Assembly (NCBI RefSeq): GCF_026163685.1
Contig: NZ_JAOXSR010000005.1
Location: forward strand, 62,001 to 126,000
DNA: 64,000 nucleotides
DNA from: Oerskovia flava
GTDB taxonomy: Bacteria > Actinomycetota > Actinomycetes > Actinomycetales > Cellulomonadaceae
Reading direction: 5' to 3'
This document shows, piece after piece, positions 1 to 64,000 of the stretch. Under the pieces are notes generated by a model, which made no database searches, was not told the origin of the DNA, and was given only the letters and a program-made list of their open reading frames with translations. Every line of letters starts with the position of its first letter. The first letter of the stretch is position 1. Made by a program: the position numbers and the translations under genes.

Positions 1-865
1 TAGGGTTCGCGCCCGCGGCCGGGGACCACGACTGTGTGCCAGGGACGCTCACGACCACCCGCGGCCCGCCCGGCCCGTCGACGGTCGTCACCCGCACGAC
101 GCCGTCGCCCGCGTTGTAGGCGTCGGTCACGCTGCCCGTGAGGTCGTCGAGGCTGCCCGGCACGCGGACGTCACCGTCGGGTACGGGGGATGGTGTCCCG
201 GCGTACGGTTCGCCGTCGTCGAAGATGTTCGCCTCGTCGCCGGTCACGGTCGTCCACAGCGCTCCGCCCGTCGAGCCGAGGAGGAGGATCTGGGACGCGA
301 CGACCTCCGTGGTGCGCGGCCAGCGGCCGTCGAGGATCGAGCCGCCGGTCGCGTCCCAGAGCTGCCCGGCGGCGTCGCCCACGTTGAGCCAGTCGTCGGA
401 CGTCGCGTCCCACCAGTCGCCGACGCCGTCGAGGACGTCCTCGCCGCGATCACTCAGCCAGTCGAGCGCGTCGGCGCCGGCGCCCCACAGGTCCTCGCCC
501 CGGTCCTGCAGCCAGTCGAGGGGGCCGCCTCCACCGTCCGCGCTCCCGTTGCCGGAGCCCGACGCGCCCGCGAAGGCGGACCCACCGGATCCGGCGTCGG
601 TCGAGGCGGCCACCTGCTCCTCGACGTTGCGGCGCACCGTGCCCGCGGTACCCCGCAGCGCCATGCCGACGCGCACGAGCGAGGGCGCGAGCTCACCGCT
701 CCAGCGCGCGCGGAAGTCCTCCATGTCCGGGCCCAGGCCGAACGGCAGCCCCATCCGCGCGTCGATCCGGGCACGAGCCGACTCGAGGTCATCGGCGGCC
801 TGGTCCAGCGCGTCACCGAGCCCGCGGACCGCCGTGACGTCCATCCCCCACATGCCGGCGCTCAC
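1..865 (-). CDS. WXG100-like N-terminus plus hydrolase-like protein, truncated by window edge
   Basis: The frame is open from a GTG at 865 to the left edge, so the C-terminus is missing (288 codons seen). The GTG overlaps the stop of the upstream gene as GTGA, which implies translational coupling. Residues 1-88 look like a helical hairpin with a W-S-G motif near residues 55-57 (context RARWSGELAPSL), as in WXG100/ESAT-6-like proteins. A Gly/Ser/Ala linker follows, then two near-repeats built around DWLxDRGED. The last visible residues contain VVVSVPGTQSW, which resembles the oxyanion strand of alpha/beta hydrolases found in some actinobacterial WXG-hydrolase fusions. A role as a type VII secretion substrate is inferred; no EccC or EsxA/B gene is visible. 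The function of the missing part is unknown. Confidence 0.65.
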   Translation of the reverse strand, partial: MSAGMWGMDVTAVRGLGDALDQAADDLESARARIDARMGLPFGLGPDMEDFRARWSGELAPSLVRVGMALRGTAGTVRRNVEEQVAASTDAGSGGSAFAGASGSGNGSADGGGGPLDWLQDRGEDLWGAGADALDWLSDRGEDVLDGVGDWWDATSDDWLNVGDAAGQLWDATGGSILDGRWPRTTEVVASQILLLGSTGGALWTTVTGDEANIFDDGEPYAGTPSPVPDGDVRVPGSLDDLTGSVTDAYNAGDGVVRVTTVDGPGGPRVVVSVPGTQSWSPAAGANP

Positions 866-1710
866 CGGTCATCGCTCCGGACGCCGTCCCTGGCGCCGTC
901 GGCACCGCTCGTCGCGGGCGACGTCGCGTCGATCGCCCCGACGAGCGCCCAGCGCAGCTCGGCCGCGACCGCACCGGGCGCACGCTCGACGAGCTCCACC
1001 TCGGCGTCGCGCAGCTGCACGTCGAGGAGCCTGCCGCTCGCGACCGACCACCAGCGGGACCAGACGACGGTGGGTGCGCTCGGCGTCGGCCACGCCTCGA
1101 CGACGACGACGAGCGACGCCTCCTCGTCCTCCGCGAGGGCGCGTGCAGCGGGTGGCAGTCCCGCGAGACCTTCGCCGGAGCGCAGCCTCTCGGCGTCCGC
1201 ACGGCCCAGGACGGTCCGCGTCGACTCGCTCGACGCCCCGCCGGGGGCGGGCGGCGCCGTCAGCTGCTCGACCGGCGGAAGGAGCCGCCGCAGGGCCGGC
1301 CACAGGTCGTCGACCGTGACGAGCACGACGTCGACGTGGCCCGAGAGCTGCGTGACGTCGAGCTCGCGGGGGCCGGGTTCGCCGCGCACCGCGTCGTGGA
1401 CCAGCAGGACCCGGTCGTCGACGAGCGACAGGCGGGTGGTCGCCGCGACCGGGCCGGCGGTCGCCCGCAGCGAGGCCCGGACCGGGGCGAGGAGGTGCTG
1501 CCCGAGCGCCGCGGCCCACGCCGCCGTGAGGCCCCCGGACCGGTCGGCGATCCCGAGCTCACGGAGCTCGGCGTCGACGTCCCCGTCCTGGCCTCCCGGG
1601 ACCGCGGGCGTGTCGGCGCCGACGGTCTCGACGCCGTCGGCCTCGAGCCGTTCCTGGACGATCCGGACGGCGTGCGCCCACGCTCCCCGCGTCACCCGCA
1701 GTGCTCGCAC
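862..1710 (-). CDS. Hypothetical protein, possibly EspG-like partner of the downstream WXG protein
   Basis: This 282-residue protein starts with GTG at 1710. I do not recognise the family with certainty. It is acidic and soluble with no signal peptide or membrane segment. The middle part alternates hydrophobic strands such as RLSLVDDRVLLVHDAV and VDVVLVTVDDLWPALRRLLPP. The spacing of a 'value-of-display' strand followed by a strand ending in LLPP recalls EspG-type chaperones of type VII substrates, but similarity is weak by eye. The strongest argument is context: its stop overlaps the start of the WXG100-like gene, so the two are co-translated. A chaperone for that protein is a reasonable guess only. 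Confidence 0.55.
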   Translation of the reverse strand: MRALRVTRGAWAHAVRIVQERLEADGVETVGADTPAVPGGQDGDVDAELRELGIADRSGGLTAAWAAALGQHLLAPVRASLRATAGPVAATTRLSLVDDRVLLVHDAVRGEPGPRELDVTQLSGHVDVVLVTVDDLWPALRRLLPPVEQLTAPPAPGGASSESTRTVLGRADAERLRSGEGLAGLPPAARALAEDEEASLVVVVEAWPTPSAPTVVWSRWWSVASGRLLDVQLRDAEVELVERAPGAVAAELRWALVGAIDATSPATSGADGARDGVRSDDR

Positions 1711-1788
1711 CCTGACTCCTCGTGTCGTCCGTGGCCCGCGCCACCGTCCTGCTCGCGCAGGCTAGCAGCCGGCTCCGGCGCCGACGAT

Positions 1789-1802
1789 GGGGAGCGCTCC
1801 CC
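1789..1802. terminator. Short GC palindrome behind dusB
   Basis: GGGGAGCGCTCCCC is a perfect 14-nt palindrome 9 nt past the dusB stop codon. It can form a 5-bp stem with a GCGC loop. No T-run follows, so it is at best a weak terminator. Confidence 0.3.
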
Positions 1803-1811
1803 GTCCGGTGC

Positions 1812-3032
1812 TCAACCGCCCGACACGCTCAGCTCCGCCTCGCGCAGCCGCTCGGAGTGCTCGACGTCGAGCTCGCGTGAGTCGAGCCAGCCGTACGGCA
1901 GGTGGGGCTTCTTGGGCGACCCCGCCCGACCCCGCTGACCCTCAGCGGCCTCTCCCGGGTAGGGCGCGTCGAGGTCGAGCGCGTCGAGCAGGCCGCGCAG
2001 CTCGCCAAGCGTCGAGACCATCGCGAGGGACCGGCGGGCGTCGCCCCCGACCGGGTAGCCCTTGAGGTACCAAGCCATGTGCTTGCGCAGGTCGCGCATG
2101 CCCTTCGGCTCATCGCCGTCGAAGTAGTCGATCATCAGCTCGCCGTGGCGGTAGATCGTCTCGGTGACCTCGCGCAGGCCGGGCCGCACACGCTCGGGCC
2201 GGCCGGCGAAGGCCGCGGCGAGGTCGGCGAACAACCAGGGGCGGCCCTGGCAGCCGCGTCCGACGACGACCCCGTCGCACCCGGTCTCGCGCACCATCCG
2301 GACGGCGTCCTCGGCGGACCAGATGTCGCCGTTGCCGAGGACGGGGACGTCCGTCACCGTCTCCTTGAGCCGCGCGATGGCGGACCAGTCGGCGGTGCCG
2401 GAGTAGTAGTCCGCGGCGGTGCGCGCGTGGAGCGCGACCGCCGCGACACCGAGGTCCTGCGCGACGAGCCCGGCCTCGAGGTAGGTGAGGTGGTCGTCGT
2501 CGATACCCTTGCGCATCTTGACGGTCACGGGCACGCCGTAAGGTCGCGCGGCCTCGACCGCGGCCCGCACGATCGACGCGAACAGGTCCCGCTTCCACGG
2601 GAGCGCGGAACCGCCGCCCCGACGGGTGACCTTGGGGACGGGGCAGCCGAAGTTGAGGTCGACGTGGTCGGCCCGGTCCTCCCCCGCGATGATCGACACG
2701 GCGGCCCCCACGGTCACCGGGTCGACGCCGTAGACCTGCGCCGAGCGCGGCGACTCGCCCTCGTCGAACGTCACGATGCGCAGGCTCTCGGGGTTGCGCT
2801 CCACGAGCGCTCGGCTCGTGACCATCTCCGCGACGTAGAGCCCGGCGCCGTGCTCGCGGCACAGGCGCCGGAAGGCCGCGTTGGTCACGCCGGCCATCGG
2901 TGCGAGGACGACGGGGGTCTCGACGACGTGGGGACCGATGCGCAGGGGCGGCAGGATGCGGCTGCCCGGGGCGGGGACGTCGTCGGACAGGGTGGTGCTG
3001 ACGGAAGAGGCGGGGGATGTCACGTCACCCAT
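1812..3032 (-). CDS. dusB: tRNA-dihydrouridine synthase DusB
   Basis: This 406-residue flavoenzyme would reduce uridine to dihydrouridine in tRNA using FMN and NADPH. The TIM-barrel N-terminus has APMAGVTNAAFR (about 44-55), the FMN and substrate entry motif of the nifR3/DusB family. DLNFGCPVPK (about 125-134) supplies the catalytic cysteine. It is followed by a Lys/Arg/Gly-rich loop, VKMRKG, the HARTAADYYSG motif, and VLGNGDIWSAED plus GVVVGRGCQGRPW for phosphate binding. The ATG at 3032 (MGDVTSPAS) is chosen because the open frame further upstream is antisense to the next gene. It stands alone with about 50 bp to the neighbouring DUF418 gene. The C-terminal helical tRNA-binding domain is complete. 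Confidence 0.95.
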   Translation of the reverse strand: MGDVTSPASSVSTTLSDDVPAPGSRILPPLRIGPHVVETPVVLAPMAGVTNAAFRRLCREHGAGLYVAEMVTSRALVERNPESLRIVTFDEGESPRSAQVYGVDPVTVGAAVSIIAGEDRADHVDLNFGCPVPKVTRRGGGSALPWKRDLFASIVRAAVEAARPYGVPVTVKMRKGIDDDHLTYLEAGLVAQDLGVAAVALHARTAADYYSGTADWSAIARLKETVTDVPVLGNGDIWSAEDAVRMVRETGCDGVVVGRGCQGRPWLFADLAAAFAGRPERVRPGLREVTETIYRHGELMIDYFDGDEPKGMRDLRKHMAWYLKGYPVGGDARRSLAMVSTLGELRGLLDALDLDAPYPGEAAEGQRGRAGSPKKPHLPYGWLDSRELDVEHSERLREAELSVSGG

Positions 3033-3082
3033 TGTCACATCCCCGCGCGGGCGCCACCTGAGCATCGCGCACGCAGGGCGGC

Positions 3083-4300
3083 TCAGGTGCGGGTCCGGGG
3101 GTAGGTCAGCCGGCGCAGGAGCACCTCGAAGGGTCCGCGCAGACCCTGCCGCTCGAGCAGCACCGCGACCACGACCGTGACGAGCCACGCCCCCACGGCA
3201 AGGCCGTAGGCCGCGAGATAGCCCAGCCCGTCCCCCAGCCCCAGCCCCCACGGCGCGAGCACGGGCGCCAGGAGGATCGACTGCCCGAGGTAGCCCGTGA
3301 GCGACCGCGCGCCGAGCGCCGCGAGCGCGCCGGGGACCCCGCGACGGCCCCGGGCGTCCCACCGCCGGGCGAGGAGCGCGAAGCCGCACACGTAGCCCAG
3401 GCCGGCGTACATCCCGCCGAGGAGGGTGAGGTAGCCCGCCACGACGGCTACGCCCTCGCTCGGCCGCCACACCCCGAGCGCGATGAGCGCGACGGGCGTC
3501 GAGCTCACGAGGTTCATCACCAGCGCGCTCCAGAACACCCGCCGCAGACTCGGCACGTGCGCGGCGGGCCGTTCCAGCCACCCCGCACGCTGGACCAGGA
3601 TCCCCACGATCACGAGGGGGAGGTAGGCCAGGAGGAGCAGCGCGAACGCGATGCCGGCGGCGCTGGCGATCAGTCCGTACGCCACGTTGGCAAGGTACTC
3701 CGACCCTGCCGCCTGCTCGCCGGCGAGGGTCGCGTCGTCCATCGACGCGCCCGAGCCGAGGAACGCCAGGATCGGCAGGGTGACCAGCACGACGACGGCG
3801 GAGGTCCCCCAGAGCCATGCGCGTAGCGCCGCGCTCGGCAGGAGCACCAGCGTCAGGGCGACGAGGCCCGTCGCGCCGTACGGGGCGAGGACGTCGCCCG
3901 CGAAGAGCAGCGCCGCGTGCAGGACGCCGAACGCGATCAGCCACAGGCTCCGCCGGGCGAGCAGGGCTCGGACGGCCGACGGCCCGAGTCCCCGCGCGGT
4001 CGCGCGTGAGGCCATCACCGCGATCCCGAAGCCGTAGAGGATCGCGAACATGGGGCGGGACCGCTCGGCCATCAGGAGCTGCTCGACGAACAGCGCGACC
4101 CGGTCGACGCTCCCGGCGTCCGCGATGTTCCCGTACACGTCCAGCGGACGTCCCCAGAGGTAGAACGAGACGTTCGCGACGGCGATGAAGCCCAGCATCG
4201 CGCCCCGCGCGACGTCGGGCGCGAGCGATCTCTCCGCGGGACTCAGGGGGGCCGAGATCACGGACACGCTCTCGCGACTCATGGCGCGAAGATATCGCAT
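3083..4300 (-). CDS. DUF418 family polytopic membrane protein
   Basis: A protein of 405 residues (399 if the in-frame ATG at 4282 is used) with 8-10 hydrophobic segments. It has the features of DUF418 (YeiB-like) proteins: an N-terminal RGxMLGFIAVANV helix, the motif FAILYGFGIAVMASR, and a C-terminal SLTGYLGQSILLAP helix followed by an EGPFEVLLRRLTY-like end (here GPFEVLLRRLTYPR). DUF418 proteins are predicted transporters or acyltransferase-like membrane proteins; the substrate is unknown. The gene is divergent from padR with only 45 bp between starts, and the shared palindrome at 4318-4334 makes control by that PadR likely. Confidence 0.85.
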   Translation of the reverse strand: MRYLRAMSRESVSVISAPLSPAERSLAPDVARGAMLGFIAVANVSFYLWGRPLDVYGNIADAGSVDRVALFVEQLLMAERSRPMFAILYGFGIAVMASRATARGLGPSAVRALLARRSLWLIAFGVLHAALLFAGDVLAPYGATGLVALTLVLLPSAALRAWLWGTSAVVVLVTLPILAFLGSGASMDDATLAGEQAAGSEYLANVAYGLIASAAGIAFALLLLAYLPLVIVGILVQRAGWLERPAAHVPSLRRVFWSALVMNLVSSTPVALIALGVWRPSEGVAVVAGYLTLLGGMYAGLGYVCGFALLARRWDARGRRGVPGALAALGARSLTGYLGQSILLAPVLAPWGLGLGDGLGYLAAYGLAVGAWLVTVVVAVLLERQGLRGPFEVLLRRLTYPRTRT

Positions 4301-4317
4301 GGTGTGCGACTAGCTAC

Positions 4318-4339
4318 ACTGTGTGTCACACAGTATAGT
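4318..4339. promoter_or_regulatory. PadR operator overlapping divergent promoters
   Basis: ACTGTGTG-T-CACACAGT (4318-4334) is a perfect 8-1-8 palindrome between the divergent DUF418 and padR genes. TATAGT at 4334-4339 on the plus strand is a good -10 box six bases before the GTG start of padR at 4346. TATACT at 4337-4332 on the minus strand is a good -10 box facing the DUF418 gene. The palindrome therefore overlaps both promoters, the usual arrangement for PadR autoregulation. Confidence 0.75.
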
Positions 4340-4345
4340 GGTCAT

Positions 4346-4681
4346 GTGATCGACGACGACGTGCTCTCCACGCACCTCCAAGAGCTCCGCCGCGGCACGG
4401 TCGTGCTCGCGAGCCTGCTCCTGCTGCGCAGGCCGGGCTACGGCTACGCGCTGCTCGAGGAGCTCGCGCGCACCGGCCTCGCCGTCGACGCCAACACGCT
4501 CTACCCGCTCCTGCGCCGGCTCGAGAAGCAGGGCCTGCTCACGAGCGAGTGGAGCACCGACGAGCCACGACCGCGCAAGTTCTACCGCACCAGCGTCGAC
4601 GGAGCAGCGCTGGCCGAGACCCTGCGTCGCGAGTGGGCCGACCTGAGCACCGCGTTCGCCACCCTGGAGGACGGATCATGA
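4346..4681 (+). CDS. PadR family transcriptional regulator
   Basis: A winged-helix repressor of 111 residues. It shows the PadR core: LQELRRGTVVLASLLLLRR, GYGYALLEEL, the wing-adjacent DANTLYPLLRRLEKQGLL and a RKFYRTS beta-wing. GTG at 4346 is preferred over upstream codons because it lies six bases after TATAGT, giving a leaderless mRNA, and places the start just before the first helix. Its stop overlaps the start of the next gene (ATGA). It is expected to repress its own operon and the divergent DUF418 gene through the 17-bp palindrome. The inducing ligand cannot be read from sequence. Confidence 0.9.
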   Translation: MIDDDVLSTHLQELRRGTVVLASLLLLRRPGYGYALLEELARTGLAVDANTLYPLLRRLEKQGLLTSEWSTDEPRPRKFYRTSVDGAALAETLRREWADLSTAFATLEDGS

Positions 4682-5700
4682 CCAGCACCCTCACCGACCG
4701 CTACGTGGCCGCGGTGCTCCGCACCGTCCCGGGCACACGGCGACCCGACATCGAGCGCGAGCTGCGCGCCTCGGTCGCCGACGCCGTCGACGACCTCGTC
4801 GCCGCAGAGCACGACCCCCAGGACGCCGAGATCCGGGCGCTGAGCGCGCTGGGCGACCCCGTCCGGCTCGCCGCGCAGTACACCGACAGGCCGCTCTACC
4901 TCATCGGGCCGGGGCTCTACCTCGACTACGTCCGGGTCGTCGGTGTGCTGCTCGCGACGGTCGCGCCCCTCCTGGCCGTCGGGGTCGGGATCCTGCGACA
5001 CCTCGACGGCGCTGGCCCGGGCGACGTGCTGACGTCCGCGGCGCTGGGGGCGTGCGCCGGCGGGATCGTCGTCGTCGGTTGGGTGACGCTCGCCTTCGTC
5101 GTCGCCGAACGGTCGCCGGGTCTGCGCGCACGCCGCGCGCGGCCATGGTCCCCCGCGTCCCTGCCGCAGCTTCCCGGGACCAGGGTCGACGTCCCGGAGC
5201 TGCTCGGCGGTCTCGCGTTCCTCGTCCTGGGCACGTGCCTGCTCGTGGTCTTCCAGGTCTTCAGCCCCGTGCGGGACGCGGGCGGGGATCCCGTCGGTGT
5301 GCTCCAACCCGCCCTGTGGGACTCGGGCGCCCCGGTTCTCGTCCTGCTCTTCGCGCTCGCCCGTACCGCGTTCGACGTCGTGGGCTACACCGTGGGATGG
5401 ACGACGGCGCACGCCGTGGCGAACACCGTGCTCAGCGTCCTGTTCGTGCCGGCCGTGGTGTGGCTCGTCCTCACCGGGCGCCTGCTGAACGACGAGTTCT
5501 TCCGCATCGTCGGCTGGCCGCACGCCACCGCTGTCCCGGGCGTCCTCACCTCGGTCCTCGTGGTGCTGGTCGTCCTCGTGGGTGCACGCGACACCGTCGA
5601 CGGCTTCCGTCGGGCGCGCCGCACGTCGAGGCGCCACAGGTCCGAGCCGCTACCGCCCCCCTCGACACGCCGGTCGACGAGCACAGGAGAGATGTCATGA
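4678..5700 (+). CDS. PadR-associated membrane protein with HAAS-like N-terminal domain
   Basis: A protein of 340 residues coupled by ATGA to padR and again to the downstream oxidoreductase. Residues 1-75 form a soluble helical module (LTDRYVAAVLRTVP, RRPDIERELRASVADAVDD, ALSALGDPVRLAAQY). This is typical of the HAAS / permease-prefix domain that accompanies PadR regulators. It is followed by about six membrane helices. Such proteins are thought to transmit or buffer membrane signals for PadR-regulated loci, but the biochemical role is unknown. The C-terminal tail is basic and Ser/Arg-rich. Confidence 0.8.
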   Translation: MTSTLTDRYVAAVLRTVPGTRRPDIERELRASVADAVDDLVAAEHDPQDAEIRALSALGDPVRLAAQYTDRPLYLIGPGLYLDYVRVVGVLLATVAPLLAVGVGILRHLDGAGPGDVLTSAALGACAGGIVVVGWVTLAFVVAERSPGLRARRARPWSPASLPQLPGTRVDVPELLGGLAFLVLGTCLLVVFQVFSPVRDAGGDPVGVLQPALWDSGAPVLVLLFALARTAFDVVGYTVGWTTAHAVANTVLSVLFVPAVVWLVLTGRLLNDEFFRIVGWPHATAVPGVLTSVLVVLVVLVGARDTVDGFRRARRTSRRHRSEPLPPPSTRRSTSTGEMS

Positions 5701-6665
5701 GAGCGATCGTCCAGCACGCGTACGGCACGCCCGACGTCCTACAGCTCACCGAGCTCGACGTCCCCGCCGTCGCGGACGACGAGGTCCTGGTCCGTGTGCA
5801 TGCCGCCTCCCTCAACGCGGCCGACACCTACCTCACCTCGGGCACCCCCTACGTCGTGCGGCTGGCGTCGGGACCGCGCCGCCCGCGCACCGCCGTCCCG
5901 GGGCGGGACCTCGCGGGTGTCGTCGAGGCCGTCGGCACCAAGGTCACCGACCTCCGACCGGGGGACGCGGTGTACGGCGAGACCACGACCGGGACGCTCG
6001 CCGAGTACGCGCACGTCCCCGCCCGCCACCTGCTGCCGAAGCCGGCGGGCCTGACGTTCACCGAGGCCGCGGCCGTGCCGCTCGCCGCGAACACCGCCTT
6101 CCAGGGCCTCAGCGGACTGGCCGACGTCCAGCCGGGCCAGCGCGTGCTGGTCAACGGTGCGTCCGGTGGCGTCGGCACGTTCGCGGTCCAGGTCGCCGTC
6201 GCACTCGGTGCCCACGTCACCGGGGTGTGCAGCACGGCGAACGTCGACCTGGTGCGCTCGCTCGGCGCGGAGGACGTCGTCGACTACTCCCAGGAGGACT
6301 TCACCTCCGACCGCGAGCCGTACGACGTCGTGCTCGACCTCGTGGGCAACCGCTCGCTCGGCGACTGCCGGCGCGCGCTCACCGGCCGCGGGCTGCTCGT
6401 GCTCTCCTCGGGCGCCGGCGGGCGCGTCCTCGGACCGGCCGGGCGCATGCTCAGAGCGCTCGTGTGGTCACCGTTCGTCGGCCAGCGTCTGCGACCCCTC
6501 ACGGTGGCCGTCGGTGCCGACCGGCTGCGCCCCGTGAGTGAGCTGGTCGACGCCGGGTCGCTCGCCCCCGTCGTCAGCCGCACCTACCCGCTCGCGGAGA
6601 CCGCCGACGCGCTGCGTCACGTCGCCGGCGGGCATGCGCGCGGCAAGGTCGTCATCGAGATCTGA
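5697..6665 (+). CDS. Zinc-type alcohol dehydrogenase-like / quinone oxidoreductase (MDR family)
   Basis: A medium-chain dehydrogenase/reductase of 322 residues. The GroES-like N-terminal half contains LNAADTYLTSG and PGRDLAGVVEAVG. The Rossmann half contains VLVNGASGGVGTFAVQVAVALGA, here the NADPH-binding AxGGVG loop. No structural-zinc cysteine cluster is visible, so it belongs to the quinone oxidoreductase/reticulon-4-interacting type rather than true zinc alcohol dehydrogenases. AGGAGA lies 8 bases before the ATG at 5697, and the start overlaps the stop of the previous gene. As the last gene of the padR operon it is a candidate detoxifying reductase induced together with the membrane proteins. 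The substrate is unknown. Confidence 0.88.
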   Translation: MRAIVQHAYGTPDVLQLTELDVPAVADDEVLVRVHAASLNAADTYLTSGTPYVVRLASGPRRPRTAVPGRDLAGVVEAVGTKVTDLRPGDAVYGETTTGTLAEYAHVPARHLLPKPAGLTFTEAAAVPLAANTAFQGLSGLADVQPGQRVLVNGASGGVGTFAVQVAVALGAHVTGVCSTANVDLVRSLGAEDVVDYSQEDFTSDREPYDVVLDLVGNRSLGDCRRALTGRGLLVLSSGAGGRVLGPAGRMLRALVWSPFVGQRLRPLTVAVGADRLRPVSELVDAGSLAPVVSRTYPLAETADALRHVAGGHARGKVVIEI

Positions 6666-6707
6666 GGCACGCCCGCTCGCGCTTCCTGCACGCGCTGCCG
6701 GCACGAA

Positions 6708-6749
6708 AGAAGGGCTCGTGCCCGGCTCTCGCCGGGCACGAGCCCTTCT
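6708..6749. terminator. Bidirectional terminator between convergent genes
   Basis: An 18-bp perfect inverted repeat with a 6-nt CTCTCG loop. The arms are 6708-6725 and 6732-6749, built on AGAAGGGCTCGTGCCCGG. It lies between the oxidoreductase stop (6665) and the glyS stop (6754). The A/T-rich edge AGAA/TTCT gives short T-tracts in both directions. Confidence 0.88.
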
Positions 6750-6753
6750 GCGG

Positions 6754-8154
6754 TCAGACGCCGAGCAGGTGGCTGCCCAGGTACTCGGTGACCTTGTCGA
6801 GCGCGACGCGCTCCTGGGACATCGAGTCCCGGTGCCGGACCGTGACCGCCTGGTCGTCGAGCGTGTCGAAGTCGACCGTGATGCACAGGGGTGTGCCGAT
6901 CTCGTCCTGACGGCGGTAACGCCGGCCGATGGCACCGGCGTCGTCGAAGTCGACGTTCCAGTACTTGCGCAACTCGGTCGCGAGGTCCCGCGCCTTCGGC
7001 GACAGGGCCTCGTTGCGCGACAGCGGCAGGACCGCGGCCTTGACGGGCGCGAGGCGCGGGTCAAGCTTGAGCACCGTGCGCTTGTCCACCCCACCCTTGG
7101 CGTTCGGGGCCTCGTCCTCCGTGTACGCCTCGACGAGGAACGCCATCAGCGATCGGGTCAGGCCCGCGGCCGGCTCGATGACGTAGGGGACCCAGCGCTC
7201 GTTCTTGCCCTGGTCGAAGTACGACAGGTCTTTTCCGGAGTGCTCGGTGTGGGTCTTGAGGTCGAAGTCCGTGCGGTTCGCGATCCCCTCGAGCTCGCCC
7301 CACTCGGAGCCGGAGAAGCCGAAGCGGTACTCGATGTCGACCGTGCGGGTCGAGTAGTGCGACAGCTTCTCCTGCGGGTGCTCGTAGAGACGCAGGTTGT
7401 CGCGGTCGATGCCGAGGTCGACGTACCAGTCGGTGCGCGCGTCGATCCAGTACTGGTGCCACTCCTCGTCCGTGCCCGGCTCGACGAAGAACTCCATCTC
7501 CATCTGCTCGAACTCGCGCGTGCGGAAGATGAAGTTGCCCGGCGTGATCTCGTTGCGGAACGACTTGCCGATCTGCCCGATGCCGAAGGGCGGCTTCTTG
7601 CGGCTCGCGCCCATGACGTTGGCGAAGTTCACGAAGATGCCCTGCGCCGTCTCGGGGCGCAGGTAGTGCAGGCCCGACTCGTCCTCGACCGGGCCGAGGT
7701 GGGTCTTGAGCATCATGTTGAAGTCACGCGGCTCGGTCCACTGGCCGCGCGTGCCGCAGTTGGGGCACGCGATCTCGGCGAGGCCACCCTCGGGTGCGCG
7801 GCCCTTCTTCTCCTCGAACTCCTCGATCATCTGGTCCTCGCGGAACCGCTTGTGGCACGAGAGGCACTCGGTGAGCGGGTCCGTGAAGACCCCGACGTGG
7901 CCGGAGGCGACCCACACCTGGCGGGGCAGGATCACCGACGAGTCGAGGCCGACGACGTCGTCGCGGCTCGTGACCGTCGAGCGCCACCACTGCTTCTTGA
8001 TGTTCTCCTTGAGCTCGGTGCCGAGCGGCCCGTAGTCCCACGCGGACCGGGTACCGCCGTAGATCTCGCCCGAGGGGAAGACGAACCCACGCCGCTTGGC
8101 GAGGGAGACGACGGCGTCGAGACGTGCGGTAGGTGACTGCGCTGCGCTGGCCAC
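6754..8154 (-). CDS. glyS: Glycyl-tRNA synthetase (alpha2, eukaryote-like type)
   Basis: A class II synthetase of 466 residues that charges tRNA-Gly. The N-terminus [13 protein letters not shown] and [10 protein letters not shown] is the motif 1 region of single-chain glycyl-tRNA synthetases. A CxxC...CxxC-type insertion follows ([16 protein letters not shown]). Motif 2 is [17 protein letters not shown]. Motif 3 is [12 protein letters not shown], and the anticodon-binding domain ends the protein. GTG at 8154 is chosen because GGAG lies 8 bases upstream; GTG at 8163 is an alternative. The gene is monocistronic, convergent with the padR operon across a strong terminator, and divergent from the zinc operon. 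Confidence 0.96.
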
Positions 8155-8296
8155 GGTGATCACTCCAAGCTCTTCCAGGACCCCGCACGTGGCTCGTGGG
8201 GGTGTGAGGGACTGCGTCGGTGCCCGTGCGGGCACCAGCGGACCAGCCTACAAGGAGGGGAGACACGACGGGCCGGACGCGCTAGTGTTAGCGGTT

Positions 8297-8326
8297 TTGA
8301 CATCCATTCTCATCGGTTCCCATACT
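8297..8326 (+). promoter_or_regulatory. znuA promoter with candidate Zur box
   Basis: TTGACA (8297-8302), 18-nt spacer, CATACT (8321-8326), then six bases to the ATG of znuA, so the mRNA is probably leaderless. TGACATCCATTCTCA at 8298-8312 is an imperfect dyad (TGAnA...TnTCA) overlapping the -35 box. This is a position expected for a Zur repressor site, and zur is the fourth gene of this operon. Confidence 0.65.
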
Positions 8327-8332
8327 GGTGAC

Positions 8333-9397
8333 ATGACCCGACGTCTCGCCGCAGCCTCTGCTGCCGTCACGCTGCTCGCCGTCGCCGTGCTGACCGGCTG
8401 CTCCACGGACGACGGCACCGGCACCGGGACCGCGGCCGGTGCCGACGAGACCGCTGAGGCGTCCGGCGGCGACGTGCAGGTGCTCGCCTCCTTCTACCCC
8501 CTGCAGTACGTCGCCGAGCAGATCGGTGGCGACCGCGTGACCGTCTCCAACCTCACCCCGCCCGCCGCCGACCCGCACGACCTCGAGCTCGCCCCCGCCC
8601 AGGTCCGCGTCATCGGCGACGCCGACCTGGTCGTGTACCTCTCCGGCTTCCAGCCCGCCGTCGACGAGGCGATCGCCGCCCGCGAGCCCGCGCACGTCGT
8701 CGACGCCGCCGGCAGCGCCGGCCTCGAGGAGCGCAGCGAGGACACGCACTCCGACGACCACTCCGACGACCACGGGGACGACGAGCACGGCGACGACCAC
8801 GACCACGACCACGACCACGGTGATGGTGACGACGAGCACGCCGAGGAGGTCCACGCGGACGAGGACGAGCACGACCACGGCGCCCTCGACCCGCACTTCT
8901 GGCTCGACCCGACGCGCCTGGCGGCCGTCGCGGACGAGGTCGCGACCGAGCTGACCGCCGTCGACCCGGACGGCGCCGAGGAGTACACCACCGCTGCGGC
9001 CGCTCTCGTCGAGGGCCTCACGGCGCTGGACGAGGAGTTCACCGAGGGCCTCGCCACCTGCGAGAGCCGCGTGCTCGTCACGTCCCACGAGGCGTTCGGG
9101 TACCTCGCCGACCGCTACGACCTCGAGCAGGTGGGCATCGCCGGCATCGACCCCGAGGGGGAGCCCGCGCCGGCCCGCCTGCGCGAGGTCGCCGACGTCA
9201 TCCGGGCGAACGACGTGCAGACCATCTTCTTCGAGACGCTCGCCAGCCCGCGGGTCACCCAGGCGCTCGCCGACGACGTCGGCGTGGCGACCGACGTCCT
9301 CGACCCGCTCGAGGGCCTGACGGACCCCGCCGAGGACTACGTCGGTGTCATGCGAGGCAACCTGGAGGCGCTGCGCGACGGCCTGAGCTGTTCATGA
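8333..9397 (+). CDS. znuA: Zinc ABC transporter substrate-binding lipoprotein
   Basis: A cluster A-I metal-binding lipoprotein of 354 residues that captures zinc outside the membrane. A signal peptide ends in the lipobox LTGC (Cys about 23). Metal ligands expected for the family are present: PHD (His about 82), DPHFW (about His188) and SHEAFGYL. The acid/His-rich loop at about 139-182 is long and contains more than a dozen histidines. Such loops are diagnostic of zinc rather than manganese transporters and act as a zinc sensor or scavenger. The ATG at 8333 directly precedes a typical MTRR signal peptide. It is coupled by ATGA to the ATPase gene and is probably repressed by Zur when zinc is plentiful. 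Confidence 0.94.
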   Translation: MTRRLAAASAAVTLLAVAVLTGCSTDDGTGTGTAAGADETAEASGGDVQVLASFYPLQYVAEQIGGDRVTVSNLTPPAADPHDLELAPAQVRVIGDADLVVYLSGFQPAVDEAIAAREPAHVVDAAGSAGLEERSEDTHSDDHSDDHGDDEHGDDHDHDHDHGDGDDEHAEEVHADEDEHDHGALDPHFWLDPTRLAAVADEVATELTAVDPDGAEEYTTAAAALVEGLTALDEEFTEGLATCESRVLVTSHEAFGYLADRYDLEQVGIAGIDPEGEPAPARLREVADVIRANDVQTIFFETLASPRVTQALADDVGVATDVLDPLEGLTDPAEDYVGVMRGNLEALRDGLSCS

Positions 9398-10206
9398 CCG
9401 CCAGCACCACGTCCGAGCCCTTGTCCCCCGCCATCGATGCACGCGGTGTGCACGTCCGGCTCGGCAACAGCGACATCCTGCGCGGCATCGACCTCACGGT
9501 GCGCCGCGGCGAGGTGGTCGCCCTCCTCGGGGCGAACGGCTCCGGCAAGTCGACGCTCGTGCGCGCGCTCGTCGGCATCGTCCCGCTCGCGGCAGGCTCC
9601 GTCCGGCTCCTCGGTACCGACCTCGGGCCCGACGTCCCGTGGGCCCGGCTCGGCTACGTACCCCAGCGCATCAGCGCCCAGGGCGGTGTCCCCTCCACCG
9701 CCGAGGAGGTCGTCGCGTCCGGCCTGCTGAGCGGCCGCCGCCTGCGCCTCCCGCGCGGCTGGCGCGAGCGCACGCACGCCGCGCTCGACCGCGTCGGGCT
9801 CGCCGACCGTGCCCGCCAGGCGGTGCAGGAGCTCTCCGGCGGCCAGCAGCAGCGGGTGCTCATCGCCCGCGCCCTGGTGCGCCGGCCCGAGCTGCTCATC
9901 CTCGACGAGCCCGTCGCCGGCGTCGACCACCCCAGCCAGGAGGCGTTCGCCGCGACCCTCACGACGCTCACCCGCGAGGGCCTGACCGTCCTCGTCGTCC
10001 TGCACGAGCTCGGTTCGCTCAGCCCGCTCATCGAGCGGTGCGTCGTGCTCCGCCACGGGCTCGTCGTGCACGACGGCGCTCCCCCGTCACCCGCGGGCGG
10101 GCACGCGGACGCCGGGCACGAGCACGTCCACCCCCACGAGGCCGAGGTCTCGCTCGCCGCGCGCGGCGGCGACATGGGCCTCACCGACACCGGGATGCTT
10201 CCATGA
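9394..10206 (+). CDS. znuC: Zinc ABC transporter ATP-binding protein with histidine-rich tail
   Basis: An ABC ATPase of 270 residues energising zinc uptake. Walker A GANGSGKS (46-53), Q-loop VPQR (about 89-92), signature LSGGQQQR (147-154), Walker B LLILDEP (167-173) and the H-loop HEL (His204) are all present. After the nucleotide-binding domain there is a tail with HADAGHEHVHPHE (about 237-249) that is absent from a minimal ATPase. Cytoplasmic His-rich tails are known in some zinc transporters, so zinc sensing is plausible here. Start and stop overlap both neighbours (ATGA), indicating a tightly coupled operon with znuA and znuB. Confidence 0.94.
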   Translation: MTASTTSEPLSPAIDARGVHVRLGNSDILRGIDLTVRRGEVVALLGANGSGKSTLVRALVGIVPLAAGSVRLLGTDLGPDVPWARLGYVPQRISAQGGVPSTAEEVVASGLLSGRRLRLPRGWRERTHAALDRVGLADRARQAVQELSGGQQQRVLIARALVRRPELLILDEPVAGVDHPSQEAFAATLTTLTREGLTVLVVLHELGSLSPLIERCVVLRHGLVVHDGAPPSPAGGHADAGHEHVHPHEAEVSLAARGGDMGLTDTGMLP

Positions 10207-11135
10207 ACGCCTTCGACGAGATCCTCGGCATGCTGGGCGACCCCCTGATGCAGCGCGCGCTGATCGCCGCGATCCTCGTGGGCGTGACCGCGCCCGTGAT
10301 GGGCGTCTACCTCGTGCAGCGCCGCCTGTCGCTCCTCGGCGACGGGATCGGGCACGTGGCGCTCACGGGTGTGGCGCTCGGCTGGCTCGTCGGCAGCGCC
10401 ATGGGACTGGCACCCACGGACGCGCTCGCGATCCCGGGCGCCGTCGTGGCGGCCGTCATCGGCGCGATCGTCATCGAGATCGTGCGCGAGCGCGGCCGGA
10501 CGAGCGGAGACGTCGCGCTCGCGCTGCTCTTCTACGGCGGTATCGCCGGCGGTGTGCTGATCATCGGCCTGGCCGGCGGCAGCTCGGGAAACCTCGTCCA
10601 GTACCTCTTCGGTTCCATCTCGACGGTATCGAGCGCCGACCTGTGGCTGACGCTCGTGCTCGGGGCGATCATCCTCGCGGTCGGCGTGGGGCTCCGGACG
10701 GCGCTGTTCGCCGTGAGCAACGACGAGGAGTTCGCGCGGGCGTCCGGCCTGCCGGTACGCGTGCTGAACATCGCCGTCGCCGTCGTCGCCGCGCTGACCG
10801 TGACCGTCGCGATGCGGGTCGTCGGGCTGCTGCTCGTCAGCGCGCTGATGATCGTGCCCGTCGCCGTCGCGCAGCTCGTGACGACCTCGTTCCGGCGGAC
10901 GATGTCCGTCGCCATGGTGATCGGCGTGAGCGTCTGCGTCGTCGGGCTCTCCATCACGTACTGGCACTATCTGTCGCCAGGTGCGACCATCGTGGTCCTC
11001 GCGATCGCGGTGTACGCCGTGGTCGCCCTGCTGCGACCGGTGATCGGGCGACGGCGCCCCCGACCGGCGCACGATCCCCACCCCGACATCCCCGACGACG
11101 TCCACGTGGAAGGTGGCACGACGTGCAACGCATGA
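10203..11135 (+). CDS. znuB: Zinc ABC transporter permease
   Basis: A membrane protein of 310 residues in the ABC-3 (ZnuB/TroC) family with about eight membrane helices. Family motifs include GVYLVQRRLSLLGDGIGHVALTGVALG near the N-terminus, where the GDGIxH segment contacts the ATPase. DEEFARASGLPVR and LLLVSALMIVPVAVA follow in the second half. The C-terminal tail is polar and basic. The start overlaps the znuC stop, and its own stop overlaps the region of the zur start, so all four genes are probably one transcript. Confidence 0.94.
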   Translation: MNAFDEILGMLGDPLMQRALIAAILVGVTAPVMGVYLVQRRLSLLGDGIGHVALTGVALGWLVGSAMGLAPTDALAIPGAVVAAVIGAIVIEIVRERGRTSGDVALALLFYGGIAGGVLIIGLAGGSSGNLVQYLFGSISTVSSADLWLTLVLGAIILAVGVGLRTALFAVSNDEEFARASGLPVRVLNIAVAVVAALTVTVAMRVVGLLLVSALMIVPVAVAQLVTTSFRRTMSVAMVIGVSVCVVGLSITYWHYLSPGATIVVLAIAVYAVVALLRPVIGRRRPRPAHDPHPDIPDDVHVEGGTTCNA

Positions 11136-11518
11136 CCCGGCAGCGCGCCGCGGTGACCGAGGCCCTCGACGAGGTACCGGACTTCCGCAGCGCCCAGCAG
11201 CTCCACGAGATCCTCCGCACGCGGGGGGACGCGGTCGGCCTGGCCACCGTCTACCGCACGCTGCAGTCCTTGTCCGACGGCGGCGAGGTGGACGTCCTGC
11301 GCACCGAGGACGGGGAGAACCTCTACCGGCGCTGCGAGCGTCGTGAGCACCACCACCACCTGGTGTGCCGCTCGTGCGGCTCCACGGTGGAGATCGACGG
11401 GCCCACCGTCGAGGCCTGGGCGTCCCAGGTCGCGGAGGCGCACGGGTTCAGCGACATCCAGCACACCGTCGAGCTCTTCGGTGTGTGCGCGCAGTGCCGC
11501 GCGCGGCAGTCGGCCTGA
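11123..11518 (+). CDS. zur: Fur family zinc uptake regulator Zur
   Basis: A Fur-family repressor of 131 residues. The winged helix contains TRQRAAVTEALDE, SAQQLHEILR and GLATVYRTLQSL. The dimerisation domain has the HHHH metal cluster, CRSCGS and a second CxxC pair in GVCAQCRA that hold structural zinc. GTG at 11123 is chosen because GGAAGG lies nine bases upstream; ATG at 11132 would start inside the first helix and is the alternative. Placement in the znu operon and the His/Cys pattern point to Zur rather than Fur or PerR. With zinc bound it would repress this operon, including itself. Confidence 0.92.
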   Translation: MQRMTRQRAAVTEALDEVPDFRSAQQLHEILRTRGDAVGLATVYRTLQSLSDGGEVDVLRTEDGENLYRRCERREHHHHLVCRSCGSTVEIDGPTVEAWASQVAEAHGFSDIQHTVELFGVCAQCRARQSA

Positions 11519-11521
11519 GAC

Positions 11522-12037
11522 GTGCCCGACTCGCTGGACGGCGCACCCTTCGGTGCGCTGTTCGCCTTCTTCTTCGCCGTCGTGTTCTTCCGGACGCAGG
11601 CGACGTACTGGGTCGCGCGACTGGTCACGGTCTGGACGCTCGACCGCACCCGGCCGGTGCGACCGTGGGTCGCCCGCGTCCACCGGTGGTTGTCGGGCGC
11701 CTCGGCCGCGCGGGGCGTCGAGACCATCCGGCGCTGGGGGCTGCTGGCCGTGCCGGCCTCGTTCCTGGCGACCGGCACCAAGACGGTCGTCAACGCCGCC
11801 GCCGGGATCGTGCGGATGCCGTTCGGGCGCTACCTGATGGCCATGCTCGTGGGCTGCACCCTGCACGCCACGATCTACGCCACCGTCGGCTGGGGTGTCT
11901 GGACCGCGGCGCTGGCCGCCGCGACCGGCTCGTGGTGGGGCGTCGTGCTCGTCGCGGCGGCGGTGGCGGTCCTCGTCGTGATCAGGCTCCGCCACTCCCG
12001 CCGCGAACAGGTCGCCGGGCGTCTGCCGACCGCGTAG
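11522..12037 (+). CDS. DedA/VTT-like small membrane protein
   Basis: A protein of 171 residues starting with GTG at 11522, three bases after the zur stop. It has three to four hydrophobic segments. The stretch RRWGLLAVPASFLATGTKTVVNAAAGIVRMPFGRYL resembles the re-entrant loop of DedA/VTT proteins, which have an Arg/Gly-rich amphipathic motif followed by a Gly-Met-x-x-Phe-type turn. DedA proteins are undecaprenyl-phosphate or lipid flippases and affect membrane potential. This one is shorter than usual (about 200), so the assignment is tentative. It may be transcribed with the zinc operon. Confidence 0.65.
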   Translation: MPDSLDGAPFGALFAFFFAVVFFRTQATYWVARLVTVWTLDRTRPVRPWVARVHRWLSGASAARGVETIRRWGLLAVPASFLATGTKTVVNAAAGIVRMPFGRYLMAMLVGCTLHATIYATVGWGVWTAALAAATGSWWGVVLVAAAVAVLVVIRLRHSRREQVAGRLPTA

Positions 12038-12043
12038 CAGCAG

Positions 12044-12445
12044 CTACGGCGCCGGCCGCGCCTCGCCCGTCGGCACCTCCGTGGGGCCCGACTCCGGCGC
12101 GCCGACGCAGAAGACGTTGCCCTGGGGGTCCTCCAGCACGGCCCACCGGAACCCCGGTGCCGAGCGCTCCGTGACCAGGACCGCCCCGTCGGCCAGCAGG
12201 GCGGCCACGTCGCGCTCTCGGTCGGACGTCACGAGGTCGAGGTGCAGACGGTTCTTCCCGGGTGTCGGTCGCGTCACCCGTTGGAAGGAGAGCCCTGGAG
12301 TGGTGGACCCTTCCGCGGGGACGATCTGGACGAACGACCCGTCCGGCTCTGCCACGACCCGCCCACCGAGGTGGCGGGCCCACCACTCGGCGAGCGGGCG
12401 AGGGTCCGTCGCGTCGACGGTGATCATGTCGAACGAGAGTGCCAT
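12044..12445 (-). CDS. VOC family (glyoxalase-like domain) protein
   Basis: A protein of 133 residues with two beta-alpha-beta-beta-beta units of the vicinal-oxygen-chelate fold. It starts FDMITVDATDPRPLAEWWARHLGG and ends WAVLEDPQGNVFCV, both very typical of glyoxalase-like domain 6 proteins of actinobacteria. NRLHLDLVTSD supplies the second metal-side strand. Many members lack a full set of metal ligands and are annotated only as glyoxalase-like; no substrate can be given. It converges with the VTT gene, with only 6 bp between stops and no terminator visible. Confidence 0.85.
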   Translation of the reverse strand: MALSFDMITVDATDPRPLAEWWARHLGGRVVAEPDGSFVQIVPAEGSTTPGLSFQRVTRPTPGKNRLHLDLVTSDRERDVAALLADGAVLVTERSAPGFRWAVLEDPQGNVFCVGAPESGPTEVPTGEARPAP

Positions 12446-12454
12446 GCCACCAGC

Positions 12455-13279
12455 CTAGGAGGCGCCGCCCACGCTCCGCCCGTCGGCAGGAACCGGTGCG
12501 GCCGGTACCGCGTCGACCGCTCCCCCGTACCGGCGATCACGCCGCGCGTACTCCTCGACCGCCCGCCACAGCGACCGGCGGTCCACCTCGGGCCATGGCT
12601 CGGGCAGGAACACCATCTCGGCGTACGCGGACTGCCACAGCATGAAGTTCGACGTCCGCTGCTCCCCCGAGCTGCGCAGGAACAGGTCGACGTCCGGCAG
12701 GTCGGGCTCGTCGAGGTACTTCGCGACGGTCTTCTCCGTCACCTTGCGCGGGTCCAGGCGCCCGGCTGCCACCTCGCGCGCGATCGCCGCGGCCGCGTCC
12801 GCGATCTCCGCGCGCCCGCCGTAGTTGACGCACATCGTCAGCGTGCACGTGTCGTTGCCCCGGGTCATCTCCTCGGCGATCTCGAGCTCCTTGATCACCG
12901 ACGTCCAGAGCCGCGGCCGTCGCCCGGCCCACCGCACCCGCACGCCCCAGCTGTTCATCTCGTCGCGGCGCCGCCGGATGACGTCCCGGTTGAACCCCAT
13001 GAGGAAGCGCACCTCGTCGGGCGAGCGCTTCCAGTTCTCGGTGGAGAACGCGTACGCCGAGACGTGCGTGACGCCGATCTCGATCGCTCCCGCCACGACG
13101 TCGAGCAGCGCGGCCTCCCCCGCCTCGTGCCCTGCCGTGCGCGGGAGACCTCGCGCGTTCGCCCAGCGTCCGTTGCCGTCCATGACGATCGCCACGTGCC
13201 GGGGGACGAACTGGGCCGGGATGTTCGGCGCTGTCGCACCGGACGGGTGCGGGAACGGTGGGACCACCGACCGTGCCAT
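12455..13279 (-). CDS. uppS: Isoprenyl transferase (undecaprenyl diphosphate synthase type)
   Basis: A cis-prenyltransferase of 274 residues. It elongates allylic diphosphate with isopentenyl units to make the lipid carrier for cell-wall synthesis. Conserved regions: [10 protein letters not shown] (about 31-40, catalytic Asp), [18 protein letters not shown], and [18 protein letters not shown] followed by EMVF near the C-terminus. Actinobacteria often carry two such enzymes with different chain lengths, which sequence alone does not settle. Its ATG overlaps the recO stop (TGATG), so it is translationally coupled to recO. Confidence 0.95.
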
Positions 13280-14049
13280 CAGGCGCCCACCCCCGGCGCG
13301 CCGTCTCGCTCCACCATGCGCAGTGATCGCAACGTTCTCTCCAGGTGATATTGGCTGTACGCGGCCACGAGGCCGCTGGCTTCCTTGCGATGCCGCGCGT
13401 CCGAGGCGTCGGCGACCTCCCACTCCCCCGCGAGCAGGGCGGCGAGCAGGAGGAACGTCTGGGGCGCGGGCGCCGTCGACCCGGGCGGGCGGCAGCGCGA
13501 GCACACGGCGCCACCGAGGGCGACGGAAAAGGCATGGTGCGGCCCGGGCTCCCCGCAGCGCGAGCAGTCGGTGAAGCTCGGCGCCCAGCCGGCGACGGCG
13601 AGCGCGCGCAGCAGGTAGGAGTCCAGCACGAGGTTCGCGTCGTGCGCCCGGTCGGCCAGCGCCCGCAGCGCCCCGGCGAGCAGCCAGAACTGCTGCACGG
13701 TGGGTTCGCCCTCGGCCTCGACCAGCCGGTCGGCGGTCTCCAGCATCGCGGTGCCCGCGGTGTACAGCCCGTAGTCGCCGCAGATCACGCGAGCGTAGGG
13801 ACCGACCGTCTCGACCTGCGTGACCGTGTCGAGAGAGCGACCGACGTGCAGCTGGACGTCGACGAGCATAAAGGGCTCGAGCCGGGCGCCGAAGCGTGAC
13901 GAGGTCCGGCGCACCCCACGACCGACCCCGCGCACCTTGCCGTGCTCGCGGGTGAGGAACGTGATGATGCGGTCGGCCTCGCCCAGCTTCTGCGTGCGCA
14001 GCACGATCGCTTCGTCTCGGTAGAGGACCACGGGTCCATTGTCCGCCAT
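13279..14049 (-). CDS. recO: DNA repair protein RecO
   Basis: A protein of 256 residues of the RecFOR recombination mediator pathway, which helps RecA load onto SSB-coated DNA. The OB-fold N-terminus has [19 protein letters not shown] and [15 protein letters not shown] central zinc-finger CSRCGEPG and CSRCRPPG (two CxxC pairs) is typical of actinobacterial RecO. GAGGTG about nine bases upstream supports the ATG at 14049. The recO-uppS pair is conserved in actinobacteria. It lies 90 bp downstream of leuA and behind a strong terminator, so it probably has its own promoter. Confidence 0.94.
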
Positions 14050-14097
14050 CGCGCCGACACCTCGGTCGGCGCCACACCGGCACCGCCGGGTCGACGA

Positions 14098-14126
14098 AGG
14101 GGCCGCACCGTGACGGTGCGGCCCCT
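14098..14126 (-). terminator. leuA terminator
   Basis: A 13-bp perfect stem (arms 14098-14110 and 14114-14126, AGGGGCCGCACCG) with a TGA loop. It is surrounded by a further GTCGAC/GTCGAC pairing at 14090-14095 and 14130-14135. It begins about 14 nt after the leuA stop. Confidence 0.88.
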
Positions 14127-14139
14127 CCTGTCGACGGAC

Positions 14140-15945
<1,806 letters not shown>

Positions 15946-15964
15946 TCAGCCGGCACACCAGCCA

Positions 15965-16001
15965 CCGCGACGAGGGACCGGCCTAGAGGGCCTCGTCGCG
16001 G
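15965..16001 (-). promoter_or_regulatory. leuA leader hairpin (attenuator candidate)
   Basis: Arms 15965-15975 and 15991-16001 (CCGCGACGAGG / CCTCGTCGCGG) form a perfect 11-bp stem with a 15-nt loop. The upstream arm is inside the last codons of the leader peptide and the stop codon is in the loop. A ribosome stalled at the leucine codons, or one reaching the stop, would therefore change folding. About 50 nt separate it from the leuA start. Confidence 0.7.
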
Positions 16002-16033
16002 CACCGAAGGAGGAGGGTCTGCGTCAGGTGCAC
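15983..16033 (-). CDS. leuL: leuA leader peptide, leucine rich
   Basis: A 16-codon open frame starting with GTG at 16033: MHLTQTLLLRCRDEAL then TAG. Five of 16 residues are leucine, including the run CTC-CTC-CTT. The start lies exactly six bases after TACAGT, so it would be the first codon of a leaderless mRNA. The position upstream of leuA and the leucine run match the attenuation leader peptides described for actinobacterial leuA. The short length makes conservation the only firm proof, but the combination of promoter, leucine run and overlapping hairpin is unlikely to be chance. Confidence 0.8.
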   Translation of the reverse strand: MHLTQTLLLRCRDEAL

Positions 16034-16039
16034 AGACCC

Positions 16040-16045
16040 ACTGTA
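16040..16045 (-). promoter_or_regulatory. -10 box of the leuL-leuA transcript
   Basis: TACAGT on the minus strand, six bases before the GTG of the leader peptide. No good -35 is visible. A 7-bp dyad (16015-16021 / 16033-16039, GGGTCTG/CAGACCC) spans the probable start site and could be an operator. Confidence 0.6.
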
Positions 16046-16104
16046 CCGCGCCCGTGCGGCCGGGTCGCGGGCGTCCGGCGGACGCACCACGACCCGCCCG
16101 CGCG

Positions 16105-18087
16105 CTACCGGCCGCGGGAGCGCAGCGCGGCGTCGACGGCCGGGTCGCCGAGGTTGCCGAGCCAGTCGAGCAGTGCCGGGTACGTCGACGGGTTCGCCGC
16201 GACCTGTGGGCGCAGGTGCGGGGCATCCTGGACGATCTGCGCGAGCACCTCGAGCGGTGTGCCCGGGTCGAGCGCCTGCGCGGCGGAGAAGCCCGCAGGC
16301 TGCGGCTCCTGCGGCTGCGGCTGGTACTGCGGCCCGGCCTGCTGGGGCTGGTACTGCGGCTGGTACTGCTGGGGCTGGTGCTGCGCGGGCTGGTGCTGCG
16401 CGGCAGCAGGCTCCTCGCTGTAGGCCGGCATGACCTGCGTCGCCGGGTCCTCGGACGGCGCCAGACCCGGGCGCGCCGCGTAGCCCGAGACCTCGGGCTG
16501 GACCGGTTGCGGCCCGGTGCCCTGGGGCGCGTACCCGGCCGGGGCGTAGCCCTGACCGGTCGGCGCGTGCTGAGGTGCCTGCGGGTCGTGCTGCTGCGGG
16601 GCGTAGCCGGACGGGTCGTTGCCGACCGGCGCGCCCTGGGGAGCCGGCTCAGGCTTGGGACGGACCGGCTTGGGCGCCGGAGGCTGCCAGACGTACGCGT
16701 TGCGCACCTGCTCGCCGACGGGCGGAAGGTTCTCCGCGAAGTGCGCCCTGACCTCTGGCGGCACCGTGAGCGCGAAGGCCGCCATGAGCGGCAGGCCGAA
16801 CGCGATGAGGACGTGCTCCACGGCGGCGCCCGCGACCAGACCGTTGCCCTGGTCGGCGACCACCACGAGGAGCACCAGGCCGAGCAGCGCCGACAGGCCC
16901 GCCGCGCCGAGTGCGAGCACCCGACCGGCGACCGCGTCTCGCGAGAGCGCACGGCGCGCGACGAGCGCGACACCCGCGACGAGGAGACCGAAGACGAGGC
17001 TCAGCACGACGCCCACCCCGCGCGCACCCTCGACGAGGGCGAGGACGGCGACGACGGCCGCGTACCCGGCGACCACGAGGAGCAGGTCGAACGACCGGAC
17101 GGCGACACCCGTCCACGCCTCGACCGCGGACCCGGACGCCGTCAGCCGGCGCACGGCCGGGGAGGCCGCGATCGCGGCGATGGCCGGGACGAGCACGAGG
17201 CCGAAGCGACCCTCGTGCAGGCTCTCGAAGCGGGGCAGGCTGTCGTCCCCCGAGCCGAGGACGAACGCGACCACGAGGATGATCCCGAGGCCGACGAGCA
17301 CGAGCCGACCGCTCTCCGAGCGACGGACCACACCCAGCAGCGGGAGCCCGACCAGCGCGAGCACGAACACGGCGGACACGAGAGCGTAGAGCACGCCGGC
17401 GAAGCCGAGCGAGTCCCTCGTGAGGAACAGGACGAACGTCACCAGCACGGTGACGACGAGGAGCCCGCCGAGACCCAGCAGGGCGCGGGACCAGGTCCTC
17501 GAGACCGCGCCGTCGAGCTCCTGCGGACCGAGCTCCGCCTCGCGCGGCTGCGCGGCGAGCAAGGAGCCCGCGAGGCCGAGAGCGACACCGGTACCGACCC
17601 AGCCCCACTCGTTGGCGGTCCCGCCGTTGAGCCCGTCGAGCACGAGGTAGACCAAGGCGACGAGCACATAGGGCGCGTTCGCGAACAGCCGTGCGCGCCG
17701 TGTCGTATGGACCGTCCACGAGGCGGGCAGCGCACCGGTGCGGGCCAGGTAGGGCAGCGTCAGCGACAGCAGGGACAGGACCGTGACGAGGACGACCTCG
17801 ATCTTGTCCGAGGACCGGTGCGCGATGTCCCAGGGCAGCGCGAGCGAGACCAGCAGCAGCACGGCGGCCACGCCGTCGCGCACGTAGTCGCCCACCGGGA
17901 CTCCGGCGAACGGCGAGGTCTTCTCGACGGCCGGGTCGGCGCCCTCCCCCGGCTCCTGCTCGGGCGCCGACGTGGACGACGGCGCATCGCCGCTGGTCCG
18001 GACCCTCACCTGCCCGAGTGGCTGATCGGGTTGCTCGGAGGCGGAGGCCCCCTGCGGATCCTCGACCGCTCCGGACTCGTTCGTCAT
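16105..18087 (-). CDS. Polytopic membrane protein with P/Q-rich linker and C-terminal LRV-like domain
   Basis: A protein of 660 residues. Residues 1-60 are acidic and disordered, 70-440 contain about 12 hydrophobic helices, and 450-600 are a Pro/Gln/Tyr-rich linker (QHQPQQYQPQYQPQQ type). The last 50 residues (TPLEVLAQIVQDAPHLRPQV and ALLDWLGNLGDPAVDAAL) match the actinobacterial variant leucine-rich repeat domain, a small helical module usually found on kinases and other membrane proteins. ATG at 18087 is preferred because AGGGAG lies nine bases upstream. No transporter signature was recognised in the membrane part. A scaffold or envelope protein is possible; the function is unknown. Confidence 0.7.
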   Translation of the reverse strand: MTNESGAVEDPQGASASEQPDQPLGQVRVRTSGDAPSSTSAPEQEPGEGADPAVEKTSPFAGVPVGDYVRDGVAAVLLLVSLALPWDIAHRSSDKIEVVLVTVLSLLSLTLPYLARTGALPASWTVHTTRRARLFANAPYVLVALVYLVLDGLNGGTANEWGWVGTGVALGLAGSLLAAQPREAELGPQELDGAVSRTWSRALLGLGGLLVVTVLVTFVLFLTRDSLGFAGVLYALVSAVFVLALVGLPLLGVVRRSESGRLVLVGLGIILVVAFVLGSGDDSLPRFESLHEGRFGLVLVPAIAAIAASPAVRRLTASGSAVEAWTGVAVRSFDLLLVVAGYAAVVAVLALVEGARGVGVVLSLVFGLLVAGVALVARRALSRDAVAGRVLALGAAGLSALLGLVLLVVVADQGNGLVAGAAVEHVLIAFGLPLMAAFALTVPPEVRAHFAENLPPVGEQVRNAYVWQPPAPKPVRPKPEPAPQGAPVGNDPSGYAPQQHDPQAPQHAPTGQGYAPAGYAPQGTGPQPVQPEVSGYAARPGLAPSEDPATQVMPAYSEEPAAAQHQPAQHQPQQYQPQYQPQQAGPQYQPQPQEPQPAGFSAAQALDPGTPLEVLAQIVQDAPHLRPQVAANPSTYPALLDWLGNLGDPAVDAALRSRGR

Positions 18088-18274
18088 CGTGTGCACTCCC
18101 TACGCTGTCGCCGCCGGCGGGTGCTCGACCCACCGGTTCGTGGCCTGGGCGGCCCGGACCGTTTCTACCCGTTCATCACCGTCTGCTCAAGTGTCGCACC
18201 GGGACCACGCGCTGCGTGGCACGCCGCACCGCACGTCACGAGGCTCGCGAGGCTCACGAGAAGGAGCCTGCCCA

Positions 18275-18299
18275 GGTCGGGGTCGGGTCAGGGTCAGGG
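18275..18299 (+). repeat. GGGTCA tandem repeat with G-quadruplex pattern
   Basis: Units GGTC-GGGGTC-GGGTCA-GGGTCA-GGGT run on the plus strand up to the stop codon of the beta-propeller gene at 18300. Four G-tracts of three or more separated by 2-3 nt loops fit the G-quadruplex rule. The minus-strand mRNA carries the C-rich complement. Confidence 0.7.
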
Positions 18300-19796
18300 T
18301 CAGCCGAGGGCGACGAGGTCGTCCTCACGCAGGACCATGATCCGTCCGTCGGCAGCGAAGACGTGGAAGGCCCCGAGCGGCAGAGGAGCGCGCCACTGCA
18401 CATAGCCCTGGCGCAGCGAGATCGACACCAGCTCGGGATCGACACCGCGCGTGCCGCTCGTGACGAAGACGGACTCGCCGTCCGTCAGCGGCAGCCACAG
18501 GGCCGACCGCTCGACCCGCACCGACCACGTCTGCTCACCCGTCCTGACGTCGACCGACCGCAGCACGGAGTCCGACTGGATGACGATCTGCCCGTCCAGC
18601 CGGAGCACGGCGTGGCTGCCCGAGCCCGTCAGCTCCCACAGCGTCGCACCCGTCGCAGCATCGACCCCCATCATGCCGCCGAAGGTGTTGGCGACGATCA
18701 CCCCGGGTACCGACCCGTCCGTCAGGGGGGCCTCGAGCACCCGGCCGTTGACCTGGAACTCCGGCACGCCGTCCGCCCCGAAGACCGTGGCGACCCCGCG
18801 ACCGTACTGGTTGCCCGCGTAGCGACCGTCGGGCAGCTCGACGACCGACCAGACGTCACCCACCTCCAGCGGGATGCCGTCGTGCGTGAACGTCGCCGCC
18901 AGGCCACGGCCAAGGACCGAGACCACCCCCCGCGACACGGCCAGGCTGACCCCGCCCACGAAATCGTCCTCCACGGCGGCACCTGCACCACGCTCGCGGG
19001 GCACCCGCTGCTCCCAGCGCGGTTCCCCGGTGCGTGCGTCCTCGCGGACGATCACCGCCGACGTACCCTCGACGTAGAGGCGGACCAAGTCGTGGCTCCC
19101 GGCGAGCGCCACCTCCTGGTCACGGACCCGGGCCGTCCGCGACCCCGTGCGCTCCCCGGTCGCCGGGTCGTACGTCGTCACCGTCAAGCGCTGGCCGTCG
19201 CTCGCGGTCAGGTCCGGGGAAATGCACACGATGAGGTCGTGAGGCTCGTCCCCGATCCGCGGCAGACAGGACGTGTCCTGCGGGAGCGGTTCGGAGGACC
19301 ACTTCTCGCTGCCGTCCTCGGTGCCGTACGCGACGAGGTGGTCGTCCACGAGCACCATCGCGCCGTCGACCGGGATGATCCTCTGGTCCGAGTGTCGCTC
19401 GATCGTCCAGCTCGTCGCGGGCGGGGTGTGCAGCGGCCGCACCACACCCGGGATGGAGGCCGTGTCGACCACCCGCGCGTTCTCGACGACCGCCGTGAAC
19501 ACCACCGAGCCCGCGACGGCGACCACGGTCGCCGCCGTCGCCCACAGCACGCGTCCGCGATGGTGCCGGGAACGCGGGTGCGCGGGCGTCGCGGCTCGCG
19601 TTTCGGCACCCTCCGCCGCGGGTGGCGCTGTCGCCGCCGATGTCCGCGCCCCTGCGGACGGCACCGGGTCGTCGTCGAAGAGGGCATCGAACGAGCCGTC
19701 CAGCGGGACGTCGTACGGTTCACCGAACGGGTCGTCGTCCCGGTCGGCAGCGCGCGCGGAGAACTGCGCCCCACGGTCGCGACGTCGCCGAACCAT
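18300..19796 (-). CDS. Membrane-anchored PQQ-like beta-propeller protein
   Basis: A protein of 498 residues. The first 80 residues are charged and disordered, followed by one membrane helix (about 82-105, VLWATAATVVAVAGSVVFTAVV). The rest is a beta-propeller with PQQ-like repeats, seen as repeated blades ending 'G.. .W' such as YGTEDGSEKWSSEPL, DARTGEPRWEQRVP, DAATGATLWELTG and DVRTGEQTWSVRV. These repeats occur in extracytoplasmic sensors and in BamB-like scaffolds; cofactor binding is not implied. The N-terminus-in topology puts the propeller outside. TAGACT six bases before the ATG suggests a leaderless transcript. Confidence 0.78.
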   Translation of the reverse strand: MVRRRRDRGAQFSARAADRDDDPFGEPYDVPLDGSFDALFDDDPVPSAGARTSAATAPPAAEGAETRAATPAHPRSRHHRGRVLWATAATVVAVAGSVVFTAVVENARVVDTASIPGVVRPLHTPPATSWTIERHSDQRIIPVDGAMVLVDDHLVAYGTEDGSEKWSSEPLPQDTSCLPRIGDEPHDLIVCISPDLTASDGQRLTVTTYDPATGERTGSRTARVRDQEVALAGSHDLVRLYVEGTSAVIVREDARTGEPRWEQRVPRERGAGAAVEDDFVGGVSLAVSRGVVSVLGRGLAATFTHDGIPLEVGDVWSVVELPDGRYAGNQYGRGVATVFGADGVPEFQVNGRVLEAPLTDGSVPGVIVANTFGGMMGVDAATGATLWELTGSGSHAVLRLDGQIVIQSDSVLRSVDVRTGEQTWSVRVERSALWLPLTDGESVFVTSGTRGVDPELVSISLRQGYVQWRAPLPLGAFHVFAADGRIMVLREDDLVALG

Positions 19797-19802
19797 GCGA
19801 CA

Positions 19803-19808
19803 AGTCTA
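19803..19808 (-). promoter_or_regulatory. -10 box of the beta-propeller gene
   Basis: TAGACT on the minus strand ends six bases before the ATG at 19796, the spacing for a leaderless mRNA. Confidence 0.5.
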
Positions 19809-19827
19809 GTCGCGTGGCCGTGCCCGG

Positions 19828-21396
19828 TCAGATCCCGAGCTGGTACACGCCCCAGTAGGCCACGGTCACGAGGAGAAGGGTCGCGCCGACGATCGTCGAC
19901 CAGTAGGTGAGGTGACCCACGACGCCCACGGCGGGACGAACGAGCACCGCCTGGTCTCGCACGTCGACGTGGCGCGGCCCGCGGGCGAGTGCCCGTCGGG
20001 TCGTGCGCAGCTCCGCGGAGCGGTTGACGATCATCGCCGCCGCGACGACGGTCACCAGACCCAGGGCACGAACGGCGATCCACCCCCCGTGGACCACCCA
20101 CGCGTCGCGCTCGTACTCGAGCGCCAGCCGTGCCACGGACATGAGGTAGACCACCAGACCCACCATCGTCGCGACGGCCCCGGTACCGAGCACGACCAGC
20201 GGCCACCGCAGCCCGGGCGCGATCCGCGCGACCGGCGCGTCCCGCCGTCGGGCACGCCGCACCAGGCTCGACCCGGCCCACACCAGCGGACCCAGCACGA
20301 GAAGCCCGAGGCCCGCGACGACCAGCCCGATCACGAGGTCACCGTTGCCGAACCAGCGGGGCGCCGGGACGGGCGCGGCCAGGAACACCTGGTCGGGCTG
20401 CGCACCCGCGACCTGCGGCGAGGCCCCGGCGGTGTCCGGAAGACCCTGGACCCACGCCGAGAGGTCCCGCAGGAACTCGGGCACGAGCTGCCCGTCGATA
20501 CGGATGCCGTGGTTGGCGCCGTCGTAGTAGCGCACGCTCACGTCGTCGTTGCCGTTCGACGCCACGTCGTCGATCACCTGGAGGGCACCCTGCTCGACAG
20601 GCATCGACGGGTCGCTGGTGCCGTACGCCATGAGGACAGGGCTGGAGAGCTCCCGCAGGAACGGGTCGACCTCGAAGTCGGCGTACTCGAAACCGCCGCC
20701 GGGCAGGACCATCCCGACGGCGCGGGGGATCGCGCGGAAGACGCTGCGAGGGACCCCGGTGTTGCGCAGGTACGAGTCGGCGGCGTAGGCGGCCTGCTGA
20801 CGCGGTGGGACCACCGGGGCCGAGACGAGGATCGAGAAGGCGATCGTCGGGTCCTGGACCGCGAGGACGGGGACCACCCAGGTCCCCTCGGACTCGCCGT
20901 ACAGCCCGACGCGGGCCGGGTCCACCAGCGGTCTCGACCGGAGGAGTTCCACCGAGTGCGCGTAGTCCACGGCCATCGACTCGTAGTCGCGGTACCTCGT
21001 CGAGTACGTGTCGAGCCGCTTCGACGGCACGAGCGTCACCACGCCGGCGCTGGCGAGCGCGCTCGCGGTCTGCGCGAACGCCTCGTGCGCCGTCCCCGTC
21101 CCCGCGCCGTGCAAGAAGACGACCCCCGGGCGGTCCCCGGGCGCGTCCACCGGTTCCCGGATGAGCGCGTCGACCGACGTCCCGTCGAGCTCGACCGTCG
21201 CCTCCACCTCACGCACCTGGTAGGTGCCGACCGCGTCGATCGCACCGGCGACCTGCCCACCGATCGTCGTGTCCGTCGTCTCCGGCGTCACGTGGTCGGC
21301 CACCGGGACGGGGTCCCACTGCGGACCCGCCAGGGCCCCGACGACGGCCAGCACGATCGCGAGTGCGGCGCTCGTCGCCGCGGTCCGGAAGATCAT
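19828..21396 (-). CDS. Membrane-bound alpha/beta hydrolase
   Basis: A protein of 522 residues. An N-terminal helix (about 5-25) serves as signal anchor. Residues 50-330 form an alpha/beta hydrolase: VVFLHGAGTGTAHE as oxyanion region, VGLYGESEGTWVVPV with the nucleophile Ser in GxSxG, YGTSDPSMP with the acid, and YYDGANHGIRI with the His. The C-terminal 160 residues hold four to five membrane helices. The catalytic domain would face outside. A dienelactone-hydrolase or peptidase-like activity is possible; the substrate is unknown. It is placed 22 bp before era but reads the same way, so it lies downstream of era. Confidence 0.82.
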   Translation of the reverse strand: MIFRTAATSAALAIVLAVVGALAGPQWDPVPVADHVTPETTDTTIGGQVAGAIDAVGTYQVREVEATVELDGTSVDALIREPVDAPGDRPGVVFLHGAGTGTAHEAFAQTASALASAGVVTLVPSKRLDTYSTRYRDYESMAVDYAHSVELLRSRPLVDPARVGLYGESEGTWVVPVLAVQDPTIAFSILVSAPVVPPRQQAAYAADSYLRNTGVPRSVFRAIPRAVGMVLPGGGFEYADFEVDPFLRELSSPVLMAYGTSDPSMPVEQGALQVIDDVASNGNDDVSVRYYDGANHGIRIDGQLVPEFLRDLSAWVQGLPDTAGASPQVAGAQPDQVFLAAPVPAPRWFGNGDLVIGLVVAGLGLLVLGPLVWAGSSLVRRARRRDAPVARIAPGLRWPLVVLGTGAVATMVGLVVYLMSVARLALEYERDAWVVHGGWIAVRALGLVTVVAAAMIVNRSAELRTTRRALARGPRHVDVRDQAVLVRPAVGVVGHLTYWSTIVGATLLLVTVAYWGVYQLGI

Positions 21397-21418
21397 CGCG
21401 AAACCCTCGCTCCGCCCG

Positions 21419-22363
21419 TCAGAACCCGAGCCGACGCAGCTGCTTGGGGTCCCGCTGCCAGTCCTTGGCGACCTTCACGTGCAGGTCGAGGTACACGCGC
21501 GCTCCCAGCAGCGCCTCGATACCTCGCCGCGCCTCCGTCCCGACCTCGCGCAGCCGCGACCCGCCGCGACCGATGATGATGGCCTTCTGGCTGTCGCGCT
21601 CGACGAAGAGGTTGACCCGCACGTCGAGGAACGGCGCGCGGTCCTTCTGCCCGGCGTCCTGCTCGCGCGGGGTGATCTCGTCGACCACCACCGCGAGGGA
21701 GTGCGGCAGCTCGTCGCGCACACCCTCCAGCGCCGCCTCGCGCACGAGCTCGGCGACCATGACCGCCTCGGGCTCGTCCGTGAGCTCACCTCCGGGGTAG
21801 AGCTCCGGACCCGGCGGGAGGTGGCCGACGAGCACGTCCGCGAGCACGCCCACCTGGAAGCCGCCGGTCGCGGACACCGGGACGATGTCCGCCCACTCGC
21901 CGAGCCGGTCGACCGCGAGAAGATGCTTGGTGAGGGTCTCGCGGTCCACGAGGTCCGACTTGGTCACGACCGCGACGACCGGGGTGCCGCGCCGCCCGCG
22001 CGACAGGTCCGCGAGCTGGGCCGCGATGAACCGGTCGCCCGGGCCGACCTTCTGGTCCGCCGGGAGGCAGAAGGCGATGACGTCGACCTCGGTGAGCGTG
22101 TCCCGTACCAGGTCGTTGAGCCGCTCCCCGAGCAGCGTGCGTGGGCGATGCAGGCCCGGGGTGTCCACGAGGATGAGCTGCGCGTCCGGGCGGTGCACGA
22201 TCCCGCGGATCGTGTGCCGGGTGGTCTGCGGTCGTCCGGAGGTGATCGCGACCTTCTGCCCGACCAACGCGTTGGTCAGGGTCGACTTCCCGGCGTTCGG
22301 GCGCCCGACGAAGCACGCGAACCCCGCCTTGTGCTCGGTGGGTGCGCCGTCATGGGTGTTCAC
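21419..22363 (-). CDS. era: GTPase Era
   Basis: A GTPase of 314 residues that binds the 3' end of 16S rRNA and assists 30S assembly. G1 is GRPNAGKST, G2 lies in the QTTRHTIRG stretch, G3 is DTPGLH and G4 is TKSD. The C-terminal KH domain contains ERDSQKAIIIGRGGSRLREVG, the typical GxxG loop. GAAGGA before the GTG start is a good ribosome site. It follows ybeY and phoH as in most actinobacteria, but the CorC/HlyC gene normally present between ybeY and era is missing here. Confidence 0.97.
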   Translation of the reverse strand: MNTHDGAPTEHKAGFACFVGRPNAGKSTLTNALVGQKVAITSGRPQTTRHTIRGIVHRPDAQLILVDTPGLHRPRTLLGERLNDLVRDTLTEVDVIAFCLPADQKVGPGDRFIAAQLADLSRGRRGTPVVAVVTKSDLVDRETLTKHLLAVDRLGEWADIVPVSATGGFQVGVLADVLVGHLPPGPELYPGGELTDEPEAVMVAELVREAALEGVRDELPHSLAVVVDEITPREQDAGQKDRAPFLDVRVNLFVERDSQKAIIIGRGGSRLREVGTEARRGIEALLGARVYLDLHVKVAKDWQRDPKQLRRLGF

Positions 22364-22426
22364 GGATGGTCCTTCGTGGTGGTGGTCAGGATGATCGAGG
22401 TGATGATCGAGGAGCTGGTCAGGGAG

Positions 22427-22879
22427 TCATCGCCCGGCGAGGAAGGTGAGCAGGAGCTTGCGCTGCAGCGCGAACATCTCGCGTTCCTCCTCCGGCTCCG
22501 CGTGGTCGTAGCCGAGCAGGTGGAGGATGCCGTGCGTCGTGAGCAGGAGCATCTCCTCCGTGGTCGAGTGGCCGGCCGCCACGGCCTGCTGGGCGGCGAC
22601 GTCCGGGCAGAGCACGACGTCTCCGAGCGTCCCGGCGGGGGCGAGCTCGCCGTCTCGCCCCGGGCGCAGCTCGTCCATCGGGAACGACAGGACGTCGGTC
22701 GGACCCGGCTCGTCCATCCACTGCACGTGCAGCTCGCTCATCACCTGCGTGTCGACGAACACGATCGAGAGCTCGCTCTGCGGGTGCACGAACATGGCGT
22801 CGAGCACGAACCGAGCGAGCGCCGCGAACTCCGCCTCGTCGACCTCGTACCCGGACTCGTTGTTGACCTCCACGCTCAT
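22427..22879 (-). CDS. ybeY: Endoribonuclease YbeY, rRNA maturation factor
   Basis: A protein of 150 residues for 16S rRNA 3'-end processing and ribosome quality control. The zinc-binding motif [12 protein letters not shown] near residues 115-126 contains the three His ligands. [10 protein letters not shown] and [11 protein letters not shown] are the other conserved blocks. Start and stop positions fit the family length. The ATG overlaps the phoH stop (ATGA), so it is coupled to phoH. Confidence 0.96.
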
Positions 22880-23973
22880 GGGCGTGCCCTCCGTTCGCGC
22901 GGTCCCGCCGAGCGGGCTCCCCCACCGCCGCCCCGTCCGTCGCCGGAACCGGCGACGTCCCAGCGCGCGTAGGCGTCGATGATGTCGCTCACCAACCGGT
23001 GGCGGACCACGTCCGAGGACGACAGGCGGCAGAACTCCACGTCGTCGACCCCGGTCAGCACGTCCTCGATCACCCGCAGGCCCGACGTCGTCCCCCCGGG
23101 CAGGTCGACCTGGGTCACGTCACCCGTGATGACCATCTTCGAGGCGAAGCCGAGGCGCGTCAGGAACATCTTCATCTGCTCGGCCGAGGTGTTCTGCGCC
23201 TCGTCGAGGATGATGAACGCGTCGTTGAGCGTCCGGCCACGCATGTAGGCGAGCGGTGCGACCTCGATGGTCCCGGACTCGATGAGCTTCGGGATCGAGT
23301 CCGGGTCGATCATGTCGTGCAGGGCGTCGTACAGCGGGCGCAGGTACGGATCGATCTTCTCGGAGAGCGTGCCGGGCAGGAAGCCCAGCCGCTCACCCGC
23401 CTCCACCGCCGGGCGCGTGAGCACGATCCGGTTGACCTGCTTGGCCTGCAGCGCCTGCACGGCCTTGGCCATGGCCAGGTACGTCTTGCCGGTGCCCGCC
23501 GGCCCGATGCCGAACGTCACGGTGTTCGCGTCGATCGCGTCGACGTAGTGCTTCTGACCGACCGTCTTGGGCCGGATGGTGCGTCCGCGCGAGGACAGGA
23601 TGTTGAACGTCAGTACCTCGGCGGGTCGCGCGGCCGTGGCCGCCGTGAGCATGGAGATGGAACGCGTCACGACGTCGGGCGTGAGCTGGGTGCCGGCCTC
23701 GACGACCTCGATGAGCTCGTCGAGGAGGCGAGAGGCGAGCGCCACCTCACCAGGGGCGCCGGCCACGGAGATCTCGTTGCCGCGGGCGTGCACGTCGACC
23801 GTGGGGAACCCCGCCTCGACGGCCCGCAGGACCGCGTCACCGCTGCCCAGGAGCCCGACCATGGGGACGTGCGGAGGGATCACGATGCGGTGCTCGACGC
23901 GCGCGACGCCGTGAGGAATGCCGCTCGGACGCTCGCCGTCCGCACGGGAGCTGTCGGGTGATGTCGATGTCAT
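22876..23973 (-). CDS. phoH: PhoH-like ATPase
   Basis: A protein of 365 residues in the PhoH2-less PhoH family. Residues 1-150 are the actinobacterial N-terminal domain with a KH-like part ([16 protein letters not shown]). The ATPase core contains the Walker [12 protein letters not shown] and [20 protein letters not shown]. Walker B is [21 protein letters not shown] and the C-terminal motif is [13 protein letters not shown]. It is thought to be an RNA helicase or RNA-linked ATPase working with YbeY. The tail is Gly/Arg-rich. No good ribosome site precedes the ATG at 23973; AAGGAG is 22 bases away. Confidence 0.94.
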
Positions 23974-24082
23974 GAGCCGGCTTGCGCCGCGGCACTCCTT
24001 CGGTGGTCGGTCCTCTCCCGGGCCTCCGACGAGCGCGGGTCTGCTCCATCGTATCGACGCGGGGAGGGAGCCGCGGCGAATT

Positions 24083-24445
24083 TCAGGCGGGCGTCCAGCC
24101 GAGCTGGGTGCCGCCGAGCACGTGCCCGTGGACGTGGAAGACGCTCTGCCCGGCACGCGGTCCGGAGTTGAAGACCAGACGGAACTGGCCGTCCGCCTGC
24201 TCACCGGCCACCTCGTCGGCGAGGGCGACCACCTCGCCCAGCAGCTCGGGGTCGGCCGCGGCCAGCTGCGCGATGTCGCCGTGGTGTTCGCGCGGCACGA
24301 CCAGGACGTGCAGGGGCGCCTTCGGGTCGATGTCGCGGAACGCGACGGCCCGTTCTGTCGAGGCCACGACGTCCGCCGGCAGCTCACCCGCCACGATGCG
24401 GCAGAAGAGGCACTCGGACGTGGTGTCACCGCTCGCGCTCGTCAT
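24083..24445 (-). CDS. HIT family nucleotide-binding protein (HinT type)
   Basis: A protein of 120 residues of the HIT superfamily, acting as a purine nucleoside phosphoramidase or related hydrolase. CLFCRIVAGELPA carries the zinc-type CxxC of the HinT branch. FRDIDPKAPLHVLVVPREH and the catalytic FHVHGHVLGGTQLGWTP triad (HxHxH) are intact. Its ATG overlaps the rsmE stop, forming a coupled pair. The clustering with rsmE, phoH and ybeY is conserved in actinobacteria. Confidence 0.95.
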   Translation of the reverse strand: MTSASGDTTSECLFCRIVAGELPADVVASTERAVAFRDIDPKAPLHVLVVPREHHGDIAQLAAADPELLGEVVALADEVAGEQADGQFRLVFNSGPRAGQSVFHVHGHVLGGTQLGWTPA

Positions 24446-25251
24446 GACCGCAGGCTATCGCTCTCGGGGTGCTCCCACCGTCCGAGGCGCTCGGCCAGCA
24501 GGGCGATCGCGACCGGCCCCGCCGTCGACGTCCGCAGCACGTGCGGGCCGAGGCGCGCGGCCACCGCCCCCGAGTCCGTCAGCGCATCGAGCTCGGTGCT
24601 GCTGATCCCGCCCTCGGGTCCCACCACGACGAGGAGCTCGACCGCCGGGTCGCCGCCGCCGGGCAGCTCCACGTCGGCGAGCGCCGTCGTCGCCTCCTCG
24701 TGCAGCACGATCGCGCGGCCGCCGCCGGCCACGACCGCCGCGACCCGCGCGGCGAGCCCGCGGCTGTCGATCGACGTCTCCACCTGCGGGAGCCTGGCAC
24801 GACGGGCCTGCTTCGTCGCGGCGCGGACCGTGGCGAGCCACCGCTGACGTGACTTCGCCGCACGGTCCCCGCGCCAGACGACGATCGAGCGGTCGGCCTG
24901 CCACGGCACGATCGCGTCCGCACCCACCTCGGTGGCCGCCTCGATCGCCATCTCGTCCCGGTCGCCCTTGGCGAGCGCCTGGACCAGCGTGATGACGACG
25001 TCGGGCGCCGGTTCGCGGACCACCTCCTCGACACGGAGCAGGACCTCGCCCGCCGTCACCGACTCGATGACGCAGCGCAGACGCGTGCCCGCCCCGTCGA
25101 CGACGTCGACGCGCTCGCCGGGCCCACGGCGCTGCACGACCCCCGCGTGCCGACCCTCGGTGCCGTCGAGGACGTAGGTCCCGCCTGCGGCGGTCTCGGC
25201 GAGGTCGCCCGACGACCCGTGCGGCTCGACGACGAAGACAGGTGCGCTCAC
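24442..25251 (-). CDS. rsmE: 16S rRNA (uracil(1498)-N(3))-methyltransferase
   Basis: A SPOUT-class methyltransferase of 269 residues that modifies U1498 of 16S rRNA using S-adenosylmethionine. The N-terminal PUA-like part includes LDGTEGRHAGVVQRRGPGERV. The knot domain contains ALAKGDRDEMAIEAATEVGA, VVVGPEGGISSTELDAL and LGPHVLRTSTAGPVA, all characteristic. Located 15 bp after the dnaJ stop region on the same strand and coupled to the HIT gene. Confidence 0.95.
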   Translation of the reverse strand: MSAPVFVVEPHGSSGDLAETAAGGTYVLDGTEGRHAGVVQRRGPGERVDVVDGAGTRLRCVIESVTAGEVLLRVEEVVREPAPDVVITLVQALAKGDRDEMAIEAATEVGADAIVPWQADRSIVVWRGDRAAKSRQRWLATVRAATKQARRARLPQVETSIDSRGLAARVAAVVAGGGRAIVLHEEATTALADVELPGGGDPAVELLVVVGPEGGISSTELDALTDSGAVAARLGPHVLRTSTAGPVAIALLAERLGRWEHPESDSLRS

Positions 25252-25266
25252 TGCTGCCCTCTCCCG

Positions 25267-26391
25267 CTACCGGCCGGAGAGCTTGTCGCGCAGGCGCGTG
25301 AACACACCCGGGTGCGCGGCCGAGAGCCGCGGCTCCGGTCGCTCCTCGCCGCGCGCCGTCGCGAGGGAGCGCAGGAGCTGCTCCTGCTCCTCGTCCAGGG
25401 CGGTGGGCACGAGGACGTCGATGTGCACGTTGAGGTCACCGCGCCCCGTCGAGTGCAGGTGCCCGACACCGAGGTTCTTGAGCGTGACGATCTGACCGGG
25501 CTGCGTCCCGGGCCGCAGGTCGATCTCCTGGAGGCCGTCCAGCGTCTCGAGCTCGAGGACGGTCCCGAGCGCGGCGGCCGTCATCGGTACCTCGAGCGTG
25601 CAGTGCAGGTCGTCCCCGCGTCGCACGAACGTCTCGTGGTTGCGCTCGCGAATCTCGACGTACAGGTCACCGGCCGGGCCGCCGGCGGGGCCGACCTCGC
25701 CCTGCGAGGTCAGCTTGATCCGGGTGCCCGTGTCGACACCGGCGGGGACGTTGACCGTCAGCGTCCGGCGGCTGCGCACCCGACCCTCGCCCGAGCACTC
25801 GGCGCAGGGCTCGGGGATGACGGTGCCGAAGCCCTGGCAGGCGGCGCACGGCGCCGTCGTCATGACCTGGCCGAGGAAGGACCGCGCGACCCGCTGGACC
25901 ATGCCGCGGCCGTTGCAGACCTCGCAGGTCCGGGGTGAGGTCCCGGGGCGGCAGCAGGTACCGCCGCACGTCCCGCAGACCACGGCCGTGTCGACCTGCA
26001 TCTCTCGCTGCGCGCCGAAGGCCGCCTCCGCGAGGTCGATGTCCATCCGGACGAGCGCGTCCTGGCCGCGGCGGGCGCGCGGGATCGGCCCGCTCTGCGC
26101 CTGGCCACCGCCGAAGAAGGTCTCGAAGATGTCCTGGAAGCCGAACCCGCCGCCCATGCCGCCGCCCGCGCCACCGCCGGGGGCGGAGGGGTCGACGCCC
26201 ATGTCGTACTGCTGCCGCTTGTCCGGGTTGGACAGCACCTCGTAGGCGCGGGAGACGTCCTTGAACCGGTCCTCGGCGGAGTCACCGGCCACGTCCGGGT
26301 GGAGCTCGCGCGCCAGCTTGCGGTACGCCTTCTTGATCTGGTCCTGGCTGGCGTCCCGGGGCACGCCCAGGACCTCGTAGTAGTCGCTCAC
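25267..26391 (-). CDS. dnaJ: Chaperone DnaJ (DnaJ2 type, hrcA-linked)
   Basis: A DnaK co-chaperone of 374 residues. The J-domain (1-70) has [22 protein letters not shown]-type start and the HPD motif (ELHPDVAG). A Gly-rich region ([14 protein letters not shown]) follows. The zinc centre has [24 protein letters not shown] and CAECSGEG; the first is degenerate relative to CxxCxGxG, as is usual for the actinobacterial DnaJ2. The C-terminal substrate domains are complete. It starts with GTG at 26391. It lies 121 bp behind hrcA and is probably under CIRCE/HrcA control. Confidence 0.95.
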
Positions 26392-26512
26392 AAGTCACTC
26401 TCTGCTAGCACACGTTGGCTCTTGGTCCGACAAGCCGGCAGACCGTCCGTACGACCGTCCGGCCCGCCGTCTGATGAGCCGGGTCCCGTCACCCGGTCCG
26501 CCTCTGGCACTC

Positions 26513-27529
26513 TCACGACGCGAGGATCCGCGACAGGTACCGCGCGACGGCTCGCACGGTCGCGATCGTGCCCGGGTAGTCCATCCGGGTGGGTCCGATC
26601 GACCCGATCAGGGCGACCGCGTCGCCGTCGCTACCGTATCCCGAGGTCACCACGGACGTCTCCACCAGCCGCTCGAGCTGCGTCTCGTGGCCGATCCGCA
26701 CGCTCACCCCGGAGTCCGCCGCCATCTCGGTCAACAGCCCGAGGAGGACGACCTGTTCCTCGAGCGCCTCGAGGACGGGACGCAGGGCGTGCTCGAAACG
26801 CATGCCCGCCTGGGCGAGGTTGGCCGTCCCGGCCAGCACGATGCGCTCCTCGCTCTCCTCGGTCAGCGTCTCGGCGACGACCGCCGCGACGGCCCGGGCA
26901 ACCTCGCGGTCCTCGGGTGACACGCTCTCCACGACCTCGCCGAACCCTCCCGCGAGCTCGGTGAGACGCTTGCCCGCGGCCGCGATGTTCAGCCGGGCGC
27001 GGAGCTCGGCGAGCGTCGCCTCGTCCGGGGCGGAGGAGAGCTCGAGGGTCCGCTGCTCGACGCGACCGGTGTCGGTGATGATCACGACGAGCAGGCGACG
27101 CTCCCCGACGGGCACGAGCTCGAGGTGGCGCAGGCCCGAGCGGCGCAGGGAGGGGTACTGGACGACCGCGACCTGCCCGGTGAGCTGGGCGATGAGCCGC
27201 CCCGCCCGGGCCACCACGTCGTCCAGGTCCACCGCCTGGTTGAGGAAGGTCTCGATCGCGCGCTTCTCCGGCGGGGTGAGCGCCTTGACGGTCGAGAGCC
27301 GGTCCACGAACATCCGGTAGCCCTTGTCCGTCGGGATCCGACCGGCGGACGTGTGCGGCTGCGCGATGTAGCCGCCGTCCTCGAGCGCCGCCATGTCGTT
27401 GCGGATCGTCGCCGGCGAGACACCGAGGTTGTGGCGCTCGGTCAGCACCCTCGATCCCACGGGCTCACGGGTCGCGACGTAGTCCTCGACGATGGCCCGC
27501 AGCACGTCGAGCCGGCGTTCCTCGCTCAC
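26513..27529 (-). CDS. hrcA: Heat-inducible transcription repressor HrcA
   Basis: A repressor of 338 residues controlling class I heat-shock genes. The winged helix contains [23 protein letters not shown] and [34 protein letters not shown] is the family hallmark. The GAF-like and insert domains follow to the end. GTG at 27529 is chosen because AGGAGGTG, a near-perfect ribosome site, lies just upstream. The CIRCE element in its promoter means it represses itself and dnaJ, with GroEL normally needed for HrcA activity; groEL is not in this window. Confidence 0.97.
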
Positions 27530-27562
27530 GTCCACCTCCTGCGTCCGGTCGGCACTGTCGGA

Positions 27563-27589
27563 TCGGCACTCTCGGGTACCGAGTGCCAA
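27563..27589. promoter_or_regulatory. CIRCE operator of hrcA
   Basis: On the minus strand TTGGCACTC - 9 nt - GAGTGCCGA, the HrcA-binding CIRCE consensus with the correct 9-nt spacer. A further half-site-like TCGGCACTG lies at about 27549-27557. Confidence 0.93.
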
Positions 27590-27594
27590 TTCTA
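27589..27594 (-). promoter_or_regulatory. hrcA -10 box
   Basis: TAGAAT on the minus strand directly abuts CIRCE, so the operator covers the transcription start. The first three bases are the stop codon of the upstream MFS gene. Confidence 0.7.
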
Positions 27595-29112
27595 CGCGCT
27601 CGGCGCCGCACCCCGTCCGTCGATCCGCGCGTGCTCGGGCTCGGGCCGCGCACGTCGCGCACGCAGGTCCACGAGCGCGACGACGAGCGCGACGCCGACA
27701 AGCGCGATCGTGACGAGCAGCGCGCTGCTCGTCGACGCGGCACCGCCCGCGCCCGCCGCCTTGCCGGCGTAGTACACCGAGAGCGCCGCGGAGATGCCGA
27801 TCGCCGCGCCCACGCGCTGGCCCACCTGGAGCATGCTGCCCGCGACGCCCGCCCGCGCGACCGGCACCCGGGCGAGCGTCAGCGTCTGGTTCGGCGCGAT
27901 GACGAGCCCGCTGCCGGCCCCCGTGACCAGCTGTGCCAGGGCGACGGACCAGCCGATCGTCGCGGGGTCGTCCCCCACCGCGCGCACGACGAGGTCGGTC
28001 GCGACGAGCCCCGCCAGGACCAGGACGAGCCCGACGACGACCAGCCGCCGCCCGTACCGCGCCACCCACCGTCCCGAGAGCCAGGAGGAGAGCCCGGACG
28101 CCAGGGCGAACGGCATCCCCACCAGACCCGCCTGCAACGGGGTGTACCCGACGTCGTTCTGCAGGAAGAGGGTCACCACGAGGAAGATCGCCGTGAACCC
28201 GGCGAAGTACGCCATCGCCAGGAGCGCACCTCGCCGGAACGCCGGGGAACCGAGGACGACCGGGTCGAGGACCGCGGCCCCCGTGCGCCGCTGGTACCCG
28301 CGCTCCCACAGCGCGACCAGCACGAGCACGAGCGCTGCGACCGCGAGCCACCACCAGCGCTGCGGGTCGTCGTCGACCCCGGTCGTCGTGACGAACGGGA
28401 GCATGACGGTCGCGGTCGCGAGCGCGAGGAGCGCGAGCCCGACCGTGTCGATCCGGCGCGGACGTTGCCGCGCGGACGGGTCGGGGTGCGCGCGCGGCAC
28501 GTACCGCCACGCGAACGGCAGGAGGACCGCGATGATGGGCACGTTGATGCCGAAGACCCACCGCCACCCGTTCTCCGGTCCCGCGGCCGAGATGATCAGA
28601 CCGCCGAGCAGCGGCCCCAGGGCGGTGGACACGCCGATCGTCGCGCCGAACAGCCCGAACGCCCGGCCGCGCTCCGCCCCGGCGAAGAGCTGCTGGATCA
28701 GCCCGACGACCTGCGGGTTGAGCAGCCCCGCGCTCGCGCCCTGCAGGACCCGCGCGAGCGCGAGCCACTCGTCGCTCGGCGCGAGCCCGGCGCCCAGGCT
28801 CGTCACGGCGAACCCGACGAGCCCGGCGACGAACAGCCGGCGCCGACCGCCCGCGTCCCCCAGCCGCCCCGCCGGGACCAGCACAAGACCGAAGGCCAGC
28901 GTGTACCCCGCCACGATGAGCTGCAGCTGGGCCGGGCCGGCGTCGAGGGACCGCTCGATGGACGGCATGGCGACGTTGACGATCGAGACGTCGAGCATCG
29001 TGACGAACCCGACCGTGAGGCAGACCGCCAGCACACGCCACCGGTGCGGGTCGGGCGCCTGCGCGACCCCGGCGTCCGCCGGCTCGGACCGCGGGGACCC
29101 TGTGGTGCTCAC
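27592..29112 (-). CDS. MFS drug-efflux transporter, DHA2 family (EmrB/LfrA-like)
   Basis: A transporter of 506 residues with about 14 membrane helices. Motif C-type sequences and the DHA2 pattern are visible: [26 protein letters not shown] in helix 1, [21 protein letters not shown] with the helix 2-3 loop (motif A), [14 protein letters not shown] and [11 protein letters not shown]. It would export hydrophobic drugs against a proton gradient. GTG at 29112 ([11 protein letters not shown]) is the likely start; a longer frame upstream is probably antisense to the DUF3097 promoter. Its stop codon lies inside the -10 box of hrcA. Confidence 0.9.
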
Positions 29113-29227
29113 CGGACCAGGTCTACCACGCGACGTCGGGCCGCACGGTCTGGTCCGGCGGTCGGGGCTCACGGTCCGATCGCGCGGCACGCCCGCGTCG
29201 TACCGCCGGGCGGCGTGTCCGGCGTCC

Positions 29228-29233
29228 TAGGGT
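29228..29233 (+). promoter_or_regulatory. -10 box of the DUF3097 gene
   Basis: TAGGGT ends six bases before the GTG at 29240, consistent with a leaderless transcript. Confidence 0.5.
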
Positions 29234-29239
29234 GTCGGC

Positions 29240-30106
29240 GTGACCTTCGACCGCTACGGCTCCGACGTCCTCTCCGGCCAGACGCCGCCCACCGCCCACC
29301 ACCGCCGGCGCCCCGTCTCCCGTCCGCAGCCCGCGGAGGCAGGTCTCGTCGTCGAGGATGTGACGAGCGGATGGGTCGGCGCCGTGGTGCGGGTCGAGAA
29401 GTCGGGCGGGATGCACGTCGTCGTGCTCGAGGACCGGTCCGGACGCCGGCGCACCTTCCCGCTCGGCGCCGGGTTCTGGGTCGACGGCTCGCCCGTCCTG
29501 CTGACCCCGCCGGTCGCGCCGGCGACGCCCACGGCACCCGGTCGGACCGCGTCCGGTTCCCGCGCGGTCGCGGGCGCGCGGGCACGCGTCGCCCGCGGCA
29601 GCAGGATCTGGGTGGAGGGCAAGCACGACGCCGAGCTCGTGGAAAAGGTCTGGGGCGACGACCTGCGGGTCGAGGGCGTCGTGGTCGAGCTGCTCGACGG
29701 CGTCGACAACCTGGCGGAGGCGCTCGCCGAGTTCCGCCCGACGCCGGACCGCCGGGTCGGGGTCCTCGTCGACCACCTCGTGGCCGGGAGCAAGGAGAAG
29801 CGCCTGACCGACGAGGCGTTGCGCACCGTACGCCCCGGCACGGTGATGGTCCTCGGGCACCCGTACGTCGACGTCTGGCAGGCGGTCCGCCCCGAACGCG
29901 TCGGGCTGGACACGTGGCCCGTGATCGAGCGCGGCACCGAATGGAAGCGCGGCATCCTGCGCGAGCTCGGATGGCCCGCCGCCGAGCAGGCGGACGTCGC
30001 CCGGGGGTGGCAGCGGATCCTCCGCTCGGTGCGCAGCTACGCCGACCTCGAGCCCTCGCTCCTGGGCCGGGTCGAGGAGCTCATCGACTTCGTCACGGCG
30101 GACTGA
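29240..30106 (+). CDS. DUF3097 family protein
   Basis: A protein of 288 residues of a family almost confined to actinobacteria, function unknown. The N-terminus (YGSDVLSGQ) and the GWVGAVVRVEKSGGMHVVVLEDRSG strand region form a small beta domain. The second part has IWVEGKHDAELVEKVWG, VEYLDG-like VELLDGVDNL and VGVLVDHLVAGSKE, then MVLGHPYVDVWQAV. The EGKxDAELVEKVWG and DHL patterns resemble a TOPRIM-like metal-binding fold, so a nucleic-acid role is possible but unproven. It stands alone, divergent from the MFS gene and convergent with the next gene across a terminator. Confidence 0.9.
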   Translation: MTFDRYGSDVLSGQTPPTAHHRRRPVSRPQPAEAGLVVEDVTSGWVGAVVRVEKSGGMHVVVLEDRSGRRRTFPLGAGFWVDGSPVLLTPPVAPATPTAPGRTASGSRAVAGARARVARGSRIWVEGKHDAELVEKVWGDDLRVEGVVVELLDGVDNLAEALAEFRPTPDRRVGVLVDHLVAGSKEKRLTDEALRTVRPGTVMVLGHPYVDVWQAVRPERVGLDTWPVIERGTEWKRGILRELGWPAAEQADVARGWQRILRSVRSYADLEPSLLGRVEELIDFVTAD

Positions 30107-30142
30107 CCGGCCTCGTCACGGCGGGCCGACCGGCGCCCTCGC

Positions 30143-30206
30143 GATCTCGGGTGGGGGCTCACCAGCGCGCAGCAGCGCAGGTGCCGTGAGCCCCGCACCC
30201 GAGATC
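30143..30206. terminator. Long bidirectional terminator hairpin
   Basis: Arms 30143-30162 and 30186-30206 pair over 20 bp with one bulged base (GATCTCGGGTG...GGGGCTCAC and its complement); the loop is 23 nt. It lies between two convergent genes. Just before it, two imperfect direct copies of TCGTCACGGCGG..GACCGGC occur at about 30093-30137. Confidence 0.82.
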
Positions 30207-30213
30207 CGGTCGG

Positions 30214-31161
30214 TCAGACGGGCTGCTCGTTGATGAGCTTGCGGTAGACGTACGCCGTCGCGATCTGCGCGACCGGCAGCGCGACCAGCAGGCCGACCCC
30301 GCAGAGGAACGAGCCGATCGCCTGGGCGACGTAGACCGCCAGGAACAGGACGATGACCGTGCCGAGGTTCTTGTTGACGAGGGAGAAGCTCGCCTTGAAC
30401 GCGTCCATCACCCCGAGGTTCTTGTCGATGACGAAGAACAGCGTGAACTGCGCGAAGAACGCGAAGATGATCCCGCCGATGATGGTGACGCTGAGGATCC
30501 CGACCGCCACGCCGATCGCCAGGGCCGCAAGGATCACGTTGCCCAGGTTGGGGAACTGGAAGAAGTCGCCGTACTGGATCTTGCGACCCTGGGTGATGAG
30601 CAGGGAGACGCGGATGATCGCGGCCTGCACGAGGAACCCGAGGATCGCGAAGATCCCGATGAAGAGGAACGAGCCGAAGCTGAACCCGAGCCCAGCGGCC
30701 GACGAGAGGTTCCCGTCAGCGTCGACCGTGGTGGCCGCCGTGCCGATGAGGATCGCGAAGAAGATCGCGCCGAGGACCGCGAGCGCCGCGACGTACGTCA
30801 GTGCACCGAGGATGATGACCCCGACGTTCTGGGTGAACTTGGTCCAGCCGTAGTTGAACGCGTCACCGATCTGGACCGTGCTGCCGACGGGCTGACCGTA
30901 CGGCTGCGCGGGGGGCGGGTAGCCACCCTGCGCGGGCGGCGGGTAACCACCTGCCGGCGGGTATCCTCCCTGCGCCGGCGGGTAGCCACCCTGCGCAGGC
31001 GGTGGGTATCCGCCCTGGGCGGGCGGTGCGCCGTAGGGGGCCGGGTCCGACGGCTGCTCGGCGGGGGGCTCGCCCGCGGGCGTCTGGCCCGCCGACGGGT
31101 CCTGGGGCACGTACGGGTCGTTCTCGTCGCGCGGGGGTCCGCCCGCAGTGTTCTCGCTCAT
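30214..31161 (-). CDS. Membrane protein with Pro/Gly-rich repeat N-terminus
   Basis: A protein of 315 residues. Residues 1-95 are disordered with tandem GGYPP(P)AQ repeats (about six copies), the type found on actinobacterial septal and envelope proteins. From residue 100 a DAFNYGWTKFTQN motif starts a domain of about six helices, ending with the VYRKLINEQPV tail. The membrane part is similar to DUF975-like or glycerophosphodiesterase-associated membrane domains; no enzyme motif is seen. GAGGGA six bases before the ATG supports the start. No operon partner. Confidence 0.75.
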   Translation of the reverse strand: MSENTAGGPPRDENDPYVPQDPSAGQTPAGEPPAEQPSDPAPYGAPPAQGGYPPPAQGGYPPAQGGYPPAGGYPPPAQGGYPPPAQPYGQPVGSTVQIGDAFNYGWTKFTQNVGVIILGALTYVAALAVLGAIFFAILIGTAATTVDADGNLSSAAGLGFSFGSFLFIGIFAILGFLVQAAIIRVSLLITQGRKIQYGDFFQFPNLGNVILAALAIGVAVGILSVTIIGGIIFAFFAQFTLFFVIDKNLGVMDAFKASFSLVNKNLGTVIVLFLAVYVAQAIGSFLCGVGLLVALPVAQIATAYVYRKLINEQPV

Positions 31162-31305
31162 CAGGTTCCCTCACAGATCGACGATGCTTGAGGGCCGCGT
31201 CCTGAGCGCACCGGCACCGAACCCCTGCCCGCCTGCTGTGAACGAACGGTGATGGATCCGTGACGGTCGCGCGCGTGCACGGCCGGATCTACACCCTGTC
31301 GTGTC

Positions 31306-31322
31306 CTAGCGCCGAGCGCTAG
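31306..31322. promoter_or_regulatory. Inverted repeat in 271-bp spacer
   Basis: CTAGCGC-CGA-GCGCTAG is a perfect 7-3-7 palindrome in the spacer between the Pro-rich membrane gene and hemW (31162-31432). A second dyad, CTCGGA...TCCGAG, lies at about 31339-31363. No gene was found in the spacer; these may be operator sites. Confidence 0.4.
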
Positions 31323-31432
31323 AGGAAACGCCCAGGGAACTCGGATATCACCCGTATGTCCGAGCCGTGACGACCGTGCGGGTGGCCCGTCCGAGTGGCG
31401 CGGTGCACATCACGCCTCAGACCGTGCGGCGA

Positions 31433-32764
31433 TCACGCGTCAGTGAGGTCCCGCACGACCGTGTCGGCCAGCAGCCGTCCGCGGAGCGTCAGCACGGCAC
31501 GGCCCGTGACGGCCGCGCGGCCGTCGAGCAGCCCGCTCGCCACGAGCCCTGCGACCGCGCGGCGGCCCTGGGGCGTGAGCAGGCGCAGGTCCAGCCCTTC
31601 GCGCAGCCGCACGCCGAGCATGACCCGTTCGAGATGCCCCTCGTCGGCCGTGAGCTGCTCGCGCCCCGCCGCGGGGCTGTGCCCGGACTCGAGCAGCGAC
31701 GCGTAGCGACGCGGGTGCTTGACGTTCCACCAGCGCACCCCCACCGGTGCCTCGTCCGGCATGGCGTCCGGTTTGGCGTCCGGCACCTCGAGCGGCACGT
31801 CCTGCGGCTCGCCCTGGGGCACGGACGCGTGCGCGGAGACGTAGGAGTGCGCGCCCGGGCCGACCCCCCACCAGTCGTCCCCGCGCCAGTAGGCGAGGTT
31901 GTGCCGGCAGCGGTCAGCCGGGGTGCGCGCCCAGTTGCTGACCTCGTACCACCCGAGCCCGGCGGCGGTGAGCAGCTCGTCCGCAAGTTCGTACTTGACC
32001 GCCTGGTCGTCGTCGCTCGGGAGCGCCAGCTCGCCCCGGCGGACCTGGGCGGCCATCCGCGTGCCGGGCTCGACCACGAGCGCGTACGCGGAGACGTGGT
32101 CGACGCTGGTCGCGAGCGCCGTCTCGAGGCTCGTGCGCCAGTCCTCGACCGACTCCCCCGGCGTGCCGTAGATGAGGTCGAGCGAGACGGCGAGCCCGGC
32201 GTCGCGCGCCCAGGACACGACGTCGGGGATCCGGCGAGGGTCGTGCGTGCGCTCGAGGGTCGCCAGGACGTGCGGTACGGCGGACTGCATACCGAAGGAC
32301 ACCCGTGTGAAGCCCGCCTCGGCGAGCCGGTGCAGCGTGGCGGGCGTGACCGAGTCGGGGTTCGCCTCGGTGGTGACCTCGGCGTCGTGGGCCAGCCCCC
32401 AGGTCGTGCGCACGCCGTCGAGCATCCGCGCCAGGTCGTCGGCGGGCAGGAGCGTCGGCGTCCCGCCGCCCACGAACACGGTCGAGACCTCGCGCGGTGG
32501 CAGACCCGCGGTACGCAGCACCCGGTCCGCGAGGTCGATCTCCCGCAGCGCGGTCTCGGCGTAGGCCGCCTGGCTGGCCCCGCCCCCGAGCTCCGCAGCG
32601 GTATAGGTGTTGAAGTCGCAGTAACCGCACCGCACGGAGCAGAACGGGACGTGCAGGTACACCCCGAAGCGCCGATCGGTGCGTGGCGCCCCGCTTCCGC
32701 CCACCCACGCGGGCAGCGCGCCGTCGTCGGGCACGGGCTCGCCGTCGGGCAGCGCCGGGCTCAC
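31433..32764 (-). CDS. hemW: HemW-like radical SAM protein
   Basis: A protein of 443 residues related to coproporphyrinogen III oxidase HemN but thought to be a heme chaperone. The radical-SAM cysteine motif CSVRCGYCDFN (CxxxCxxC) with an aromatic residue is intact. TVFVGGGTPTLL, TTEANPDSVT, VSFGMQSAVPHVL and DLIYGTPGES are conserved. The C-terminal HemW domain has GVGPGAHSYV followed by an unusual insertion (about 25 residues, rich in Pro/Asp/Glu: EVPDAKPDAMPDEAP) before RWWNVKHPRRYASLL. AGGGGG before GTG at 32764 supports the start. lepA upstream is the conserved neighbour. Confidence 0.93.
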   Translation of the reverse strand: MSPALPDGEPVPDDGALPAWVGGSGAPRTDRRFGVYLHVPFCSVRCGYCDFNTYTAAELGGGASQAAYAETALREIDLADRVLRTAGLPPREVSTVFVGGGTPTLLPADDLARMLDGVRTTWGLAHDAEVTTEANPDSVTPATLHRLAEAGFTRVSFGMQSAVPHVLATLERTHDPRRIPDVVSWARDAGLAVSLDLIYGTPGESVEDWRTSLETALATSVDHVSAYALVVEPGTRMAAQVRRGELALPSDDDQAVKYELADELLTAAGLGWYEVSNWARTPADRCRHNLAYWRGDDWWGVGPGAHSYVSAHASVPQGEPQDVPLEVPDAKPDAMPDEAPVGVRWWNVKHPRRYASLLESGHSPAAGREQLTADEGHLERVMLGVRLREGLDLRLLTPQGRRAVAGLVASGLLDGRAAVTGRAVLTLRGRLLADTVVRDLTDA

Positions 32765-32780
32765 GCCCGCCCCCTACCCG

Positions 32781-32840
32781 CTGAGTGCGTGGAGGTGGCG
32801 CGGTCGGAACGGTTCGAGACAGCCAATGTCATGCACTCAG
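32781..32840 (+). repeat. 60-nt palindromic element, copy A
   Basis: Begins CTGAGTGC, ends GCACTCAG and has CGGTTC at element positions 30-35. The arms pair about a centre between positions 30 and 31, allowing wobble pairs. Length, ends and centre match copies B (47328) and C (48373). It covers the lepA stop codon and lies between lepA and hemW. Confidence 0.82.
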
Positions 32841-34741
32841 CGCTTCTTGGCATCCTTGGCGTCCTTGCCGCCCGACGACCCCGCGGCCTCGGACGTCAGC
32901 GCGGCGATGAACGCCTCCTGGGGCACGTCCACGCGACCGATCGTCTTCATGCGCTTCTTGCCCTCCTTCTGCTTCTCCAGCAGCTTGCGCTTACGGCTGA
33001 TGTCGCCGCCGTAGCACTTCGCGAGGACGTCCTTACGGATCGCGCGGATGGTCTCGCGAGCGATCACCCGGGCACCGACGGCCGCCTGGATGGGCACCTC
33101 GAACTGCTGGCGCGGGATGAGCTCCTTGAGCTTGCCCGTCATCATCACGCCGTAGGAGTACGCCTTGTCCTTGTGCACGATCGCGCTGAACGCGTCGACC
33201 TGCTCGCCCTGGAGCAGGATGTCGACCTTCACGAGGTCGGCGACCTGGTCGCCCGAGGTCTCGTAGTCGAGCGAGGCGTAGCCCCGCGTACGGGACTTGA
33301 GCTGGTCGAAGAAGTCGAAGACGATCTCCGCGAGCGGCAGCGTGTAGCGCATCTCGACACGCTCCTCGGACAGGTAGTCCATGCCGCCGAGCGTGCCGCG
33401 CTTCGTCTGGCACAGCTCCATGATCGCGCCGATGAACTCGCTCGGTGCGAGGACCGTGGCCTTGACCATCGGCTCACGGACCTCCTTGATCTTGCCGCCC
33501 GGGAACTCGCTCGGGTTCGTCACCGTGACGATCGTGCCGTCCTCGAGCGTCACGTCGTAGACGACGTTGGGCGCCGTGGAGATGAGCGCCAGGTCGAACT
33601 CGCGCTCGAGCCGCTCGCGCACGATCTCCAGGTGCAGCAGCCCGAGGAAGCCCACGCGGAAGCCGAAGCCGAGCGCGACGGACGTCTCCGGCTCGTAGTT
33701 GAGCGCGGCGTCGTTGAGCTTCAGCTTGTCGAGGGCGTCGCGCAGCACCGGGTAGTCCGAGCCGTCGATCGGGTACAGGCCCGAGAAGACCATGGGCTTG
33801 GGGTCGCTGTACCCGCCGAGGGCGATCTCCGCCGGCTTGGCCGCGTTCGTGACCGTGTCACCGACCTTGGACTGACGCACGTCCTTGACGCCCGTGATGA
33901 GGTACCCGACCTCGCCGACGCCCAGGCCCTTGGTGCGGATCGGTTCCGGGGACGTGACGCCGATCTCGAGCAGCTCGTGCGTCGCGCGCGTCGACATCAT
34001 GACGATCTTCTCGCGCGGGTTGAGGTTGCCGTCGACGACGCGGACGTACGTCACGACGCCGCGGTAGGTGTCGTAGACCGAGTCGAAGATCATCGCGCGG
34101 GCCGGCGCGTCCGCGTCGCCGACGGGAGCGGGGACGACGTCGACGATCCGGTCGAGGAGCTCGGTCACGCCGGCACCCGTCTTGCCCGAGACCTTCAGGA
34201 CGTCCGCCGGGTCGCCACCCACCAGCCCCGCGATCTCCTCGGCGTACTTCTCGGGCTGCGCCGCCGGCAGGTCGATCTTGTTGAGCACCGGGATGATCGC
34301 GAGCTCGTTCTCCATCGCGAGGTACAGGTTCGCGAGCGTCTGCGCCTCGATCCCCTGCGCGGCGTCGACGAGCAGCACCGCGCCCTCGCACGCGGCGAGC
34401 GAGCGCGAGACCTCGTAGGTGAAGTCGACGTGGCCCGGGGTGTCGATCATGTTCAGCGCGTACGGGACGTCGACGCCGTCCGGGTCGGCGACGGCCCACG
34501 GCATGCGCACGGCCTGCGACTTGATCGTGATGCCGCGCTCGCGCTCGATGTCCATGCGGTCGAGGTACTGGGCCCGTGCGGCCCGCTCGTCGACGACACC
34601 GGTGAGCTGCAGCATGCGGTCGGCGAGCGTCGACTTGCCGTGGTCGATGTGCGCGATGATGCAGAAGTTGCGCAGCAGCTCGGGCGGGGTGGCCGCCGGC
34701 TGGATGCGGGCACTCAGCGGGGCGGTGGGGATCGGGGACAA
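32837..34741 (-). CDS. lepA: Elongation factor 4 (LepA)
   Basis: A ribosome-associated GTPase of 634 residues. G1 is [11 protein letters not shown]3 is DTPGH and G4 is NKIDLP. EF-G-like domains II, III and V follow, then the LepA-specific C-terminal domain ([39 protein letters not shown], and [16 protein letters not shown]). The start is a TTG at 34741 with AGGAG nine bases upstream, giving [20 protein letters not shown] before [12 protein letters not shown]; other starts are less supported. The stop codon lies in the 60-nt palindromic element. Confidence 0.97.
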
Positions 34742-34870
34742 GCGGGTGCGCTCCTGGGTCGAGGTCAGTCACGGACGGTCGCAGCCCGCGCCACCTGACG
34801 GCACCCGGACACGAGGGTTCATTCTCCCACGACGGCGCTCGGGTGCCTCACCGCGTCCGGCCGCGCCCGC

Positions 34871-35716
34871 TCAGGCGATCCGGGTGATCTCCACCGCGAC
34901 GTCCAGCGTGCTGCCCCCCGCACCGGCGTAGACGCCCTTGAGCGGCGCGACGTCCCGGTACTCCCGGCCCCGGCCGAGCACGACGTGGTCGCTGCCGGCG
35001 GCGCGCCGGTTGGTCGGGTCGAACCCGTACCAGCGCCCGACCCACCACTCGATCCAGGCGTGCGACTCCCCCTCGACGGTCTCGCCGGTCGCCGCGTCGG
35101 AGCGCGGGTGCAGGTAGCCGGACACGTACCGCGTCGGGATGCCCACGCTGCGCAGCGCGCCGATCGCGAGGTGCGCCATGTCCTGGCACACGCCCTTGCG
35201 CGACGCCCACGCCTCCCGGGCCGGGGTGTGCGCCGTCGTGACGCCCGGCACGTAGTCGAGCCGGTCGCGGACCTCGCGGCAGATCGCCTCGGCCGCCGGG
35301 TGCGGCTCGAGCCCGGCCGCGGCGTCGAGCGCGAGCGCCGCGACGTCGTCGGGCACCGAGGTGGTCGGTGTGTCGGTGAGGAACGCCGCGAACGCGTCGA
35401 GCGCCGTCTCGCCGCCCAGGTGCGACCAGGACGTCGAGCCGTCGGGCACCGGGGGCCGCGGCTCGGCGACCTCGACCGTGGCGTCCGCCACGATGCGCAG
35501 GCGGGTGTGCGGCTCGAGCACCTCGAAGGCCGTCACCTCCGTCCCCCAGTAGTCGACGTACCCGTGCGTCCACGTCGTCGGGTGCACCTGCACCGACGAC
35601 GCTCGCACCCGCTGCGCCTGGCCGCTGAGCGGCGTCATCCGTGCCTCGTTGTACGACGCCGTGACCGGCCCCGCGTAGTCGAACGTGGTCGTGTGGACCA
35701 CACGCAGGACGCTCAC
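34871..35716 (-). CDS. Transglutaminase-like cysteine protease family protein
   Basis: A protein of 281 residues with an N-terminal beta-sandwich (TTFDYAGPVTASYNEARMTP) of the bacterial transglutaminase-like family. The papain-like core has the catalytic Cys in GVCQDMAHLAIGALRS, His in GESHAWIEWWVG and Asp in YGFDPTN. It starts with GTG overlapping the alpha-E gene stop (GTGA). The same trio (ATP-grasp, alpha-E, transglutaminase) occurs in many bacteria and is predicted to form or cleave peptide or isopeptide bonds in an undefined modification pathway. Confidence 0.92.
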   Translation of the reverse strand: MSVLRVVHTTTFDYAGPVTASYNEARMTPLSGQAQRVRASSVQVHPTTWTHGYVDYWGTEVTAFEVLEPHTRLRIVADATVEVAEPRPPVPDGSTSWSHLGGETALDAFAAFLTDTPTTSVPDDVAALALDAAAGLEPHPAAEAICREVRDRLDYVPGVTTAHTPAREAWASRKGVCQDMAHLAIGALRSVGIPTRYVSGYLHPRSDAATGETVEGESHAWIEWWVGRWYGFDPTNRRAAGSDHVVLGRGREYRDVAPLKGVYAGAGGSTLDVAVEITRIA

Positions 35717-36645
35717 AACGCCTCACCCACCCAGGTCGTGACGGCGCCCGAGGGGAAGTACCGGGCCTTGATGGCGTCGCTGGCGCGCGAGCAGGCGAGC
35801 TGCACGCGCTCCATCGCGTCGGGCAGGTCGCTCAGCACGTCGCGCAGCGTCGCGTACTCGAGCGACGTGCGGACCATGCCCAGCTCGCGGCGTGCCTCGT
35901 CCGCGACGCCGTGGCGACCCTCGACGGGCTCGAGCTCGCGCAGGCACTGCTCCGCGTTCTCCAGCGCGTAGACGACCGAGCGGGGGAAGAGCCGGTCGAG
36001 CAGGAGGAAGCCCGCCGCCCGCTCGTCGGACGCCAGCCCGCTGTGCGCGCGCAGGAACGACTCGTACGCCCCGCACGAGCGCAGCAGCGTGGTCCAGCCG
36101 GGGCCGGCGTGCCCGAGGCGGGTCTGGGTCGTGATGAGCCGGGCCGTCATGTCGGCGCGCTCGATCGAGCGCCCGAGCATCATGAAGTGCCAGGTGGCGT
36201 CGCGGCTCGTCGCCGAGTCCATGAGCCCGGCGACGATCGCGGCGCGCTCACGCACCCAGGAGAAGTACTCGTGCGGCCGGGCCAGGCGGATCGTGCCCGA
36301 GACCTGGTTGCGCGTCGTGTTGAGGCACTCCCACAGCTCGGTCGAGACGATCTCGCGCGCCCGGCGCGCGTTCTCCCGCGCCGCGACGAGGGAGCCCGCG
36401 ATCGAGGACGGGTTGACCTGGTCGTGCGCGAGGAGGCGCAGGACCATGCCGCGGTCCACGAGGCTGCCGTCGTCGGCCACGGGGTGGTCCATGACCGTCA
36501 GGAGCGACCGGCAGGCGAGGTCCTCCTCGGCCCAGGGGTCCTCCGAGAGCATCTGCACGTGGGTGTCGAGGATGCGTGCGGTGTCGTCGGCCCGCTCGAC
36601 GTAGCGCCCGATCCAGAACAACGACTCGGCGATGCGGCTCAGCAC
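35713..36645 (-). CDS. Alpha-E domain-containing protein
   Basis: A protein of 310 residues, all helical. It begins VLSRIAESLFWIGRYVERADDTARILD, the diagnostic start of alpha-E proteins (DUF403). Later it has MMLGRSIERADMTARLI, RSCGAYESFLRAHSG and a long C-terminal helix. The two ERAD repeats suggest an internal duplication. GTG at 36645 overlaps the stop of the ATP-grasp gene by seven bases. It is believed to work with the circularly permuted ATP-grasp partner; its biochemistry is unknown. Confidence 0.92.
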   Translation of the reverse strand: MLSRIAESLFWIGRYVERADDTARILDTHVQMLSEDPWAEEDLACRSLLTVMDHPVADDGSLVDRGMVLRLLAHDQVNPSSIAGSLVAARENARRAREIVSTELWECLNTTRNQVSGTIRLARPHEYFSWVRERAAIVAGLMDSATSRDATWHFMMLGRSIERADMTARLITTQTRLGHAGPGWTTLLRSCGAYESFLRAHSGLASDERAAGFLLLDRLFPRSVVYALENAEQCLRELEPVEGRHGVADEARRELGMVRTSLEYATLRDVLSDLPDAMERVQLACSRASDAIKARYFPSGAVTTWVGEAL

Positions 36646-38291
36646 GGGTCCACCTCCGTCGGCATCGCGGCGGCGACGCCCGTCGCGTCGTGGTGTTCCT
36701 GCTGCTGTTGCTGCTGTTGCTGCTGCTGGTGCGAGGCCCGGTCGTGGTCGGCCGGGTTGGTGGCGATCGGCACGCCCGGTGCGTCCCGGCTGCGGTCGAC
36801 GCCGTCGGCCGACCACGTGCCGTCGCTCGCGCGGCCCAGCGCGTCGCCCGAGGGGCGGACGCGCCCGCCCAGGACCCACGTGTCCTTGGACCCGCCGCCC
36901 TGCGAGCTGTTCACGACGAGCTGCCCCTCGGGCAGCGCGACCCGCGTCAGGCCGCCCGGGAGCACCCACACGTCCTCGCCGTCGTTCACCGCGAACGGCC
37001 GCAGGTCGACGTGCCGCGGGCGGAACGCGCCGTCGACGAACGTCGGGGTGGTGGACAGCTGCACGACGGGCTGGGCGATCCACCCGCGCGGGTCGGCCTG
37101 CAGGCGCGCCCGCATCGCCGTGAGCTCGTCGCGGGACGCCGCCGGCCCGACGAGGATCCCCTTGCCACCCGAGCCGTCGACCGGCTTGACGACCAGCTCG
37201 TCCAGCCGGTCGAGCACCTCCGCGAGCGCGTCGGGCTCCTGCAGGCGCCAGGTGTCGACGTTCTCGATGAGCGGCTCCTCGGAGAGGTAGTACCGGATGA
37301 GGTCGGGCACGTAGGTGTAGACGAGCTTGTCGTCGGCGACCCCGTTGCCGACGGCGTTCGCGAGCGTCACGTGACCAAGGCGCGCGCACGTCATGAGGCC
37401 GGGCACCCCGAGGATCGAGTCCGCCCGGAACTGCACCGGGTCGAGGAACTCGTCGTCGACCCGGCGGTAGATGACGTCGACCCGGCGCCGCCCCTGCGTC
37501 GTGCGCATGTACACCCGCCCGCCGGCGCAGAACAGGTCGCGCCCCTCCACCAGCTCGACGCCCATGAGGCGCGCGAGCAGCGAGTGCTCGTAGTACGCCG
37601 AGTTGTAGACCCCGGGGGTCAGCACGACGACGGTCGGGTCCGGGACGCCCTCGGGTCCGGCGGCGAGCAGCGCGGCGAGCAGGCGACGCGGGTAGTCGAT
37701 CACCGGCTGGACCCGCAGGCTCGAGAACAGCTCGGGGAAGGTCTGGACCATGGCCCGCCGGTTCGAGATGACGTAGCTCACCCCGCTCGGGACGCGCACG
37801 TTGTCCTCGAGGACACGGAAGCGCCCGTCCTCGTCACGGACCAGGTCGATGCCCGAGACATGGGCCCGCACGCCGTTCACCGGCTCGATGCCGTGCGCCT
37901 CGCGGTGGTAGTCCGGAGAGGACAGGACGAGCCGCTGGGGTACGACGCCGTCGGCCACGACCTGCTGGCGCCCGTAGACGTCCGCGAGGAACGCCTCGAG
38001 CGCCCGCACGCGCTGCGCCACGCCGGCGGAGATCGTCGCCCACTCGTCCGTCTCGAGGACGCGGGGGACGACGTCGAGCGGGAACGGACGCTCCTCGCCC
38101 GCGAAGTCGAACGTCACCCCCTGCGCGAGGTACGAGCGCGCGAGGGCCTCGGCGCGGGACGAGACCTCCGCCGACGTGAGGCTCGTCATCGTCGCGTGCA
38201 CCCGTTCGTACGGGGGCCTCAGCTGTCCGCCGGCATCGAGCATCTCGTCGAACGCCCGGGACTGGGGATAGTCGTCGAAGAGGTCGGCCAT
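36639..38291 (-). CDS. Circularly permuted ATP-grasp protein
   Basis: A protein of 550 residues of the type 2 circularly permuted ATP-grasp family (COG2308). GIDLVRDEDGRFRVLEDNVRVPSG, SYVISNR, VVVLTPGVYNSAYYEH, NAVGNGVADDKLVYTYVPDLIRYYL and VVKPVDGSGGKGILVG are conserved. The last motif is the ATP-binding lysine/glycine loop. Such enzymes would ligate amines to carboxylates with ATP. The last 60 residues are poorly conserved and contain a run of ten glutamines. ATG at 38291 lies seven bases after a TACGGT -10 box. It is first gene of the operon with alpha-E and transglutaminase. Confidence 0.9.
   Translation of the reverse strand: MADLFDDYPQSRAFDEMLDAGGQLRPPYERVHATMTSLTSAEVSSRAEALARSYLAQGVTFDFAGEERPFPLDVVPRVLETDEWATISAGVAQRVRALEAFLADVYGRQQVVADGVVPQRLVLSSPDYHREAHGIEPVNGVRAHVSGIDLVRDEDGRFRVLEDNVRVPSGVSYVISNRRAMVQTFPELFSSLRVQPVIDYPRRLLAALLAAGPEGVPDPTVVVLTPGVYNSAYYEHSLLARLMGVELVEGRDLFCAGGRVYMRTTQGRRRVDVIYRRVDDEFLDPVQFRADSILGVPGLMTCARLGHVTLANAVGNGVADDKLVYTYVPDLIRYYLSEEPLIENVDTWRLQEPDALAEVLDRLDELVVKPVDGSGGKGILVGPAASRDELTAMRARLQADPRGWIAQPVVQLSTTPTFVDGAFRPRHVDLRPFAVNDGEDVWVLPGGLTRVALPEGQLVVNSSQGGGSKDTWVLGGRVRPSGDALGRASDGTWSADGVDRSRDAPGVPIATNPADHDRASHQQQQQQQQQQEHHDATGVAAAMPTEVDPC
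36699..36728 (-). repeat. CAG/CAA triplet microsatellite encoding polyglutamine
   Basis: Ten triplets (on the minus strand CAG CAG CAG CAA CAG CAG CAA CAG CAG CAG) encode ten Gln near the C-terminus of the ATP-grasp protein. The arrangement is symmetric. Such tracts are prone to length change. Confidence 0.85.
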
Positions 38292-38298
38292 GTCGCGG

Positions 38299-38304
38299 AC
38301 CGTA
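38299..38304 (-). promoter_or_regulatory. -10 box of the ATP-grasp operon
   Basis: TACGGT on the minus strand, seven bases before the ATG at 38291. A leaderless transcript is likely. Confidence 0.5.
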
Positions 38305-38405
38305 CCCTGGGGATGTCACCGGCGCGTGTCGAGGCGGTTACGCAGGCCCGCCGACGGCGCCGTTCCGAACTCCTCCTCGGCGGCGCCCGGAACGGGCCCG
38401 GGCGG

Positions 38406-38411
38406 TAGATT
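38406..38411 (+). promoter_or_regulatory. -10 box of the PemK-like gene
   Basis: TAGATT, eight bases before the GTG at 38420. The two divergent promoters here are about 100 bp apart. Confidence 0.45.
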
Positions 38412-38419
38412 GACGCCTC

Positions 38420-38965
38420 GTGGCGACGAACCGATGGCTCTCCTTCCTCACCGACGCGGTGCGCGCGATCTCGCGTGAGCTCACCCGCGCCCCGCGCGGT
38501 GGCCGCACCGCCGCTCCCCCGCGGTCCGCGCCGCGTGCCGGGTCCGGCACCGTCTCGGCCTACCCCGGGGACTTCACCGGCACCGTGGCGGCCGAGTACG
38601 CGCCGCACCCCGACGGCGCACCCGACCCGGGCGAGATCGTGTGGACCTGGGTGCCGTTCGAGGAGGACCACAGCCGGGGCAAGGACCGACCGGTCCTGCT
38701 GGTCGGCCGGGACGGCCGCTGGCTGCTGGCTCTGATGCTCTCCAGCAAGGATCACACGCGCGACGCCGCCGACGAGGCCCGGTGGGGCCGCCGCTGGCTC
38801 GACATCGGTACCGGACCCTGGGACGGTCAGGGCCGTGAGTCGGAGGTCCGGCTCGACCGCGTGGTGCGGGTCGAGCCGCAGGCCGTCCGCCGAGAGGGCG
38901 CCGTGCTGCCGCGAGCACTCTTCGACGAGGTGGCCCGCGGTATCCGGTCGCCCTCCGGGCGCTGA
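38420..38965 (+). CDS. PemK/MazF-like family protein without visible antitoxin
   Basis: A protein of 181 residues with GTG start. The first 75 residues are basic, then Ala/Pro-rich. The C-terminal half has the SH3-like PemK/MazF pattern: GEIVWTWVPFEEDHSRGKDRPVLLVGRDG, LALMLSSKDH, WLDIGTGPWD and SEVRLDRVVRVEP. Toxins of the family are endoribonucleases, but this single-gene version beside rpsT is widespread in actinobacteria and has no antitoxin gene next to it. A housekeeping RNase or inactive role is therefore possible. Toxicity is not shown by sequence. Confidence 0.82.
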   Translation: MATNRWLSFLTDAVRAISRELTRAPRGGRTAAPPRSAPRAGSGTVSAYPGDFTGTVAAEYAPHPDGAPDPGEIVWTWVPFEEDHSRGKDRPVLLVGRDGRWLLALMLSSKDHTRDAADEARWGRRWLDIGTGPWDGQGRESEVRLDRVVRVEPQAVRREGAVLPRALFDEVARGIRSPSGR

Positions 38966-39157
38966 CGACCACCGCGACGCCGGGAGACAACGCCTGGCAG
39001 CGACACCTGGTAGTCTTGTTGGTCGCGTGTCCGCCCAGGTCGGCGGGCACAGTTCCAGCTCCTCTCCAACGGGTTCCCCACCTCACAGTCCCGGAGCTGG
39101 AATCGCCCTCTACGACCTATTCGATCGCTTCGGCGAACACACCAGAGAGTCCCACAC

Positions 39158-39418
39158 GTGGCAAACATCAAGTCCCAGATCAAGCGCATCAAGACGAACG
39201 AGAAGGCGCGCCTGCGCAACAAGTCGGTGAAGTCGGAGCTCAAGACGCACGTCCGCCGCGTGCGCGAGGCCGTCTCCGCAGGCGACAAGGAGGCTGCGAG
39301 CAGCGCGCTCGTGGTCGCCGGGCGCAAGCTCGACAAGGCCGTCTCGAAGGGCGTCATCCACGCCAACCAGGCCGCGAACCGCAAGTCGGCTCTCGCGAAG
39401 GCCGTCAACGCTCTCTGA
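39158..39418 (+). CDS. rpsT: 30S ribosomal protein S20
   Basis: A basic helical protein of 86 residues that binds 16S r[23 protein letters not shown] is the hallmark N-terminus, and [21 protein letters not shown] the C-terminus. It starts with GTG. A long leader of about 140 nt follows a possible -10 box TAGTCT at 39011-39016. S20 is often autoregulated at translation and rarely uses an AUG start, which fits the GTG. It ends in a strong terminator. Confidence 0.97.
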
Positions 39419-39455
39419 GCATGATGCGCGCGGCTCCGGCCGCGTGGTCTCACGC

Positions 39456-39489
39456 ACGAGGCGCCGTCCCCTCCGGGATGGCGCCTCGT
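39456..39489. terminator. rpsT/holA convergent terminator
   Basis: ACGAGGCGCC (39456-39465) pairs perfectly with 39480-39489. The inner GTCCC/GGGAT extends the stem to about 15 bp with one wobble pair, leaving a CTCC tetraloop. It sits between convergent rpsT and holA. Confidence 0.85.
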
Positions 39490-39519
39490 CGTCTGTCCGG
39501 GCTCGGCGTCTGTCCGGAC

Positions 39520-40518
39520 TCAGCGCCCCTGGGACGCCGCGATCGTCAGGACCGCGCGCTCGACCGCGAAGACCGGGTCCCGACCCGCACCCTTGACCTC
39601 GGCGTCCGCCTGCGCGACCGCCGTGATCGCCGTCGCGAGGCCTTCCGGCGTCCACCCCGACAGCTCGCGACGAGCCCGGTCGATCTGCCAGGGCGCGAGC
39701 CCGAGGTCCTTGGCCGTCGCGCCACCACGTCCCCGCATGGCGGCGACCTTCGCGAGGGTGCGCAGCTTCACGGCGAGCGCCGCGACGACGGGAACGGGGT
39801 CGGCGCCCGTGGCCAGGGCGTGCCGCAGCAGCGCGACCGCCTCCCCGGAGCGTCCGGACAGCGCGGCGTCGGCGGCCCGGAACCCGGTCGCCTCGACCCG
39901 TCCGCCGTAGTAGCGGTCGACGACCTGCTCGTTGACGGTGCCCGTGGTGTCGGTCGCGAGCTGCGAGCAGGCCGACGCCAGCTCCCTGAGGTCGTTGCCG
40001 AGCGCCTCGACCAGGGCGCGCACGGCTCCCTGGTCGATGCGACGCCGGTACCGGGCGAACTCGGCGGAGACGAACGCCGCCTTGTCGGCGTCCTTCTTGA
40101 TCGCGTCGCACGCCACGACGGGCGCACCCCCGGCCTTGATGGCGTCGAGCATCTTCTTGCCGCGGACGCCACCGCCGTGCACGACGACGAGCACCGTCTC
40201 CGGGTCGGCCACCGGCAGGTAGTCGAGCACGTCGAGGACGAGGGCCTCCGTCGCGGCCTCCGCCCCGCGCACCACGACGAGCTTCGGTTCGCCGAACAGC
40301 GACGGGCTCGCCGCGACCGTGAGCATGCCGGGCTGGTAGACGGCCGCGTCGATCTCCGACTTCTCGACCTCGGGGTCACGTTCGCGGGCCAGGGCGAGCA
40401 GGTTGTCCACGGCTCGCTCGGCGAGCAACGGCTCGGGACCCTGGACGAGCACGACCGGTGCGAGCTCCACGGTGCTCCAGGTGAGGGTGTGCTGCGAGCG
40501 CGAGGGAGCCGGTGCCAT
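39520..40518 (-). CDS. holA: DNA polymerase III delta subunit
   Basis: A clamp-loader subunit of 332 residues. The AAA+ like domain has VLVQGPEPLLAERAVDNLL, FGEPKLVVVRGAE, and LVVVHGGGVRGKKMLDAIK. The delta-specific middle with IDQGAVRALVEALGNDLRELASACSQLA and the C-terminal collar (LAPWQIDRARRELSGWTPEGL) fit HolA. ATG at 40518 (MAPAPSRSQ) is preferred; an upstream frame extends into comEC and is not supported. It follows comEC with a 55-bp spacer. The order comEA-comEC-holA, converging with rpsT, is conserved. Confidence 0.93.
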   Translation of the reverse strand: MAPAPSRSQHTLTWSTVELAPVVLVQGPEPLLAERAVDNLLALARERDPEVEKSEIDAAVYQPGMLTVAASPSLFGEPKLVVVRGAEAATEALVLDVLDYLPVADPETVLVVVHGGGVRGKKMLDAIKAGGAPVVACDAIKKDADKAAFVSAEFARYRRRIDQGAVRALVEALGNDLRELASACSQLATDTTGTVNEQVVDRYYGGRVEATGFRAADAALSGRSGEAVALLRHALATGADPVPVVAALAVKLRTLAKVAAMRGRGGATAKDLGLAPWQIDRARRELSGWTPEGLATAITAVAQADAEVKGAGRDPVFAVERAVLTIAASQGR

Positions 40519-40573
40519 GGCGCCAAGCCTGCCACGTCCCACCGACTCCCCCGCACCCGCGGCGGCCGCCACC

Positions 40574-43102
40574 TCAGCCGCACCCCGCGACGCCGAGGCG
40601 AGCGTCGCGCGCGACGAGCGCGAACGTGCCGCACCGGTCCGTGCGCAGCACCGCGGCACCGACCTCCTCGTACAGCGCGAGGGTGTCGTCCGCGGGGTGA
40701 CCGTAGGTGTTCTCGCCCGAGCTGACGACCGCGACCGCGGGTGCGAGGCGTCGCGCGAGGGTCGGCGACTGCACCCGCGACCCGTGGTGGGCGACCTTCA
40801 CGACGTCGACGCCGGCGATGCCGCGGTCCTCGAGCACCCCCACGAGAGCGTCCTGACCGGCGTCCTCGAGGTCCCCGAGGGCCACGACGGTCAGCTCCCC
40901 GGTGTCCACGTGCACGACGACGCTCGCCTCGTTCGGACCCCAGGCACCGGGGGCGTGCTCCGGTCCCGCCCACAGCACGTCCCACGTCACCTGCCCGACG
41001 GCGTCCCGACGCCCGGGCACGGCGGCCTCCACGCGGACGTTCGCGTCCTCGAGGATCCGCAGGGTGCGGCTCGCACCGCTCTCCGGCTCCTCGAGCTCGG
41101 TCACGAGGGCGAGGTCGACGGTCCTGCCGTCGAGCACCGCGTCCAGGCCGCCGACGTGGTCGGCGTGGAAGTGCGTGAGCACCAGCAGGTCGAGGTGCCG
41201 CACGCCCAGCCGGTCGAGGCACTCACCGGCGTCCGTGGTGGGCGGGCCGACGTCGACCATCAGGGCGGCGGCCGCCCCGGTGCGCACCACGAGGGCGTCG
41301 CCCTGCCCGACGTCGCACGCCACCACCGTCCAGTCGGTCGGCACCCCGCCCGGCGCCGCGCCGCGAGTCCACTGCGGGCTCACCACGACGACGAGCAGCA
41401 GCACCACACCCGCCCCGACGGCTCCGAGAACGAGGCTGCGGACCGCGGGCGCGCCCGGGCGACGGCGTCGCCGGAGCCAGGTACCGACGTCGGGCCGGAC
41501 GGCGGGAGGCTGCGGGGCGCGCAGCCCGACCCGTCGCAACAGCCACCGCCACCGCGCCGCGACGACGACACCCACCACGGTGAGCGCGGCGAGCAGTACC
41601 GCCCCGCCGGTCCCACCCGGCCACGGGACCTTCGCGCCCGGGAGGCCCGCGAAGAGCTCGGCGACCGCTGCGATCCACCACGTGAAGACGCTGGCCACCC
41701 ACCCGAGCGCGCCCGCACCCGCCGGCCAGACGGGTGCCACGAGCGCCGCGAGCACACCCAGCACGGTCGCCGGGCCGAGCGCGGGCGCCGCGACGAGGTT
41801 GGCCGGGACGGCGTAGAGCGACACCGCCGGGTCGAGCAGGACGACGATCGGCGCGCACGCGAGTTGTGCCGCCACCGGGACCGCGAGGGCGTAGGCCGGC
41901 GCACGCCCGCACCACGGCTCCAGGCGCCGGGTGATCGGGCCGGTCCCGAGCACCAGGCCGGCCGTCGCCGCGGCCGACAGCGCGAACCCGAACGACCGCG
42001 CCAGCCACGGGTCGACCACGAGGAGCGCGATCACCGACGCCGCGAGCGCGGGCAACGACCGCGACGGGCGCCGCGCGAGGACCGCGACCAGCGCGACGGC
42101 GCCCATGCACGCCGCCCGCAGGACGCTCGGCTGCGGGTGCACCAGCGCGACGAAACCGATCATCGCCAGCCCTGTGGCCGCCACGCGCAGCGGGCGGGGG
42201 AACCGCAGCAGCACGCACAGCCCGGCGACAGTGGCGACCACGATCGCGAGATGGCTCCCGGACACCGCGGTGACGTGGGTCAGCGAGGTGACGATCATGG
42301 CGTCGTCCAGATCCTCCGGGAGCCGGGACGTGTCGCCGACCGCGACGCCCGGCACGAGGCCGCGGCCCTGGGGCGAGAGCCCGTCGGTGGCATCCAGCAG
42401 ACCGGCGCGGATCGTGTTGATCACCCGGGTGCCCGGCCCGGGCTCCGCGACGAGGACGGGCGCGCCGGTCGTCCGTAGGAGTGCGACCGCCTCGCGGCCC
42501 GCCTCGCCGGGTTCCAGACGACCGCTCGCGCGGACCGTCGAGCCGTAGGCGACGTGCGCCCAGGAGGCGTCACCGACCACGGTGATCCCCGCTCCCGCGC
42601 CCGACGTCGCCCCGCGCGCCGTCACGCTCGTCGCCGCGAGGGTCACCCGGTAGCGGTCGACCTCGCCCGACCACGGGTTGCGCAGCGGGACGACGCTCGA
42701 GCGCACCACGCCGGTGACCTCGGCACTCGCCCCGGCGGCGGCGTGCTCGACGAGTCCTCCGCTCGTGCGCGTCTGCAGCTGGACGGCGCCGCTCAGCAGG
42801 ATCGCGAGCACGCATGACACGACGAGGGCGAGCTGGGCGACGCCCTGGCCCGCGAGCGCCGGGCGGGGACCTCCGCGCGGCCGACGAGGACGAGTCCGTG
42901 CGGAGGTGCGTGCGCGGGCCCGTTCAGCGGCGGATGAGCGGTGGTACCGGACCAGGACGAGGGCCGCGATCGTCGCCCAGCAGACGGCGGCCACGGCGGC
43001 CGCCAGCACGACCTCCGCGGCCGGGCGTGCGACGAGCAGCCACGCGCACACCCAGGTCCCGACGGCGGCGGGCACGAGCCGCAGGTCGGTCGGCGGCCTC
43101 AC
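40574..43102 (-). CDS. comEC: ComEC/Rec2 DNA uptake channel
   Basis: A protein of 842 residues. Two hydrophobic segments and an OB-fold-like region lead into the competence domain, with HVTAVSGSHLAIVVATVAG as the diagnostic motif and about eight membrane helices (FVALVHPQPSVLRAACMGAVALVAVLA). The C-terminal metallo-beta-lactamase domain has CDVGQGDALVV, LTHFHADHVGG (metal ligands) and VVKVAHHGS. It forms the channel for single-stranded DNA in natural transformation. GTG at 43102 overlaps the comEA stop. Other competence genes are not in the window, so functional transformation is unproven. Confidence 0.93.
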   Translation of the reverse strand: MRPPTDLRLVPAAVGTWVCAWLLVARPAAEVVLAAAVAAVCWATIAALVLVRYHRSSAAERARARTSARTRPRRPRGGPRPALAGQGVAQLALVVSCVLAILLSGAVQLQTRTSGGLVEHAAAGASAEVTGVVRSSVVPLRNPWSGEVDRYRVTLAATSVTARGATSGAGAGITVVGDASWAHVAYGSTVRASGRLEPGEAGREAVALLRTTGAPVLVAEPGPGTRVINTIRAGLLDATDGLSPQGRGLVPGVAVGDTSRLPEDLDDAMIVTSLTHVTAVSGSHLAIVVATVAGLCVLLRFPRPLRVAATGLAMIGFVALVHPQPSVLRAACMGAVALVAVLARRPSRSLPALAASVIALLVVDPWLARSFGFALSAAATAGLVLGTGPITRRLEPWCGRAPAYALAVPVAAQLACAPIVVLLDPAVSLYAVPANLVAAPALGPATVLGVLAALVAPVWPAGAGALGWVASVFTWWIAAVAELFAGLPGAKVPWPGGTGGAVLLAALTVVGVVVAARWRWLLRRVGLRAPQPPAVRPDVGTWLRRRRRPGAPAVRSLVLGAVGAGVVLLLVVVVSPQWTRGAAPGGVPTDWTVVACDVGQGDALVVRTGAAAALMVDVGPPTTDAGECLDRLGVRHLDLLVLTHFHADHVGGLDAVLDGRTVDLALVTELEEPESGASRTLRILEDANVRVEAAVPGRRDAVGQVTWDVLWAGPEHAPGAWGPNEASVVVHVDTGELTVVALGDLEDAGQDALVGVLEDRGIAGVDVVKVAHHGSRVQSPTLARRLAPAVAVVSSGENTYGHPADDTLALYEEVGAAVLRTDRCGTFALVARDARLGVAGCG

Positions 43103-44310
43103 ACGCGCGCGAGGTCGCGGAGCCGATCGAGGATCGCCGGGCCGATGCCGCTGACCTCTCCGAGCTCCTCGACGGACGTGAACGGACCGTTGTCGGTCCG
43201 CCACTGCACGATCCGCTCGGACAGCACCGGTCCGACCCCGGGGAGCGCCTGCAGCGCCGTGGCGTCCGCGGTGTTGAGGTCGACCGACCCGCCCGCGGTT
43301 CCCGTCCCCGCACCACCGGTCGGGCCGGCGGCGGGCGCCGCGCCCTGCGCCACGGGCACGGGTGGCTCCTCGCCGGGTCGCGGGACGTAGACCTGCTCAC
43401 CGTCCGTCACCACGCGCGCGAGGTTCACCGCCGAGAGGTCTGCATGCGACGTCGCACCGCCCGCCTCCGCGAGCGCATCGGCGACGCGGGACCCCTCGGC
43501 CAGCACGACCACCCCCGCGGACTCGACCTCCCCGACGACGTGCACGACGACGACCGCACCGGGCGAGCCCTGGGCCGAGGGGCCACCCGTCGGGCTCCCG
43601 GCAGCCGAGACGTCCGGCGCATCGCCCGTCACGACCGGCGGGTCGAGCTGCTCGTCGCCGGTCCGGTCGCCGGTGGCCGGCTCCTCCTCGCTGTCCGCGG
43701 TGCCGGACGACGCCCCGACGGCGCTCGCGGCCGAGAGGTCGGCGAGCGTCTCGACCTGCCCGTCACCGGAGGACCGGAGCAGGGCGACGGCCCCGGTCGC
43801 GACCGCGAGGACGAGCACCACGAGCCCCGCCACCAACGCACCCCGCAGGCTCGGTGCCCAGCGTCGCGCTCCGTGCTCGCCGAGCTCCTCGGCACCGGAG
43901 TGACGCGACGCGTGCCCGTTCGCCGCGGTGTAGGCCGCGGCCGCCGCACCGGAGCGTTCCCGGGCGACGTCGGCCAGCTCGGCGGCCTCGTGCTCCGTCT
44001 CGCTCTCCGCCGCTGACGTGGCCGGGACCGCTGCGGCACGACGGCCGCCCGCGACGGTCAGTCCCCCGCCGAGCGGGTCGGTGCGTCCCGTCTCGGCGAA
44101 GGACGACGGGTCCCGCGGCACCCACCGGGGAGGCGCGCCGGGTGGGACGGCGAGAACCGGTCGGCCGGACTGCCCGTGCGTCTCGCGCTGCTCGTGCGGG
44201 TCGTGCGGCTCGGTCGCGGACGTCGGGCCGCTCACGGGATCGAGGTGCCGGGCGCTGAGCGTCCGCAGCCGGCGGACGGCGTCGCGTCGAGGATCGGGTG
44301 TCGGGCTCAC
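43099..44310 (-). CDS. comEA: ComEA-like helix-hairpin-helix DNA-binding protein
   Basis: A protein of 403 residues, longer than typical (about 200-300). The N-terminal 200 residues are disordered and Ala/Glu-rich, followed by one membrane helix (LRGALVAGLVVLVLAVATGAVALL). A SLBB-like domain follows (VVVHVVGEVESAGVVVLAEGSRVADALAEAGG). The C-terminal HhH2 has VDLNTADATALQALPGVGPVLSERIV and FTSVEELGEVSGIGPAILDRL. It captures double-stranded DNA outside the membrane for ComEC. GTG at 44310 lies six bases after TACGGT, a leaderless start. Confidence 0.93.
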   Translation of the reverse strand: MSPTPDPRRDAVRRLRTLSARHLDPVSGPTSATEPHDPHEQRETHGQSGRPVLAVPPGAPPRWVPRDPSSFAETGRTDPLGGGLTVAGGRRAAAVPATSAAESETEHEAAELADVARERSGAAAAAYTAANGHASRHSGAEELGEHGARRWAPSLRGALVAGLVVLVLAVATGAVALLRSSGDGQVETLADLSAASAVGASSGTADSEEEPATGDRTGDEQLDPPVVTGDAPDVSAAGSPTGGPSAQGSPGAVVVVHVVGEVESAGVVVLAEGSRVADALAEAGGATSHADLSAVNLARVVTDGEQVYVPRPGEEPPVPVAQGAAPAAGPTGGAGTGTAGGSVDLNTADATALQALPGVGPVLSERIVQWRTDNGPFTSVEELGEVSGIGPAILDRLRDLARV

Positions 44311-44316
44311 GTCGGC

Positions 44317-44322
44317 ACCGTA
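44317..44322 (-). promoter_or_regulatory. -10 box of comEA-comEC
   Basis: TACGGT on the minus strand ends six bases before the comEA GTG; leaderless spacing. The remaining spacer to degV (44323-44462) is GC-rich and holds no recognisable gene. Confidence 0.5.
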
Positions 44323-44462
44323 GGGTGGCGACGGTCCCGCCCCGCGCGGAGCCGCACCGCGCTGTGGACGGCCGGGCGGCCACGAGCGGCTGTGCACGGC
44401 CAGGCCGGGCCGACCGCCGGTGCGGGCCCACGGGCAGGGGCGGGGGCCGAGCAGCGGACCTG

Positions 44463-45338
44463 TCAGGCGGCGGCCGCGCGCGCTCCCGCCACGACGACCG
44501 CGAGCACACCCGGACCCACGTGAGCGCCCAGGACGGCGCTCACGGGTGTGACGTCGACGTGGGCACCGGTCCGTTCGACGAGCCGGTCGGCCACGTCACG
44601 GGCGAGGGTGTCGTCCCCGAGGAAGTGCACGGCCAGCCGCGGCTCGGTGCGCCGGTCCGCGGAGGCGACCGCGACCTGGACGAGCCGATCGACCGCCGCG
44701 GCCCGCGTGCGGACCTTCTGGACCACCTCGATCTTGCCGTCGCGCACGGCGAGCAGCGGTCGGACCCCGAGGACGGTGCCGAGCGCGGCGGCTGCCGCGC
44801 TCAGGCGCCCACCGCGACGCAGGTGGTCGAGGGAGTCCACCATGAAGATCGCCCGGCTGGAGTCGGACACCTCGAGCGCCCGACGCGCGACGGCGTCCAG
44901 CCCGTGCCCCTGCGCGGCGAGCTCGCGGGCCGCGAGCACCGCCATGCCGAGACCCATCCCGACCGTGCGGGAGTCGATCACCCGCACGGGCACGGGCGCA
45001 CCGCTCGCGGCGAGCGCGGCCGCGTGCACGGTGCCCGAGAGCTCCCCGGACAGGTGGATCGAGACGACGGCTCGGGCGCCCGCCGCCGCGGCCTCGGCGT
45101 AGGCGCGCTCGAACGCGGCGGGCGCGGGCTGCGACGTCGACAGGTGCTGACCGCGCTCGAGGCGCTCGGCCACGTCGTCCGCCGTGAGGTCGACCCCTTC
45201 GAGGAACGCCTCGTCGCCGGCCAGCACGTGCAGCGGCACCACCGTGACGCCACCGAGGACGTGCGCGGGCAGGTCGGTGGGCAAGGACGCGGTCGAGTCG
45301 GTGACGACGTGGACGACCCGCGGGTCTGTGGTTGTCAT
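44463..45338 (-). CDS. DegV family fatty-acid-binding protein
   Basis: A protein of 291 residues in the DegV (FakB) family. These proteins bind a fatty acid and, with the FakA kinase, present it for acyl phosphate formation. The start VVHVVTDSTASLPTDL and TSQPAPAAFERAY (TSQPS-type motif) are diagnostic. VSIHLSGELSGTVHAA, VIDSRTVGMGLGM and the second-domain DSLDHLRRGGRL and LGVRPLLAVRDGKI are present. ATG at 45338 follows TATGGT by nine bases; an upstream in-frame start is less likely. No fakA-like gene is seen here. Confidence 0.93.
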   Translation of the reverse strand: MTTTDPRVVHVVTDSTASLPTDLPAHVLGGVTVVPLHVLAGDEAFLEGVDLTADDVAERLERGQHLSTSQPAPAAFERAYAEAAAAGARAVVSIHLSGELSGTVHAAALAASGAPVPVRVIDSRTVGMGLGMAVLAARELAAQGHGLDAVARRALEVSDSSRAIFMVDSLDHLRRGGRLSAAAAALGTVLGVRPLLAVRDGKIEVVQKVRTRAAAVDRLVQVAVASADRRTEPRLAVHFLGDDTLARDVADRLVERTGAHVDVTPVSAVLGAHVGPGVLAVVVAGARAAAA

Positions 45339-45407
45339 GGCCGCGCCACCATACGGCGCACCGCGCACCGCGCGCATCTCCCCGGTGCGCTCGACCGCGC
45401 GGGCACC

Positions 45408-45413
45408 TACGAT
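45408..45413 (+). promoter_or_regulatory. -10 box of the HerA-like gene
   Basis: TACGAT ends six bases before the ATG at 45420; leaderless spacing. Confidence 0.5.
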
Positions 45414-45419
45414 CCGAAG

Positions 45420-47318
45420 ATGTCCGACGACGCCGCGTCACCTCCCGGGGCACCTCCTGGATCACCGTCCGGGCCATCCGCGTCCGCACCCGATCTCGCG
45501 GCACTGCGCGCCGAGGCGGCGCAGGCCGCCGCCGAGGCCGCCGAGGCGAGAGCCGCCGCGGCGCAGGCCGCGCTCGAGGCCGCGGAGGCCACCGCGGCGC
45601 GGACGACCACGTCCGCGCCGGTCGCCGCGCCACCCACGGACGCACCGCCGTCGGGCACGACCGATCTGGAAGGCTACGCGGCGCAGGTCGCGGCGGGGTA
45701 CACCACGAAGGGCGGTGTGCTCGCCCTCGGGGCGCTGCTCGAGGGTGAGGTCGGCGACGAGCCCGTGCCGCGGGCCGACGTCCAGGTCGGGTTCGCCCTG
45801 TCCATGCTCAACCGGCACGGCCTGGTCGCCGGCGCCACCGGGACGGGCAAGACCAAGACGTTGCAGGGCATGGCCGAGGGCCTGTCGGACGCCGGTGTGC
45901 CCGTGTTCCTCGCGGACATCAAGGGCGACCTGACGGGCCTGGCGGTGCCCGGCGAGGCCAACGACAAGATCCTCGAGCGCACGCGCAGCATCGGGCAGGA
46001 GTGGGCGGCGACCACGTACCCCGTCGAGTTCTACTCGCTGGGCGGACTCGGGGCGGGGGTGCCGATCCGGACGACCGTGACCGACTTCGGGCCGCTGCTG
46101 CTCGCCAAGGTCCTCGGCCTCAACGCGACGCAGGAGTCGAGCCTCGGGCTGATCTTCCACTGGGCCGACACCCAGGGGCTGGCGCTGCTCGACCTCAAGG
46201 ACCTGCAGTCGACCATCGCGTACCTCACCTCCGACGAGGGCAAGGCCGAGCTCAAGGGCATCGGCGGTCTGTCCGCCGCGACGGCAGGGGTGATCCTGCG
46301 GGAGATCGTCACACTCCAGGCGCAGGGCGCGGACGTGTTCTTCGGTGAGCCCGCCTTCGACTCGGCCGACCTGCTGCGGCAGGGACCGGACGGCAAGGGG
46401 CTGATCTCGGCGCTCGAGCTGCCGGCCGTGCAGGACCGCCCGGCGCTCTTCTCGACGTTCCTCATGTGGCTGCTCGCCGACCTCTACCAGGACCTGCCGG
46501 AGGTCGGGGACGTCGAGGCCCCGCGGCTCGTCTTCTTCTTCGACGAGGCGCACCTGCTGTTCGCCGACGCGTCCAAGGAGTTCCTGCAGCAGGTCGTGCA
46601 GACGGTGCGGTTGATCCGCTCCAAGGGTGTCGGGGTGTTCTTCGTGACGCAGAGCCCCAAGGACGTGCCGGCCGACGTCCTGGCGCAGCTGGGCAACCGC
46701 GTCCAGCACGCGCTGCGCGCCTTCACGCCGGACGACGCCGCCGCCCTGCGTGCGGCCGTCCGGACGTTCCCGCACTCGCCGTACGACCTCGAGCGTCTGC
46801 TGCAGTCCCTCGGCACCGGCGAGGCCGTCGTCACGGTCCTCACCGAGAAGGGAGTACCGACGCCCGTCGCCTGGACCCGCGTGCGTGCCCCGCAGTCCTC
46901 GATGGAGGTCGCCGGCCCGGGAGTCGTCGACCGGATCGTCGCGTCCTCTCCCCTGCTCCCCCGCTACGGCGAGGCGATCGACAACGAGTCGGCCTACGAG
47001 CTGCTCCAGGTCCGTGTCCAGCAGCAGGCCGCCGAGGCCGCCGCAGCGACGGCGGCGGCGGAGCAGGCCAAGGCGGACGACGCCGCGGCGAAGGCCGCCG
47101 CCAAGGCCGCCGCCAAGGCCGCCGAGCAGCAGGCCAAGAAGGAGGCCGCCGAGCTCGAGAAGATGCGGGCGACGCTCGAACGGGACGCCGCGAAGGCGCA
47201 GACGCCGACCCGCTCGTCCGGCACGGCGCGATCGCCGCTGGACGACTTCCTCCGTTCGGCGAGCACCACCCTCGGCCGCGAGCTCACCCGGACGATCTTC
47301 GGCACCCGCAAACGCTGA
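45420..47318 (+). CDS. HerA-like ATPase (DUF853 family)
   Basis: A protein of 632 residues. The N-terminal 70 residues are an Ala/Glu-rich coil. Walker A is GATGTGKTKTLQG with the upstream FALSMLNRHGLVAG, typical of DUF853/HerA-like enzymes. Walker B is RLVFFFDEAHLLF, and a sensor segment GVFFVTQSPKDVPADVLAQLGNR follows. LADIKGDLTGLAVPGE and LSAATAGVILREIVTLQAQG are conserved in DUF853. The C-terminal part has an Ala/Lys coiled coil (KAAAKAAAKAAEQQ) and ends in RTIFGTRKR. HerA-type ATPases pump DNA in repair or defence, but DUF853 members are usually solitary; the role is unknown. Confidence 0.88.
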   Translation: MSDDAASPPGAPPGSPSGPSASAPDLAALRAEAAQAAAEAAEARAAAAQAALEAAEATAARTTTSAPVAAPPTDAPPSGTTDLEGYAAQVAAGYTTKGGVLALGALLEGEVGDEPVPRADVQVGFALSMLNRHGLVAGATGTGKTKTLQGMAEGLSDAGVPVFLADIKGDLTGLAVPGEANDKILERTRSIGQEWAATTYPVEFYSLGGLGAGVPIRTTVTDFGPLLLAKVLGLNATQESSLGLIFHWADTQGLALLDLKDLQSTIAYLTSDEGKAELKGIGGLSAATAGVILREIVTLQAQGADVFFGEPAFDSADLLRQGPDGKGLISALELPAVQDRPALFSTFLMWLLADLYQDLPEVGDVEAPRLVFFFDEAHLLFADASKEFLQQVVQTVRLIRSKGVGVFFVTQSPKDVPADVLAQLGNRVQHALRAFTPDDAAALRAAVRTFPHSPYDLERLLQSLGTGEAVVTVLTEKGVPTPVAWTRVRAPQSSMEVAGPGVVDRIVASSPLLPRYGEAIDNESAYELLQVRVQQQAAEAAAATAAAEQAKADDAAAKAAAKAAAKAAEQQAKKEAAELEKMRATLERDAAKAQTPTRSSGTARSPLDDFLRSASTTLGRELTRTIFGTRKR

Positions 47319-47327
47319 GCCCCTTCG

Positions 47328-47387
47328 CTGAGTGCGAGAATCTGGCGACTCTGTATCGGTTCAGTCGCGCAACGACCCCGCACTCAG
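47328..47387 (+). repeat. 60-nt palindromic element, copy B
   Basis: CTGAGTGC start, GCACTCAG end and CGGTTC at positions 30-35. The outer arms pair over 10 bp counting the flanking G/C; the inner GCGACT/AGTCGC arms add six. It starts nine bases after the stop codon of the HerA-like gene and precedes the nuclease-like gene by 68 bp. Confidence 0.82.
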
Positions 47388-47455
47388 CGGGAGGTTGTCC
47401 ACAGGGCCGGGCCGGATCGCCCATCGGGGTGCGCTGAGAGGGATCCTCGGTCTCC

Positions 47456-48376
47456 ATGGGAGACGATCAGGCCGGCGCGCACGAGCAGCTGCTCGCGCCG
47501 TTCTCGGTCTGGGACGGCCGCGCCGCCGGGCTCAGCCGGTCCGCGCTGCGCAGCCGCACCTTCGAGGCGCCGTTCCACGGGGTCCGCGTGCCTGCCGGGT
47601 ACGTCCGGTCGACGGCCGACCTCTGCCGTGCCGCCGCGACGGTCCTGCCGCCGGGTGCCGCGTTCAGCCACGTCACCGCCCTGCGCCTGCACGGCATCGA
47701 GGTCCCGTGGCGTCTCGCGGGTGACGACCGGATCCACGTGGTCACGCGGGAGCGCCGGCTCCGGCCCCAACGTGCCGACGTGGTCGCGCACTTCTGCGGT
47801 CAGCGAGCCCTGGACGTCACGACGGCGGGTTCGCTCCCGGTGACGTCACCGGCACAGACGCTGCTCCACCTGTCGAACACGCTCTCGCTGGAGGACGTCG
47901 TCGTGCTGGCCGACTGCATGACCCGACGCCGGCGACCCGCGACGACGCTGGCGGCGCTCCGCGACCTGGTCGGCGCGACGCACAAGATGCGAGGGCTCGT
48001 GCGGTGCCGGGAGGCTCTCGACCTCGCGGTCGAGGGCACCGACTCGAGCCTGGAGACCCGGACCAGGCTGCTGCTCCTCGACGCCGGGCTCCCCTGCCCC
48101 CGGGTCAACGTCGCGGCGTACGACGACGTCGGACGATTCCTCGCGCTGCCCGACCTGTCCTACCCGGAGCTGCGGATCGCGATCGAGTACGACGGCGACG
48201 TGCACCGCAGCGACCCGGCGACGTGGCGCCGCGACGTCGAGCGACGCCAGCGGCTCGAGGACGCCGGGTGGCTCATCATCACCGCGACGGCCGACGACGT
48301 CCTGCGGCACCCGGGCCGGCTCGTGCACCGCGTCCGGCGGGCGAGGGCCCGCCGCGGGGCGCTCGGAACACCGTGA
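47456..48376 (+). CDS. DUF559-like nuclease-domain protein flanked by palindromic elements
   Basis: A protein of 306 residues. The N-terminal part (WDGRAAGLSRSALRSRTFEAPFHGVRVPAG) resembles the AbiEi-type winged-helix domain of type IV antitoxins. The C-terminal part has DLSYPELRIAIEYDGDVHR and WRRDVERRQRLEDAGWLII. That is the DUF559/VSR-like endonuclease pattern (acidic residue, E-x-DG, basic D-R). Such genes are common, fast evolving and often solitary in actinobacteria. No toxin partner or methylase is adjacent. It is bracketed by palindromic elements B and C; its stop codon is part of element C. Confidence 0.75.
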   Translation: MGDDQAGAHEQLLAPFSVWDGRAAGLSRSALRSRTFEAPFHGVRVPAGYVRSTADLCRAAATVLPPGAAFSHVTALRLHGIEVPWRLAGDDRIHVVTRERRLRPQRADVVAHFCGQRALDVTTAGSLPVTSPAQTLLHLSNTLSLEDVVVLADCMTRRRRPATTLAALRDLVGATHKMRGLVRCREALDLAVEGTDSSLETRTRLLLLDAGLPCPRVNVAAYDDVGRFLALPDLSYPELRIAIEYDGDVHRSDPATWRRDVERRQRLEDAGWLIITATADDVLRHPGRLVHRVRRARARRGALGTP

Positions 48377-48432
48377 GTGCATGAAGAGGGCGGGCTCGAA
48401 TCGGTTCAGGCCCGCCGTCTTGATGCACTCGG
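48373..48432 (+). repeat. 60-nt palindromic element, copy C
   Basis: GTGAGTGC start, GCACTCGG end and CGGTTC at positions 30-35. This is the most regular copy: the 21-nt arms differ at only two positions and the centre GAATC|GGTTC pairs with one G-U. The TGA of the start is the stop codon of the nuclease-like gene. It lies between convergent genes (nuclease-like gene and leuS) and could terminate both. Confidence 0.84.
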
Positions 48433-48442
48433 CGTCGAGGGG

Positions 48443-51403
48443 TCAGGACGGGACGACGTTCACCAGCTTGGGGGCACGCACGATCACGGTGCGGATCCCC
48501 CGGCCGTCCAGCGCACGCACGACGTTCGGCTCGGCGAGCGCGAGCTCACGCAGCTCGTCGTCCCCGATGCCCGGCGCGACCTCGAGGCGACCCCGCACCT
48601 TGCCCTGGACCTGGACCACGCAGGTCACGGTGTCCTCGACGAGGTACGCGGGGTCGGCCACGGGGAACGGCTCGTGCGCGAGCGACGCGTCGTGCCCGAG
48701 CCGCGACCACAGCTCCTCCGCGATGTGCGGGGCGATCGGCGCCGTCATGAGCACCAGCGGCTCGACGGCCTCGCGCGGCACCCGGCCCAGGCCCGTGAGG
48801 TGGTTGTTGAGCGTGATGAGCTTGGCGATCGCCGTGTTCGCCCGCATGTGCTCCATCTCCTGGCGCACGTCGGCGATCGTGCGGTGCACCGCCCGCAGCG
48901 TCGCACGGTCCGCCGGCTCGTCGACGACGACCGTCTCGCCCGTCTCCTCGCTCACGACGTTGCGCCACAGCCGCTGCAGGAAGCGCTGCGAGCCGACGAC
49001 GGCACGCGTCTCCCACGGGCGCGACAGGTCGAGCGGGCCCATGGCCATCTCGTAGACCCGGAACGTGTCGGCACCGTAGGCGTCGTACATGTCGTCGGGT
49101 GTCACGGCGTTCTTCAGCGACTTGCCGATCTTGCCGTACTCCCGCGCGACGACCTCGCCGTTCCAGCGGAACACGGGCTCGCCGTCCTCGCCGGCCTCCT
49201 CGACGACCTCGGCCGCGGGCACGTACTGACCGCGCGCGTCGGTGTACGCGTACGCCTGGATGTAGCCCTGGTTGAAGAGCTTGCCGAACGGCTCGATGCT
49301 GCTCACGTGCCCGAGGTCCAGCAGCACCTTGTGCCAGAACCGCGCGTACAGCAGGTGCAGGACGGCGTGCTCGACGCCGCCCACGTACAGGTCGACACCG
49401 CCCGCACGCCCGGCGGTCGCGTTGTGATCCGGCCCGAGCCAGTACTTCTCGAGCTCCGGGTCGACCAGCCGGGCCGAGTCGGTCGGGTCGAGGTAGCGCA
49501 GGTAGTACCAGCACGACCCCGCCCAGTTGGGCATGGTGTTGGTGTCGCGCCGGTAGGTCCGCGGGCCGTCGCCGAGGTCGAGCGTGACGTTCACCCAGTC
49601 CTCGTTGCGGCCGAGCGGCGCCTCCGGGGAGGAGTGCGCGTCGTCGGGCTCGAACGTGCGCGGCGAGTAGTCCGGCACGTCGGGCAGGTTCACCGGCAGC
49701 AGGGAGTCGGGCAGCGCGACGGGCTGGTCGTTCTCGTCCCAGACGATCGGGAAGGGCTCGCCCCAGTACCGCTGGCGGCTGAAGAGCCAGTCCCGGAGCC
49801 GGTACGTGACGGTCCCGGTGCCGAGACCGCGCTCGGCGAGCCAGGCCACGATGGTCCGCTTGGCGGTCTCGACGTCGAGGCCGTCGAGCGAGACGTCCGG
49901 TCCGCTCGAGTTCACGATGGCGCCGTCGCCCGTCCACGCGCCGCCCTCGAAACCCTCGGGGGGTGCGACCGTGTGCACGATCGGCAGGCCGAACGCCTCG
50001 GCGAACGCGTGGTCGCGCTCGTCACCGCCGGGCACCGCCATGATGGCGCCCGTGCCGTAGCCCATGAGGACGTAGTCCGCCGTGAACACCGGGATCGTCG
50101 CGCCGTTGACGGGGTTGACCGCCAGGTGACCCGTGAACACACCCGTCTTCTTGCCCGCGTCGGCCTGGCGCTCGACCGCGGTCTTGCTCGCGGCCTCGCG
50201 GCGGTAGGCGGCGACGGCCTCGACCGGCGAGGAGTGACCGCCCGTCCAGGCGCTGCTCGTGCCGTCGGGCCAGTGCGCGGGGACCTCGTCGAGCAGCGGG
50301 TGCTCCGGGGACACCACCATGAAGGTCGCACCGAAGAGCGTGTCGGGGCGTGTCGTGAAGACCTCGATCTCCGTGCCCGCCGTGGTGGCGACGTCGTTCG
50401 CGCCGTCGGCCGTGCCGAGCACGGCGAAGCGCACCGAGGCGCCCTCGCTGCGGCCGATCCAGTTGCGCTGCATCGACTTGACCTTCTCGGGCCAGTCGAT
50501 GAGGTCGAGGTCGTCCGTCAGGCGGTCGGCGTAGGCGGTGATGCGCATCTTCCACTGGCGCAGGCTGCGCTGGAAGACCGGATAGTTGCCGCGCTCGGAG
50601 CGACCGTCCGCGGTCACCTCCTCGTTCGCGAGGACCGTGCCGAGCCCGGGGGCCCAGTTGACCGGGGACTCGTCGACGTACGCGAGACGCTGCGGGTCGA
50701 TGATCGCGCGTCGCCGGACGTCCGAGAGCGACGACCAGGTGGTGCCGGCGGGCTCGCCGGGGACGGGTCGGGCCCCGCTGGCGTACTCGGCCTCGAGCTC
50801 CGCGATGGGGCGGGCCCGGCCGGTGCCGCCGTCCGGTCGGGGCGCGGCGTCGTCGTACCAGGAGTCGAAGATCTGCAGGAAGATCCACTGGGTCCAGCGC
50901 ACGTAGTCGGGGTCGATCGTGGCGAAGGAACGGCGCGAGTCGTGCGCGAGCCCCAGCCGGCGCAGCTGGCGACGCATGTTGATGATGTTCGCCTCGGTCG
51001 TCACCCGGGGGTGCTGGCCGGTCTGGACCGCGTACTGCTCGGCCGGCAGGCCGAACGCGTCGTACCCGAGGGCGTGCAGCACGTTGTCGCCGCACATGCG
51101 CCGGTAGCGCCCGACGACGTCGGTGGCGATGTACCCGAGCGGGTGCCCGACGTGCAGCCCGGCGCCCGAGGGGTACGGGAACATGTCCATGATGAAGTAC
51201 GGGCTCGCGCCCTCGGCGGTGCGCCCCTGACCGTCGGTCAGGCGACCCGTGGGGTTCGCGGCGTAGAACGTCCCGCGCTCCTCCCAGCGGTCCTGCCACC
51301 GGAGCTCGATCTCGCGAGCGAGCGCCGGGGTGTACCGGTGGGCCGGCTCGGCCGGTGAGGTGGAGACGGGGGCAGGGGCGTCGGAGGTCGCAGGCGTACT
51401 CAC
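48443..51403 (-). CDS. leuS: Leucyl-tRNA synthetase
   Basis: A class I synthetase of 986 residues. HIGH-type motif is [14 protein letters not shown], and KMSKS-type motif is [10 protein letters not shown]. The editing domain ([35 protein letters not shown]) corrects mischarged amino acids. [16 protein letters not shown] and a C-terminal tRNA-binding domain follow. GTG at 51403 follows TAAACT by seven bases, giving a leaderless start; the open frame upstream is not needed. It stands alone, close to the VKOR-family gene upstream. Confidence 0.97.
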
Positions 51404-51410
51404 GGCACCG

Positions 51411-51416
51411 AGTTTA
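51411..51416 (-). promoter_or_regulatory. -10 box of leuS
   Basis: TAAACT on the minus strand ends seven bases before the GTG at 51403. Confidence 0.55.
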
Positions 51417-51476
51417 CCGGCCGCAGCGTAGGCACCCGCGCGCCGCCGGCGCCCGAGAGCCGTCACGAGCCGGACG

Positions 51477-52154
51477 TCAGAAGCTGGACACGATGTCGGC
51501 GCCCATCACGGCGACGACCCACACGAGCAGCGCGACGTAGAGCAGCGCGAGAACGAGGTGCCGGTTGGCGACGGCGGCCCGGCGCAGACCTTCGCCGGCC
51601 GGGAGGTAGCCGTGCTGGAGCGCGTGCACGACCTGGTACCAGAACAGCGGGATCATCGCGGCCCACACGACCATGCAGTACGGGCACAGGGCGCCGAGCG
51701 CGTAGAGGCTGGTCCAGACGAGGAACACGACGAGCCCGGTCGCCACCGTCGTGGCACCCAGCAGGGCGAGCCAGTACCAGCGCGGCAGCCGGGCCCCGGC
51801 GAGGAGCACGACGCCGGTGGTCACCACCACCGGAAAGGCCGCCACCCCGATCACCGGGTTGGGGAAGCCGAGGAGCGAGCCCTGCCACGAGTCCATCGCC
51901 GCGCCGCAGTCGATGAAGACGTTCAGCGTGCACGACGCGACGTGGTCGGGGTCGAGGAGCTTGAGGAACCGCTCGATCACGAGCGCCAGCGACCCGGCGA
52001 ACCCGACGGCGCCGAGCACGACGAGCAGCCATCCCGTCGTCCGGGGCGACAGGCCGGGGGTCCCGGTCGCAGGCTCCCCCGCGAGCGCCCCGTCGTCGCT
52101 CTGCTCCGCGGCCTCGACGCCCCCGTCGTGGGGGCGGGTGCTGCTCGTGCTCAC
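51477..52154 (-). CDS. Vitamin K epoxide reductase family protein
   Basis: A membrane protein of 225 residues with four to five helices, homologous to VKOR, which reoxidises disulfide carriers using menaquinone. The active-site CPYC ([10 protein letters not shown]) and the periplasmic loop pair [10 protein letters not shown] are present. GTG at 52154 ([10 protein letters not shown]) is preferred because GAGGAG lies five bases upstream; GTG at 52187 is the alternative. In actinobacteria it usually pairs with a DsbA-like thioredoxin, which is not adjacent here. It would support disulfide formation in secreted proteins. Confidence 0.9.
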
Positions 52155-52196
52155 GGGCACTCCTCGGCTCGGGGCGTGCTCGGTCACGCCGTCGCC

Positions 52197-53495
52197 CTAA
52201 CGTACCGCCGCGCGCTGGGTGTCCGCTGTGTGCGCGGCGTCCGGTGTGTGCGGCTCGTCCGCCGTGGCGGCGCGCGGGACCTCGTGGCGGCCGAAGACCA
52301 CGAGGACGAGCAGACCTGCGACGGTGAGCCCGACCCCGGTCCACGCCGGGGCGAGGTAGCCCCACCCGGCCGCGATGACGAGTCCACCGAGGAACGCCCC
52401 GCTCGCGTTGCCGACGTTGAGCGCGGAGTGGCACAGCGCGGCGCCGAGCGACGGCGCCGCGGGCGAGAGGTCCATGAGCCGCGTCTGGAGGGCGAGCCCG
52501 AGGACCTGCGACGTCACACCGAGCAGGAACAGCGCACCCACCGCCGGGACGGGGTGCTGACCGGTCAGCGCGAAGAGGACGAGAGACGCGAGGGTGCTGC
52601 CGAAGCCGAGGTACACCGTCCGCATGACGTCACGGTCCGCGAGCCGCCCGCCGAGCACCGTCCCGACGGTCATCCCGACCCCGAAGACCGCGAGGACGAG
52701 CGGCACCGCACCGGCGGCGAGACCGGTGACCTCGGTGACCGTCGGTGCGACGTAGGAGTAGACGGCGAACATGCCGCCGAACCCGATCGCGGCGGCGACG
52801 AACCCGATCCACAGTGGTGCGTTGCGCAGCGCCGCGAGCTCACGCCGGACGCTCGCGCTCGCCGCTCCCTCGTCCCCGGTCCGCGCCGGGATCAGCGTCC
52901 AGAGCGCGGCCACGGTGGCGAACCCCAGGACGCCGACGAGCAGGAAGGCGGCGCGCCAGCCGAGCTGCTGACCGGCATAGGTGGACAACGGCACGCCGAT
53001 GACGTTGGCGACGGTGAGGCCGGTCATCATCATCGCGACCGCCTGCCCGCGCCGGGCAGGACCGACGACCGCGGTCCCCACCACCGCCCCCACACCGAAG
53101 AAGGCCCCGTGCGGCAGGCCGGCGAGGAACCGCCCGGCGACGAGCCACTCGAGGCTGGGAGCGGCGGCGGAGAGCACGTTGCCGAGCGTGTAGGCGGTCA
53201 TGAGCAGCACGAGCAGACGCTTGCGCGGGACCCGCGCGGCGAGCACCGTGAGCAGGGGGGCACCGACGACCACACCGACCGCGTAGGCGGTGATGGCGTG
53301 CCCGGCAGCCGGGATGGACACGTCGAGGTTCGTGGCGATGTCCGGGAGCAGGCCCATGGTGGCGAACTCGGTGGTCCCGATCGTGAAGCCGCCGAGCGCG
53401 AGCGCGAGGAGCGGGAGGGCTGGCGTACGCCGGGTCGCGGGAGCTGCCGCAGGGCCCGAGGGCAGGTCGGACGGTGGTGCGGAGTCGACGGTCAT
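52197..53495 (-). CDS. MFS transporter, AraJ/Cmr-like (DHA1) family
   Basis: A transporter of 432 residues with 12 helices. The helix-1 motif GGFTIGTTEFATMGLLPDIA is typical of the AraJ / sugar-efflux and chloramphenicol-efflux branch. LPHGAFFGVGAVVGTAVVG (motif C-like) and the second-half GRLADRDVMRTVYLGFGS (motif A) follow. A GGGGGA ribosome site supports the ATG at 53495. The upstream palindromic operator suggests repression by an unlinked regulator; the adjacent DtxR-family gene reads the same way and is separated by 80 bp. Confidence 0.88.
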   Translation of the reverse strand: MTVDSAPPSDLPSGPAAAPATRRTPALPLLALALGGFTIGTTEFATMGLLPDIATNLDVSIPAAGHAITAYAVGVVVGAPLLTVLAARVPRKRLLVLLMTAYTLGNVLSAAAPSLEWLVAGRFLAGLPHGAFFGVGAVVGTAVVGPARRGQAVAMMMTGLTVANVIGVPLSTYAGQQLGWRAAFLLVGVLGFATVAALWTLIPARTGDEGAASASVRRELAALRNAPLWIGFVAAAIGFGGMFAVYSYVAPTVTEVTGLAAGAVPLVLAVFGVGMTVGTVLGGRLADRDVMRTVYLGFGSTLASLVLFALTGQHPVPAVGALFLLGVTSQVLGLALQTRLMDLSPAAPSLGAALCHSALNVGNASGAFLGGLVIAAGWGYLAPAWTGVGLTVAGLLVLVVFGRHEVPRAATADEPHTPDAAHTADTQRAAVR

Positions 53496-53513
53496 GACGG
53501 TCCCCCGGAGGTC

Positions 53514-53527
53514 TCGAATCGATTCGA
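53514..53527. promoter_or_regulatory. Perfect 14-bp palindromic operator upstream of the AraJ-like gene
   Basis: TCGAATCGATTCGA at 53514-53527 lies about 20 bases upstream of the ATG. The size and position suit a LacI-, MarR- or TetR-type repressor site; the regulator is not identified. Confidence 0.55.
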
Positions 53528-53575
53528 CAGGAGCGTCGGCGACAACGACGACGAAGTGGTGTGCAGACGGACAGT

Positions 53576-54319
53576 CTAGGGGCGGTCGAGCGGAAGGACC
53601 CACACGTGGTCGGCAGCGGCGAGACCGAGCTGGACGGGCCCCGCCCCGGCGCCGGAACCGCCAGCTGCGTCGGACCCGGTCCCGGACCGTGGCTCGGGCT
53701 CGGGCCCCGCCCACTCGATCGTCATGGTGCCGGCGTACTCCCGACGCTCGTGGACGGTCACGGTCGCGTCGAGCCCGAGGCCGAGCTCCGCCACGTACCG
53801 CAGGACGTCCGGGTCGGCGTCCGAGATACGCGCCACGACCGCCCGCGCACCGGCCTCGAGGTCCGCGAGCGGGACCGCCGCCGGTCGGACGACCTCGCCC
53901 GTGGCGCTCGGGATCGGGTCGCCGTGCGGGTCCCGCACCGGGTGCCCCAGCCGCGCGTCGATCCGGTCGACCAGCAGGTCGGAGACGGCGTGCTCGAGCA
54001 CCTCCGCCTCGTCGTGCACCTCGTCCCAGCCGTACCCGAGCTCGGAGACGAGATAGGTCTCGAGCAGCCGGTGACGGCGCACCATCGCGAGGGCGTGGGA
54101 ACGACCCAGGTCGGTGAGCTCGACCGCGCCGTAGCGCGCGTGCTCGAGCAGACCCTGCGCGCTCAGCCGCCGGACGGTCTCGGAGACCGTCGAGGCGCCG
54201 ACACCGACGCGTTCCGCGATGAGCTTCGTCGTGACGGGCTCGTCCGACCACTCCTGAGCGGCCCAGACGACCTTGAGGTAGTCCTGGGCCACGGGCGTCA
54301 GGTCAGCGGGGCGATCCAC
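53576..54319 (-). CDS. DtxR/MntR family metal-dependent regulator
   Basis: A regulator of 247 residues. The winged helix has PVAQDYLKVVWAAQEW, TTKLIAERVGVGASTVSETVRRLSAQGLL and YGAVELTDLGRSHALAMVRRHRLLETYLV. The dimerisation domain has GYGWDEVHDEAEVLEHAVSDLLVDRID, with the expected His/Glu metal ligands, and the C-terminal SH3-like domain (VARISDADPDVLRYVAELGLG). A Gly/Ser insertion lies near the end. GTG at 54319 is seven bases after TACAGT (54332-54327), a leaderless start. The metal (iron or manganese) is not certain. Confidence 0.92.
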   Translation of the reverse strand: MDRPADLTPVAQDYLKVVWAAQEWSDEPVTTKLIAERVGVGASTVSETVRRLSAQGLLEHARYGAVELTDLGRSHALAMVRRHRLLETYLVSELGYGWDEVHDEAEVLEHAVSDLLVDRIDARLGHPVRDPHGDPIPSATGEVVRPAAVPLADLEAGARAVVARISDADPDVLRYVAELGLGLDATVTVHERREYAGTMTIEWAGPEPEPRSGTGSDAAGGSGAGAGPVQLGLAAADHVWVLPLDRP

Positions 54320-54326
54320 GGCGTTC

Positions 54327-54332
54327 ACTGTA
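54327..54332 (-). promoter_or_regulatory. -10 box of the DtxR-family gene
   Basis: TACAGT on the minus strand ends seven bases before the GTG at 54319; leaderless spacing. Confidence 0.5.
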
Positions 54333-54344
54333 GATCACCTCGCG

Positions 54345-55142
54345 TCACGGGCCGGAAGGGGTCTCGTCGTCCGTCGGCGCAGGGCCCCGTTCCAAGGCCT
54401 CCGTCGGCTCCAGGTTGAGCAGCATCTCGACGGTCCCCTCCTCGCTCACCCGCACGAACTCCAGGTCCGGGACCGAGACGCCGAAGTCGGCGAAGCGGAC
54501 CGGGATCGCCCCGCTCACCTGGACGCCCGCCCCCGACCGCTGCGCCTCGAGGGCGACCGTGACCGGTTGCGTCGTGTCCCTGATCGTCAGCGCGCCCGCG
54601 GCCTCGAGCGCGACGGGCTCGCGCTGGTCGGGCAGCTCGCTGAGGTCGACCGGATCGGTGAGGGTGAAGACCGCTGTCGGATAGATGTCCGTCTCGAGCA
54701 GTCCCTGGAAGTACTCGTCCCTCGCGCCCGAGTCGGTCTCGAGCGACGCCACGTCGACGACCACCTCGGCGAACCGCATCTGCGTGTCCTCGACGATCAT
54801 CGAGCCGGTCACGTCCTGCGTCCGCCCGACGACCGTCGCCTCCTGGCCCGAGAGGACCTCGTCGACGCGGTACCCCGCCGCGGAACCCTCCGCCACGGTC
54901 CAGAAGCCCTCGACGTCGAGCGGCCCGGGCTCGGGCGCCGCCGTGGGTGCCACGCTCTCGCCCGGGGTCTGCAGTCCGAGGGGCGCCGGCGCGCTGCCCT
55001 GCGAGAGCCGGGCGTAGACGTACGGGCCGCCGAACACGATGGCCAGCGCGAGGACGACCGCCACGACGATCCACGTCCGACCCCGACTCATGCGGAGCTT
55101 CCCGCGCCGTCGGGCGGGCGACCACGACTCGGCGTCGGTCAT
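54345..55142 (-). CDS. YceI-like lipid-binding family protein, membrane anchored
   Basis: A protein of 265 residues. The N-terminus is basic, followed by one membrane helix (WIVVAVVLALAIVFGGPYVY). The rest is a YceI-like beta-barrel: GFWTVAEGSAAGYRVDEV, VVGRTQDVTGSMIVEDTQM and TDIYPTAVFTLT, with PVTVALEAQRSGAGVQVSGAIPVRFADFGV near the end. YceI proteins bind isoprenoids or other lipids outside the membrane. It is coupled by ATGA to the upstream metallophosphoesterase gene. Confidence 0.9.
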   Translation of the reverse strand: MTDAESWSPARRRGKLRMSRGRTWIVVAVVLALAIVFGGPYVYARLSQGSAPAPLGLQTPGESVAPTAAPEPGPLDVEGFWTVAEGSAAGYRVDEVLSGQEATVVGRTQDVTGSMIVEDTQMRFAEVVVDVASLETDSGARDEYFQGLLETDIYPTAVFTLTDPVDLSELPDQREPVALEAAGALTIRDTTQPVTVALEAQRSGAGVQVSGAIPVRFADFGVSVPDLEFVRVSEEGTVEMLLNLEPTEALERGPAPTDDETPSGP

Positions 55143-57043
55143 CCGTCGCCCTCGTCGCTCTCGACGCCCTCGCTGCCCTCGTTGCCCTCGTTGCCCTCGT
55201 TGCCTTCGTCGCCCGCGGGCTCGGGCGACCCGTCGTCCGACGCGGGGGCCTCCTCGTCCGCGGGAAGCTCGGCATCTCCGGCAGGCTCCTCGGCTCCGTC
55301 CGCCGGCGTCTCGGCGGTGCTCGCGCCCGGTTCGAGGGGCGGGGGAAAACCGAGCCGCGGCCCCACCCGCGCGGACCCGTCCGGGTCGATCTCGACGAGC
55401 TGCCAGTCGACGATGCGCCGCTCGAGAGGATCGAACCGCAGCACCGTCATCTCGGCTGTCCCCCGCAGCGGACCCACCGTCGGCTGGTTCGCCGCCGCTC
55501 CGGCGGTCGAGGCGCTGATGTAGAGGACCCCCGAGCCCACCCGCTCGGGGCCCGCGCGGCGGTGTGTGTGCCCGGAGATCTGCACCGGCACGCAGCCGGA
55601 TGCCAACGTCTCGTCGCCCGCGCGGGGGGTGTGCACCAGGAGGATGTCGGCGGGGTCCGAGGCGTCGCACGCGGTCTCGGCGAGGCGCTCCGCCTGCTCG
55701 GTCGGAGTCTCCTCGCGCGCGACCCGGGACCCGGAACCCACCCGAGTCTCGAGCGCGTCCCGATCACCGAGGATCCGCACGCCCTCCAGCTCGAGGATCG
55801 TGCCGTCGAGCACCCGCACGCCCGCGCTGCGCTCCTGGTCGGACGTCACCTGGCTGTCGTGGTTGCCGTCCGCGACCACCATCGTCGCGCCGCTCGGGAC
55901 GGCTGACGCGAAGGAGTTCACGCAGAAGGACTCCACCGCCGTGCCGTTGACGGTGGTGTCGCCACCGTTGAGCAGAATCGACGCGCCCGAGCGCTCCGCG
56001 ACCGTCCGGATGAGCGGGGTCATGCCGGTGTTGCAGTGCAGGTCGGAGATGAGCAGGAGCGTGACGAGCTCGTCCTCCGGGGTGCGGGGCTGCGGCGTCT
56101 CCTCCGGTGCGGGCTCCTCCTGCGCGGCGTCCTCCTCCGCTGACTCGTCCGTCTCGCCGACCTCCGCCGCCGGCGCCTGGGCGACGTCACCCGTCGACTC
56201 ACCGGTCTGGCTCTCTGCCTCGTCGGTCGGCTCGTCCGTCGACGCCTCGGGCGGCTCTGAGGGTGCCGTGAGCCGTTGGATGGAGGCGCGCCGGTCCCAG
56301 GCGGCCGCGAGGTTCGCGTCGGCCTGGTCGTAGAAGTCGGTGTTCTCCTGGTAGAGGCCGACCAGCTGGCCGCCGTAGGTGTCGACCACGCCGGCGAGGC
56401 GCCCGGTGATCCGGGCTCCGTCGAGGGGGGTCCCGGCGAAGACGGGTGACGTGGGCCGGGAGACCTGCTGCGGCACCCCGGCCGAGCTCGACGACAGCGA
56501 GCCCACGACGAGCGCCACGAGCACCACCGCGGCCGTGATCTCCCACGTCCGCGGGGCGAGCACCCGGGCGAGCTCGCCCCGACGAGGCCGCCCGAGCAGC
56601 ACGTAGACGCCCGCACCGGTGAGCAGCACGACGCCGAGAGCAAGACCGGTGCGCTGCAGGGCGTCGGTCACGAGCGCCCGGCCGACGTGCTCGACGGTCT
56701 CCTGCGGCCCGCTGAAGAACTGCAGGTAGCCGTCCAGGTCCCGCGAGAGCGCCTCCAGGGTGTCGGCCTGGCCGACCGCCGTGAGGTCCGCGGGGATCTC
56801 GCTCACCGTCACGTGCGCACCGAGGTTCGCCGGGAGCGGCGAGTCGATCTCGAGACTCCCGAGCGGGCCGAGGTCGACGACCACCATCGCGTCCGTCGAC
56901 ACCTCGTAGCGGGCCTCGTGCGGTCCGAGGCTGAGGTCCGCGGTGGCGGTGGAGACACCCCAGACGAGACAGACCACGAGTGCGGCGAGGGAGGCGAGGG
57001 CGTAGCGGATCCAGCGAGGCGGCGTCAGTCGTGCTCGGTTCAT
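55139..57043 (-). CDS. Membrane metallophosphoesterase
   Basis: A protein of 634 residues. The N-terminus has a membrane helix; a further two helices lie near 160-210, with an extracytoplasmic region between. A low-complexity acidic linker (about 290-345) leads to a calcineurin-like phosphoesterase: LLISDLHCNTGM, LLNGGDTT, VADGNHDSQ, LLVHTPRAG and ISGHTHRR are the five metal-binding blocks. The C-terminus is a Glu/Gly-rich tail with (NEG) repeats. ATG at 57043 is supported by GGAAGGG; the substrate is unknown. It is coupled to the YceI gene. Confidence 0.88.
   Translation of the reverse strand: MNRARLTPPRWIRYALASLAALVVCLVWGVSTATADLSLGPHEARYEVSTDAMVVVDLGPLGSLEIDSPLPANLGAHVTVSEIPADLTAVGQADTLEALSRDLDGYLQFFSGPQETVEHVGRALVTDALQRTGLALGVVLLTGAGVYVLLGRPRRGELARVLAPRTWEITAAVVLVALVVGSLSSSSAGVPQQVSRPTSPVFAGTPLDGARITGRLAGVVDTYGGQLVGLYQENTDFYDQADANLAAAWDRRASIQRLTAPSEPPEASTDEPTDEAESQTGESTGDVAQAPAAEVGETDESAEEDAAQEEPAPEETPQPRTPEDELVTLLLISDLHCNTGMTPLIRTVAERSGASILLNGGDTTVNGTAVESFCVNSFASAVPSGATMVVADGNHDSQVTSDQERSAGVRVLDGTILELEGVRILGDRDALETRVGSGSRVAREETPTEQAERLAETACDASDPADILLVHTPRAGDETLASGCVPVQISGHTHRRAGPERVGSGVLYISASTAGAAANQPTVGPLRGTAEMTVLRFDPLERRIVDWQLVEIDPDGSARVGPRLGFPPPLEPGASTAETPADGAEEPAGDAELPADEEAPASDDGSPEPAGDEGNEGNEGNEGSEGVESDEGDG
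55166..55210 (-). repeat. 9-nt tandem repeat (five units)
   Basis: Units of GCCCTCG(C/T)T in the plus strand encode the repeated Asn/Asp/Ser-Glu-Gly tail of the metallophosphoesterase. The five units vary little, so length variation among strains is likely. Confidence 0.8.
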
Positions 57044-57128
57044 CGGGCTACACCCTTCCCGATCCGAGCGTACGACGCCACCTGCGTTCACCCTGCGTTC
57101 GCCGCTCCGACGCCCGCCGCGTCCAGGT

Positions 57129-58694
57129 TCAGGCCTGGGCGCGGCGCAGCGTCACGAGCGCGAGCCCTGCCGCGACGAGCATGAGCGCCACGCCGATCCA
57201 GGAGGTCGCTCCTACCCCGCTGCCGAAAGCGGTGTGCGCGGACTCCAGGAGTGCCTCGGCCTGAGCGGCCGGCAGCGTGTCCGCGACCCGGGTCGCGGCG
57301 CCGAGCGTCTCGGCCGCCGCCGCGGCCTCGGGCGCGCCGACCCCCTCCGGGACGACCACGTTACGGTGGTACGACGCGGTGAGGATGCTGCCCAGGACCG
57401 CGGTGCCGAGCACCGCGCCGACCTCGTAGGCCGTCTCGGAGATGGCTGACGCCGCACCGGACTTGTCGGCAGGGACGGACGCGAGGATGAGGTCGTTGGA
57501 CACCGTCTCGGCCGCGCCCACGCCCAGCGCGAGCACGACGAACGCACCCATGAGGACCGGCAGCGTGCTCGCCCCGGCCGTCAGGGCGACGACGGCGTAG
57601 CCTGCCGCGGAGCACAGCAGCGCGACGGCGACGACGTGGGACGGGGCGACCCGGCGGACCACCCGCACGACGGTGAGGCCGGCGACGATCATCGCCAGGA
57701 GCCCGGGGAGCAGGGCGAGCCCGGCCCGCATCGGGCTGAGGCCGAGGACGAGCTGGACGTCCTGGGAGACGAAGAACAGGAAGCCCACCAGGGAGAAGAC
57801 GGAGAGCAGGTTGACGAGCACGGCGCCGCTGAACGTCCACCGCGTGAAGAGGTGCACGTCGAGCATGGGGTCGGGGCGGGAGAGCTGCCGGCGCACGAAC
57901 GCGTAGCCGGCGAGCAGCCCGAGGAGGACGGCAGCCACGCCCACCGCTCCGAGACCGGACTTCGCGAGCGTCTTGATCCCGAAGACGATCGGCGCCATGG
58001 TGGCCATCGACAGCAGGACCGAGACGACGTCGACCCGGCCGGGGTTCGCGTCGCGCGACTCCGGCACGAAGACCGGCGCGAGGACGAGCAGGAGCACGAG
58101 CACGGGCACGGCGATGAGGAACACCGATCCCCACCAGTAGTGCTCGAGCAGGAAGCCGCCGACGATCGGTCCGAGAGCGGCACCGCCCGCGAACGCCGAG
58201 GCCCACACGGCGATCGCCAGACGCCGCTCCTCGCGGTCGGTGAAGACGTTGCGCAGCAGCGACAGGGTGGAGGGCATGAGCATCGCCCCGAAGAACCCGA
58301 GACCGGCCCGCGAGAGGATGAGCGCCTCGGCGCTCGGCGCGTAGGCCGCGACGACCGACACCGCGGCGAAGCCCACGGCTCCGAGGAGCAGGAGCCGACG
58401 TCGGCCGACCCGGTCCGCGAAGGACCCCATGGCCACGAGCAGCCCGGCGAGCACGAGCGGGTAGATGTCGATGATCCACAGCAGCTGGGTGCCGGTCGGG
58501 TCGAGCGACTCCGAGATCTGGGGCAGGGCGAAGCTGAGGACGGTGTTGTCGATGGAGACGAGCAGCACGGGCAGCATGAGCACGGCGAGCGCGATCCAGC
58601 GGCGCGAGGCGGGCTGACCGGGAGCTGCTGCGGTGGTGCGGGCGGGCTCTGCGCCCGGCACGGCCTTCGTCCGAGGGGACTGGTCGACAGTCAC
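57129..58694 (-). CDS. MFS efflux transporter, DHA2 family (SmvA/QacA-like)
   Basis: A transporter of 521 residues with 14 helices. LPVLLVSIDNTVLSFALPQISESL and FADRVGRRRLLLLGAVGFAAVSV (motif A) are typical of DHA2 quaternary-amine exporters. GFFGAMLMPSTLSLLRNVF and GPIVGGFLLEHYWWGSVFLI follow. GTG at 58694 has AAAGGA about ten bases upstream. It diverges from the TetR gene, and two operator palindromes lie between them, so induction by its substrates is likely. Confidence 0.9.
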   Translation of the reverse strand: MTVDQSPRTKAVPGAEPARTTAAAPGQPASRRWIALAVLMLPVLLVSIDNTVLSFALPQISESLDPTGTQLLWIIDIYPLVLAGLLVAMGSFADRVGRRRLLLLGAVGFAAVSVVAAYAPSAEALILSRAGLGFFGAMLMPSTLSLLRNVFTDREERRLAIAVWASAFAGGAALGPIVGGFLLEHYWWGSVFLIAVPVLVLLLVLAPVFVPESRDANPGRVDVVSVLLSMATMAPIVFGIKTLAKSGLGAVGVAAVLLGLLAGYAFVRRQLSRPDPMLDVHLFTRWTFSGAVLVNLLSVFSLVGFLFFVSQDVQLVLGLSPMRAGLALLPGLLAMIVAGLTVVRVVRRVAPSHVVAVALLCSAAGYAVVALTAGASTLPVLMGAFVVLALGVGAAETVSNDLILASVPADKSGAASAISETAYEVGAVLGTAVLGSILTASYHRNVVVPEGVGAPEAAAAAETLGAATRVADTLPAAQAEALLESAHTAFGSGVGATSWIGVALMLVAAGLALVTLRRAQA

Positions 58695-58753
58695 GACGGC
58701 GTTCCTTTCACGATCTCGGACGGCGGGGGCGAACGCGGTGGCATCGAACTTCC

Positions 58754-58793
58754 TACCGTCCAGACGGTATAGTAACCGTCCGGACGGTACACT
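58754..58793. promoter_or_regulatory. Two TetR operators and divergent promoter region
   Basis: TACCGTCCAGACGGTA (58754-58769) and ACCGTCCGGACGGT (58775-58788) share the half-site ACCGTC and have centres 20 bp apart, on the same DNA face. TACACT (58788-58793) is the -10 box for the TetR gene and lies six bases before its GTG at 58800. The minus-strand promoter for the efflux gene also lies in this region. Confidence 0.85.
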
Positions 58794-58799
58794 TTCAAC

Positions 58800-59372
58800 G
58801 TGCCCCCACCTCCCGCTGCGCGCACCAAGGTGCTGCAGGCCTTCGCCGCCCTGCTCGTCGAGCACGGAGAGCGCGCCGCGACGCTCGATGCCGTCGCGGA
58901 CCGCGCGGGGGTCTCCAAGGGCGGGCTGCTCTACCACTTCGGGTCCAAGGACGCGCTCGTCGACGGCCTGGCCGAGCACCTGCGAGCCCTGACGGCGGCC
59001 GACGTCGACGCGATGCGCGCCGCCCCCGCGGGGCCCGTCGACTACCTGATCCGGACCTCCACGCAGGTCGACACGGAGTTCGAGCTCGTCTACCTCGCGG
59101 TCTCGCGCCTCGCGCAAGGGGCGTACCCCCACGCCCGCGCGGCGCTGGACGGCGCGCACGACGCGTGGACGGCGACCGTGCTCGAGGTCGTCGCAGACCC
59201 GGTGCTCGCCCGCGCGATCGTCCTCATGAGCGACGGCCTGTACGCCCACGCGGCCCTCAGCGGCGAGCGACCCGGGGACGACCTGACGAGCCGGCGGATG
59301 GGGGTCGACGACCTGCTCGCGCTCATCGACGAGATGATCGCGCTGCGGGCCCCTCGGGCGACCGAGGGCTGA
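58800..59372 (+). CDS. TetR family repressor of the divergent efflux gene
   Basis: A repressor of 190 residues. The DNA-binding domain has RTKVLQAFAALLVEHG, ATLDAVADRAGVSKGGLLYHFGSKDALVDGL, the typical TetR helix-turn-helix. The C-terminal ligand domain begins at about residue 70 with TAADVDAMRAAPAGPVDYL. The leaderless GTG start follows TACACT by six bases. It is expected to bind the paired palindromes and repress both itself and the DHA2 pump until a drug binds. Confidence 0.92.
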   Translation: MPPPPAARTKVLQAFAALLVEHGERAATLDAVADRAGVSKGGLLYHFGSKDALVDGLAEHLRALTAADVDAMRAAPAGPVDYLIRTSTQVDTEFELVYLAVSRLAQGAYPHARAALDGAHDAWTATVLEVVADPVLARAIVLMSDGLYAHAALSGERPGDDLTSRRMGVDDLLALIDEMIALRAPRATEG

Positions 59373-59381
59373 GACGACGAA

Positions 59382-59416
59382 AGGTGCCGGCCGCCCCCAG
59401 TCGGCGACCGACACCT
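59382..59416. terminator. Hairpin behind the TetR gene
   Basis: Arms 59382-59395 and 59403-59416 (AGGTG...CACCT) pair over 14 bp with two mismatches in the plus strand, or two G-U pairs in the minus strand; loop CCCAGTC. The rest of the spacer (59417-59599, 183 bp) has no clear gene or element. Confidence 0.45.
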
Positions 59417-59599
59417 CTCCTTCCCGCACACCTCATGCGGAAACCTGCGCCTCCCGACCCAGTACGGGCTGGCGCAGGAGCTCGTCGCGAGGCCCCGCTC
59501 TCCCGACACGCGTCGGGGCCGTGGCGCCCACCGGGACAGTCTTGCCGGTGTTCGCCGAGTTCGCCAGGCCGACGCGCCCGACGTCCTGGCTGCTCCGCG

Positions 59600-60565
59600 T
59601 CATCCGACGGCGGGAGGGAGGAAGTCCTCGGCGACCACGTCCCAGTCGGTGCTCCCCGGACGTCGGGTCGCCGCACGGGCCGACGCCGCACGCACCAGCT
59701 CGGCGAGCCCCGGGTCGATCTCCACCTCGCGGCTCGACGCGACGATCTTCTCGAGGAACGCCAGGCACATGTCCAAGCGTGCCTGGCCGGTGTCGTAGCT
59801 CCGCGTCTCGACCGACGCCGTCAGGTCCGGCAGGGTGCCACCGAGCGTGCTGACGATGCCCTGCGCGTACGGGAGGAAGCGGCCGGGCTCGACCCCGTGC
59901 GCGCCGGCGAGCGCGGTGGCGTGCAGGAACGCGTACATGCCGGCGAAGTAGATGTCGAGCATCGCCAGGTCGACTGCGGGCGGCACGGCGTGGTCGTCAC
60001 CCACGACGTCGCTCGTGCCCCCCAGCGCGTCGACGAGCGCCCCGACCTCGCCGACGTCGCTCGCGGACCCCGCATAGATCACGAAGCACTGCTCCGTGCC
60101 GACCATGGGTGTCGGCACCATCACCGCCCCGGTGACGTAGCGGGCACCGAGCTCGGCCGCACGGGCCGCCGACGCGACGGCCTCTGCCGGCGTCCCCGTG
60201 GAGACGTTGACGATCACCCGGTCCGCGAGGGCGGGCGCGAGCTGCTCGACCACGCCGCGGCTCGCGGTGTGGTCACGGACGCAGACGACCACGAGGTCGG
60301 CGTCGTCCAGCGCCGCGAGGGGCGAGTCCGCCACCGAGACGGCGCTGTCGCGCTCGACGCCCAGCTCGTCGAGGGGCCTCGCGGTGCGGTTCCAGACCAC
60401 GACCTGGTGGCCCGCGGCCGCGAGGGCCCTGGCGATCGCCGTGCCCATCGCCCCGAGCCCGAGGACGGCGATCGTCCGGCCAGCAGGTCGTGGGGTGGCC
60501 GGTCTGGTGGTGGTGGTCGGTCGCGAGGTGGTGGACGGGGTGAGGTTCTCGGTCATGATCATCAT
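59600..60565 (-). CDS. NAD(P)-binding oxidoreductase, imine reductase-like
   Basis: A protein of 321 residues of the beta-hydroxyacid dehydrogenase/imine reductase type. The Rossmann motif is VLGLGAMGTAIARALAAAGHQVVVWNRT; VVVCVRDHTASRGVVEQL and VNVSTGTPAEAVA follow, with the glycine loop GAVMVPTPMVG. The C-terminal helical domain has LAMLDIYFAGMYAFLHATAL and ends with a Trp-Asp motif. The catalytic lysine of hydroxyisobutyrate dehydrogenases is not evident, which favours the imine reductase branch. AGGGA supports ATG at 60565. It diverges from the HxlR regulator, which probably controls it. Confidence 0.85.
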   Translation of the reverse strand: MMIMTENLTPSTTSRPTTTTRPATPRPAGRTIAVLGLGAMGTAIARALAAAGHQVVVWNRTARPLDELGVERDSAVSVADSPLAALDDADLVVVCVRDHTASRGVVEQLAPALADRVIVNVSTGTPAEAVASAARAAELGARYVTGAVMVPTPMVGTEQCFVIYAGSASDVGEVGALVDALGGTSDVVGDDHAVPPAVDLAMLDIYFAGMYAFLHATALAGAHGVEPGRFLPYAQGIVSTLGGTLPDLTASVETRSYDTGQARLDMCLAFLEKIVASSREVEIDPGLAELVRAASARAATRRPGSTDWDVVAEDFLPPAVG

Positions 60566-60595
60566 GCTGGATCCCTGCACGGGGCAGGTCCAGTA

Positions 60596-60618
60596 CGCAC
60601 AATGAAGTGCGGACGCAC
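60596..60618. promoter_or_regulatory. HxlR operator candidate with three GTGCG half-sites
   Basis: CGCAC-6 nt-GTGCG (60596-60611) and GTGCG-GA-CGCAC (60607-60618) share the middle half-site. The region lies between the divergent imine-reductase-like and HxlR genes. Confidence 0.55.
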
Positions 60619-60639
60619 CTCGGGGTAAGGAGAGGGTCG

Positions 60640-60972
60640 ATGGTCGACCAGGACCAGCAGTGCGGCGTCAACGTCGTGTTCGAGCTCGTCGGATCGAAGT
60701 GGAAGCCCACGATCCTGTGGTGCCTGGACACGGGCGTCCACCGCTTCGCCGAGCTGCGACGCGCCGTCGGCGGCATCTCGGAGAAGGTCCTCGCCGACCA
60801 GCTGCGCGAGCTGGAGCGCGACGGGCTCGTCGTCCGGACGGCCGGCGAGGGGTTTCCCCTCAGGGTGGACTACCGGCTCAGCGCACAGGGGGCCGAGCTC
60901 AACGAGCTGCTCGACCCCCTCGCGGCGTGGGGCCACCGGATCGGCCGGACCGTGCAGGCCCGCGAGGCGTAG
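60640..60972 (+). CDS. HxlR family transcriptional regulator
   Basis: A regulator of 110 residues. CGVNVVFELVGSKWKPTILWCL and FAELRRAVGGISEKVLADQLRELERDGLVVRT form the HxlR winged helix. The single N-terminal Cys (QQCGVN) is a candidate redox or aldehyde sensor as in some HxlR proteins. AAGGAGAGG before ATG at 60640 is a strong ribosome site. Its partner is the divergent oxidoreductase gene. Its stop lies 16 bp from the convergent PhnB-like gene. Confidence 0.92.
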   Translation: MVDQDQQCGVNVVFELVGSKWKPTILWCLDTGVHRFAELRRAVGGISEKVLADQLRELERDGLVVRTAGEGFPLRVDYRLSAQGAELNELLDPLAAWGHRIGRTVQAREA

Positions 60973-60988
60973 GCCTCGACGACGGGTG

Positions 60989-61486
60989 TCAGCGTGCGGA
61001 ACCGTCGGTACCGGCCGGCACGGAGTCACCGTCGAACGCGGCCCGCAGCGCCGGCATGTCCAGCTTGATCTGTCCCATCATCACCGCCATCATCCGGCCG
61101 ACGGCCTCGGCGTCCTCGCTCTGTGAGAGCTCGAGGAACTCGACCGGCACGATCTGCCAGGACAGGCCGAACCGGTCCTTGAGCCAGCCGCACTGGACCT
61201 CGCTCCCCCCGTCGGCCGTGAGCGCCGCCCAGTACCGGTCGACCTCGGCCTGGTCGTCGCACTCGACGATGAACGAGACCGCCTCGGTGAAGGGGAACGT
61301 CGCGCTCGGCGAGCCGTTGATCGCGTTGAGCCTGTTCCCGGCGAGCGTGAAGTCGGCGGCGACGAGCGTGCCGTCCGGCATCCGGAGCACCGGACCCACG
61401 GTGGAGTCCGGGAAGATCGAGGGGTAGTACTCGAGAGCCTCCTCGAGGTTGCCGTCGAACCAGAGACTGGGGGTGATCGCACGCAT
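60989..61486 (-). CDS. PhnB-like VOC family protein
   Basis: A protein of 165 residues with the glyoxalase/3-demethylubiquinone methyltransferase-like fold. ITPSLWFDGNLEEALEYYPSIFPDS and LNAINGSPSATFPFTEAVSFIVECDDQAEVD are typical of PhnB-type proteins. CGWLKDRFGLSWQIVP ends the second unit. The C-terminal extension (MMAVMMGQIKLDMPALRAAF) matches the common 'MMAMxKLDIAAL' tail. No catalytic role is established for this family. Promoter not recognised; the 86-bp spacer to ku holds no other feature. Confidence 0.88.
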   Translation of the reverse strand: MRAITPSLWFDGNLEEALEYYPSIFPDSTVGPVLRMPDGTLVAADFTLAGNRLNAINGSPSATFPFTEAVSFIVECDDQAEVDRYWAALTADGGSEVQCGWLKDRFGLSWQIVPVEFLELSQSEDAEAVGRMMAVMMGQIKLDMPALRAAFDGDSVPAGTDGSAR

Positions 61487-61572
61487 CGTCGCTCCTCACG
61501 TCGTGGGCACCGGGTGCGCCCTCTGTGAGGTGGACGCCCGTCGCGCGCGGAACTCATCGGCAGCTCATCGAT

Positions 61573-62466
61573 TCAGGCGGAGCTCTTCTTGCGAGCGCTC
61601 CCGGTAGAGGCCTTCTTCGCCGTCGTGCCCTTCTTCGGGCCTGCCTTCTCCGGTGCTGCCTTCTTCGGGCCGGCCTTCGCGCTCTTCGACGACTCGACGC
61701 TGCGGCGCAGCGCCTCCATCAGGTCGATGACCTCGGCGTCCTTCGACTCCCCGGGCTCCTCCCCGAAGGTCTCGGCCGTGTCGAGCGCCTCACCCTGCTC
61801 GATCTTCGCCTCGATGAGCTGGCGGAGCTGCACCTGATAGTCGTCGGCGTAGTCCTCGGGCGTGAAGTCGGACTCGAAGCTCGCGACCAGCTGGGACGAC
61901 ATCGCCAGCTCCTTCGCGGTGATCCTCGCCGGCTCGTCGAGGGAGGGGAAGGCGGCCTCGCGCACCTCGTCCGCCCACAGGAGGGTCTGGATCACGAGGA
62001 CGTCGTCGCGCACCCGCAGCGCGGCGAGGCGTGTGCGCTGGCGCAGCGCGAACTTCACGATCGCCGTGCGGTCCGTCTCCTCGAGCGTACGCCGCATGAG
62101 GACGTACGCCTTGTTGGACGACGAGTCGGGCTCCAGGTAGTAGCTCCGGTCGAGCAGGAGCTGGTCGATCTGGTCGTTCGGCACGAACTCGACGACCTCG
62201 ATCTCGCGGCTGCGCTCGGCCGGCAGGGCGTCGAAGTCGTCCTTCGTGAGGACGACCGTGCGTTCGCCGTCGTCGAAGGCCTTGTCGATGTGCTCGTACG
62301 GCACGACCTTGCCGCACACCTCGCACCGGCGTTGGTAGCGGATCCGCCCACCGTCGGCGTCGTGCACCTGGTGCAGCGACACGTCGTGGTCCTCGGTCGC
62401 GCTGTACACCTTGACGGGCACGTTGACGAGACCGAACGTGATGGCACCCTTCCAGATCGCCCTCAT
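61573..62466 (-). CDS. ku: Non-homologous end-joining protein Ku
   Basis: A homodimeric double-strand-break-binding protein of 297 residues. RAIWKGAITFGLVNVPVKVYSAT is the diagnostic start. RCEVCGKVVPYEHIDKAF, DDQIDQLL-type VPNDQIDQLLLDRSYYLEPD and ARITAKELAMSSQLVASF are conserved. The C-terminus is a Lys/Ala/Pro-rich tail typical of actinobacterial Ku and helps DNA threading. No ligD gene is adjacent, so the ligase must lie elsewhere. ATG at 62466 is well supported by homology. Confidence 0.96.
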   Translation of the reverse strand: MRAIWKGAITFGLVNVPVKVYSATEDHDVSLHQVHDADGGRIRYQRRCEVCGKVVPYEHIDKAFDDGERTVVLTKDDFDALPAERSREIEVVEFVPNDQIDQLLLDRSYYLEPDSSSNKAYVLMRRTLEETDRTAIVKFALRQRTRLAALRVRDDVLVIQTLLWADEVREAAFPSLDEPARITAKELAMSSQLVASFESDFTPEDYADDYQVQLRQLIEAKIEQGEALDTAETFGEEPGESKDAEVIDLMEALRRSVESSKSAKAGPKKAAPEKAGPKKGTTAKKASTGSARKKSSA

Positions 62467-62544
62467 GCGTCCATGGTGGCGCGTGCGCCGTCCGCCCGCG
62501 AGCGGTCGGCGGCGCGGACGCCCGGGAAGCGTCACCATGGGGGG

Positions 62545-62847
62545 ATGGTCGGCACACGGTACGAGTTCACCGCGGAGCTGTGGCGGTGGCAGGCGCGCAC
62601 CGCGGCGTGGGTGTTCCTCGCGCTCCCGCAGGACGTGAGCGACGAGATCGCCGAGCTCCCGCTGCCGCCCGCGGGCTTCGGGTCGGTCAAGGTCGAGGTG
62701 ACCCTCGGCAGCTCCCGCTGGACGACGTCGGTGTTCCCCGACGCGGGCCGCAAGACCTACGTGCTGCCCGTCAAGGCGTCGGTTCGCCGCACAGAAGGTG
62801 TCGAGGTGGGCGACGTGGTGCGGGTCGGCGTCGAGACGATCGGATGA
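62545..62847 (+). CDS. DUF1905 domain protein
   Basis: A protein of 100 residues with a small beta-barrel. YEFTAELWRWQARTAAWVFLALPQDVSDEI and FGSVKVEVTLGSSRWTTSVFPDAG are typical, ending YVLPVKASVRRTEGVEVGDVVRVGVE. DUF1905 proteins are small and abundant in actinobacteria; function unknown. The G-run just before the ATG is a possible ribosome site. Divergent from ku. Confidence 0.9.
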   Translation: MVGTRYEFTAELWRWQARTAAWVFLALPQDVSDEIAELPLPPAGFGSVKVEVTLGSSRWTTSVFPDAGRKTYVLPVKASVRRTEGVEVGDVVRVGVETIG

Positions 62848-62873
62848 GCAGTCCGGCTCCCGGGGCCAGCCGG

Positions 62874-63701
62874 TCAGCCGTCGCGTCGGCGGTCGTGGAA
62901 CACCTCGTCCGTGACCTGCGCGGTGCGGATGAACGTCTCGATCGCCTCGCGCGTCGCGAGGGTGTCTGCACCCGAGGGGCCGGTCTCGGCACCGCCGTCG
63001 AGGTCGCGCACCTCGTCGTGGATGCGTTCCATGGTGGTGTCGAGGGTGGCGGCGACGTCGGCCGCGAGCTTGAGGGCGTCGGTCAGGTGCCGTGGCACCT
63101 CCCGCTCGTACTTGTAGTAGATCTTGTGCTCGAGACTGGCCCAGAAGTCCATCGCGATCGTGCGGAGCTGGATCTCGACGACGACGTCCTCGACCCGGTC
63201 GGAGAGGAACACCGGCACCTGCACGATGAGGTGCAGGCTCTTGTACCCGTTGCCCTTGGGGTGCGCGATGTAGTCCCGCTCCTCGAGGACCGTGAGGTCT
63301 CGCTGGCCCACGAGCATGTCCCGCACCCGGTAGATGTCGGACACGAAGCTGCACGTCACCCGGACGCCCGCGATGTCGAACATCTGCGCGCGCACGCCCT
63401 CGGGCGTCAGGGGCACCCCCTTGCGGCGCGCTTTGGCGAGGATCGACTCGAGGGACTTCAGGCGTGAGCCGGCGTGCTCGATCGGGTTGTACTCGTGGAT
63501 GTGACGGAACTCGTCGCGCAGCACGGTGATCTTCGTCATCACCTCGTCGATGCCGAACTTGTAGGTCATCATCAGCCGACGGAAGTCCCGGACGAGCGGC
63601 GCCACCTCGCCCGCCAGACGAGGGTCCTTCCCCAGGCCCTCGAGGACGGCGGCGCGAACACCTGCCAGGTCGCCCGCCTCCGGCGTGGTCGTGCCGCTCA
63701 T
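62874..63701 (-). CDS. Small alarmone synthetase (GTP pyrophosphokinase family)
   Basis: A protein of 275 residues with only the RelA/SpoT synthetase domain; no hydrolase, TGS or ACT domain. RLKSLESILAKARRKGVP, FDIAGVRVTCSFVSDIYRV, YIAHPKGNGYKSLHLIVQVP and VVEIQLRTIAMDFWASLEHKIYYK are conserved synthetase motifs, with catalytic and substrate residues in the last three. The enzyme would make (p)ppGpp constitutively or on stress. Together with ku it suggests a stress-response grouping, but the genes are not on one transcript. Confidence 0.94.
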   Translation of the reverse strand: MSGTTTPEAGDLAGVRAAVLEGLGKDPRLAGEVAPLVRDFRRLMMTYKFGIDEVMTKITVLRDEFRHIHEYNPIEHAGSRLKSLESILAKARRKGVPLTPEGVRAQMFDIAGVRVTCSFVSDIYRVRDMLVGQRDLTVLEERDYIAHPKGNGYKSLHLIVQVPVFLSDRVEDVVVEIQLRTIAMDFWASLEHKIYYKYEREVPRHLTDALKLAADVAATLDTTMERIHDEVRDLDGGAETGPSGADTLATREAIETFIRTAQVTDEVFHDRRRDG

Positions 63702-63844
63702 GCTGTCGCGCTCATCGGATCGTGCTCACCGTCTCGCCTCGCCTCGCCCGCACGGTCGCGGGCGGCCGCGTTCCGCGGCCCTGCACTGTCCCACGCACGG
63801 GAGTCCGCAGAAGTTCCCGCCCGGCGGATGAACCGCGGCACACC

Positions 63845-64000
63845 TCAGCCGAGGACGCCCTGGTGCAGCGCACGCAGCACCGCCTTGGTGCGGTCGCGTG
63901 CGCCGAGCTTGAGCAGCACGGTCGACACGTGGTTCTTCACGGTCCCCTCGGCGAGGTAGAGGGCCTCGGCGATCTCACGGTTGGTGCACCCTTCCGCGAC
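63845..64000 (-). CDS. LuxR-type response regulator, 5' part outside window
   Basis: Only the last 51 residues are in the window. VAEGCTNREIAEALYLAEGT and VKNHVSTVLLKLGARDR form the NarL/FixJ helix-turn-helix, followed by TKAVLRALHQGVLG and a stop. It is most likely the DNA-binding end of a two-component response regulator; the receiver domain is outside. The 143-bp spacer to the alarmone gene shows no other feature. Confidence 0.9.
   Translation of the reverse strand, partial: VAEGCTNREIAEALYLAEGTVKNHVSTVLLKLGARDRTKAVLRALHQGVLG

Follow-up and report, generated by a model that had tools for sequence, protein, structure and literature searches.

A leucine-codon leader and pseudoknot upstream of leuA in Oerskovia flava is a copy of the actinobacterial LEU element

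The leuA leader of Oerskovia flava

The window, a 64,000-nucleotide stretch of Oerskovia flava contig NZ_JAOXSR010000005.1, carries on its minus strand a leuA gene whose product matches TIGR00970 with 858 bits, above the cutoff of 697, and contains the HMGL-like, IPMS_D2 and LeuA_dimer domains (Table 1). Downstream of leuA, the same strand encodes what we take from its sequence to be a RecO-like protein (13279–14049); an undecaprenyl diphosphate synthase-like protein is presumably encoded within 12455–14491. The AAGGA Shine–Dalgarno (SD) sequence of leuA stands six bases upstream of its ATG.

Ahead of leuA, the original prediction had placed TACAGT six bases before a 16-codon GTG frame with Leu-Leu-Leu, and an 11-bp stem that starts in the last codons of this frame and holds the stop codon in its loop. 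All of these features are present, the box and frame at 16045–15983 on the minus strand and the stem (P1) as 11 perfect Watson–Crick pairs, in a layout that is conserved in relatives. The leader peptide reads V H L T Q T L L L R C R D E A L, with Leu at 5 of its 16 codons, and its stop codon lies ~70 nt from the leuA start. Beyond P1, the stem's loop can form a pseudoknot with downstream sequence (GCCGG/CCGGC in the window). The span first assigned, 15965–16045, thus held genuine features but was too short, as the element extends to the 3' strand of the pseudoknot and to the leuA SD.

Table 1 Features of the LEU element and leuA in the window
Feature	Coordinates	Strand	Description	Basis
−10 box	16045–16040	−	TACAGT, six bases before the leader GTG	Predicted transcription start at or adjoining the GTG (leaderless)
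Leader ORF	16033–15983	−	GTG start at 16033; 16 codons VHLTQTLLLRCRDEAL plus TAG (15985–15983)	Homologous leaders in relatives
Sensor Leu codons	16015–16007	−	CUC CUC CUU	LLL conserved before leuA, leuC and leuA2
SD-complementary part of Leu run	16011–16006	−	UCCUUC, able to pair with the leuA SD	Duplex pairing
P1 5' arm	16001–15991	−	CCGCGACGAGG, within the last leader codons	Covariation
P1 3' arm	15975–15965	−	CCTCGTCGCGG	Covariation
Pseudoknot 5' strand	15982–15978	−	GCCGG, in the P1 loop directly after the stop	Family permutation test
Pseudoknot 3' strand	15953–15949	−	CCGGC	Family permutation test
leuA SD	15924–15919	−	GAAGGA (AAGGA 15923–15919); partner of the Leu run in a 6-bp base stem	Weak pairing in the window
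leuA	15912–14140	−	2-isopropylmalate synthase, 590 aa, ATG at 15912	TIGR00970 and domains

Standard searches gave little at this site. A consensus scan of 15700–16200 returned no terminator-like and no sigma-70-like site, and the best −35 hexamer for this leader matches TTGACA at 3 of 6 positions. No Rfam (release 15) family, T-box and leu leaders included, reached its gathering score in the 64-kb window; at a relaxed threshold, the only two matches near the element had E > 2, both to unrelated families. Neither the leader peptide nor the small proteins scored above the cutoff of any Pfam or NCBIfam family. Folding energy was also weak: the whole leader had a z of −0.74, equalled by 41 of 200 shuffles, and the hairpin stretch a z of −2.41, equalled by 3 of 200. 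We rejected it as a sole criterion because it is too weak to decide in sequence of 73% GC.

The window feature is the LEU element of Actinobacteria, in print since 2005 (Seliverstov, Putzer, Gelfand and Lyubetsky; PMC1262725). The consulted parts of that paper describe a leader peptide, a pseudoknot and a base stem formed by the Leu codons and the leuA SD. The window likewise has, immediately before the leuA of an actinobacterium, a leader ORF with consecutive Leu codons, and a pseudoknot between loop and downstream sequence; its base stem is a possible 6-bp pairing that is no better than average. Its −10 box is 6 bp from the start codon, a leaderless spacing, and, as in the 2005 description, no intrinsic terminator with a U-tract was found. 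The paper differs from our reading in favouring a binding protein, and in those same parts it reports leuA and one transposase. The present analysis goes beyond them with class-wide counts, swap tests, a frame test, and leuC and small-ORF copies with other sensor codons.

Conservation and distribution of the element

We compared the window with 80 leuA loci of named genomes (81 sources), in which the nearest relatives by LeuA identity are Cellulosimicrobium composti (90%) and Oerskovia merdavium (88%). A script recognised leaders containing three or more Leu codons in a row in 77 of the 81 sources, and 76 of these 77 leaders have TANNNT 6 or 7 nt before the start; the leader frame and its Leu codons, for which the original prediction had proposed an alignment check, therefore persist in relatives. 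A covariance model placed the element in 79 sources, the other two (L018 and L080) having leuA and no element by this model. TANNNT occurs 6–7 nt before the leader start in 77 of these 79 copies, against 5 of 2,590 ATG or GTG codons in the upstream kilobase, which, at the level of sequence, supports the predicted leaderless layout. One of the two exceptions is cut by a contig end (L024) and the other is without a box (L072). The −35 region is poor, matching TTGACA at four or more positions in 18 of 77 cases. In a wider set, the box lies at 4–8 nt in 169 of 209 model matches, including six later dropped as false, none of which has a box. Because relatives share the element and the box keeps its spacing, we consider it more than a chance arrangement, a point for which folding alone was weak evidence.

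For further tests, 211 matches were reduced to 209 by dropping two weak antisense matches (L038 and L048), and to 203 by rejecting as elements L203–L208, model matches below 31 bits with no stop in the loop and frames that run on. These 203 copies are a chosen set, comprising 79 of the 81 named-search sources and the best or second survey matches, and not a random sample.

P1 covaries in the leuA leaders of relatives, as an alignment had been expected to reveal. In a plain MAFFT alignment (A2), 96.2% of P1 cells are paired, with 25 two-sided changes compared with 5.2 in shuffles and a covariation score beyond 500 of 500 shuffles; two of the five measures on A2 did not exceed shuffles at the 1-in-100 level (22 of 500 for pairs with two-sided changes and 143 of 500 for pair types). 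A wider, model-fitted alignment (A3) gave 98.3% paired cells and 69 two-sided changes compared with 21.4. These changes fall in codons that encode the peptide (for example, GAC/GTC to GGC/GCC, and CAGC/GCTG). The pseudoknot strands vary together as well, appearing elsewhere as GGGCC/GGCCC, GACCGGC/GCCGGTC, TCAGCC/GGCTGA, GCCGTC/GACGGC and others, and among 170 unique loops their mean complementarity of 16.42 exceeded the permuted value of 13.87, with 0 of 2,000 permutations reaching it.

The position of the stop codon is equally constrained. The first in-frame stop after the sensor codons lies inside the P1 loop, whose median length is 17 nt, in 203 of 203 copies, compared with 6 and 2 of 203 for the other two frames, so that leader frame and fold are bound together. 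Comparison of sequences thus establishes the conserved layout, the covariation of P1 and the pseudoknot, and the frame-specific stop. By every comparative test used, the feature in the window is real and functional.

Most of the class genomes sampled carry the element, which would control the committed step of the leucine pathway in bacteria of industrial use and in antibiotic producers. With model R2, which was built partly from genomes surveyed afterwards, 374 of 394 sampled class genomes have a match at E ≤ 0.01, a count that is slightly high because survey hits at E 0.001–0.01 include false ones; matches extend to 348 of 360 high-quality genomes and to 131 of 138 genera, and, on our reading of the result table, the best E is below 5e-5 in all but five of the matching genomes. 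The order survey with R2 found matches in 129 of 149 genomes. At the level of the phylum, R2 at E ≤ 0.001 matched 48 of 396 genomes, 10 of them outside the class, and the first model, R1, matched 49 of 396 at E ≤ 0.01. Good LEU elements (L097–L100, L106 and L115; families f17 and f32) were seen in genomes labelled outside the class and within the phylum. In the genome of O. flava itself, R1 and R2 each found one strong copy (next-best E of 0.026 and 0.034); five weak R1 places inspected there had no layout of leader and hairpin before a gene, and a plasmid collection yielded no match to the element.

Copies before other genes

Most of the 203 copies precede leuA (162) or a second leuA-type gene (9), followed by leuC (11), leuB (6), a LeuA_dimer-like ORF (2) and unassigned genes (13). 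The sensor is LLL in 179 of the 182 copies before leuA, leuC or leuA2. All 11 leuC copies belong to one family, f5; they have Leu-run leaders and stand as a second copy besides the leuA one (L119–L123, L156, L167, L181, L196, L197 and L225). At the two LeuA_dimer-like loci, L133 and L137, the sensors are LLV and LVV, and the short downstream ORFs resemble the allosteric domain of LeuA alone (PF08502, 2.4e-6 for L137, and 0.053, below the cutoff, for L133).

In the leuB cases, a short conserved ORF (..ARQALQESMDLRDQG..) lies between the element and leuB. This small ORF has 20–41 residues of the type ..QES/AMDRRDNG.., has no assigned function and precedes leuB in several genomes. Elements with the small ORF were seen at L131/L247, L134/L236, L198, L199, L200, L231/L237 and L234/L240, and further at L238, L239, L241–L243, L256, L259–L262 and L264; L135 has no recognisable small ORF of the conserved kind. 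At E ≤ 0.01, a profile of the small ORF matched 66 of the 246 genomes searched in the class, in many cases weakly, and gave no match in the O. flava genome (best E, 0.27). R2 places an element upstream of the small ORF in 15 of the 30 best loci. Together with four further loci, these provide 19 elements, none of which has an LLL sensor: VRIL occurs in nine and IFVL in three, and VLIL, ALIL, LVIL, LVVI, VVIL, VLLI and ALII occur once each. A −10 box at 5–8 nt is found in only 4 of the 19, and pairing of sensor and SD is marginal (47 of 2,000 permutations as good; n = 18). Small-ORF homologues were also seen without an R2 element (L248–L255, L257 and L258), with a conserved promoter-like stretch, CTCCATATGCTAGGACGACCGAGTAAATC or close to it, just upstream. 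Our limited literature search found no papers on leuC or leuCD leaders or on the small-ORF copies.

Copies with other sensor codons would be natural sensor swaps, and as such they argue for translation of the leader over recognition by a binding protein.

Leucine codons, SD pairing and mechanism

A run of CUY codons resembles the anti-SD of 16S rRNA. Among 193 copies before leuA, leuC, leuA2 or an unassigned gene, the third sensor codon is CUU in 176 and CUC in 17, and CUG is found in 0 of 193 at the third codon, 5 at the second and 35 at the first. CUU accounts for 5 of the 246 Leu codons in five ORFs of the window. Keeping CUU and excluding CUG at the third codon is the wobble constraint expected of RNA pairing, although CUU could be kept for decoding speed instead.

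We tested this pairing with leuA starts chosen by a script that prefers strong in-frame SDs. Across 177 unique copies, the duplex of the Leu run with its own SD reached −12.28 kcal/mol compared with −10.94 in permutations, none of 2,000 of which did as well, and family-wide complementarity of the Leu run and the SD is established to this extent. Swap tests with one copy per group were repeated in 20 draws, and with either 116 or 65 groups no draw had an equally good permutation among its 500. With 15 broad groups, a median of 60 and a maximum of 136 of 500 permutations were as good; when swaps were confined to groups, none of 500 did as well at two clustering levels, but 60 of 500 did at the tightest level. 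Shared ancestry may therefore inflate the result.

In folding without the pseudoknot, masking the first sensor codon with a ribosome raised median SD accessibility from 0.33 to 0.49, with a rise in 134 of 176 loci; the comparison masks gave 0.37 with the ribosome at the stop and 0.38 at the start. The window itself is less telling. Its base stem (UCCUUC/GAAGGA) has an average duplex of −12.4, 58 of 177 SDs would bind its Leu run better, and masking the Leu run did not raise SD accessibility (0.635 to 0.611, folded without the pseudoknot). Release of the SD is thus a likely output for the family and is moderately supported for the window.

The model that best fits these data, to which we assign a probability of roughly 0.6, is that the LEU element is a leaderless, ribosome-mediated translational attenuator whose Leu codons double as an anti-SD. 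The message would probably start at the leader GTG, with a ribosome loading directly on its 5' end and reading the three Leu codons. In the OFF state, P1 and the pseudoknot would form a compact fold, closed by pairing of the pyrimidine-rich Leu run with the purine-rich leuA SD. Under a shortage of charged Leu-tRNA, a ribosome stalled at the Leu codons would occupy the run and free the SD (ON), while P1 and the pseudoknot stayed folded immediately in front of that ribosome. With ample leucine, the ribosome would reach the stop in the P1 loop and depart, and the run could retake the SD. The Leu codons would then be sensor and anti-SD at once. We infer the transcription start, the stalling and the control at the level of translation from the conserved arrangement, for which leucine sensing by a ribosome is the most likely explanation. 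The original prediction of ribosome-mediated attenuation accordingly survives as the best account of the layout; the pseudoknot and the stem between Leu codons and SD were absent from it.

The leading alternative, which we consider unlikely, is that ribosomes translating the leader and leuA protect the RNA, and that plentiful leucine leaves an untranslated stretch on which Rho terminates. A similar route was suggested for mycobacterial cys leaders, according to the consulted parts of PMC1262725, no intrinsic terminator lies in 15700–16200, and blockade of the SD could itself expose RNA to Rho. However, the distance from leader stop to leuA start leaves Rho little room, and Rho alone explains neither the complementarity of the Leu run and the SD nor the wobble constraint.

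The trp, his and leu attenuators of proteobacteria combine an SD-led leader with an intrinsic terminator. They share with the proposed mechanism the stalling of ribosomes on end-product codons and differ in both of these parts. Classical attenuation of transcription at leuA, with an intrinsic terminator competing with P1, would suit a Leu-run leader peptide that overlaps a strong hairpin, and leuL is described as a transcriptional attenuator in reviews on C. glutamicum (PMC8709942, as excerpted). We nonetheless find it improbable. No terminator was found in 15700–16200, in keeping with the missing U-tract of the original prediction. Across the family, five or more T occur in the 8-mer right after P1 in 21 of 203 copies, and 1 of 203 has six T within eight positions no more than 60 nt beyond the stop; the 21 T-rich copies also weigh somewhat against translational control. 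The leuL1 leader of Streptomyces lividans is likewise described without a terminator in the available text.

Equally improbable in our view is the proposal of 2005 that the fold binds a regulatory protein, of the ML1624 helicase type, and that the peptide is incidental. It drew on a phylogenetic profile and on Streptomyces coelicolor mutants: PMC1262725 states in its Background, citing Craster et al. 1999, that the effects of mutating the S. coelicolor leuA leader did not fit classical attenuation. According to its Conclusion, mutations in the Leu codons were without influence on regulation, and the paper favoured a binding protein because these mutants were unlike those of classical attenuators. 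Both statements also count against our preferred model. A protein site, however, needs no stop in the P1 loop of every copy and in one frame only, no −10 box set on the leader start and no sensor codons that change with the downstream gene. Constraint acts on the frame, the stop position, the promoter spacing and the identity of the sensor alike, which makes sensing by a ribosome, on comparative grounds, better supported than a binding protein. A double role of the Leu codons as sensor and anti-SD would also explain why Streptomyces Leu-codon mutants do not resemble classical attenuator mutants.

A pseudoknot just downstream occurs at some frameshift sites, and one lies just downstream of the CUU codon here, but programmed frameshifting from the leader into leuA is very improbable on phase, as the spacing between the leader stop and the chosen leuA start takes all three phases (65, 69 and 88 nt among others).

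More tentatively, and at a little under even odds, translational attenuation by the Leu codons may be one case of a programmable leaderless attenuator found across the class, in which the sensor is the anti-SD and its codons are exchanged with the downstream gene (LLL before leuA and leuC; Val- and Ile-containing codons or Phe-Val-Leu before the small ORF). If the double role is true, the two roles should be separable by synonymous changes.

Comparable leaders are known from other genera. Canestrari (2020) reportedly described poly-Cys leaderless sORF attenuators of mycobacteria, and a C. glutamicum leuL is said, by papers citing it, to have been reported by Neshat in 2014. The mycobacterial attenuators also have a leaderless short ORF read as an amino-acid sensor, but for cysteine, and no LEU fold is reported in the material consulted. 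Excerpts of the corynebacterial literature cover leuL (PMC4046766, PMC3890552, PMC5784534, PMC8709942 and PMC6892785), with leuL transcripts and a leuA response in C. glutamicum (PMC4046766 and PMC6892785); the consulted portions of PMC13236596 and PMC9094748 do not treat leuA. Like the window, C. glutamicum has a short Leu-rich leader before leuA, as does S. lividans TK24, whose leuL1 was described in 2021 as a leaderless leuA leader with no Rho-independent terminator (PMC8079986, in part). Both differ in genus and in having mapped transcription starts, which in the window are predicted. The S. lividans leuL1 sequence, MRFGLLLLSCRGEGL, equals the leaders that we found in L114 and L116.
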